Source: Hydrogenimonas sp.
GTDB taxonomy: Bacteria; Campylobacterota; Campylobacteria; Campylobacterales; Hydrogenimonadaceae
DNA: 35,864 bases
Direction: 5' to 3'
Assembly: GCA_003978765.1 (NCBI GenBank)
Contig: QNYO01000022.1
Span: 1-35,864, forward strand
Shown: one piece after another, positions 1 through 35,864 of the stretch
How positions within the stretch are numbered: position 1 is the stretch's first letter
Layout: the number at the start of each line of letters is the position of its first letter
Notes under the pieces: model-generated
Database searches by the model: none
The model's input: the letters and a program-made list of their open reading frames with translations, nothing else
Told to the model about the DNA's origin: nothing
Position numbers and translations under genes: made by a program

Positions 1-229
1 TATAGTAACAAACCGTACCAACTTCATAGCTCCACAATAGATCATCTGTTTTATTATCCTCTTTATATTTCTTATAAACCTGAACAAACTCTTTTTTTGT
101 ATGAGCTTTCTTCGCTGCTTGAAAATTTGATGATTTTCCTAAGTTTTGTATAGAAGAGGCACATCCTGTTAAAAGCATAGAAGCAAAAACTGTGATAGCT
201 CCAACTTTAAACACACTGTTTAATTTCAT
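1..229 (-). CDS. Lipoprotein, N-terminal part only (runs off the left edge)
   Basis: The ATG at 227-229 follows a GGTGG ribosome site and opens a frame that is still open at base 1, so only the first 76 residues are visible. The N-terminus is a lipoprotein signal: a Lys near the start, a hydrophobic stretch, then the lipobox LLTGC with the lipidated Cys at about residue 23. A Lys-rich helical stretch and the segment LLWSYEVGTVCYY follow. That last segment resembles the start of the repeat region of COG3014-type lipoproteins, but the match is from memory and too short to name. It lies in the same AT-rich patch as the M48 peptidase and on the same strand, 240 bases away. Function unknown; membrane-anchored lipoprotein is the only firm statement. 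Confidence 0.7.
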   Translation of the reverse strand, partial: MKLNSVFKVGAITVFASMLLTGCASSIQNLGKSSNFQAAKKAHTKKEFVQVYKKYKEDNKTDDLLWSYEVGTVCYY

Positions 230-348
230 TGTTTACCACCTTAAATAACAAAATTAAAATATTAGACTATAACATCTATAGTATAAACAGACACTTAAAA
301 TAGTGCAAGATTAATCAATTGTTTTATCTTTTGTTGTCAAATACAATC

Positions 349-398
349 TGTCAAGTGCAACCTAAAAATGTACCACCTACAAAAAGTGAAAATGTAGC
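349..398. repeat. IS21-like terminal sequence, possible IS remnant
   Basis: The stretch begins TGTCAAGTGCAACC and then carries AAAAATGTACCACC and GAAAATGTAGCA, two near-copies of one short motif. IS21-family ends typically start with TGT and carry repeated blocks resembling AAAATGTACCAC. No transposase reading frame is next to it, so at most this is a stranded end. The gap 230-469 is very AT-rich and also holds a small palindrome CAACTTTAAGTTG at 424-436. The attribution is inference from motif memory. Confidence 0.25.
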
Positions 399-469
399 AT
401 TTTTTAATCTATTTATCTTCTGTGCAACTTTAAGTTGTAATAACCGATCTGCAAAAATAAAACCGCTTC

Positions 470-1123
470 TTATTTAATACTTATCTCTTTCAGTAATACT
501 TTTATATTTTCTAATCTCTCTTTGTTTGTTGGATGAGTATTTATGTTGAAATCAAATAAACGTGAAAATTCTTTCTTTTTATTTTTTTCTTCTTTTACTG
601 ACATTTTAGATAGGTTTTTATAGAAGCTATTAATTATTTTGTATAGATCATTTTCATTTGCAAGCAGTCTTACCGCACAACTATCAGCTTCTAACTCTTG
701 GTTTTTATTAAAGTTTTTTGCAAGATTAAATAAAGTGTCTCTCACTGCATAAATAGCTCCTATTTGCTTAAACACTTTTTCATATTTGTTATCTTTACTA
801 CTATCAAAATTAATTATACTATCTTTTAAAGAGTCTATCATGTCAAAATTATCTAGTAAGTCTAAAACAATAGTCTGATACTCCATTACATAGTGTCTTT
901 TTAGGGAGTGAGCTACTTCGTGTGCTATGGATAGTTTTGCAAAATTTGAGTCTTTAAGTACACTTTTAGTCAAATAAATCTTTCCTCCAGGATTGGAAAA
1001 AATATCTTTATCTACTACACTGTTCACAATAAAACCTACACAACTATTTATGGCTCCTTTAGCACCCTTCTTTTCTTTATGCTCTGGATCTATATCTCTT
1101 GGATTATCTTTCTCTACGGACAA
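470..1123 (-). CDS. M48-family zinc metallopeptidase, short and probably N-terminally truncated
   Basis: This 217-residue protein has the M48 core. PGGKIYL is followed by HEVAH (the HExxH zinc and catalytic motif, residues about 68-72), then ELEADSCA, whose Glu would be the third zinc ligand, and a C-terminal THPTNKERLENI typical of M48 peptidases. It has no signal peptide, lipobox or membrane segment, although family members are usually secreted lipoproteins or membrane proteins. An in-frame stop lies just upstream and no ATG precedes the catalytic motif. The only plausible start is TTG at 1121-1123, three bases after the comEC stop, with AGAAGG of the comEC tail as a possible ribosome site. 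Base composition is far AT-richer than comEC. It may be a working cytosolic short form or the 3' remnant of a longer gene. Confidence 0.65.
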   Translation of the reverse strand: MSVEKDNPRDIDPEHKEKKGAKGAINSCVGFIVNSVVDKDIFSNPGGKIYLTKSVLKDSNFAKLSIAHEVAHSLKRHYVMEYQTIVLDLLDNFDMIDSLKDSIINFDSSKDNKYEKVFKQIGAIYAVRDTLFNLAKNFNKNQELEADSCAVRLLANENDLYKIINSFYKNLSKMSVKEEKNKKKEFSRLFDFNINTHPTNKERLENIKVLLKEISIK

Positions 1124-1126
1124 AAA

Positions 1127-2404
1127 CTATGCTACCTTCTGAATCAGGTAGATCAGCCAACCCAACGCAAGTCCAAACTGAAGATAGAGTGCGATACGCC
1201 ACCGAATCGCACCCAAAGCCAAAGTGATAAAGAGGATCAGCAACCATAACGGTGTGGTCTCATAAACAACCACACCACCCTCTGCCCAGTGTAAAAGTGC
1301 AACAATCCATTGGTCGGTCACATCACCCCACCCTATCAGATGCAATCCAATCCACAATGGATAGAAAAAGCTAAAAAGTACTGTTAAGATAGGAGAGATG
1401 AGCTGATAGAGTGAAAAGGTGCCAAAAAAGAGATGTACTACTGGTAACATCATCAAATAGACCCAAAGATTCAAGCCGATAAAGATTGCCCATTTAGGCC
1501 ATTGGGTTGTCCACTTTAAAAAGAGATAGATGAAGAAGATACCACTAACAGAGAGCCAAAAGCCGATAGAGAAGAGCAGAGAGGGAAAGAGTGCTAAGAG
1601 TATCACAACACAGAGTGCAAGAAATCGAAAAGAGAAGAGTTCAAGACCAAAGAGAAGTGCAAGCCATGCAATCACAACCATCATATAGGCTCGAAGCAGT
1701 GAGGGTGGTGAACCTGTAAATACCAAATAGCCACCAAGAAGAAGGAGCGTCACAAGACCAACATCCATCAATCGATGTCGCCATGGAAAAAATCTCTGCT
1801 GAAAAGGTTTATAGAGCCATGATAAGAGTGTGTAGAGCATGAACCATAGCAATCCCATGTGAAACCCACTGAGTGCTAATAAATGATTCACACCAAGCCG
1901 TGTCACCCGCTCTCGCAACTCTTTAGAGATGGGAAGTGCAAGAAAGAGTGCCCCAAAGAGTTCTTGCATCCACCGATGCTCATGCACCTTGCCAAGATAG
2001 TCAAAAAGGTGCATCCGTAGAGACTTTTGGTAATTCACACGCAGAATCACTGAAGGGATATAAGGGGTTGTCAAATAATCTTTAAAGGTGACCTTTTTAG
2101 GAAAAATCAGAAGCGAGATATTGCGTCCTTGTAACGGTTTAAGCAACTCTTTTGATGTGGTATAAAAAGTAAGACCATCTGATGTTTCAAGCTTTAAAAC
2201 CTGATAGTGCCTCCCTGCTTTCTCTTTAGGATAGTGAAGGAGTACATCAGCTGTGACAAAGAGCTTTTTGGAAGAGACAAACTGGATATAGTTGTAGTAG
2301 TGCCATCCTAACATGATGGCAAAAAGAAGCAGAGAAAAAAGAAGAAAAAGCCCCCACTCTCGGCGGCCTTCAATGGGTATTGGTTTAGATAGGTGGAAGC
2401 TCAA
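1127..2404 (-). CDS. comEC: ComEC/Rec2-type DNA uptake channel
   Basis: This polytopic inner-membrane protein is predicted to carry single-stranded transforming DNA into the cytoplasm. An N-terminal hydrophobic segment and a soluble part precede the competence-domain signature NHLLALSGFHMGLLWF, which is followed by many membrane helices to the C-terminus. At about 425 residues it lacks the C-terminal metallo-beta-lactamase domain of longer ComEC proteins, as is usual in Campylobacterota. I place the start at TTG 2402-2404, preceded by GGTGG and overlapping dnaB by 20 bases. The frame stays open to 2479 with an ATG at 2473-2475, but that start would overlap dnaB by about 90 bases. It is the last gene of the long minus-strand run that also encodes three pseudopilins, so a competence role fits the context. 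Confidence 0.85.
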   Translation of the reverse strand: MSFHLSKPIPIEGRREWGLFLLFSLLLFAIMLGWHYYNYIQFVSSKKLFVTADVLLHYPKEKAGRHYQVLKLETSDGLTFYTTSKELLKPLQGRNISLLIFPKKVTFKDYLTTPYIPSVILRVNYQKSLRMHLFDYLGKVHEHRWMQELFGALFLALPISKELRERVTRLGVNHLLALSGFHMGLLWFMLYTLLSWLYKPFQQRFFPWRHRLMDVGLVTLLLLGGYLVFTGSPPSLLRAYMMVVIAWLALLFGLELFSFRFLALCVVILLALFPSLLFSIGFWLSVSGIFFIYLFLKWTTQWPKWAIFIGLNLWVYLMMLPVVHLFFGTFSLYQLISPILTVLFSFFYPLWIGLHLIGWGDVTDQWIVALLHWAEGGVVVYETTPLWLLILFITLALGAIRWRIALYLQFGLALGWLIYLIQKVA

Positions 2405-4844
2405 TTTTGGTTTCGCCACCGGTATCGATGTTCGACTCTTCGTACACCACCTCAACCGGTACTTGTCCTGCATCGACAAAACGGGTAAAGCGTTTCTGGA
2501 ACTTCAACTCAACAATACCTGTTGGTCCATTACGCTGTTTGCCGATGATAATCTCTGCATCCTCCTCCTCTTTTTCATGGAAGGTGGACTTATACTCTTT
2601 CCCTTCCGCACGTGCCTTCATCTCCTTCTCTTTCTCTTCACGAATACGATAAACATCATCACGATAGACAAAGAGAATAATATCGGCATCCTGTTCAATC
2701 GCACCCGATTCACGCAAGTCAGAGAGCATCGGTCGTTTATCGGCACGTGACTCTAATGAGCGGTTAAGCTGTGAGAGGGCAACAATCGGAATTTGAAGCT
2801 CCCGTGCCAACATCTTCAAGCCCCGAGAGATTTCACTCACCTCTTGGTGCCGATCTTTATTGCTGCCACTACTCATCAACTGCAGATAGTCGATCATCGC
2901 AATTTTAATTTCAGGATGATGTGATTTCAATTTGCGAAGTTTGGCCCGTACTTGATGAATGTTGAGGGTTCCTTCATCATCGACAAAAAGCTTTTGGTTA
3001 CTGAGCCAATCGATCGCTTCTGAAAGTCTTGTCCATTCATCATCCCGTAAATTCCCAACTCGAAGATCTTGCAGTGCAATCGAAGTTTTGGCACTCAACA
3101 TCCTTAGAACCAACTGTTCTGCTGGCATCTCAAGAGAGAAGAAGGCGACACCATCCCCATTCTCCAATGCTTTTAACGCAATATTGAGGGTAAAAGCTGT
3201 ATTGTGTGTAACAGTCATATCCTCAAGCAAAAAGAGATGGTTCCCATCAATTGTAAAGCCATAATAGTCATCAACACAATCAGGTTCAATCCTGATACCT
3301 GTATGAGTCACATCCCGATTCGCTTTTCTTGAACGTGGCTTTTTACGCTCTATCTTGATTGGTATGCGATCAAGATCACCAACAATCCGAACACGATAAA
3401 CTTCACTCTCATAGCCACGCTCTTTAATCTGAGCCTTTTTTGCGACCAGTGAAGTTCTAAACCCCAAAGTATCAGCCAAAAACTTAATATCTTCTGCCAA
3501 TGCTTTATGCTTTTGGGTAATCTCAATCACATGATGTTTATCATCATAATACCCATCACTATCAATCAATCCCGCTAAAAGCTCAAGTCGAACCTTTTCA
3601 CTATTGGCCAAATAGCAATGTGGTATTCTCTTTTCATCAAGCAGTCCCAATTCTCTAAGCAGTCTCTGTAAAGAGAAAGTGCTATGAGGATCAACGGCAT
3701 GTCCATTTGTAATGCCATACATTGGGCACTTTCCTTCTGCTTCATACAAATGTAAAATCAAACCAAGCTTGGCAGCATAGGCTTTGAGATAATCAACTAT
3801 TTCATCATCTTCTGTTGCAATACGTACATCACTACTTCGTCCATCACCAAGCCAAATACCAAGGAAATAGGGGTCAATAGAGACCTCTTTTTCAGGGAAA
3901 TCAACAGCGACCTTATACCCTTTATAGTTTGACTTAAACTTATCACTTTTTTGCAAATAGTCTCGTACAGAGATATTGAGTACATCACCATGTTTATGAC
4001 GACCTTCTGTTCTACTTCGCTTCAAAGAGAGAATATGACTCTCATTAACACGATAATCAATTCCTTTATTTTGTCTTACCCAATACATCATCTCTCGTCC
4101 ACGCGCCAATGAGAGAACACGTCTTGGTGTTGAATCATCACCCATAAGAAGGTCACCCACCTTAATATCTTCAACCTTCTTCAATGTCCCATCATACATT
4201 AAGACTCTCGTCCCTTTACCAAGACATTTTCCCATCGCAGGTCTTGCTGCAACGATGACTAAGTCACCCTCACTAAAGCCTGATGTCATACGGTTGAGAT
4301 CTTTAAAACCTGTATCGACACCAATGAGCATCGAGTTGCCACGCTCTTTCATCTTTTTGATATGCTCAAGGGTGCTAAATGCCATCTCTCGACTCTCACG
4401 GAAATCTTGTGTCGAGCTTTCAGAGGTGATGGCATAGAGCTTCTGCTCCACAGCATCCATCACATCTTCAGCAGGCAAGTCATCCTCAATCGTCAACTTC
4501 TTAATCTCTGTTGCCAATGTTACAAGCGCACGTTTTTGTGCTTTGGCTTTAATCTCTTTAATGTAAGCGTGGGTATTTGAGAGAGGGTTGGCACTTAAAA
4601 TATCTAAAAAAGCGACCTCATCAAACTGATTCTTTTGAGTCAACCTCTCTTTTAGAAACTCTTCATCAATTGGTTGATCATTTCTAAAGAGCTCCTCCAT
4701 CGCTATAAAGAGGTGCTGATGGAAGGGGTGGTAAAAATCTTCTGGTTTGAGTTGTGCAGCAATCTCTTCATACTGCACTGGATCGAATATAATCGTACTT
4801 AAAACAGCACGCTCAATATTCAGATTATATAGATGCTCTTCCAC
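2385..4844 (-). CDS. dnaB: Replicative DNA helicase DnaB precursor with in-frame intein
   Basis: Hexameric replication-fork helicase, 819 codons as translated. Residues 1-206 and 549-819 are the exteins and would join to a 477-residue DnaB of normal length. The N-terminal domain is followed by the RecA-like domain, with VIVAARPAMGK directly before the insertion and TAFTLNIALK after it. Further on are a Walker B-like IAMIDYLQLM, SQLNRSLESR and RQRNGPTG motifs. The insertion splits the Walker A motif between Lys and Thr, so helicase activity should require splicing. The start is GTG at 4842-4844, preceded by GGAG and sitting three bases after the ispG stop, which implies co-translation. The gene ends inside the start region of comEC. 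Confidence 0.97.
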   Translation of the reverse strand: MEEHLYNLNIERAVLSTIIFDPVQYEEIAAQLKPEDFYHPFHQHLFIAMEELFRNDQPIDEEFLKERLTQKNQFDEVAFLDILSANPLSNTHAYIKEIKAKAQKRALVTLATEIKKLTIEDDLPAEDVMDAVEQKLYAITSESSTQDFRESREMAFSTLEHIKKMKERGNSMLIGVDTGFKDLNRMTSGFSEGDLVIVAARPAMGKCLGKGTRVLMYDGTLKKVEDIKVGDLLMGDDSTPRRVLSLARGREMMYWVRQNKGIDYRVNESHILSLKRSRTEGRHKHGDVLNISVRDYLQKSDKFKSNYKGYKVAVDFPEKEVSIDPYFLGIWLGDGRSSDVRIATEDDEIVDYLKAYAAKLGLILHLYEAEGKCPMYGITNGHAVDPHSTFSLQRLLRELGLLDEKRIPHCYLANSEKVRLELLAGLIDSDGYYDDKHHVIEITQKHKALAEDIKFLADTLGFRTSLVAKKAQIKERGYESEVYRVRIVGDLDRIPIKIERKKPRSRKANRDVTHTGIRIEPDCVDDYYGFTIDGNHLFLLEDMTVTHNTAFTLNIALKALENGDGVAFFSLEMPAEQLVLRMLSAKTSIALQDLRVGNLRDDEWTRLSEAIDWLSNQKLFVDDEGTLNIHQVRAKLRKLKSHHPEIKIAMIDYLQLMSSGSNKDRHQEVSEISRGLKMLARELQIPIVALSQLNRSLESRADKRPMLSDLRESGAIEQDADIILFVYRDDVYRIREEKEKEMKARAEGKEYKSTFHEKEEEDAEIIIGKQRNGPTGIVELKFQKRFTRFVDAGQVPVEVVYEESNIDTGGETKIELPPI
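3201..4226 (-). mobile_element. DnaB intein with LAGLIDADG homing endonuclease
   Basis: This 342-residue in-frame insertion is DnaB precursor residues 207-548. It starts with Cys207 in a typical block A (CLGKGTRVLMYDG) and ends VTHN, with Thr549 as the first C-extein residue; Cys1, terminal His-Asn and +1 Thr are what a class 1 intein needs. Block B is NESHILSL, keeping His but not the usual TxxH threonine. A LAGLIDADG endonuclease domain sits in the middle, with motifs LGIWLGDG (residues about 328-335) and LAGLIDSDG (about 423-431), each with an acidic residue in the catalytic position. The C-terminal splicing block is DDYYGFTIDGNHLFLLED. No frameshift or stop is seen, so both splicing and endonuclease modules look intact. 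Homing-endonuclease inteins are mobile elements of the host gene. Confidence 0.95.
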
Positions 4845-4847
4845 CGA

Positions 4848-5909
4848 CTACTCCATCTCTTTGGCAACATTTTCAACCTCTTGCAAAAAGCGGTCAACCA
4901 GCTTATCTTCAGGCAGTTTTGCGACCACCTCACCTTTAACCATCACAAGACCGCTTCCCTTGCCGTAAGCAATCGCTACATCAGCACTTTTAGCTTCACC
5001 AATGGCATTAACAACACACCCCATCACCGACACATTCAACGGTGTTTTGATATGCTTGGTCTTCTCCTCTACTTCAGCCACAGCTTTAACCAAATCGGCT
5101 TCAATCCGTCCACAGGTTGGACAAGAGATAATATTTAACCCCTCTTTGGCAGCACCACTATCTTTAAGAATGGCACGCCCTACTTCAATCTCTTTTTCCA
5201 ATTCACCCGTGATCGAAACGCGTAGGGTATCCCCAATTCCTTCAAGCAGAAGCGTGCCCAAACCGATCGCACTCTTAATCGTTGCATGAAAGACAGTACC
5301 CGCTTCTGTCACCCCCAAATGGAATGGATAATCGACCAGTGGTCTTAGTGTTCGATAGGCTTCAACGGTTCGCTCTACATCACTCGCTTTGAGTGAGACC
5401 TTAATATCGGTAAAGCCAAGATCTTCAAGAAACTTGATGTTATAGAGTGCCGATTCGACCATCCCTTTAGCAGTCTGACCATACTTATCTTCAAACTCTT
5501 TTTCCAAACTTCCGCAGTTGACTCCAATACGAATCGGAATATTCCGCTCCGTACACGCTTTGACCACCTCTTTGACCCGTGACTTTTCACCAATATTTCC
5601 AGGGTTAATACGGATACAATCCACCCACTCTGCTGCTATGAGTGCCAGACGATAGTTAAAGTGAATATCTGCTACCAATGGTAGAGAGGTTTGAGCACGA
5701 ATCTCTTTCAAGGCTTTGGCATCCTCATAATCGGGTACAGCCACACGCACAATATCGGCACCAGCAAAATGGAGACGATTAATCTGCTCCACCGTTGCCT
5801 GTACATCTGCAGTCCGTGAATAGGTCATCGACTGTACCGAGATAGGTGCATCACCACCGACAGCTACATTGCCGACAAAAATCTGTTTGGTTGGGTATCG
5901 CTTAATCAT
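4848..5909 (-). CDS. ispG: 4-hydroxy-3-methylbut-2-enyl diphosphate synthase (flavodoxin/ferredoxin)
   Basis: Cytosolic [4Fe-4S] enzyme of the MEP isoprenoid pathway that converts MEcPP to HMBPP. The protein is 353 residues from ATG 5907-5909 and is similar in length and sequence to the Helicobacter and Campylobacter GcpE proteins. Cluster ligands are Cys263 and Cys266 in SCPTCGR and Cys298 in [12 protein letters not shown], with the conserved Glu a few residues later. The frame is open six codons further to a TTG, but the [10 protein letters not shown] start fits the family. It lies between priA (85 bases upstream) and dnaB (three bases downstream), so it probably belongs to the same transcript. 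TATAAT occurs just upstream of the start and could be a local promoter. Confidence 0.97.
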
Positions 5910-5940
5910 AAAATGGATTATATCCAAAATTAGAGATGAA

Positions 5941-5989
5941 CTTACGCAATTTGAAGAGGCTTGCGATTTGAGCTAAAAAATTGTGTAAG
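5941..5989. repeat. Imperfect inverted repeat between priA and ispG
   Basis: The arms CTTACGCAATTT (5941-5952) and AAATTGTGTAAG (5978-5989) pair over 12 positions with one mismatch. That pair is a G-U wobble in a plus-strand RNA and A-C in the minus-strand RNA that is actually made here. The loop region contains an imperfect direct copy, GCAATTTGA and GCGATTTGA. It fills most of the only sizeable gap in the priA-ispG-dnaB-comEC run. It could be a processing or attenuation hairpin, or the remains of a small mobile element. Confidence 0.45.
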
Positions 5990-5994
5990 ATCAG

Positions 5995-7830
5995 TTAGAC
6001 AAAATCGACGGGGTCCATATCGACTTCAAATTGCCCACGATGTACTGCTTTAACAACACGTAGCAGATTGGAACGATGAGGACTTCTTAAGAGGATATTG
6101 AAGCGAAATTTCCCTGCAATCTTCTCAATCGGTGCCTTCCCAGCACCTACAATCTCCACAATACCAAACTGTTCAATCTGTACTCTTACCTGCTCAACCT
6201 CTGCCAAACCCTTTGCCTCCTCTTTGGATGCAAAAAGCAGACGACACAGATGCATCGTTGGAGGATAGAGATCTTTTCGATAAATCAACTCTTCACGCAA
6301 AAACTTTTCATAATCTCCAAGATATTCGGTAAAAAACTCTGGCTGATTGGTCTGAACCATGACCGTCGCCTCTCGTGCCCGACCTGCACGTCCAGCAAGC
6401 TGAACAAAGAGAGATTGTGCTCGCTCTCTTGCACGATAGTCAGGCAATGCTAAAATATAGTCCAAACCTAAGATAATCGCCAATGTAATATCAGCATAGT
6501 CATGCCCTTTCGCAAGCATCTGTGTACCAACCAAAATATCGGTCTCTCTGTTGGCAAACTTATCGAGCACTTTTTGGAGTTTATTGGCTGTTGTGATCGT
6601 ATCTTTATCAAACTGCTGAATCTTCATATAAGGAAAATGGTCACGAAGTTGCTCGACTACTTCAGCCGTACCGATACGATCTGCTCGAATCATTGCCCCA
6701 CAACTTGGACAACTTTCAGGAATCTTTTCAGCATAGTTACAGTAGTGACACTGTACCACCTTCCGGTGACGGTGCAGACTCATACCCACAGAACAGAAAG
6801 GGCACTCCACACTATACCCACAGTTGTCACAATAGAGATATTTAAAGTTAGCCCGTGTTGGCAGAAAAACCAAAATTTGACCACCTGCACGATGATGTGC
6901 CTCAATCGCTTCAAACATAGCAGGGGTTAAACGGCACCCTCCCGATTCAAAGATAAACCGTTTTTTTGTCCGAACATAGGGCTCTTTAATACGAATCACT
7001 GGCTGTCGTGCAAAGGTGACAGCACTTGGTGTCGCACTGCCAAGTACCACTTTTGCCCCAAGCTTTTTTCCCATCACAAGAGCCAAATCACGTGCATGGT
7101 AGCGTGGACGTTGATGCGCCTTATAGCTATCATCATGCTCCTCATCAACCACAATCAATCCAATCGACTGAAGGGGTAAGAAGAGTGCGGAACGCGGTCC
7201 TGCAACAATCCACACTTCACCACTATAAATGCGTTTGAGGGTCTCCTCTTTTCGCTTCTTTGTCAATTTTGAGTGCCAAATCGCCACACGTTCACCAAAA
7301 TGGATCTGCAATCGCTTCTCCATCTGCGGTGTCAAACTAATTTCAGGCATTAGAAAAATCGATCGTTTTCCCTCTTGCATCGCCTCGGCAAAAAGTTTCA
7401 TATAGATCTCAGTCTTTCCACTACCCGTCGGGGCAAACAGAAGTGCACTCTCTACTTTCTGTAAAGCATGTAATGCTTGCTCTTGTACTGAAGAGAGTTG
7501 AAGATCGGTCGTACTCTCAATACAATCTGCACTCAAAGGCTGATCATGAAAAGGTTCAAAAAGTGCTAAAGCCTCGCCATAAGTCGAAGTATAGTAGGTT
7601 GCAATAAAGTGTGCTGTTTCAATCTGATAGGGGTAGAAATGGTAGGGTAAAACCTCCTGAATCATACGAGTCTGAAACATCGGTTTTTCAACCCTACGAA
7701 GAATGGAGGCTTTACACTCTTTACCACGCACCTCAACAGTGACCAGCTGATAGGGTTTCAATACTTTAGAGAAATGGTAAGTTAATAGAGGGGCACGTTT
7801 GCCCAAAAGGCAAACTTCATAGTAGTGCAT
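5995..7830 (-). CDS. priA: Primosomal protein N' (replication restart helicase PriA)
   Basis: ATP-dependent 3'-5' DNA helicase that recognises stalled forks and reloads the replicative helicase. The 611-residue protein has a short N-terminal DNA-binding region and Walker A APTGSGKTE at about residues 133-141. The DEEH Walker B lies at 229-232, followed by VLGSATPS. Eight zinc-binding cysteines lie at 334, 337, 343, 346, 361, 364, 374 and 377, and the C-terminal helicase motifs include GTQMLAKGHD and QLAGRAGRA. It is shorter than the E. coli protein mostly at the N-terminus, as in other Campylobacterota. It starts seven bases after the last pseudopilin stop and shares an operon with dnaB, its functional partner. 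Confidence 0.97.
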   Translation of the reverse strand: MHYYEVCLLGKRAPLLTYHFSKVLKPYQLVTVEVRGKECKASILRRVEKPMFQTRMIQEVLPYHFYPYQIETAHFIATYYTSTYGEALALFEPFHDQPLSADCIESTTDLQLSSVQEQALHALQKVESALLFAPTGSGKTEIYMKLFAEAMQEGKRSIFLMPEISLTPQMEKRLQIHFGERVAIWHSKLTKKRKEETLKRIYSGEVWIVAGPRSALFLPLQSIGLIVVDEEHDDSYKAHQRPRYHARDLALVMGKKLGAKVVLGSATPSAVTFARQPVIRIKEPYVRTKKRFIFESGGCRLTPAMFEAIEAHHRAGGQILVFLPTRANFKYLYCDNCGYSVECPFCSVGMSLHRHRKVVQCHYCNYAEKIPESCPSCGAMIRADRIGTAEVVEQLRDHFPYMKIQQFDKDTITTANKLQKVLDKFANRETDILVGTQMLAKGHDYADITLAIILGLDYILALPDYRARERAQSLFVQLAGRAGRAREATVMVQTNQPEFFTEYLGDYEKFLREELIYRKDLYPPTMHLCRLLFASKEEAKGLAEVEQVRVQIEQFGIVEIVGAGKAPIEKIAGKFRFNILLRSPHRSNLLRVVKAVHRGQFEVDMDPVDFV

Positions 7831-7837
7831 AAAGCCC

Positions 7838-8278
7838 TTAGTGGGTCAACTGCTGACAGTTGGTATTGGTATGATCACAATCAAAGTGACCTGTTGCCGG
7901 TGTATAGGTAAATGTGACATCCTGCCCCTGTACTTTAAAGCTATATTGTGTATCATCTGTCTTCATCCAGTGTCCATCCGCATCTTTAGAGTAGATAGGA
8001 TAGTCTAATACATTGTTAAAGAGTGGTTGATTCTCTGCATTTGCCGTTGCTGAATCTAATGTCGCAGGATACGATGTATTGCCTTCAAGTAGAGCTGTTT
8101 GGTGCTGTGTGCTAATTGCACTCCGGATTGTTGCTACTTCAGAACGTCCTTTAGAGATAATGGCATCATCACGTGTTACCCACAATTTAGGTAGTGCCAC
8201 ACCTGCCAAAATACCGATAACAACAATCACAAAGATAAGTTCAAGCATTGTAAATGCTTCTCGTTTAGTAGATAACAA
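7838..8278 (-). CDS. Type II-like pseudopilin (third of three tandem copies)
   Basis: Small secreted prepilin of about 146 residues. The N-terminus has the class III signal: a short charged leader, then FTMLELIFVIVVIGILAGVALPKL, with Glu at +5 and one long hydrophobic helix. The residue before the predicted cleavage site is Ala rather than the usual Gly. The C-terminal globular part ends with two cysteines in FDCDHTNTNCQQ, a possible disulfide loop. The TTG start at 8276-8278 is preceded by AGGGG and overlaps the upstream pilin gene by 14 bases. It is probably a subunit of a pseudopilus used for DNA uptake or secretion; the exact role cannot be read from sequence. Confidence 0.85.
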   Translation of the reverse strand: MLSTKREAFTMLELIFVIVVIGILAGVALPKLWVTRDDAIISKGRSEVATIRSAISTQHQTALLEGNTSYPATLDSATANAENQPLFNNVLDYPIYSKDADGHWMKTDDTQYSFKVQGQDVTFTYTPATGHFDCDHTNTNCQQLTH

Positions 8279-8717
8279 CTGTTCCCCTTAATACCATAGG
8301 ATAAGCTTCTGCTGGAATCGTCTTTTGTAACTGCTGACACATTAAGTCGCCATTAGGTTGACCAAACTGTAAGATGAGTGTATCATTATTATCATCGGTT
8401 GAAATTTTTAGAGCAACACAATCATTAACACTTCCAACCTTCACAACCCCTCGTTTATTAGCGACATCTATCGTCATAATTCCTCGTCTCTCTAAACTGG
8501 CCAAAGTATTGGACATTTTAGAAAGATTATCTTCAGTACGTGCTTGAGAGATAGCATACGATGTAATATCCGATGCACCTGTCATAATCTGCTGTGCAAG
8601 GGCAACCACTTTGGCATCATCCCGTGATGCCGCAAGTTTTGGGATGGCGACTGTTGCTAAGATTCCCATAATCACAATAATAAAGATCAATTCGATCATT
8701 GTAAATGCTTGTCTCAC
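8265..8717 (-). CDS. Type II-like pseudopilin (second of three tandem copies)
   Basis: Prepilin-like protein of about 150 residues. The leader MRQA is followed by FTMIELIFIIVIMGILATVA and then PKLAASRDDAK, nearly the same block as in the neighbouring pilin. Cleavage would be after Ala, with the methylated residue Phe and the conserved Glu at +5. GTG 8715-8717 is preferred as start because a run of G sits at ribosome-site distance and the leader then matches MRRG of the next pilin; an upstream TTG at 8732 is also in frame. Two cysteines occur, in NDCVAL and LMCQQL. The gene lies between the other two pilins and overlaps the following one. Confidence 0.85.
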   Translation of the reverse strand: MRQAFTMIELIFIIVIMGILATVAIPKLAASRDDAKVVALAQQIMTGASDITSYAISQARTEDNLSKMSNTLASLERRGIMTIDVANKRGVVKVGSVNDCVALKISTDDNNDTLILQFGQPNGDLMCQQLQKTIPAEAYPMVLRGTVVIY

Positions 8718-8745
8718 GTCGCCACCCCCCAATGACTACAACTTT

Positions 8746-9141
8746 TTAGTAGACGATCTGCGTTCCACCGAACACATGCGTACCATTAAGATCTTTTGCA
8801 ATCACTGCATTCTTCACATTTGTACAGTAAGCATATGTACTCTCTGCACCAGTGTTATAGTCAACACTAATGTTCCCATCACCTGTAGATGTTTGACCAT
8901 TCGCTGTTGTACTGACTGTATAGCACTTCAATGAACGACATGCTGCAGTATTGTTATCCTCTGTACCTGTTGCTGTATAAGCGTTTCCAACATCATTGAT
9001 ACATGTTGCAAGGTTTGCCAACTCTGTTGAAGCTTTCGCATCATCACGTGTTGCTGCAAGTTTTGGAATTGCAACAGCTGCCAAAATACCCAAAATTACG
9101 ATCACGAAGATCAACTCAATCATTGTAAAACCACGTCGCAT
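8746..9141 (-). CDS. Type II-like pseudopilin (first of three tandem copies)
   Basis: Prepilin-like protein of 131 residues with a classic leader: MRRG, then FTMIELIFVIVILGILAAVA, with Gly at -1, Phe at +1 and Glu at +5. After the helix comes PKLAATRDDAKAST. The globular domain is rich in Thr, Asn and Gly and has four cysteines (TCIND, AACRS, KCYTV, YCTNV), enough for two disulfides. ATG 9139-9141 has the best ribosome site of the three (AAGGAG). The strong site and orthodox leader suggest this is the major subunit and the two downstream copies minor ones; that is inference. A prepilin peptidase must be encoded elsewhere. Confidence 0.87.
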   Translation of the reverse strand: MRRGFTMIELIFVIVILGILAAVAIPKLAATRDDAKASTELANLATCINDVGNAYTATGTEDNNTAACRSLKCYTVSTTANGQTSTGDGNISVDYNTGAESTYAYCTNVKNAVIAKDLNGTHVFGGTQIVY

Positions 9142-9224
9142 GGTTACTCCTTATGAAATAGTGTATTACCCTTGTCGCTACAAAGGCATAGAGAGATTAT
9201 CTAATAAAACATTTAAAAACTAAC

Positions 9225-9446
9225 TTAATCTAGCTTTGAAAGTTTTGATAGAATTTCGTTGAGTTTCTCTTCAAGTTCAAGGCATTCAATCTGTTTCGTT
9301 AAAAATGCTTGGAGAAGTATTTTGGTGTCATTATCTTTAGAAGGATCAAAAAGTTCTAAGAGCTCTTTTTCAATAACGTCAGCAAATGGCTCTTCTAATG
9401 TTATCGTATAACGCTTGCCACCGATCACTAGGGAGATCTTTTTCAA
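9225..9446 (-). CDS. Small conserved protein, possibly ZapA-like
   Basis: A 73-residue protein beginning MKKISLVIGGKRYTITLEEPFADVI, with an acidic middle and a C-terminal helix rich in Leu, Glu and Lys that could form a coiled coil. The N-terminal IGGKRYTI hairpin recalls ZapA, the FtsZ-ring factor, but the match is weak. The start is TTG at 9444-9446 with GGGAG at proper distance, and no ATG is available. It follows the coiled-coil gene by 68 bases and precedes the pilin genes by 83 bases. From memory, small genes of this kind occupy the same place between uvrB and priA in Campylobacter. Function unproven. Confidence 0.65.
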   Translation of the reverse strand: MKKISLVIGGKRYTITLEEPFADVIEKELLELFDPSKDNDTKILLQAFLTKQIECLELEEKLNEILSKLSKLD

Positions 9447-9514
9447 TACGTGATCTCCCTCTCTCTCAACATGCTTCTTCTCATTCAGTCATCGCCTCTA
9501 TTGCGCATCTTAGC

Positions 9515-9745
9515 TCATTTACCCAAGATCGCTTCAATCTTACCGATCACCTCTTCGATCTCAAGATCCTTCATCATCAACTCCTCATTGAGTTTCGCAA
9601 TCTGTGCATCTTTGGCTTCATTTTGTGCTTTCACAGCAACCAATTCATTGCGTAGTTGACCATTCTCCTCTTCAAGTGCACGTACTCGTGCAACAATATC
9701 ATCCACCTTTTTTGAGAGTTGCTCAACGATAGAGATGTTATCCAT
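9515..9745 (-). CDS. Small coiled-coil protein, possibly ZapB-like
   Basis: The 76-residue protein is predicted to be almost entirely a coiled coil, with Leu, Ile or Val at heptad spacing throughout (KVDDIVARVRALEEENGQL, then ELVAVKAQNEAKDAQIAKL). There is no signal or membrane segment. Size and shape resemble ZapB-type division-ring proteins, and the next gene has a ZapA-like start, so the two could work as a pair; this is inference from shape and context. ATG 9743-9745 is preceded by AAAGGA. It is the first gene of the minus-strand run and is read from the divergent promoter shared with uvrB. Confidence 0.75.
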   Translation of the reverse strand: MDNISIVEQLSKKVDDIVARVRALEEENGQLRNELVAVKAQNEAKDAQIAKLNEELMMKDLEIEEVIGKIEAILGK

Positions 9746-9773
9746 TTCAGAAATCCTTTACAATTGTATTTGT

Positions 9774-9786
9774 TGGTATAATTATA
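9774..9786. promoter_or_regulatory. Divergent -10 pair shared by uvrB and the coiled-coil gene
   Basis: TATAATTATA at 9777-9786 is a palindrome. On the plus strand it gives an extended -10, TGGTATAAT (9774-9782), pointing to uvrB. On the minus strand it gives TATAAT (9786-9781), pointing to the small coiled-coil gene. No convincing -35 is seen, as is common for sigma-70 promoters in this phylum. Because the two -10 boxes overlap, only one polymerase can melt here at a time. Confidence 0.7.
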
Positions 9787-9819
9787 GCCACATATTCTAG
9801 TGAAAAAGTATAAACTAAA

Positions 9820-9848
9820 AACTAAAAGTTAGTAAAAAACTAAAAGTT
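9820..9848 (+). repeat. Repeated 11-mer in the uvrB leader
   Basis: AACTAAAAGTT occurs exactly twice, at 9820-9830 and 9838-9848, 18 bases apart, with a partial third copy at 9813-9820. Each copy is itself a small inverted repeat (AACT, AAA, AGTT). The repeats lie between the promoter and the ribosome site AAGGA of uvrB, so they are within the untranslated leader. They could bind a regulator or fold, or be simple low-complexity drift. Confidence 0.5.
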
Positions 9849-9873
9849 TACTGCATTTGAAAAAAGGATACCC

Positions 9874-11844
9874 TTGCTGTTTGAACTCAAAAGTGACTTT
9901 CAGCCCTCTGGTGATCAGCCACAAGCGATTAAGCTCTTAACCAACTCTATCGAGGCAGGGCATCGCTACCAGACCCTATTGGGAGTCACAGGTAGTGGAA
10001 AGACTTTTACAATGGCACAGATTATTCAAAAGTTACAGATGCCCACACTCATTATGACCCATAATAAAACCCTTGCAGCACAGCTCTATAGTGAGTTTAA
10101 AGGCTTCTTTCCCAACAACCATGTCGAATATTTCATCAGCTACTATGACTACTATCAACCTGAAGCCTATATCCCAAGACAAGATCTCTTTATCGAAAAA
10201 GATAGTGCTATCAATGAAGAGTTGGAGAGATTACGACTTAGTGCGACAGCCAGCCTACTCACCTATGATGATGTGATTGTTGTCGCTTCTGTCTCAGCCA
10301 ACTACGGTTTAGGTAACCCTATTGAATATAAAAAGATGGTACAAAAGTTAGAGATTGGTGATGAGATTGATCAACGCACCCTCCTCTTACGACTTGTCGA
10401 AATGGGATATAAACGCAACGACACCTTTTTTGATCGCGGTGACTTTCGCCTCAATGGTGATGTTGTCGATATCTATCCCGCTTACAGTGAAGAAGAAGCC
10501 ATTCGTGTTGAGTTTTTTGGTGATGAGATTGAGGCGATCTACACCTTCGATCCACTCACCAATAGAAAGGTTAATGACCTAAAAACCACAACGATCTATG
10601 CCGCAAGCAACTTTATTGTTGGTGGGGATAAACTGCAACAAGCAATTAAGAGTATTGAAGAGGAGTTGGCAGAACGCTTAGCCTACTTTAAAAAAGAGGG
10701 AAAACTACTCGAATATCAGCGACTCAAACAGCGTACAGAGTTTGATCTTGAGATGCTTGAAACCACAGGCATGTGTAAGGGGATCGAAAACTATGCCCGC
10801 CATCTGACCGATAAAAAGCCGGGTGAAACCCCCTACTCTCTTCTTGACTACTTTGAGATTAAAGGCAAGCCCTACCTAATTATTGTGGATGAATCCCATG
10901 TAAGCCTTCCACAATTTCGTGGTATGTATGCAGGTGACCGAAGTCGTAAAGAGGTACTAGTGGAGTATGGTTTCCGACTCCCCAGTGCTCTGGATAACCG
11001 ACCACTCAAATTTGAAGAGTTTATCAACAAAGCCCCCCACTACCTCTTTGTCTCAGCCACCCCAGGGGATCTTGAGATTGAGATGAGTGCTGTTGTGGCA
11101 GAACAGATTATCCGCCCCACAGGACTGCTTGATCCTAAAGTGGAAGTGGTTGATAGCGAATATCAAGTGGAGCATCTCTATGATGAAATTAAAAAGGTGG
11201 TGGAGCGTAATGAACGGGTTCTTGTGACGGTTCTAACCAAAAAGATGGCAGAGGAGTTGACCACCTACTACAACGACTTGGGACTGCGTGTCAAATATAT
11301 GCACTCCGATATTGACGCGATTGAGCGCAACCAGATTATCCGAAGCTTACGACTTGGAGAGTTTGACGTACTGGTCGGTATTAACCTCCTTAGAGAGGGA
11401 CTTGACCTACCAGAAGTGAGCCTTGTGGCAATTCTTGATGCCGATAAAGAGGGGTTCTTACGTAGTGAAACCGCACTGATTCAGACGATGGGGCGTGCGG
11501 CACGAAATCTCAATGGTCGTGTCCTGATGTATGCCAAAACCATCACCGATTCGATGAAACGGGCAATCGATATTACCAAACATCGTCGAGAACGACAGAT
11601 GCTCTACAATAGAGAGCATGGTATTACCCCGAAATCGGTTGGCAGACGGCTCGATGAAAACCTCAAGCTCGAAGACCACGGCATTTTGTACGAGAAGAAG
11701 AGCAAAGTCGAACGAATGCCAGCGAGCGAACGCCAAAAGATTATCAAAGAGTTAACCAAAAAGATGCAAGAAGCAGCGAAAAAGTTGGAGTTTGAAGAGG
11801 CAGCACGACTGCGTGATCAAATCAATAAGCTCAAGCAACTCTAA
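9874..11844 (+). CDS. uvrB: Excinuclease ABC subunit B
   Basis: Damage-verifying helicase-like subunit of nucleotide excision repair that is loaded by UvrA and then recruits UvrC. The 656-residue length is normal. Walker A is GVTGSGKT near residue 40. The tyrosine-rich hairpin [12 protein letters not shown] that clamps DNA follows, then the DESH box, helicase motifs [20 protein letters not shown] and [11 protein letters not shown]-terminal UVR helix pair ([16 protein letters not shown]) binds UvrC. The TTG start at 9874-9876 has AAGGA at good distance and there is no nearby ATG. It is read divergently from the small coiled-coil gene and its leader is about 85 bases. Confidence 0.98.
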
Positions 11845-11852
11845 TCAACTTA

Positions 11853-11861
11853 TGCTATATT
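11853..11861 (+). promoter_or_regulatory. Extended -10 upstream of the carbonic-anhydrase-like gene
   Basis: TGCTATATT, a TGn extended -10, lies 31 bases before the ATG in the 47-base gap after uvrB. It would give the following three-gene plus-strand operon its own start of transcription. No clear -35 and no strong terminator for uvrB are seen in the gap. Confidence 0.5.
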
Positions 11862-11891
11862 CTCTCCACTTTTCCTAAATGAGGAGTTCAG

Positions 11892-12428
11892 ATGTTACTA
11901 CGCTATAAAGAGTGGTTTCCAAAATTTGGTCACAATACATGGACAGCTCCCGATGCCACGGTCATTGGGAATGTTGAAACAGGTGAGGATTGCTCCATCT
12001 GGTTTGGTTGTGTCATCCGTGGCGATGTCCATAAGATACGCATTGGGGATCGTACCAATATCCAAGATTTAACGATGATCCATGTCTCCCACTACAAAAA
12101 TCCCGATATGAGTGATGGTCATCCCACCATTATTGGCAATGATGTCACAGTTGGTCACCGTGTCATGCTCCATGGCTGTACCATCGAAGATGCCTGCCTC
12201 ATCGGCATGAATAGCACCATTCTTGATGGGGCGGTCATTGGTAAAGAGTCGATTGTGGGTGCTGGAGCACTGGTAACAGGTGGTAAAGTCTTTCCTCCAC
12301 GAAGTCTTATTATCGGCTCACCCGCCAAAGTCGTACGCCAATTGACCGATGAAGAGGTCGAAGAACTCTACGCATCAGCCCGCCGCTATGTTGCATTCAA
12401 AAATGACTATATCAACTTCTTGGCATGA
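11892..12428 (+). CDS. Gamma-carbonic anhydrase-like hexapeptide-repeat protein
   Basis: The 178-residue left-handed beta-helix protein is of the YrdA/gamma-carbonic anhydrase type. Hexapeptide turns run from about residue 20 to 150 (DATVIGNV, CVIRGDVHKIRIGDRTNIQD, STILDGAVIGKESIVGAGALV), followed by the GSPAKVVR exit and a C-terminal helix. His64 (MIHVS), His89 (VTVGH) and His94 (MLHGC) are placed as the three zinc ligands of the trimer interface. Carbonic anhydrase activity is plausible but several homologues have none in vitro. The ATG at 11892 is preceded by GAGGAG. Its stop overlaps the next gene by four bases. Confidence 0.85.
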   Translation: MLLRYKEWFPKFGHNTWTAPDATVIGNVETGEDCSIWFGCVIRGDVHKIRIGDRTNIQDLTMIHVSHYKNPDMSDGHPTIIGNDVTVGHRVMLHGCTIEDACLIGMNSTILDGAVIGKESIVGAGALVTGGKVFPPRSLIIGSPAKVVRQLTDEEVEELYASARRYVAFKNDYINFLA

Positions 12429-13036
12429 GTCTCTTTGATGCCGCCGATGCCATCGGTCTTGTAAGCTTCTCCATCAGTGGTTTTTTGATGGGGGTGCGGA
12501 AAGGGCTCGATCTGCTTGGCATCGTCATCGCCGCATTTCTCACTGCACTTGGTGGTGGTGTGATTCGTGATGTGATTGTTGGGCGTACCCCTGTGGCTTT
12601 TACTGAAAGCAGTGTCCTTCTTTTTGTCGTTGCAGGCATTCTTTTGGCACTTCTTCTAAAACTTCACACCAAAGAGCAACCAGAGCGGTTCGCTATCTTT
12701 ATCGTTATGGATAGCATTGGATTGGTTGCCTTTGCCATTACAGGCGCACTGGTCGGTATTGAGGCGCAATTCAATCTCTTCGGTGTCATGCTACTTGCCT
12801 TCATCACCGCTGTCGGAGGCGGTATGTTGAGGGATATGATGGTCAATGAAGTTCCTATTGTTCTGACAAGCGACTTTTATGGCACTATCGCTCTCTTGAT
12901 TGCACTATTCATCTATCTCTGTAATCTTTTGGCATGTTTGGGAACCTTCACACTCCTTATCATTGCCATCACAACCCTCTCATTGCGTCTTCTTGCCTAC
13001 TATAAAAAGTGGGAATTACCCAAACTTGGAGGATAA
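12425..13036 (+). CDS. TRIC/UPF0126 family membrane protein (YicG-like)
   Basis: A hydrophobic protein of 203 residues made of two related three-helix repeats plus a last helix. Each repeat has the glycine-rich signature: GGGVIRDVIVG near residue 40 and GGGMLRDMMVN near 125. Prokaryotic members of this family are trimeric cation channels related to animal TRIC proteins; some have been linked to glycine uptake, so the substrate is open. The start ATG overlaps the stop of the hexapeptide gene (ATGA), which indicates translational coupling. The gene is followed directly by a symporter gene, so the operon carries two membrane transport proteins. Confidence 0.85.
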   Translation: MSLFDAADAIGLVSFSISGFLMGVRKGLDLLGIVIAAFLTALGGGVIRDVIVGRTPVAFTESSVLLFVVAGILLALLLKLHTKEQPERFAIFIVMDSIGLVAFAITGALVGIEAQFNLFGVMLLAFITAVGGGMLRDMMVNEVPIVLTSDFYGTIALLIALFIYLCNLLACLGTFTLLIIAITTLSLRLLAYYKKWELPKLGG

Positions 13037-13039
13037 TTG

Positions 13040-14227
13040 ATGAAACGCTATCTATCGACAGAAACCTTAACCATTGTTGCCATCTTTCTTGGTATCGCCG
13101 CAGGTGTTTATCTACCAGAGATGATGCTCTCACTCAAATGGGTTGGTGATCTCTTTTTGATGCTCCTTAAAATGCTCATCGTCCCACTCGTCTTTGCGTC
13201 GGTCTTTGTTGCCATTGTCTCACTTGGAAGTGGTGAAGCACTCAAAAATCTCGGTCTTAAAGCCTTTGGCTACTACTTCTTAACGACTGCACTGGCTGTC
13301 ACAACAGGATTACTGGTTGTCAATCTCATTGAACCAGGTTCCGCCCATCAGATGGCAAGTGCCACTGAAACTGTCCAGCCTGCTCAACACACATTTGGCT
13401 CTCTTCTCCTCTCATTCGTACCAAGCAATATTTTTGCTTCATTGAGTGAAGGGAAGATTGTTCAGGTTCTGCTCTTTGTTATCTTCTTTGCTGTGGCAAC
13501 CCTCCATCTTGAGTCTGCCAAACGTGAAACATTGCAAGAGTTTTTTGAGAGTATCAATGAGGCAATGGGAAAGATTGCTGAGTGGATTATTACATTGACC
13601 CCTCTTGGTGTCTTTTCACTCATTGGTTATGTGATTGCCAAAGAGGGGATTGATACATTGTGGGAGCTTAAAAGCTATGTCATTGCTGTTCTTGTGGCAC
13701 TCTTTGTCCATGCTCTGATCGTTTTACCAACTGTTGCAAGCTTTATTGGTCGGTTCAACCCTTTTAACTACTTCAAAAAGGTGCGTGAAGCAGTACTTGT
13801 CGCCTTCTCAACCGCATCAAGCTCTGCTACACTACCCGTTTCGATTGAAGCAGCTTCCGTCCATGGTGGTGTCAGACGAGAGAGTGCAGGTTTTATCCTA
13901 CCACTTGGTGCAACAGTCAATATGGATGGAACCGCACTCTATGAGGCGATTGCTGTCATGTTTATTGCCAACAGTTACGGTGTTGATCTTGGCTTTTCAG
14001 AGCAGATTGTCATCTTCTTAACAGCCACCTTTGCCTCGATTGGTGCCGCAGGTATCCCTGGAGCAGGATTGGTGATGATGACAATGATTCTTAGTGCCGT
14101 TGGATTGCCACTTGAAGCAATTGGTCTCATTGCTGCAGTTGATCGTATCCTCGATATGTTCCGAACTGCGATTAATGTTTGGGGAGACCTCTTAGCAGCA
14201 AAAGTTTTAAACCGCTTTATTCACTAA
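13040..14227 (+). CDS. Dicarboxylate/acidic amino acid:cation symporter (DAACS family)
   Basis: This 395-residue inner-membrane transporter is of the GltP/GltPh type. Landmarks are the serine-rich hairpin SSSAT at 260-264, NMDGT at 294-298 for sodium and substrate binding, the second hairpin GIPGAG at 338-343, and the last helix DMFRTAINVWGD. In that helix Asp372, Arg375 and Asn379 match the Asp, Arg and Asn of the GltPh site; the Arg favours aspartate, glutamate or C4-dicarboxylates over neutral amino acids. ATG 13040 is chosen over the in-frame TTG just before it because GGAGGA lies at good distance. Coupling ion is not determined. It is the last gene of the plus-strand operon. Confidence 0.92.
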   Translation: MKRYLSTETLTIVAIFLGIAAGVYLPEMMLSLKWVGDLFLMLLKMLIVPLVFASVFVAIVSLGSGEALKNLGLKAFGYYFLTTALAVTTGLLVVNLIEPGSAHQMASATETVQPAQHTFGSLLLSFVPSNIFASLSEGKIVQVLLFVIFFAVATLHLESAKRETLQEFFESINEAMGKIAEWIITLTPLGVFSLIGYVIAKEGIDTLWELKSYVIAVLVALFVHALIVLPTVASFIGRFNPFNYFKKVREAVLVAFSTASSSATLPVSIEAASVHGGVRRESAGFILPLGATVNMDGTALYEAIAVMFIANSYGVDLGFSEQIVIFLTATFASIGAAGIPGAGLVMMTMILSAVGLPLEAIGLIAAVDRILDMFRTAINVWGDLLAAKVLNRFIH

Positions 14228-14233
14228 AAAGGT

Positions 14234-14259
14234 GGTACGCTTAAGTGATTAAGCGTGCC
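14234..14259. terminator. Convergent hairpin between the symporter and exonuclease genes
   Basis: ACGCTTAA (14237-14244), loop GTGA and TTAAGCGT (14249-14256) form a perfect 8-bp stem. Three more pairs, including one G-U, extend it outward to 14234 and 14259. It lies at the ends of two converging genes and includes the exonuclease stop codon. There is no run of T on either side, so it is an atypical intrinsic terminator. Confidence 0.6.
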
Positions 14260-15043
14260 CAGCTACAAACCGCTTCGCTTTTTTGACAGGAAGCTTTGTA
14301 AAATCGATCAAGGCTTCGGTTGTCTGCACAACATCGGGAATATTTTTTAAACCAATCTCCAAAACCTTAGCCGCTGTCACAGCATCCGCATAGGCACGGT
14401 GATGAACAAGGGTATTAATATCAAGTGCAATATTGAGATGCCCTAAACCGTAGCGTTCTGCTTCAATCGTACGGCGGGCAAGCTCAATCGTACAGAGTCT
14501 GCGATTTCCTAAGACGCCAAGACCAAAACGTTCAAAGGAGTGGGATATGAAGTTGTAATCAAAGGAGACATTATGGGCAACAAAGAGGGCATCACCCAAA
14601 AAGGCTTTAAATCTTGGAAGCACTTTAGAAAGCGGTGGTGCTCCTTCAAGATCTTCGGGATTGATACCAGTAATTTCACTAATTTGATAGGGGAGATAAC
14701 TACACTCAGCAAAAGATTCAAAACGATCAATCACCTCACCATTTTTCCACTTCAACGCCCCAATCTCAATAATCTGAGCACGCTCCGGCTGACTTCCATT
14801 GGTTTCGATATCGACAACACAGAAGACCTCCTCTTGCCACGGTCGAAATGAGGTTTTTAGCAGAACTTCATCCCCCTCAATCTCGATTGGTACCCCCGAT
14901 GCAATCACCAACTCCATCAGGGTATCGACATCTTCAAAGAGTGAGTCACGTGTCTTTAAGATGAGCTTTCGAAATCGCTCAAGCTCCATCTTTCCACCAC
15001 TCTTTTTCATCGCCGTGACAATACTATCAATTAGCGGTCGCAT
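14249..15043 (-). CDS. 3'-5' exonuclease, DnaQ/epsilon-like DEDDh family
   Basis: The 264-residue protein has a helical N-terminal extension of about 70 residues and then a DEDDh exonuclease fold. Asp78 and Glu80 are in VVDIETNG, Asp162 in HNVSFDYNF, and His215 with Asp220 in HRAYADA, so all metal-binding and catalytic positions are present. It probably serves in proofreading or repair; without the polymerase-binding tail of E. coli epsilon it cannot be called the replicative subunit with certainty. ATG 15041-15043 lies inside the end of trpF (13-base overlap). From memory Campylobacter has a dnaQ-annotated gene next to rpe and rpmB, as here. Confidence 0.88.
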   Translation of the reverse strand: MRPLIDSIVTAMKKSGGKMELERFRKLILKTRDSLFEDVDTLMELVIASGVPIEIEGDEVLLKTSFRPWQEEVFCVVDIETNGSQPERAQIIEIGALKWKNGEVIDRFESFAECSYLPYQISEITGINPEDLEGAPPLSKVLPRFKAFLGDALFVAHNVSFDYNFISHSFERFGLGVLGNRRLCTIELARRTIEAERYGLGHLNIALDINTLVHHRAYADAVTAAKVLEIGLKNIPDVVQTTEALIDFTKLPVKKAKRFVAGHA

Positions 15044-15633
15044 ACGATACCTTTAGCAGCTTCAATAAAACTCTTTACCTTTTGGGAATCTTTCTTCCCC
15101 TTCTCTCTCTCCACACCACTACTCACATCGACACCATAAAAGCCGTAGGGTATGGTTTCCGCAACATTGTCAGGGGTCAAACCACCTGCTAAAATGATCT
15201 TTGAGCAGTCAACCCCCTCAAACCACTCCAAATTGAGTCGTTTTCCAGCGCCGCCATAGCTTTCACAGTAGGCATCAATCAGACGGTAGCGTGAAGCAAA
15301 CTTCATCACATCTTCAGCACTTTTGGCACGTACCACAGGCAAAACTTTTGTCTTGACTGCCTCAAGATAACGCTCATCCACGTCAAAATGGATCTGAGCA
15401 ATTCCCATCCCCGCTTTGGCACATATCGTATCGACTTCCAAAGGAGTACGGTTGACAAAAAGGCCAACACGCTCAACGAAAGGGGGAAGGTGATCGACAA
15501 TTGCACGAGCAGCTTCTGGTGTAATAAAGCGTGGTGACTTTTCATAAAAGACAAACCCTAACGCATCGGCACCAGCATCGATCGCTTGCATCGCATCATC
15601 CAACGATGTAATTCCGCAGATTTTAACCCGCAA
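15031..15633 (-). CDS. trpF: Phosphoribosylanthranilate isomerase
   Basis: TIM-barrel enzyme of tryptophan synthesis that converts phosphoribosylanthranilate to CdRP. The 200-residue length is normal. The general base Cys7 is in MRVKICGIT, followed by DALGFVFYEKSPRFI. The phosphate-binding end GGLTPDNV and GVDVSSGVE is complete. The start is TTG at 15631-15633 with AAAGG seven bases upstream, inside the two-base gap after rpe. No other trp gene is in the window, so trpF is detached from the pathway operon here and sits between rpe and the exonuclease. Confidence 0.96.
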   Translation of the reverse strand: MRVKICGITSLDDAMQAIDAGADALGFVFYEKSPRFITPEAARAIVDHLPPFVERVGLFVNRTPLEVDTICAKAGMGIAQIHFDVDERYLEAVKTKVLPVVRAKSAEDVMKFASRYRLIDAYCESYGGAGKRLNLEWFEGVDCSKIILAGGLTPDNVAETIPYGFYGVDVSSGVEREKGKKDSQKVKSFIEAAKGIVCDR

Positions 15634-15635
15634 AC

Positions 15636-16277
15636 TTAGACCTTTAAGCTCTCAATCGCTTGCGCAATATTTTGATGTTTAAAGACATAACTACCGGCCA
15701 CCACAATATCAACACCTGCATCTTTTAAGTCGTGGACATTTTTATCATTGACACCGCCATCCACTTCAATCAGACACTTTGGATTACGCTTTTCAATCAG
15801 ATCTTTCATACGCTTCACTTTTTCCAAAACGGTTGGAATAAATTTCTGCCCTCCAAATCCTGGGTTGACACTCATTAAAAGTACCATATCCAAATCTTCA
15901 AGCAGATACTCAATACTCTCTGGACGACTGTGTGGATTGAGTACAATGGCTGGCTTAATTCCCAACCCTCGAATCTTTTGAATCAGACGGTGTGGATGCT
16001 TCTCCTCTTCAATATGAAAAGAGATATACCCTGGTTTTAAGGGTGCAAAGAGATCAACAAAGAAGGTGTTATTCTCAACCATCAGATGCACATCAAGCGG
16101 TTTTGTAGCTGCTTTAGCAACCGCTTCAACAACCACAGGGCCAATCGTCATATTGGGAACAAAGTGACCATCCATTACATCCACATGGACCAAATCACAC
16201 CCACCTTCACAAATCGCTTGAACATCTCGTGCCAAATGGCCAAAATCAGCCGAAAGAATACTTGGTGCTACCAGCAT
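15636..16277 (-). CDS. rpe: Ribulose-phosphate 3-epimerase
   Basis: TIM-barrel enzyme interconverting ribulose 5-phosphate and xylulose 5-phosphate in the pentose phosphate or Calvin-type sugar cycles. The 213 residues have the family landmarks: MLVAPSILSADFGHL, VHVDVMDGHFVPNMTIGP with metal-binding His and Asp, the second metal His in LDVHLMV, SVNPGFGGQKFIP, EVDGGVND with the catalytic Asp, and AGSYVFK. ATG 16275-16277 has GGGAG upstream. It is the first gene of the rpe-trpF-exonuclease operon. Confidence 0.97.
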   Translation of the reverse strand: MLVAPSILSADFGHLARDVQAICEGGCDLVHVDVMDGHFVPNMTIGPVVVEAVAKAATKPLDVHLMVENNTFFVDLFAPLKPGYISFHIEEEKHPHRLIQKIRGLGIKPAIVLNPHSRPESIEYLLEDLDMVLLMSVNPGFGGQKFIPTVLEKVKRMKDLIEKRNPKCLIEVDGGVNDKNVHDLKDAGVDIVVAGSYVFKHQNIAQAIESLKV

Positions 16278-16328
16278 AGACTCCCTTTTTTAAATGCAAT
16301 CGTTCCGTATATCAAAAGGTCGAAAAGG

Positions 16329-16334
16329 ATTCTA
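16329..16334 (-). promoter_or_regulatory. Candidate -10 for the rpe operon
   Basis: On the minus strand TAGAAT lies about 50 bases before the rpe start, in the 93-base gap between the CheX-like gene and rpe. No firm -35 is visible. The gap has no clear terminator hairpin for the upstream gene, so read-through is possible. Confidence 0.4.
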
Positions 16335-16370
16335 TTAGCATACCTTTTCTCAACTTTTACTTTTATTGCT

Positions 16371-17768
16371 TTACGGACTCAAATAGAAGGTGAAAGGATA
16401 ATCATCAAAACTAAAATTAACCTGAACACCTTCTACACCATGGAGTAGTTTACACAGATCATCAATAGACAAATAGCTTTTAGGAAGGGTTATATCGATA
16501 CTGACCCCCTCCTCTTTGAGAAGTCTTTTCGATTTTCCTGCAATAATGTTGAGAAGTTCACTTAAAGCATGACTCAAAATCTTCTCATCATCAGAAGCTT
16601 CACCAATAAGAAGTGCACAAGACTGTTTAACAAGTGCTTTAGGCATAATCAGACTAATAACCCCCTCAATATCACCATAAAAGGCGATCGAACCTGCCAT
16701 AAGCCCTTCACCAACTGGCTGAAAAGGTTGCAGCTTCATCTCCTCTTTCAATGCCTGTTTGTCGATCATAATCTGCAGTGTCTCCATCGTTGCTGCTACC
16801 AAAAGAGGAAGTCGCGTTACAACCGATTTGGTCAATCGGTTCTGAATACTCTCTCTTCGTCTAACAGCACTCTGACAACGAGCGGATCGTTCACTCTGCA
16901 TAAACTCATGCTCATCTTTAAAAAATAGCATTCCAGCTGTTGCAAGCTCTTTAATAAAGCGTATCGGAACTTTATCAATATCAAGCCCTATCATTGCTGT
17001 TAATGCCTCATACTCTGCATTCATCTTTAAGAGTTTAAAAAAGAAGTTCATCGCATGAATATTGAGTGAACTGACACGTGTGGCATCAAGCATAAAACAT
17101 CTAAAACCTATTTTCAGACAGTTCCTATGGTAGGTAAAGTCAAACTGATCCATGACAGAGCCATCAAGAAAGCCCTTCAAATAGTAGATCACACTATACT
17201 CATTGAGACGTGCTGCAATCGTATTGGTCATCACTCCTAAGTAGGTCTGTTCAACCAATGCAATAAACTGATCTTTCTCTTCTGCACGCTCATGAAATGC
17301 TTCTAAGGTATGGACCACTACAGGACTATAACCTCGATTAAAAATCTCAATGGCTTGCAAACTTCTTTGTGTAAGATCCTCATTGTAGATTAGAACGTGA
17401 TCTTTTCCATCTTGGATCTTTATCTGACCTGTAAAGAGTAGTGCAACATCAACTGTTTTAAAGAGAGAGAAACTCACCTTCTGATCAAAAAATTTAAAAA
17501 AAGCTTCATACTGCTGTTCAGTATAGTCACAAAACCCTATAGTAACATGCATCTCTTTTTGTAGTTTTGTTAAATAGGTCAGTAGTGTTGTAATACCATT
17601 CTTATTGAAAAAGACAACCTTTTTCAAAGAGATAAGAACCATTGATAGGTGGTGAAACTTTAAAAGTTGCACATCTTGTGCTGAAATCAATTGTGATGCA
17701 TTCGTACTATCCAAAAAGCCTTCGGGTGTAAAGAGTGCGATTTTATCTTTCACAATCACTGGTTTCAT
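16371..17768 (-). CDS. STAS / receiver-like / STAS / CheX multidomain protein
   Basis: Cytosolic protein of 465 residues. Residues about 1-95 look like a STAS domain (IALFTPEGFLDSTNASQL, then LISLKKVVFFNKNGITTLL). Residues about 115-180 resemble a degenerate receiver or P-loop-free sandwich (VLIYNEDLTQRSLQAIEIF). Residues about 190-295 are a second STAS-like unit (YYLKGFLDGSVMDQF, CFMLDATRVSSLNIHAM). Residues about 313-465 look like CheX or a related CheC-type domain with ELLNIIAGKSK near 404-414, whose Glu and Asn match the ExxN pair that hydrolyses CheY phosphate. It is probably a chemotaxis or signalling regulator. The domain reading is by eye. ATG 17766-17768 follows CGGAT. It stands alone between divergent rpmB and the rpe operon. 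Confidence 0.65.
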   Translation of the reverse strand: MKPVIVKDKIALFTPEGFLDSTNASQLISAQDVQLLKFHHLSMVLISLKKVVFFNKNGITTLLTYLTKLQKEMHVTIGFCDYTEQQYEAFFKFFDQKVSFSLFKTVDVALLFTGQIKIQDGKDHVLIYNEDLTQRSLQAIEIFNRGYSPVVVHTLEAFHERAEEKDQFIALVEQTYLGVMTNTIAARLNEYSVIYYLKGFLDGSVMDQFDFTYHRNCLKIGFRCFMLDATRVSSLNIHAMNFFFKLLKMNAEYEALTAMIGLDIDKVPIRFIKELATAGMLFFKDEHEFMQSERSARCQSAVRRRESIQNRLTKSVVTRLPLLVAATMETLQIMIDKQALKEEMKLQPFQPVGEGLMAGSIAFYGDIEGVISLIMPKALVKQSCALLIGEASDDEKILSHALSELLNIIAGKSKRLLKEEGVSIDITLPKSYLSIDDLCKLLHGVEGVQVNFSFDDYPFTFYLSP

Positions 17769-18090
17769 TTTATATCCGATAATATTTTCAGTTGATCAAA
17801 TCGTAATCTTAACGGTATCATCTCAACGTCTCTCTTCCCATTATACATCGATAAATGTTGAATATATATTTCAATCCATTTGAATAAGATCATCACTAAA
17901 CCTTAAAGAATATACAATGTTTATTATGGGGGCAATTATACACAATTTATCATCCCTTATCTCTGTAAATCTATATCAGATCTAAGAATCAAAGATAAAT
18001 ATAAATTAATCCTTAATTTAAGCAAACTCTATGCTTTTTTTCAATAGAATTTGCCAACTTTTTATCACTCAAAATTTAAAGGTTGAAACC
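17769..18090. other. 322-base divergent intergenic region
   Basis: This AT-rich gap separates the CheX-like gene (minus) from rpmB (plus) and must hold both promoters. The only box I can support is that of rpmB near its right end. No credible ORF, RNA gene or long repeat is seen. A frame upstream of rpmB is open for 20 codons but lacks a ribosome site. Confidence 0.6.
18045..18050 (+). promoter_or_regulatory. Candidate -10 for rpmB
   Basis: TAGAAT sits about 40 bases before the rpmB ATG, after a T-rich stretch, the usual appearance of sigma-70 promoters in Campylobacterota. The predicted start of transcription is near 18057, giving a leader of roughly 35 bases that contains the AAAGG ribosome site. 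Confidence 0.5.
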
Positions 18091-18282
18091 ATGGCACGAA
18101 AATGCGCAGTAACCGGTAAAGGGCCAATGACTGGCTACAATGTCAGCCACGCTCATAACAAGACCAAACGACGCTTTTTGCCAAATCTTCGTACAGTACG
18201 TATTACTCTCGAAGATGGCACTCGCAAAAAGATTCGCGTTGCGGCTTCTACACTCCGCACTATGAAGAAAAAGGGACTCTAA
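18091..18282 (+). CDS. rpmB: Large ribosomal subunit protein bL28
   Basis: The 63-residue basic protein starts [24 protein letters not shown]. The N-terminal CxxTGK block, the [15 protein letters not shown] core and the [16 protein letters not shown] tail are those of bL28, which sits near the E site of the large subunit. Only the first of the zinc-finger cysteines of some bL28 forms is present, so this is a zinc-free type. The frame extends 20 codons further upstream, but AAAGG before the ATG at 18091 and family length decide the start. A terminator overlaps its stop codon. Confidence 0.97.
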
Positions 18283-18313
18283 TCCCTTTTTTGCCAAAGG
18301 GTCTCCCTTTGGC
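18268..18313 (+). terminator. Terminator of rpmB, two alternative hairpins
   Basis: AAAAAGGGA (18268-18276) and TCCCTTTTT (18283-18291) pair over nine bases across a six-base loop that includes the stop codon; a run of T follows at once, as in an intrinsic terminator. A second stem, GCCAAAGGG (18293-18301) with CCCTTTGGC (18305-18313), stands directly behind it. The first hairpin uses the last codons of the gene. Confidence 0.75.
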
Positions 18314-18353
18314 TACTTTAACCACTCCCTTTACCTCCTACCTATCTTTTTTC

Positions 18354-18359
18354 TATACT
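18354..18359 (+). promoter_or_regulatory. Candidate -10 for argJ
   Basis: TATACT lies 36 bases before the argJ ATG, just behind the rpmB terminator, in a T-rich context. The ribosome site TAGGAG follows at 18382-18387. Confidence 0.55.
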
Positions 18360-18394
18360 AACTCATACCAAAATATCTTCTTTAGGAGTCTTTT

Positions 18395-19582
18395 ATGTTT
18401 ACACTTCACTCTATTGATGGTGGTATCTGTGCCCCACAAGGCTTTTTTGCTGATGGTATCTCAGCTGGCTTAAAACCTGATAACCAAAAAGATCTTGCCT
18501 TTATCTACTCTGACCAACTGGCTCACATTCGTGCAATTTTCACATCCAACCGCTTTCAAGCTGCCCCCATCCAACACTTTAAAAAACATGCTGTTGAGCA
18601 GACCAACTTTGTTTTGATTAATGCCAAAAATGCGAATGCCATGACAGGAGAGCGTGGTATTGAAGATATTGAAGAGATTCTCAACCATGCACACCAAACC
18701 TTTCAAAATATTCAAAATCCTGTTATGAGTTCAACAGGGGTTATCGGTGTACCTCTTCCTAAAGAGAAGATTATGCAAGGGGTTACAAACTTTGATCTCA
18801 CCAAAAGAGATGGTACAGCCGCTTCCCATGCCATCATGACAACCGATAGCTATAACAAAGAGATTGCCTTTGAAGTTGTGCTTGATAATGGTGACTCCTT
18901 TAGAATTGGTGCGATGGCAAAAGGGGCAGGCATGATTAACCCTACTATGGCAACCATGCTCTGCTTTATCACAACCGATGCTGCCATTCCAGCTGATGAG
19001 ATGGAGAGTATGCTTCAAAGCACAGCCCAAACAACCTTTAATGCCATTAGTGTTGATGGTGATACATCAACCAACGATACTGTCATGCTTCTAAGTAACC
19101 ACAAGTCTGGTGTCTATGATCGTAAAGCTTTTGCCCATGCACTCGAAAGAGTGATGCATGAGTTGGCTCTTAAGATTGTTGCTGATGGAGAAGGGGCTAC
19201 CAAATGTGTTGCTTTTAAGATTACAGGTGCAGCAAGTGATGAAGAGGCAGAGATTGCTGCCAAAGCTCTTACCAACTCTCTTTTGGTCAAGACGGCACTC
19301 TATGGTGAGGATCCAAACTGGGGACGTATTGCATCAACCATTGGAGCAAGTGGAATCACTTGCGATCCTAAAACACTCACCATTACATTTGGCAATGTGA
19401 CTGTCTATAATAGAGGAGAGATTCTTTTTGATCAAGAACAAGAGGCAAAAGCTGCAAAAGTGATGCAGAAAGAGGCATTCTCTATCCATTGTGATCTTGG
19501 TATAGGAGAAGGAAGTTTCACAGCCTATGGGTGTGATTTAGGGTATGAATATGTCAAGATCAATGCCGACTACAGAACATAA
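18395..19582 (+). CDS. argJ: Bifunctional glutamate N-acetyltransferase/ornithine acetyltransferase
   Basis: Arginine pathway enzyme that moves the acetyl group from N-acetylornithine to glutamate. The 395 residues begin [22 protein letters not shown] and contain [11 protein letters not shown] and [15 protein letters not shown]. Autocleavage is expected before Thr187 in [12 protein letters not shown], which makes alpha and beta chains and frees the Thr nucleophile. The C-terminal [22 protein letters not shown] is complete. Whether it also uses acetyl-CoA cannot be told from sequence. No other arg genes are near. Confidence 0.96.
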
Positions 19583-19597
19583 TAAGGAACCATCCTA

Positions 19598-19603
19598 TAT
19601 AAT
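19598..19603 (+). promoter_or_regulatory. -10 box in the argJ to DUF465 gap
   Basis: A perfect TATAAT stands 15 bases after the argJ stop, in the sequence CCTATATAATTTAA. It would give the DUF465 gene a leader of about 110 bases, longer than elsewhere in the window. No ORF is seen in that leader. Confidence 0.5.
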
Positions 19604-19720
19604 TTAAAAGATTGGCGATACGTAATCTGTCATCATATATGAAAAAGTGCAAAGTTTGCTTCTCATAAAGTATGGTGAGAGAGTATCTTATGCCAATCGA
19701 AACTTTTATAGGAGAAAAAT

Positions 19721-19948
19721 ATGCTTAACGAATACCAAGATATTATCAGCAAATTAAAAGGAGAGAATCCTCACTTTGCAAAAATTTTCGAACGGCATGA
19801 TGAACTTGATAAAATTGTGACAGAAGTCGAAGAGGGACGTGAACATATGGAGGATTTAGAGCTTGAAAAGCTCAAAAAAGAGAAGTTGCACCTAAAAGAT
19901 GAAGCCTACAAAATGATTATGGATTATAAGAAAGCTCATAACCTCTAA
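19721..19948 (+). CDS. DUF465/YdcH-family small protein
   Basis: The 75-residue highly charged helical protein begins MLNEYQDIISKLKGENPHFAKIFERHDELDKIV and ends with a Lys-rich helix LKKEKLHLKDEAYKMIMDYKK. The pattern of conserved His-Phe near residue 18 and the late LKKEKL-K-LKD segment identify DUF465, small two-helix proteins of unknown function. The ATG follows GGAGAAAAAT. The gene is monocistronic, bounded by its own promoter region and a hairpin. Confidence 0.85.
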   Translation: MLNEYQDIISKLKGENPHFAKIFERHDELDKIVTEVEEGREHMEDLELEKLKKEKLHLKDEAYKMIMDYKKAHNL

Positions 19949-19956
19949 CAACCTTC

Positions 19957-19974
19957 GTGCCCCTTACGGGGCAC
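19957..19974. terminator. Convergent hairpin between the DUF465 gene and accA
   Basis: GTGCCCC (19957-19963), loop TTAC and GGGGCAC (19968-19974) form a perfect GC-rich stem in the 37 bases between two converging genes. No T run follows on either strand. Confidence 0.65.
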
Positions 19975-19985
19975 TCATAAAACCT

Positions 19986-20936
19986 TTAATCTTTATCCTC
20001 TATCTCAGCAAATGCACCGTAATGCATCATCTTTTCATAACGTTTTTGCATGCGCTCATCTTTACCCACATCTCTAAGCGCTGCAACTTGTGATAGGAAG
20101 TAGTCACCCACTACTTTGGCTGCACCCTCTTTATCACGATGGGCTCCAATCAGTGGCTCATCAATAATATCATCAATCAGCTCCATCTTTAGAAGCTCAT
20201 CAGGGGTAATTTTGAGTGCTTTGGTTGCCTGCTCAACTTTGGCTGGATCATTCCATAAAATGGCAGCACACCCTTCAGGAGAGATAACACTAAAGATGGA
20301 GTAACGCATCATGGCAAGCTTATCAGCAACACCAATTGCCAATGCACCGCCACTACCCCCTTCGCCAATGACGACAGAGACAGTGATCGTATCCAAACGG
20401 CTCAACTCTAAAAGGTTTCTTGCAATCGCCTCACTCTGCCCCCGCTCTTCTGCACCAATACCTGGATAAGCACCTGGGGTATCGATCAGCATTAAAATAG
20501 GCAGACCAAACTTCTCTGCAAGCTTTGCTGCACGTAGTGCTTTACGATACCCTTCTGGATGGGGCATACCAAAGTTTCTCTTAAGCTTATTTTTTGTTCC
20601 TCGTCCCTTCTGCTCACCAATTACAAGGCACTTTTCATCTCCAATATAGCCCAGATAACAGACAATGGCTGGGTCATCACGGAAGGTACGATCCCCATGA
20701 ATTTCGATTGCATCACGCATTAAGATACGAATATAGTCGAGTGCATAGGGACGATCTGGATGGCGTGCAAGTTGCAGTTTTTGATAGTCGGAGAGGTTTT
20801 TATAAACTTTGATCAGCTCTTTTTCAAGATCTTTTTCAAGAATAATAATCGCTTCGGTATCGCCCCGCACCTTTGCGGAGGCGATCTCATCTTCTATCTC
20901 TTTGAGTTTCTCTTCGAATGGAAGATAGGTAGCCAC
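19986..20936 (-). CDS. accA: Acetyl-CoA carboxylase carboxyltransferase subunit alpha
   Basis: With AccD it transfers the carboxyl group from biotin on AccB to acetyl-CoA, giving malonyl-CoA for fatty acid synthesis. The 316-residue length is normal. An N-terminal coiled coil is followed by the crotonase-fold core with [64 protein letters not shown] and [13 protein letters not shown] oxyanion-hole glycines. The start is GTG at 20934-20936, one base after the fabF stop, with AAGG upstream. It is the last gene of the gpmI-fabG-acpP-fabF-accA run; accD is not in the window. Confidence 0.97.
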
Positions 20937-20937
20937 A

Positions 20938-22161
20938 TCAAACCTTTTTGAAGATCAAAACACCGTTGGTACCGCCAAAGCCAAAAGAGTTGCTCATTGC
21001 AATCTCAATCTTCGCTTCACGTGCCATATTCGGTACATAATCGAGATCACAATCTGGATCTGGATTTTCATAATTGATTGTTGGTGGCAGTACACTATCA
21101 CGCATCGCTAACAGTGTTACAACAGCCTCAATTGCACCCGCTGCCCCAAGACAGTGTGCTGTCTGTCCTTTGGTTGAGCTTACTGGTGGACAGTTCTCTT
21201 TTCCACCAAAGGCTTTTTTAATCGCCATTGTCTCATACCAGTCATTATACTTCGTACTGGTACCATGTGCATTGATATAGTCAACTTTTGGCTGACCTGC
21301 CATTGCCAAGGCTGCCTTCATGGCACGATAGGCACCCTCACCCTCTGGTGCTGGTGTTGTAATATGGTTAGCGTCACCACTCTCACCAAAGCCGATCAAT
21401 TCACCATAGATATGGGCACCACGTGCAACAGCCGCTTCATACTCTTCAAGTACAAGTGCACCAGCACCCTCACCCATAACAAATCCACCACGATCTGCAT
21501 CAAATGGTCGTGACGCCTTTTTGGGCTCATCATTACGTGTTGAGAGCGCTTTCATTGCGGCAAAACCGCCAATTCCGACAGGGCAAATGGCCGCTTCTGC
21601 ACCAACGACCAACATACGATCCGCCATACCGAGCATAATTGTCTTTGCCGCTTCACTCACAGCATGTGTACCTGCGGCACACGCTGTCACACTTGAAAGG
21701 TTTGGCCCTTTCAATTGGTGTTCGATCGAGATAAATCCTCCAAGCATATTGACAAGAGAGGATGGAATAAAGAATGGAGAGATGCGGCGAGGACCTCGAC
21801 TCTGACATGCCACGGCATTTCGTTCAATATTGGCCAAGCCCCCAATACCTGATGCTGATGAGATACCAAATCGTTCACGCTCGACACTCTCATCAATACC
21901 CGCATCTGCCATCGCTTCAGATGCTGCCTTAATACCGAGCTGAATGAAACGATCCGCCTTTTTAACCTCTTTGGCGTCCATGACAGTGGTCGGATCAAAG
22001 TTTTTCACTTCCGCCGCAATCTGAACGCTTTGATTGCTCGCATCGAACAAAGAAATTCTTTCAATGCCACATTGTCCCTCAAGTATGGCTTTAAAAGAAC
22101 TCTCTTTATCATGTCCTACTGCATTGATCATTCCAAGTCCGGTTACGACCACTCGCCTCAC
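20938..22161 (-). CDS. fabF: 3-oxoacyl-ACP synthase II
   Basis: Condensing enzyme that elongates acyl-ACP with malonyl-ACP. The 407-residue thiolase-fold protein carries the nucleophile Cys161 in [13 protein letters not shown], the two catalytic histidines in [11 protein letters not shown] and [13 protein letters not shown], and the FGFGGTNG end. The start is GTG at 22159-22161, since ATG at that place is out of frame, and AAAGGAG lies at ideal distance. It lies 52 bases after acpP, separated by a hairpin, and directly before accA. Confidence 0.97.
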
Positions 22162-22183
22162 ATAATCTCCTTTATAAATTCAC

Positions 22184-22201
22184 TCCCGCACAATGGCGGG
22201 A
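22184..22201 (-). promoter_or_regulatory. Intercistronic hairpin between acpP and fabF
   Basis: On the minus strand TCCCGC, a six-base loop and GCGGGA form a six-pair GC-rich stem just after the acpP stop. No T run follows, and the fabF ribosome site is about 15 bases further on. It is better read as an RNA-stabilising or attenuating element than as a full terminator: acyl carrier protein is needed in much higher amounts than FabF. Confidence 0.5.
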
Positions 22202-22213
22202 AAATTGATCTGC

Positions 22214-22444
22214 TTATTTATTCTCTTCGATATATTTAACTGCGTCACCAACAGTTTGGATCTTTTCAGCTTGATCATCAGGAATTTCGATACCAAACTT
22301 CTCTTCAAGTGCCATAACAAGTTCAACAACATCAAGGCTATCTGCACCAAGATCCTCAACAAATTTAGATTCCATCTTAACTTCATCTGGGTTGACGTTG
22401 AGTTGCTCTACAACTACCTCTTTTACGTCGTCAAAAAGTGCCAT
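22214..22444 (-). CDS. acpP: Acyl carrier protein
   Basis: The 76-residue acidic carrier begins [22 protein letters not shown]. The DSLDVVEL motif places the phosphopantetheine-bearing Ser at about residue 36. Helices II and III ([17 protein letters not shown]) are typical. The frame is open 13 codons further upstream, but the ATG at 22442-22444 has AAGGAG at ideal distance. The 140-base gap upstream suggests its own promoter. Confidence 0.98.
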
Positions 22445-22584
22445 TACAATCTCCTTTGAAAATGAATTGCATAATGGTAGCAAAATTAACTTTAAATGAA
22501 TAGTAATTTTCTACCTTCTCCATCGATCGATCACCGCTTCTTACCATTTTGTATCTCATAGCACAAGATCATTTGTACAATGAC

Positions 22585-23331
22585 TTATGCCATATTCATA
22601 CCACCATTCACCTTCAGCGTCTCTCCTGTAATATAGCTTGCATGGTCACTAAGTAGGAAGGCGATCGCTTCTGCCACCTCTTTAGGATCACCAAAGCGTG
22701 AAAGTGGGATCTTATCGATAAATGATTGCTTAATCTCATCTTTCAAAGTATCGGTCATATCGGTTTGAATAAACCCTGGAGTGACGACATTAAAGCGGAT
22801 ATTGCGTGCCGCACCTTCAAGAGCAAAACTTTTGGTCATCGCAATCAAACCACCCTTACTTGCACTGTAGTTGGTTTGCCCAGCATTCCCTGTTTCACCC
22901 ACAATCGATGCCACATTGACAACCGCACCAAAACGTTTTTTACCCATCACCTTAATCGCCTCTCGACACCCCACAAACGCAGAGGTCAAGTTGGCACGAA
23001 TGACATCTTCAAACTCTTCAACTTTCATACGCATCGCCAACTTATCTTTGGTAATACCCGCATTATTGACGATATAACTCAACTCTCCATCTGCATCAAC
23101 AATCGTTTTGATGGCATCAACGAAAGCAGCCTCATCACTCACATCAAAACCGATTACAGCCGCTTCACCACCAGCCGCTTCAATCTCAGCTTTAACCTTA
23201 TCTGCTGCCTCTGCACCACTTCGGTAGTTAATCCAAACTTTTAGACCATACCCTGCCAAAACCTTTGCAATCTCTGCACCAATCCCTCGACTTGCACCTG
23301 TTACCAAAACATTTTTACCTGTAAACTTCAT
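22585..23331 (-). CDS. fabG: 3-oxoacyl-ACP reductase
   Basis: NADPH-dependent reductase of the fatty acid cycle, a short-chain dehydrogenase of 248 residues. The nucleotide site is VTGASRGIG, followed by NNAG, the catalytic Ser in VNVASIVGE and Tyr-Lys in NYSASKGG. The C-terminal LLSDHASYITGETLKVNGGMNMA is complete. ATG 23329-23331, preceded by AAAAGGA, is preferred over the TTG one codon earlier. It lies 26 bases after gpmI and before acpP, in the usual fatty acid cluster. Confidence 0.96.
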   Translation of the reverse strand: MKFTGKNVLVTGASRGIGAEIAKVLAGYGLKVWINYRSGAEAADKVKAEIEAAGGEAAVIGFDVSDEAAFVDAIKTIVDADGELSYIVNNAGITKDKLAMRMKVEEFEDVIRANLTSAFVGCREAIKVMGKKRFGAVVNVASIVGETGNAGQTNYSASKGGLIAMTKSFALEGAARNIRFNVVTPGFIQTDMTDTLKDEIKQSFIDKIPLSRFGDPKEVAEAIAFLLSDHASYITGETLKVNGGMNMA

Positions 23332-23357
23332 CAATCTATCCTTTTAAAACTCTATTT

Positions 23358-24839
23358 TTAAACAAGCGGTTCATCCATCTCTTCTGGTATTGGAATCTCC
23401 ATCAACTTCAATACCGTTGGTGCAATATTATTCAAAGCCCCTGTTTTGACCTCATCAACACCCTCTGCTATAACAAAACACCACACATCGCCAACCGTAT
23501 GGTTGGTTAGAATCTTTCCACTCTCATCAATCATCTCTTCGCAGTTACCATGATCGGATGTCAAGACAAGTGCATAGCCACGCTCTTTGGCCTTCTCAAC
23601 AATACGCCCAATCTCATGATCGACCGCTTCAACCGCTCTAATCGCCGCTTCATAGTTACCTGTATGACCAACCATATCACCATTAGCGAAATTGACAACA
23701 ATAAAATCATACCCCTCATCCATCGCTGTCAATACCGCATCACCCACTTGTGGTGCACTCATCTCTGGCTTCATATCGTAGGTTTTAACTTTTGGACTTG
23801 GGATCAAGACACGTGACTCATTAGGTACTGGCTCTTCCACCCCGCCATTAAAGAAGAAGGTGACATGGGCATACTTCTCTGTCTCAGCTGTATGCAGTTG
23901 CGTCAAACCAGCATTGGCAATCACCTCTGCCAATGTATTTTTAGGCACCTCTTTTCTAAAGAGCACTGGGTATGGGAATGATTTATCATACTCTGTCATC
24001 GTTGCAATATGCAGATGGAGTGGTTGACGCTCAAAGGCATCGAACTTTGGATCACCCATTGCAGTAACAATCTCACGCATACGGTCGCTTCTAAAGTTCA
24101 TAAAGAGGACACCATCTCCCTCTTTAACCCCATCATACCCCTCAAAAGCAGTTGGTTCGATAAACTCATCGGTCTCATCTTTGGCATAACTTGCCTGCAC
24201 ATACTCAAGAGGGGTTTGATTGGTCTTTGGTGTTGCCTCAACAATCGCACGATATCCACGTTCAATGCGTTCCCAGCGTTGGTCACGATCCATTGTATAG
24301 AAGCGTCCACCAAGTGTTGCAATGGTCATCTTATCACTCATCATCGCTTCAATCTGTGCCAAATAGTCAGGTGCTGATGTTGGAGAGACATCACGCCCAT
24401 CGGTAATAAGATGTAAAAAGACCTCTTTACCCGCTTCTGCTGCGATCTTCGCTACGCCAATGATATGGTCGATATGAGAGTGCACGCCACCATCACTCAT
24501 CAACCCCACAAGATGGAGTCGGTTACTCTTTGTAAAGAGCTCTTGCAAGACAGGATTGGTTTTCAAACTCCCATCTTCGAGTGCCAATGATATTTTGACA
24601 AGATCTTGATAGAGTACCCGTCCACTACCAATCGTCATATGCCCAACTTCAGAGTTCCCCATCTGACCATCTGGAAGTCCCACATGAAGCCCATAGGTAT
24701 GAATCAGATTATAAGGTACCTCTTTAAAAAGTTTCTCATAGGTTGGTTTTTTTGCCGCTTCAAAGGCATTGGCTTTAGAGTTTGGTTTATAGCCAATACC
24801 ATCTGTAATAATCAGGATTGCTTTCTTTGCCACGTCCAT
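23358..24839 (-). CDS. gpmI: 2,3-bisphosphoglycerate-independent phosphoglycerate mutase
   Basis: Metal-dependent (Mn-type) enzyme that interconverts 3- and 2-phosphoglycerate in glycolysis and gluconeogenesis. The 493 residues show the alkaline-phosphatase-like core: Asp13 in IITDGIGY, the phosphorylated Ser63 in [52 protein letters not shown] and [10 protein letters not shown]. The ATG at 24839 is annotated, but GTG two codons later (24831-24833) has AGGA at better distance and gives the family-like start MAKKAIL. It is the first gene of the minus-strand fatty acid run, divergent from mraY. Confidence 0.96.
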
Positions 24840-24881
24840 ATCCTATATCGTAGTTTTATTCAGCTTTATGCGCAACTATAT

Positions 24882-24887
24882 TAAAAT
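24882..24887 (+). promoter_or_regulatory. Candidate -10 for mraY
   Basis: TAAAAT in the context AACTATATTAAAATACC lies about 50 bases before the mraY ATG, in the 96-base gap between divergent gpmI and mraY. No -35 is seen. Confidence 0.4.
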
Positions 24888-24935
24888 ACCGCTTTCAAGT
24901 TCCTAAAAAAAATTATCATAATAGGTTTTAATACT

Positions 24936-26000
24936 ATGCTCTACTGGTTCTATCGACACCTTGATGTTAACCTGTTCCAATATATCACTGTTCGTGCAGG
25001 GTTTGCTTTCTTTATCGCCTTTGTTCTTACGATCTATGTCATGCCACTTTTTATCAATTGGGCAAAAGCAAAAAAGGCGAGCCAACCCATTAATAAATAT
25101 GCACCCAAAACACACTTAAAAAAGAGTAATACACCAACGATGGGTGGCATTGTTTTTATCTTTTCAACCGTCATTGCAACACTCTTAAGTGCCAACCTCT
25201 CCAATCCCTACACAATTGGTGGTCTTTTAACTCTTCTAAGTTTCTCTCTGCTTGGTCTAAGTGACGACTTGGGCAAAGTTATTAGCAACAATAACCTCAA
25301 AGGGCTCACGGCACGCAAAAAGTTTGCGATCCAACTTCTATTAGGCGGTGGTATTGCTCTGTTTCTATGTAGCTATATCGGTTTTAATACTGACTTGTAT
25401 ATCCCCTTTGTCAAATTTCCACTCTTTGATATGGGATGGGGTGCCATTATCTTTTGGGCACTTGTCATTGTTGCAGCAAGTAATGCGGTCAATCTTACCG
25501 ACGGACTTGATGGTTTGGCCACAGTCCCCTCTGTCTTTGCCCTCTTTACCCTCGGTATCATCGCCTATATTACAGGCAACTCTATCATTAGCCACTATCT
25601 TCTTTGGCCGAAAATCATCGGTGTTGGAGAGATTACCGTCGTTGCATCGGCATTGACAGGTGCATTGATCGGCTTTTTATGGTACAACTGCAACCCAGCT
25701 GAAGTCTTTATGGGAGATAGTGGCAGTCTTGCAGTTGGTGCCTTCTTAGGCTATATGGCGATTTTAGGTAAAAGTGAAATTCTACTCATTTTGATCGGTG
25801 CCATCTTTGTGATTGAGACCCTTTCAGTCATCGCACAGATTGGTAGCTATAAACTACGTGGCAAACGGATCTTTCTAATGGCACCCATCCACCACCACTT
25901 TGAGATGAAACAGTGGGCAGAGAATAAGATTATTGTCCGTTTTTGGATTATCGCCTTTATCGCCAATCTCCTTGCACTCATTACATTAAAGATTCGATGA
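24936..26000 (+). CDS. mraY: Phospho-N-acetylmuramoyl-pentapeptide-transferase
   Basis: Integral membrane enzyme that attaches phospho-MurNAc-pentapeptide to undecaprenyl phosphate, making lipid I. The 354 residues form about ten membrane helices. Catalytic and metal-binding motifs are GLSDDLGK near residue 107, [10 protein letters not shown] near 188, [12 protein letters not shown], and the cytosolic loop PIHHHFE near 320. The start ATG has only a weak AGG upstream, but the N-terminal [12 protein letters not shown] fits relatives. Its stop overlaps the murD start. Confidence 0.97.
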
Positions 26001-27247
26001 TGCAGTCACTCACACTCTTTGGATATGCCAAAACGACACGGGCAATCGCTAAGCGATTCGGCCCTGCAACCTTTTTCGACGACAAAATCACCGTACCCCA
26101 TAAAGATGAAGATGGCAACTTTTTAATGCCCCCATCCCTCTTTGATCCAACAAAGAGTCTTGTTGAGATTCCAAGCCCAGGCTTTCCACCCAACCACCCA
26201 CTCATCCAACAAGCCCAAAATCTCATCAGCGAATATGACCTCTTTCTTTCTGAAGAAGCCAAAACCATCTTCCATCTTCCATCTTCCATCTTCCATCCTA
26301 CAAAACCCTATTCAGTATGGATCTCCGGCACCAATGGCAAAACCACCACAACGCAAATGGTCACCCATCTCTTATCACAAAGAGGTGCTATCAGTGGTGG
26401 AAATATTGGAACACCACTGGCTGACCTTGATCCAAATGCTCCCATCTGGGTCCTTGAAACCAGCTCGTTTACACTCCACTACACCCGATTTGCTAAACCT
26501 GATCTCTATCTTTTGCTACCGATCACACCCGACCACATTGCATGGCACGGCAGTGAAGCCAACTATATCGATGCCAAACTTGCCCCTTTAAAGATGATGC
26601 AAGAGGGAGAGGCGATTATCCTTCCAAAAGCGTTTGCCGACCGCCCTACCCATGGATTTAAAATCCCGTATGACTCTCCTATCGATTTGGCAAACTATTT
26701 TGGGATTGATCAGCAAAAAGTCCACTTTGAAGGTGCCTTTCTACTCGATGCCCTATTAGCACTCAGTGTTTCAAAAATCCTTTTCGATACGATCGACTAT
26801 GACGCCATTAATGCCTTCCAACTCGACCCCCATCGACAGGAGAAGATCATCGACAGCCGTGGTCGTCTCTGGATCAACGACTCCAAAGCGACCAATATCG
26901 ATGCAACCATTCAGGCACTCACACCACTCAAAGCAAAAAAGATCTTTCTTATTCTTGGAGGCGATGATAAAGGGGTCGATCTGCACCCCCTCTTTGAAGC
27001 GTTTCAAGGCTACGATCTTACTCTCTTTGCGATTGGAAAGAATTGTGAAAAGGTTGCACAACTTGCTGAGCAGTATCATATCCCTTGCCATATGGCACAT
27101 ACACTCGAAAAGGCTATCACAGCAATCGATACGATACACACTACCGATTCGGTCGCCCTTCTCTCTCCTGCAGCAGCGAGTCTTGATCAATTTTCATCTT
27201 ATGCAGAGCGAGGCAATCTTTTCAAAGAAACCATCAGGAGATTTTAA
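25997..27247 (+). CDS. murD: UDP-N-acetylmuramoylalanine--D-glutamate ligase
   Basis: Cytosolic Mur ligase that adds D-Glu to UDP-MurNAc-Ala. About 416 residues. The ATP loop is [13 protein letters not shown], followed by [28 protein letters not shown] and the C-terminal domain with [15 protein letters not shown] and GGDDKGVDL. The N-terminal Rossmann-like domain is short, as in Helicobacter. Two adjacent ATG codons are possible; the first overlaps the mraY stop as ATGA. Unusual: a five-unit CCATCTT tandem repeat encodes part of the linker just before the ATP loop, reading [11 protein letters not shown]. Confidence 0.95.
26265..26299 (+). repeat. Heptanucleotide tandem repeat inside murD
   Basis: Four perfect CCATCTT units (26265-26292) are followed by one CCATCCT. 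The tract is 35 bases, not a multiple of three, so gain or loss of one or two units shifts the murD frame. It encodes the segment between the N-terminal domain and the ATP loop. The same unit ends the tandem repeat at the right edge of the window. Confidence 0.9.
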
Positions 27248-27259
27248 GGAAAGTTAGCC

Positions 27260-27265
27260 TATAAT
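27260..27265 (+). promoter_or_regulatory. -10 box for tRNA-Phe
   Basis: A perfect TATAAT in GCCTATAATTTCG lies 13 bases after the murD stop and 19 bases before the tRNA. Predicted transcript start is near 27272. Confidence 0.65.
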
Positions 27266-27284
27266 TTCGACCACTTAACGGGAA

Positions 27285-27360
27285 GGCCAGATAGCTCAGT
27301 CGGTAGAGCAGCAGACTGAAAATCTGCGTGTCGGCAGTTCGATTCTGCCTCTGGCCACCA
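27285..27360 (+). tRNA. tRNA-Phe (GAA)
   Basis: A 76-base tRNA with acceptor stem GGCCAGA paired to TCTGGCC, a D arm with AGCTC...GAGC, anticodon stem GCAGA/TCTGC and loop CTGAAAA, giving anticodon GAA at 27318-27320. The T loop is GTTCGATTC and CCA is encoded. All four arms pair. It stands alone between murD and rimO. Confidence 0.97.
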
Positions 27361-27398
27361 CTTCTTTCTTCACTCCTCCTAATCAACCAAACATTTTA

Positions 27399-27407
27399 TG
27401 ATAAAAT
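27399..27407 (+). promoter_or_regulatory. Extended -10 for rimO
   Basis: TGATAAAAT (TGn followed by TAAAAT) lies 25 bases before the rimO ATG. It overlaps an inverted repeat, ATTTTAT (27393-27399) and ATAAAAT (27401-27407). Confidence 0.5.
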
Positions 27408-27432
27408 CTCGAAAAAATTTTATGGAAAATCT

Positions 27433-28749
27433 ATGAGCAAAAAACTACATATCGTATCATTGGGCTGTACCAAAAATCTTGTCGATACTGAGGTCATGTT
27501 AGGCCGTCTGCAAAACTTAGAGATGACCGATACCCCAGATGAAGCAGATGTCATTATCGTCAATACCTGTGGATTTATCGATGCGGCTAAAGAGGAGAGT
27601 ATCCAAACCATTCTCAATCTGCATGAGACACGCAAAGAGGATTCCGTGCTGGTGATGGCAGGATGTCTAAGCGAACGCTATAAAGAGGAGCTCCAAAAAG
27701 AGCTACCAGAGGTCGATATTTTTACAGGTGTCGGCGACTACGATAAAATTGATGAACTGATTGCTACCCGTCAAAGCCGTTTTAGTCCCCATGTCTTTTT
27801 GGCCAATGAAAACCATGAACGGGTGGTGACAGGCTCACGCTCTCATGCCTATATCAAACTTGCTGAGGGGTGTAATCAAACTTGTAGTTTCTGTGCCATT
27901 CCCCACTTTAAAGGGAAACTCCACTCTCGTACCCTTGAGAGTGTTGTCAAAGAGGTCAAACGTCTTGTTGAACAGGGCTTTTACGATTTTAGTTTCATCT
28001 CTCAAGACTCCAGTAGCTACCTCCGTGACCTTGGAATCAATGATGGTTTGATTGAACTGATCAAAGCGATCGAAACAATCGAGGGTGTCAAAAGCGCACG
28101 TATCCTTTACCTCTATCCAAGCACCACATCAATAGCACTTATCGATACAATCGCCAACTCTCAAGTCTTTCAAAACTACTTTGATATGCCAATCCAACAT
28201 ATCAATCCACGCGTCTTAAAAGCGATGAAGCGTGGTATTGGTAGTGATAAGATTAAAACCCTCCTTGATGCGATGAGAGCGGTACCCAACAGTTTTGTAC
28301 GCACCAGTGTGATTGTTGGATTCCCAACAGAGACCAATGAAGAGTTTGAAGAGCTTTGTGACTATATTGAGAAGTTTGGTTTTGATCGGGTCAATATCTT
28401 TGAATACTCTGATGAAGAGGGAACGAGTGCCTATGAGCTGAGTCCAAAAATCGATCCTGAAACGATTCATGCTCGTGCTGAAAAGTTGGGTGAGATTGTG
28501 GCAAAAACGACAGAAGCTTCTTTGAAAAAGATGGTGGGTCAAACACTCCCCATGATCGTTGAAGGTCCGAGTGAAGAGCACGATTTTCTCCTTTCAGCAC
28601 GACCACTCCTTTGGGCACCCGATATTGATGGTGAAGTCTTGATTAATGATAGTGATGTCGAAGGGATTGCATTTGGCAACTGCTACAATGTTGAAGTGAC
28701 TGAACTTGTAGGTGGCAACCAACTTCTTGGACACATTATTTCCGCCTAA
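27433..28749 (+). CDS. rimO: Ribosomal protein uS12 methylthiotransferase
   Basis: Radical SAM enzyme that adds a methylthio group to an Asp of uS12. The 438 residues have the three N-terminal cluster cysteines Cys12 (LGCTKN), Cys46 (VNTCGF) and Cys78 (AGCLSE). The radical SAM triad is Cys147, Cys151 and Cys154 in [16 protein letters not shown], and a C-terminal TRAM-like domain is present. [15 protein letters not shown] and the HFKGKLHSR segment separate it from MiaB. Open frame runs upstream into the tRNA, but ATG 27433 matches the family start. The end overlaps an alternative tilS start. Confidence 0.95.
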
Positions 28750-28753
28750 GCTC

Positions 28754-29746
28754 ATGCTCTTAGCTGAAGCCCTCGATCAGCTCCATGGGAAAAAGAATCT
28801 GCTTGCCTTCTCGGCAGGCATCGACTCCACAGCCCTCTACTATCTGCTGAAACAAGAAGATATTCCATTTGATATCGCACTTGTCAACTACCAAACCCGT
28901 CCACAAAGTGATGCAGAAGCGCACTATGCTCAAACACTTGCTAAAGAAAATGGCAAAAACGCCTATATCCTCACCCACCCTCTTTCAGGAAGCGATTTTG
29001 AACAGCAAGCACGCCAAATACGCTACACCTTCTTTAAAAAAATCATCAATCAACATGGTTATGAAAATCTCATCACAGCGCACCAACTTAATGATCTCTT
29101 GGAGTGGGGATTAATGCAGTTGTGTAAAGGGTGTGGTGTCGTTGAGTTTGTGGGTATGCAACCGATTGAAGTGCGCCAGCACTACACTCTTGTACGCCCT
29201 CTTCTTTTTACTCCCAAACAAGAGCTTTTAAACTACCTCAAAACCAATCAGATCCACTATTTTATTGATGAAAGCAATAACGATGATCGCTACACACGCA
29301 ACCGCTTCCGTAAAGAGGCAGCAGACTTTTTAATGAGAGAAAATAGTGCAGGCATTGCCCGTTCGTTTCGCTATATGCTTGAAGATAAACAAGAACTTCT
29401 ACCACCCCCAACCATTCTCTTCCAACATCAATCACTCATCGCGATTCAACGCCCCTCTTCCAATCAACAAGCGATACGACTCATCAGCCGTCTGCTGAAA
29501 GAGCGAGGCTATATCCTCTCCAAAGCACAACAGGATGAGATTCTTGAAAAAGCGTCGGTTGTGGTGGGTGGTCAATGGGTAGTAGAATTACGATTGAACG
29601 ATATTTGGATCGCACCCTACCGACAGTGTGCAATGCCAAAATCGTTTAAAGAGAGGTGTAGAGTCTTGAAAATCCCCAAAAAAGTTCGCCCTTATCTGTT
29701 TGAAACCGAAGGGTTAGAGCGGTTACTCTCCTCTTCAAGCTCTTGA
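28754..29746 (+). CDS. tilS: tRNA(Ile)-lysidine synthase
   Basis: ATP-dependent enzyme that converts the wobble C of tRNA-Ile(CAU) to lysidine. About 330 residues, short for the family but usual in Campylobacterota, with no clear C-terminal substrate domains. The PP-loop is FSAGIDSTAL near residues 19-28, with Ala in place of the first conserved Gly. Further landmarks are TAHQLNDLLEW and RPLLFTPKQELLNYL with DESNNDDRYTRNRFR. The ATG at 28754 fits relatives; a GTG at 28712 is also in frame and would overlap rimO. The last 55 bases overlap the PilO-like gene on the other strand. Confidence 0.93.
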   Translation: MLLAEALDQLHGKKNLLAFSAGIDSTALYYLLKQEDIPFDIALVNYQTRPQSDAEAHYAQTLAKENGKNAYILTHPLSGSDFEQQARQIRYTFFKKIINQHGYENLITAHQLNDLLEWGLMQLCKGCGVVEFVGMQPIEVRQHYTLVRPLLFTPKQELLNYLKTNQIHYFIDESNNDDRYTRNRFRKEAADFLMRENSAGIARSFRYMLEDKQELLPPPTILFQHQSLIAIQRPSSNQQAIRLISRLLKERGYILSKAQQDEILEKASVVVGGQWVVELRLNDIWIAPYRQCAMPKSFKERCRVLKIPKKVRPYLFETEGLERLLSSSSS

Positions 29747-30249
29747 AACACGCGGATACGAAAGATCCCTTCAATCTGATCCTCTCCATACGTTTGCAGT
29801 GTAATTGGAAAGTCTGTTTGTACAACAAAGGGAACCGCCTCAAGTGCATCAAGGAAGCGATAAAAGTTTTGTGGTGACTCCATCTTTGTCACAGCATTGA
29901 CTTGATAGACTCTAAAGTGCCCATCTGTCTCATTGGCATCGAGTGGCTTCATCTCTATATGCAAAAAGTACTTTTTGGCTGTGGCAAGAAACTGCTTCTC
30001 ATCCCATACATGGTCAAAGTCAGCAACCTTTGGATATTTTGCCTTTAAATCCTTAAGATGGGTTGAGAGTACCTCATACTCTTTGCGCGAAGCAAAATTG
30101 TATGCCACGGTATCGGTGTAGTTTTTATGCACCTCTTTATAGGAGCTTACCATCGGTATAACCATAAAATAGATCAATAAAAAGACAACCACCAAATAGA
30201 AGAGTACCCATATCAATAGGCGAATCAGTCGAATCTCTTTAAAACTCAC
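29692..30249 (-). CDS. PilO-like membrane protein
   Basis: The 185-residue protein has a short cytosolic start, one membrane helix at about 9-34, a coiled-coil stretch and a periplasmic alpha-beta domain (HIEMKPLDANETDGHFRVYQVNAV, then NFYRFLDALEAVPFVVQTDFPITLQTYGE). This layout is that of PilO/GspM-type assembly proteins. The GTG start overlaps the stop of the PilN-like gene as GTGA. It is the third gene of a PilM-PilN-PilO-like order. Identity is by architecture and gene order, not strong sequence motifs. The C-terminal tail, rich in Glu, Ser and Asn, lies antisense to the end of tilS. Confidence 0.6.
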   Translation of the reverse strand: MSFKEIRLIRLLIWVLFYLVVVFLLIYFMVIPMVSSYKEVHKNYTDTVAYNFASRKEYEVLSTHLKDLKAKYPKVADFDHVWDEKQFLATAKKYFLHIEMKPLDANETDGHFRVYQVNAVTKMESPQNFYRFLDALEAVPFVVQTDFPITLQTYGEDQIEGIFRIRVFQELEEESNRSNPSVSNR

Positions 30250-30773
30250 TCGGCTACCTCACTTCCTGTCTCAATCGTCCCTTCATTGACCGAAACAAAA
30301 CGCCACCATCCATTCTTCATCCGATAGAATGTGGTCACATTTCTCTGAAAAATTGACTTAAGTGGTGCCAATAGAAGATAGTTATAGACCTCTTTGGAGG
30401 GGGTTACACCATAGAGTATTAAGCCGTTGCGATCGAGCACCGCTTTGGTGAGTGTAATCTGATCAGGTACAAGATCAAAAAGGTTTTGAATACTCTCTTT
30501 TAGGAGAGTATTATTGGTTGTAATGGTCTCATATTTCCGTACCAAACGTTCAATACGGGCAATTTTGCGTTTAAAAACTTCCGATTCACTCTGTAACTGT
30601 TTTGTCTGCCGTGCCATTGTAACCATCTCTTTTTTCATCGAACTTTTATCGATGGCAAGATAGATGGTAAAACCAATAATCAATACCAGTGTTACAGCAA
30701 AAAAGATTGCAAACACTCTACTATCAGAGTCAATCTTCGGTTTTGGTTGAGGATGATTAAAACTGTATCGCAC
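30246..30773 (-). CDS. PilN-like membrane protein
   Basis: A protein of 175 residues: a basic cytosolic start of about 20 residues, a membrane helix at about 22-43, a long coiled coil (about 45-100), then a small alpha-beta domain. That domain contains LFDLVPDQITLTKAVLDRNGLILYGVTPSKEVYNYLL, cut here at motif level: VPDQITLT, GLILYG and the following helix are the PilN/GspL ferredoxin-like pattern. GTG start at 30771-30773 has AGGA upstream and lies one base after the preceding stop. It probably spans the inner membrane between a cytosolic PilM-like and a PilO-like partner. Confidence 0.6.
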   Translation of the reverse strand: MRYSFNHPQPKPKIDSDSRVFAIFFAVTLVLIIGFTIYLAIDKSSMKKEMVTMARQTKQLQSESEVFKRKIARIERLVRKYETITTNNTLLKESIQNLFDLVPDQITLTKAVLDRNGLILYGVTPSKEVYNYLLLAPLKSIFQRNVTTFYRMKNGWWRFVSVNEGTIETGSEVAE

Positions 30774-30774
30774 G

Positions 30775-31719
30775 CTACTTTCCTACCTCTTCTACAACAA
30801 GTTCGGCCATCACGTCAATGGGATCAAATGCATGTAAACTCGCTTCCATAAAGAGTTCATCTTTAATATAACGTACCAAGTCGTGAGTAATCTCATCCAT
30901 ATCGAAAATCGTGATCTTTTCGATAAACTCATGATCGTACCGATCATCATTGTAAAATTTATGAATCGCTGACTTAATCTCTTCAAAAAGGTTGAGTGTG
31001 TACTCAATACGCTCTAACGCCTCTGTATCTTGCTCCTCTTCATCTTCAGAGAAGTCACCCAACATATCGATATCACTAATGGGGCGTACATCATCTTCGA
31101 GTGCCTCAAGATCAAAATCGAGCTCATCAAGGGTATCATCATCCTCGATAACAGGCTCCTCAATATCATGCTCACTCTCTGCAATCAAAACCATCTGTGA
31201 ATACCATAAACGATCTTGAGAAAAGACACTTAAAAGGAGCATCCCTTTACGATGGAGAATAAAGAGTGCTGGACGCTCTGCAAAGAGAGGTCGGCTTTTA
31301 TGGTAGAGAAGTACAAAGGGTGAATAGAGAAGGTCAATAGGGATATCCTGACATCGCTTTTCAAACCAGCGCTTTTCAATCATGGAAGTATAAGCAAGCC
31401 AGCTATTATCGATACAGAGCGACTGAACCAATTCAGCATCCACCCCAAAGCGTTGCATCACATCTTGCGAACAGTGTGGTAATGCCCCTTGATTCACAGT
31501 ATCAAGTACTGTTGTAATATAGGTTTTCGGGTAGGTCTCCCGAATTTCAGCACACCATTGAACAAACTCACTCTCTTGCTCAATCGGAATCGTTCGCCGC
31601 TCTTCGATTGCGATGTGATGATCATCTTCAATATATCCGAATGCCGCCTCTATCTTCTTATCATCCATATAGAAAAGAAGCGCCGTTTTCGGCCAGAAAT
31701 AGCGTAGCAGTTTGCGCAC
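30775..31719 (-). CDS. PilM-like protein with a long acidic insert
   Basis: Soluble protein of about 314 residues with no membrane segment. The N-terminal KTALLFYMDDKKIEAAFGYI and the C-terminal LFEEIKSAIHKFYNDD, followed by IEKITIFDMDEITHDLVRYI, resemble a degenerate actin-fold of the PilM or GspL cytosolic type. Residues about 181-234 are a strongly acidic, probably disordered insert (clusters such as EDDDTLDELDFD). GTG 31717-31719 is chosen because AAGGG lies six bases upstream and the start is then MRKLLRYF; an in-frame TTG lies two codons earlier. It precedes the PilN- and PilO-like genes with no gap. Assignment rests mainly on gene order. Confidence 0.5.
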   Translation of the reverse strand: MRKLLRYFWPKTALLFYMDDKKIEAAFGYIEDDHHIAIEERRTIPIEQESEFVQWCAEIRETYPKTYITTVLDTVNQGALPHCSQDVMQRFGVDAELVQSLCIDNSWLAYTSMIEKRWFEKRCQDIPIDLLYSPFVLLYHKSRPLFAERPALFILHRKGMLLLSVFSQDRLWYSQMVLIAESEHDIEEPVIEDDDTLDELDFDLEALEDDVRPISDIDMLGDFSEDEEEQDTEALERIEYTLNLFEEIKSAIHKFYNDDRYDHEFIEKITIFDMDEITHDLVRYIKDELFMEASLHAFDPIDVMAELVVEEVGK

Positions 31720-31747
31720 ACCCAACCCTTACAAAAAAACTTGAAAT

Positions 31748-31753
31748 ATCATA
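31748..31753 (-). promoter_or_regulatory. Candidate -10 for the PilMNO-like genes
   Basis: TATGAT on the minus strand lies about 28 bases before the GTG of the PilM-like gene, in the 67-base gap after the TPR-like gene. It suggests the trio can be transcribed apart from miaB. Confidence 0.35.
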
Positions 31754-31786
31754 AACTATTTTTGCTTAAGCATACCTCTAAAAACT

Positions 31787-32236
31787 CTAAAATAATGAAG
31801 AATAGATATTTTTAAACTTTTTATATATTGTTTCAGCCTCTTGAACAAGGTCAGGGTCGGTTAGTTTTGTTGGTGCAAGTTTTGGATACTTTTCGATCAT
31901 CACTTCACACATCATTTTAATGCGCAAACGATCAGCTTCAGATAGGTCTGACTTCATCATCGTATCGATTTGACGCAGATAGTCACTTCCTTCTCGAATA
32001 TAGTCAAGAACCCGTTTACTGACCTCTGTCTGGGTCATAATGGTAAAAGCCATGCGGTTATAGTGATCAAGCTTATACGCCTCTTCGGCTAATGCATAGG
32101 CTTGGTCATACTCTCCCATCATATAGTGCCATTTGGCTTCAAAAGCTTTTTCATATGAGGGGTTGAAGAAAGCAAAGGCCGCCATACCTACAAGAAATAG
32201 TGCAACAATGAGGTAGATCATTCTATTTGACAGCAT
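31787..32236 (-). CDS. Membrane-anchored TPR-like protein
   Basis: A protein of 149 residues. [20 protein letters not shown] forms an N-terminal membrane helix, then helical repeats with a TPR look (KWHYMMGEYDQAYALAEEAYKLD). The rest is helical with no known motif. ATG 32234-32236 has AAAGGA at fair distance and overlaps the acyltransferase gene by 14 bases; another ATG lies five codons later without a ribosome site. Function unknown. It belongs to the HP0268-like, miaB, acyltransferase operon. Confidence 0.75.
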   Translation of the reverse strand: MLSNRMIYLIVALFLVGMAAFAFFNPSYEKAFEAKWHYMMGEYDQAYALAEEAYKLDHYNRMAFTIMTQTEVSKRVLDYIREGSDYLRQIDTMMKSDLSEADRLRIKMMCEVMIEKYPKLAPTKLTDPDLVQEAETIYKKFKNIYSSLF

Positions 32237-32852
32237 GTTCAAGCATCCTTTTTCGCAGCATCTCTTTTGCCGACTCCTTCTCCATACCATCTACACAGAT
32301 CGGTTCGGAGATATAGAAATCTATCGTTGTAAAGGGTTTAGGAACAATAAACTTATCCCAACTCCCCGCCTGCCAATAACTTTTAGGGCGTACATTAATA
32401 ATCACAATAGGAATATCGGCTTTTTGTGCAATTACAATAGCACCATCAGAGACAGAGTGTCGTGGACCTTGTGGACCATCGGGTGTAATACCAATATTTC
32501 CACCCATCGTTTTGACACACTTCATTGCTGCAATCAAGGCCTTGACAGCACCTTTACGTGAGGATCCTCGAATCGATCTCAACCCCATAAGTCTAATGAC
32601 ACGTGCGATAATCTCTCCATCAAAGTGATCACTAATAATGACATGAAGTTTTCTTGAAGTCTTAAATTTGGGGTAAACAAAAGGTGCCATCAGAAGTTCA
32701 CCGTGCCATAAAGCGATGACAGTAGGTGAATCGGGAAATTCACCCTTAAAGTGCCACCGCTTTTTGGCGGTGAGATATAAAAACCACATGAAAGCCCAAA
32801 TGAGTGGGGGAAGGAGTCTTAGCGCAACTGCTCGAATCAAGCGCTTACGCAA
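32223..32852 (-). CDS. DUF374 lysophospholipid acyltransferase family protein
   Basis: The 209-residue protein has an N-terminal hydrophobic helix and a conserved acyltransferase-like core: [13 protein letters not shown] with the His, [12 protein letters not shown] with His-x4-Asp-like spacing, [12 protein letters not shown], and [18 protein letters not shown]. These are the signatures of DUF374, a relative of lipid A and phospholipid acyltransferases; the substrate is unknown. The TTG start at 32850-32852 has GGAG upstream and overlaps the miaB stop by eight bases. It acts at the inner membrane. Confidence 0.85.
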
Positions 32853-34146
32853 TCACTTCTCCATATCCATAGAGACGACCCGCTTCAGTAATCTTCACAT
32901 CCAAAGTGCGTCCAAGAAGCTCTTCACTCCCCTTAACTTGAACAAGCCAGTTGTTATCAGTACGTCCAGCCACCATACCACCAGGGCGAAGCTCTTCAAA
33001 ATAGACCTGATAGATTTTGCCTTGACGCTCCGCTTTCATCTCATCAAGCATCTCATTATGGCGTGCTTGCAAGCGTGTCAGACGCTCCGAAGCGATTGCA
33101 TCAGGCACTTGATTTTCATAATCTTTGGCTGGTGTCAAAGGTCTTGGTGAGTATTTAAAGCTGAAGATCTGCTCAAATCGAACCTTTTCGATCACATCCA
33201 TCGTATCTTCAAAATCTTCATCACTCTCACCAGGAAAGGCGACAATAATATCGGTACTGATCGAAACATCTGGGATCATCTCACGCAGTTTTAGAGCACG
33301 ATCGAGGAACCACTCTTTGGTATAACCCCGTTTCATCGCCTTTAAGATGCGTGAAGAACCACTCTGCAACGGCATATGCATTGATTTACAGATCTTTGGA
33401 TTACGCGCAAACTCTTCAAGAAACTCATCATCCATGTGCAATGGGTGAGGTGACGTAAAACGAATACGCTCCACCTCTTCAATCTCACTCACACGTCGCA
33501 AAAGCTCTGTAAAGTTGATTTTTGGATGATCACTTCCGAAACGTCGTCCATAGTTGTTGACATTCTGCCCTAACAGAAAGATCTCTTTGGCACCACTCTG
33601 TGCCGCTTTACGTGCCTCTTGAATAATTAGATCCGCTGGAATCGAAACCTCTTCACCCCGTGTATGAGGTACAATACAGAAGGTACACTGCTTATCACAT
33701 CCTATTGAAATGTTGACATAGGCTTTAAAGGGTGAACTACGAAACTCTCCAAAAGCATACTGACTCTCATCGTAGTCAATATCGACTTCAACCGCTTTAG
33801 GAGTATGCAACACCTTTGTGATTTTGCTCACATTTCTTGCACCCAAAACAAAATCGACAAAAGGGGCACGCTTAATGATCTCTTCCCCCAGATGGCTTGC
33901 AGTACACCCACAAACACCAATCTTCGCACCCTCTTTTTTCCGTTTATTAAAGAGTCCGATTTCACTAAAGAGTTTATGCACCGGTTTTTCACGCACGCTA
34001 CATGTATTGATGAGAATCAGATCGGCCTCTTCAAGATTTTCGGTGGGTTCATACCCCTCTTTTTGTGTCAATTCAGCAATCATATGCTCGCTGTCGCGAA
34101 CATTCATTGCACAACCGAGCGTTTCGATATAAAATTTTTTACTCAT
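32845..34146 (-). CDS. miaB: tRNA-2-methylthio-N6-dimethylallyladenosine synthase
   Basis: Radical SAM enzyme that methylthiolates i6A37 in tRNAs reading UNN codons, which include the Phe tRNA in this window. The 433 residues contain Cys12 (LGCAMN), Cys49 (INTCSV) and Cys81 (CGCTAS) for the auxiliary cluster, the radical SAM triad Cys150, Cys154 and Cys157 in [18 protein letters not shown], and a C-terminal TRAM domain ([17 protein letters not shown]). ATG 34144-34146 with GGAGA upstream is preferred over the TTG one codon earlier. It lies between the HP0268-like gene and DUF374, an order kept in Campylobacterota. Confidence 0.97.
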
Positions 34147-34161
34147 CAACGGCTCTCCGGC

Positions 34162-34407
34162 TTACGCCAAAATATGCACCTCATAAAGGTAATCATTGTC
34201 ATCAAGGCCATAGCGTACCTCTCTAAAATAGACGCTATACCCCTTCTCCTCAAAATACTCAACCATCTCCATCAAATCTTTGTGTGAGTTTTCACGATCA
34301 AAATAGAAGATCTTCTGTCCCTCTTTCTCCACGTCTGCTTCAACTTTCTCAACACTGATAACCTTTGGTTTTGCATTCAAATCGGTACGTGCCGCTTTTA
34401 GTTCCAT
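34162..34407 (-). CDS. HP0268-family protein (putative nuclease)
   Basis: The 81-residue protein has the landmarks KIFYFDRENSHKDLMEMVEYFEEKGYSVYF and YLYEVHILA, shortened here to the blocks IFYF, SHKDLM, FFEEKG-like and LYEVHIL. These closely match H. pylori HP0268, a small Smr-like-fold protein reported to nick DNA and cut RNA in vitro. The gene is next to miaB in H. pylori too. ATG 34405-34407 has GAGGAT upstream. It is the first gene of the minus-strand operon and diverges from nusA. Confidence 0.85.
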   Translation of the reverse strand: MELKAARTDLNAKPKVISVEKVEADVEKEGQKIFYFDRENSHKDLMEMVEYFEEKGYSVYFREVRYGLDDNDYLYEVHILA

Positions 34408-34437
34408 CGTCTATCCTCATTTTTTTGGCGTAATGTA

Positions 34438-34454
34438 TTGATAAATTGTATCAA
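34438..34454. promoter_or_regulatory. Extended -10 for the HP0268-like/miaB operon within an inverted repeat
   Basis: TTGATA and TATCAA are inverted arms around a five-base centre. On the minus strand the same bases give TGATACAAT, a TGn extended -10 (TACAAT at 34450-34445), about 38 bases before the HP0268-like ATG. An inverted repeat overlapping a -10 can be an operator; no regulator is known here. Confidence 0.45.
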
Positions 34455-34496
34455 AATAAAGGTAAAGCTTTTATAAATGTTAAAGATTGCTTTCAG

Positions 34497-34502
34497 TATA
34501 AT
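34497..34502 (+). promoter_or_regulatory. -10 box for nusA
   Basis: A perfect TATAAT in CAGTATAATTAGACCCC lies 80 bases before the nusA ATG. Transcription would start near 34509. The 75-base leader has no obvious structure. Confidence 0.65.
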
Positions 34503-34582
34503 TAGACCCCTAAATAAGCTGCACACCTCTACATGCAACAAAAAAAATCACCGATAAATCATAAAAGGAATTGTTAAAGGTC

Positions 34583-35707
34583 ATGGAAAAAATCATAGAT
34601 ATTATTGATTCTATTGCTCATGAAAAGGGGCTCCCACCAGAATCTGCCAAAGAAGCGTTTAAAACAGCTATTTTACAAACAGCAAAACGTGTCATTTGTG
34701 AAGATTGTGACTTTGAAGTCGAAATTAATGAAAAGAGCAAACACTATACCCTCTATCAAAAGATCACAGTTGTCGAAAGCAATGATCCACGCCTTGCACG
34801 TGAACCAGAGAAGTATATCTCTGTTGAAGAGGCCAAAGAGATCGATCCTGATGTTGAGATTGGCGATGAGATGACCAGTGAAGTGAATCTTGAAGATTAT
34901 GGTCGCAGTGCGGCAGCTGCACTCTATCATGAGATCGAATACCATATTCAACGCTTTGTTGAAGAGCAGATGTTTAACAAATATAAGGCAATGGTTGGTA
35001 CGATTGTCAGTGGCCCTGTCACACGTGTTGATAGTGAACAAAATACCTATATTGAGATTGATGAAGTGCGTGCAGTCCTTCCAAAACGGAACCGTATCAA
35101 AGGTGAATCTTTCCGTGTCGGCGAGACGATCAAAGGGATTTTACGCTATGTTGGAATCGATAAAAAGTTTGGAATTCACCTTGAAATTTCACGCACCATG
35201 CCAAAATTCCTTGAAGAGCTCTTACGTAAAGAGGTTCCAGAGATTGCCGATGGTCTTGTTGTGATTGAAAAATCTGCACGTATTCCAGGAGAGCGTGCTA
35301 AAGTTGCATTAAGTGCCACCAGTCCGCGTGTCGATCCTGTCGGTGCTACGGTTGGTGTACGAGGGGTACGTATCAATGCAGTCAGCCAAGAGCTTCATGG
35401 AGAGAATATCGACTGTATCGAATATTCACCTATTCCTGAAATCTTTGTTGCACGAAGCCTAAGCCCTGCAATTATTAGCAGTGTAAAAATTGAAGATGGT
35501 AAAGCGATTGTCACCCTACCAAGCGATCAGAAATCCAAAGCGATCGGTAAGAGTGGTATCAATATCCGTCTTGCCTCAATGCTTACAGGGTATCAGATCG
35601 AACTCAATGAGATCGCAACAACATCAACAGCAAACACGCAAAATAGTTCACAAGAGGAAGAGAAACCAACCAATCCTGACGCACTTAAAGCACTATTTGG
35701 GGAATAA
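34583..35707 (+). CDS. nusA: Transcription termination/antitermination factor NusA
   Basis: RNA polymerase-binding factor that controls pausing, termination and antitermination. The 374 residues contain the N-terminal polymerase-binding domain (to about 125), an S1 domain (TIVSGPVTRVDSEQNTYIEI), and two KH domains (PGERAKVALSA, DPVGATVGVRGVRI, then KSKAIGKSGINIRLASMLTGYQIEL). The acidic repeats of the E. coli C-terminus are absent, and the protein ends with a short tail. ATG 34583 matches relatives (MEKIIDIIDSIAHEKGLP), but AAAGG lies only two bases before it and AAGGA 14 bases before; a TTG at 34571 is also in frame. Confidence 0.97.
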   Translation: MEKIIDIIDSIAHEKGLPPESAKEAFKTAILQTAKRVICEDCDFEVEINEKSKHYTLYQKITVVESNDPRLAREPEKYISVEEAKEIDPDVEIGDEMTSEVNLEDYGRSAAAALYHEIEYHIQRFVEEQMFNKYKAMVGTIVSGPVTRVDSEQNTYIEIDEVRAVLPKRNRIKGESFRVGETIKGILRYVGIDKKFGIHLEISRTMPKFLEELLRKEVPEIADGLVVIEKSARIPGERAKVALSATSPRVDPVGATVGVRGVRINAVSQELHGENIDCIEYSPIPEIFVARSLSPAIISSVKIEDGKAIVTLPSDQKSKAIGKSGINIRLASMLTGYQIELNEIATTSTANTQNSSQEEEKPTNPDALKALFGE

Positions 35708-35716
35708 TTCACACCC

Positions 35717-35736
35717 ACGGCGCACCCCTGCGCCGT
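35717..35736 (+). terminator. Hairpin after nusA
   Basis: ACGGCGCA (35717-35724), loop CCCC and TGCGCCGT (35729-35736) form a perfect 8-bp GC-rich stem ten bases after the nusA stop. No T run follows. Confidence 0.65.
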
Positions 35737-35780
35737 CCCCACTTATATCATCCGTATAAAAATACTATTTAACACCCCAT

Positions 35781-35864
35781 CCATCATCCATCATCCATCA
35801 TCCATCATCCATCATCCATCATCCATCATCCATCATCCATCATCCATCATCCATCTTCCATCTT
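35781..35864. repeat. Heptanucleotide tandem repeat, continues past the window edge
   Basis: Ten perfect CCATCAT units (35781-35850) are followed by two CCATCTT units that reach the last base. A partial CCAT precedes the first unit. There is no unique sequence between units. The tract lies about 75 bases after nusA, and its full length and right neighbour are not visible. Confidence 0.95.

Follow-up and report, generated by a model that had tools for sequence, protein, structure and literature searches.

The dnaB gene of Hydrogenimonas sp. is interrupted by an insert whose residues, domains and position identify it as a class 1 intein carrying a homing endonuclease, located at a known P-loop site. 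A self-splicing element thus appears to lie within the ATP-binding loop of the replicative helicase, and we consider it very probable that this LAGLIDADG-bearing intein of the Hydrogenimonas group is spliced out of DnaB and homes into empty dnaB alleles. The gene was found in a stretch of 35,864 nucleotides (contig QNYO01000022.1, hereafter the window) from an assembly of 1.61 Mb in 94 contigs, which is 80% complete.

The dnaB open reading frame (2385-4844, minus strand) starts with GTG, is free of stops and encodes 819 amino acids. The insert comprises 342 residues (precursor residues 207-548, DNA 3201-4226, minus strand) between Lys206 and Thr549 and splits the Walker A motif (...AARPAMGK206 / C...HN / T549AFTL; slashes mark the insertion point). 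Removal of the insert leaves 477 amino acids (819 - 342), and the open frames of seven intein-free congeners, measured from stop to stop, are 477-496 amino acids long; in the eighth, L016, the frame is cut by a contig end. The eight congeners have an unbroken ARP[AS]MGK/TA junction; the in-frame insert in this conserved motif is thus missing from intact homologues. Pfam recognised Hom_end_hint (PF05203, E 4.8e-23), Hom_end (1.9e-13) and LAGLIDADG_3 (6.6e-13) in the insert, all above the gathering scores, and one DnaB domain on each side, DnaB N and DnaB C. The PF05203 match, together with matches to PI-SceI and Prp8, identifies a Hint-type splicing domain at the sequence level, and the residue set of class 1 inteins is present (Cys1, His64, His341-Asn342 and Thr549 at +1). 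Two LAGLIDADG motifs, LGIWLGDG and LLAGLIDSDG, carry one acidic residue each (D128 and D224), as in LAGLIDADG endonucleases; in a phmmer alignment these pair with PI-SceI residues 218 and 326, which we take to be its catalytic aspartates.

Searches of relatives revealed 84 distinct inserts, of which 76 were aligned after L056, L066, L087 and L092, which are cut by contig ends, and L112, L114, L115 and L121 had been left out. The 76 inserts, the window's included, share one K/T junction (one residue at this junction is unread in L065) and, therefore, chance is excluded. Conservation of the key residues among them is given in Table 1. The coordinates, residues and 477-residue product size of the original prediction, which was made from the DNA alone, were all correct by the reading frame, the junction and the intein-free congeners. 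Its identification of an intein by Cys1, His-Asn, the +1 Thr and two acidic LAGLIDADG motifs was confirmed by Pfam, phmmer and the 76 aligned inserts, and the signatures of both splicing and endonuclease are intact in the window copy, in line with its statement that neither module is degraded.

Table 1 Features of the intein-containing dnaB gene in the window
Feature	Position	Strand	Basis
DnaB N-extein, residues 1-206, ends ...AARPAMGK	4227..4844	-	PF00772 at residues 5-99
Intein, 342 aa, Cys207 to Asn548 of the precursor	3201..4226	-	Pfam, motifs, comparison with relatives
Cys1, putative first splicing nucleophile (block A)	4224..4226	-	C in 75/76 aligned inserts
Block B, N61-E-S-H64	4035..4046	-	N61, S63 and H64 at least 95% conserved among 76; invariant in 43 rows
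Homing endonuclease region, intein residues 115-286	3369..3884	-	Pfam, PI-SceI alignment; boundaries set for the dN/dS count
LAGLIDADG motif 1, FLGIWLGDG, D128	3840..3866	-	D in 74/76
LAGLIDADG motif 2, LLAGLIDSDG, D224	3552..3581	-	D in 72/76
His341-Asn342 (block G)	3201..3206	-	HN in 76/76
+1 Thr549, P-loop Thr and putative second nucleophile	3198..3200	-	Junction reading
DnaB C-extein, residues 549-819 and stop	2385..3200	-	PF03796

According to these features, the precursor would be made as a single chain of 819 amino acids with a split ATP site. Cys1 and Thr+1 would then drive protein splicing, Asn342 would cyclise and DnaB of 477 amino acids would be left. In dnaB alleles with an empty site, the endonuclease of the excised intein would cut at the conserved P-loop codons, and the intein would be copied into the cut allele during repair; the proposed route runs from splicing and DNA cleavage to homologous recombination as the mode of repair. 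As had been predicted, we strongly infer that the DnaB of the host depends on intein splicing: one DnaB match was found in the assembly, which, being 80% complete, leaves room for a second dnaB. In G017, a congener with a single-contig genome, the sole DnaB match carries the allelic intein and, therefore, DnaB function should rest on splicing there; by analogy, the same would apply to the window genome.

Eighteen genomes of the host family, all of one genus (the Hydrogenimonas group), were searched, with the whole DnaB as query for empty sites. Seven contain the intein, eight have an empty junction and three are unreadable (G004 with only 58 residues, G010 and G011 without a DnaB match). Intein-free dnaB genes, proposed as a check on the prediction, are thus present in close relatives. 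PF14890 was found in none of the 18 genomes and PF05203 matched only the seven DnaB inteins. Of 397 evenly sampled Campylobacterota genomes, 23 had a match to the intein, 20 of them with DnaB P-loop inteins; the matches in the remaining three (G027, G263 and G218) are not DnaB P-loop inteins. The earlier view that inteins are not common in Campylobacterota therefore stands for the phylum (20/397 sampled genomes) but not for the genus, in which 7 of 15 readable genomes are occupied. Sampling was one genome per species, and many genomes are drafts or metagenome assemblies.

In a DnaB extein tree of 28 rows, occupied and empty alleles are interleaved, with six changes of occupancy, at least five of them forced by starred branches, and a single clade of occupied alleles was rejected (p-AU 1.9e-76); such counts of changes do not tell gain from loss. 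Occupied and empty alleles are sisters in G017 and G002, G013 and G014, and G012 and G006. The last pair differs by a dS of 0.25 in dnaB, 0.30 in ispG, 0.37 in priA and 0.21 in comEC. Apart from dnaB and comEC, genes were named by reading the sequence; the open frames of neighbouring genes run from stop to stop, and some of their alignments include upstream codons. A host tree of three genes (ispG, priA and comEC; 10 genomes) required three changes of occupancy, no fewer than with shuffled labels (mean 2.7). Patchy occupancy and the conflict between intein and host trees mark a mobile lineage, and intein mobility is well supported by these comparisons. The relatives neither all carry the same insert nor yield an intein tree matching DnaB, and the claim that the element is probably still mobile held up, given occupancy, tree conflict and the young intein of one pair described below.

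In G014, whose dnaB reads as free of the intein, a contig break falls four bases ahead of the intein site, with contigs C122 (end of L026) and C130 (start of L016) overlapping by exactly 55 bases. The sampled population may hold both empty and occupied dnaB alleles; alternatively, the fork is a plain strain variant.

The nearest occupied relative of the window is G016. Between the two, the intein has a pS of 0.38 (dS 0.53) and the extein of 0.63 (dS 1.37), while 15 other window genes have values of 0.59-0.79 (22 were tried, 7 are missing from the G016 stretches compared). The difference between intein and extein at synonymous sites gave 2e-8 in Fisher's test with rounded site counts, and none of 2000 random subsets of 342 extein codons was as low as the intein. 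In genus g4, the dS values of intein and extein are alike (0.33/0.32, 0.56/0.63 and 0.58/0.61) and, therefore, synonymous change in this intein is not slow as a rule. A pS below that of the extein and of the 15 genes argues that the common ancestor of the window and G016 inteins is younger than their host genes; the source would be either direct donation between the two or uptake from a third lineage. Third positions are AT-rich in both inteins (GC3 0.30 and 0.25). A compositional artefact behind the low divergence was rejected: with each value divided by its expectation under shuffling of synonymous codons, the intein was still lowest (0.48, compared to 0.71 for the extein and 0.72-0.95 for the 15 genes). 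In the g4 control, the scaled intein was below the extein too (0.33 vs 0.40; 0.48 vs 0.63) and, therefore, part of the scaled gap between window and G016 may be general.

No significant co-conversion tract was seen beside the insert in the window/G016 pair: the 60 codons upstream had a pS of 0.50 vs 0.65 for the rest, and 165 of 2000 random sets of 60 codons were as low. A scan of G012 vs G006 gave a pS of 0.45 at the site and 0.51 at 90-120 codons upstream, with values widely raised in mid-gene. Separate uptakes in G017, G001 and G013, for which extein dS is 0.76-0.90 and intein dS 1.55, 2.24 or saturated, were considered and dropped; neighbouring genes range from 0.82 to 1.60 (ispG 0.82-1.52, priA 1.53-1.60, comEC 1.19-1.30) and, therefore, the discrepancy may stem from a low extein dS. 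Adjoining priA in the window, three tandem pilin-like open reading frames (7838-9141, minus strand; only 8746-9141 was run against NCBIfam) have one common best match on contig L122 of G016; their identity to it, 30-38%, is lower than that of the other genes in the comparison.

Three inteins of family f4 (L095, coded as genus g4, and L041 and L042, grouped with it by tree) are 79-80% identical to the window intein; the g4 exteins are 64-74% identical to that of the window across the two arms. In a tree of 37 intein rows, a single clade of f4 inteins with the other families as outgroups was rejected (p-AU 1.2e-9). Among these rows, L095-L098 and L100 were coded as f4, and L041, L042, L043-L046, L048 and L086 were assigned to it in the analysis. 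The tree subsets (20, 20 and 37 intein rows) were chosen after a tree of 75 rows, from which the 214-residue L094 had been left out as well, was seen. A single clade of Hydrogenimonas inteins was found in 0% of 200 bootstrap trees and was not rejected with protein (p-AU 0.083) or with codon positions 1 and 2 (p-AU 0.16). For the exteins, Hydrogenimonas and g4 as one clade was rejected in a quick tree (p-AU 0.004), in which distant Bacteroidota rows make Hydrogenimonas need two changes, probably a long-branch effect. The intein trees point to one transfer that crossed families, in either direction. In sum, sequence comparison indicates that the intein moved between related species and families.

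A quite different history would be that of a splicing-competent relic with a dead endonuclease, inherited vertically, with patchiness reflecting an old gain and repeated loss. Decay does occur among the relatives: L098 and L078 lack D224, L117 lacks the two acidic residues together with part of the domain, and L094, with 214 amino acids, is a mini-intein. All four keep Cys1 and HN, as expected because the essential protein must still be freed. The equal dS of intein and extein in g4 is also what vertical descent predicts. Against this, the window copy keeps both acidic residues, and its endonuclease region is under purifying selection: dN/dS between window and G016 is 0.067 for the endonuclease and 0.024 for the splicing region. 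Ten pairs were counted, of which L057-L059 was uninformative due to too few changes; seven others gave 0.030-0.114 for the endonuclease, and L102-L117, which includes a decayed copy, gave 0.256. In the latter pair, dN/dS of the splicing region was raised too (0.107), making it an imperfect control for decay. The relic history also conflicts with the young common ancestor of the window and G016 inteins and needs several precise losses, while random precise deletion of an intein "may be very rare" (PMC3229294). We therefore regard it as unlikely. The Flavobacterium intein L079 has retained HN and the two acidic residues but has Pro in the position of Cys1 (at about 2995); this is either a sequencing error or a splicing-dead element.

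The intein could also be kept as a switch by which stressed cells delay maturation of the helicase, a role reported for the mycobacterial DnaBi1. DnaBi1 likewise lies in the DnaB P-loop, and in M. smegmatis its catalytic Cys forms a disulfide upon oxidation (PMC6195587). However, DnaBi1 is described as a different type, a class 3 mini-intein with Ser+1 and without an endonuclease, whereas the window intein, which has Cys1, Thr+1 and a LAGLIDADG endonuclease, does not belong to that type. The other cysteines of the window intein are not generally conserved either (C167 in 50/76, C204 in at most 5 and C317 in 4), and eight congeners live without the intein. A switch is, therefore, very unlikely. 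Class 3 inteins of the DnaBi1 type also lack a nucleophilic residue 1. The window intein, DnaBi1 (mycobacterial DnaB site b) and the mycobacteriophage intein TerL1-a all interrupt the Walker A motif of their host ATPase; TerL1-a separates the invariant Lys from the nucleophilic Thr and is described as a "classic" P-loop insertion (PMC5050341).

That the element arrived recently from another phylum, such as Bacteroidota, or from a phage is highly improbable, even though allelic inteins do occur there at the same junction. Identity to the window intein over the full length is 59-65% in Bacteroidota, 58-59% in two cyanobacteria, 56% in a Clostridiales bin and 54-59% in three viral contigs (a fourth, L121, matched only in part). 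Including the congeners, the same-junction DnaB inteins span 54-96% identity; they differ in host lineage, and a few are without endonuclease. Among phage records, 636 of 50,697 matched, 420 of them over at least 80% of the length. The best full-length match was 48% among the matches listed, three records in the band of 60-80% identity are outside the matches listed, and the first 100 residues of the intein alone reached 68% in Klebsiella phages. The three phage inteins examined (45-48%) are all inserted at GK/T, in a "putative helicase" of a Klebsiella and of a Bacteroides phage and in a "hypothetical protein" of a Vibrio phage. Plasmids gave no indication of a vehicle, with matches in 13 of 72,556 records, all below 60% identity. 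These full-length identities are far under the 77-96% found in congeners and the 79-80% of the other family. In the 75-row tree, the window intein is nested in two starred clades, one of 10 and one of 28 rows, which consist of Campylobacterota throughout, and in the 37-row tree 33 Campylobacterota rows stand opposite four Bacteroidota rows with a support of 100/100. A recent donor from another phylum, which the original prediction had thought possible, is thus unlikely by these trees, the closest inteins belonging to congeners and to a different family within the order; an older exchange between Campylobacterota and Bacteroidota inteins, whose deep branching received no clear order in the 75-row tree, is possible.

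Several related elements were observed at other places. In L112 (G027:C4), an open reading frame with a Terminase_6N match (259-2778, minus strand) contains a related intein (41-44% identity) inserted at SGHG/SGKST, three residues earlier in the P-loop than the DnaB intein, a register that presumably is that of yeast VMA1. Weaker relatives are found in a terminase large subunit with TerL domains (L115, G218) and in an open reading frame without Pfam match outside the insert (L114, G263; VAPPGVGK/T). The DnaB of Candidatus Thiovulum (L054, 2371-6147) has a P-loop intein and a second intein-like stretch at residues 730-1151 (PF14890), and a second insert is possible in L083, L069, L073, L089 and L093, where the DnaB open reading frames exceed 1000 amino acids. 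In L035 and L036 (G016:C4 and G016:C72; 593-598 amino acids), the partner of the DnaB N-terminal domain is an AAA_25 ATPase instead of DnaB C; over the stretch that matches, this N-terminal domain shares 59-65% identity with that of the window.

No report of a chromosomally encoded Campylobacterota intein was found in the open-licence full-text literature. From the same phylum, the Campylobacter coli phage vB_CcoM-IBB_35 has inteins in other genes, encoding terminase, PhoH and ribonucleotide reductase, and that paper mentions no DnaB intein (PMC3322345). Homing cycles and patchy occupancy have been treated in theory (PMC3229294) and described for haloarchaeal inteins, which serve as markers of gene flow and whose presence and absence is discordant with host phylogeny, like that of the window intein, but which are located in other host genes and in another domain of life (PMC4071816).

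The best solved relatives of the window intein are PI-SceI of yeast VMA1 and the fungal Prp8 inteins (phmmer 1e-26; family profile 3.2e-37 against PDB). PI-SceI is larger (454 vs 342 amino acids), has a different host protein and, as we assume, occupies another P-loop register. Among the 11 PDB matches of the family profile, with PI-SceI and Prp8 best, none was named as a bacterial DnaB intein; the eukaryotic inteins covered in this search were PDB entries. One structure of a bacterial DnaB intein, DnaBi1, exists (PMC6195587). VMA1 has Asn in place of Thr in block B (PMC6805012), as does the window intein. With this Asn and the terminase intein of L112, three residues earlier in Walker A, it is conceivable, albeit rather doubtful, that the lineage from which the fungal VMA1/Prp8 inteins arose survives in bacteria as the P-loop inteins of Campylobacterota, Bacteroidota and their phages.

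The intein in the window is an element of a known kind, and its value is in the comparative series which surrounds it. A single genus offers alleles with and without the intein as well as one pair with a recent exchange, in one replication gene at one site, and the same phylum adds decayed endonucleases and a mini-intein at the same dnaB site. With this series, the homing cycle can be dated relative to the divergence of the hosts.
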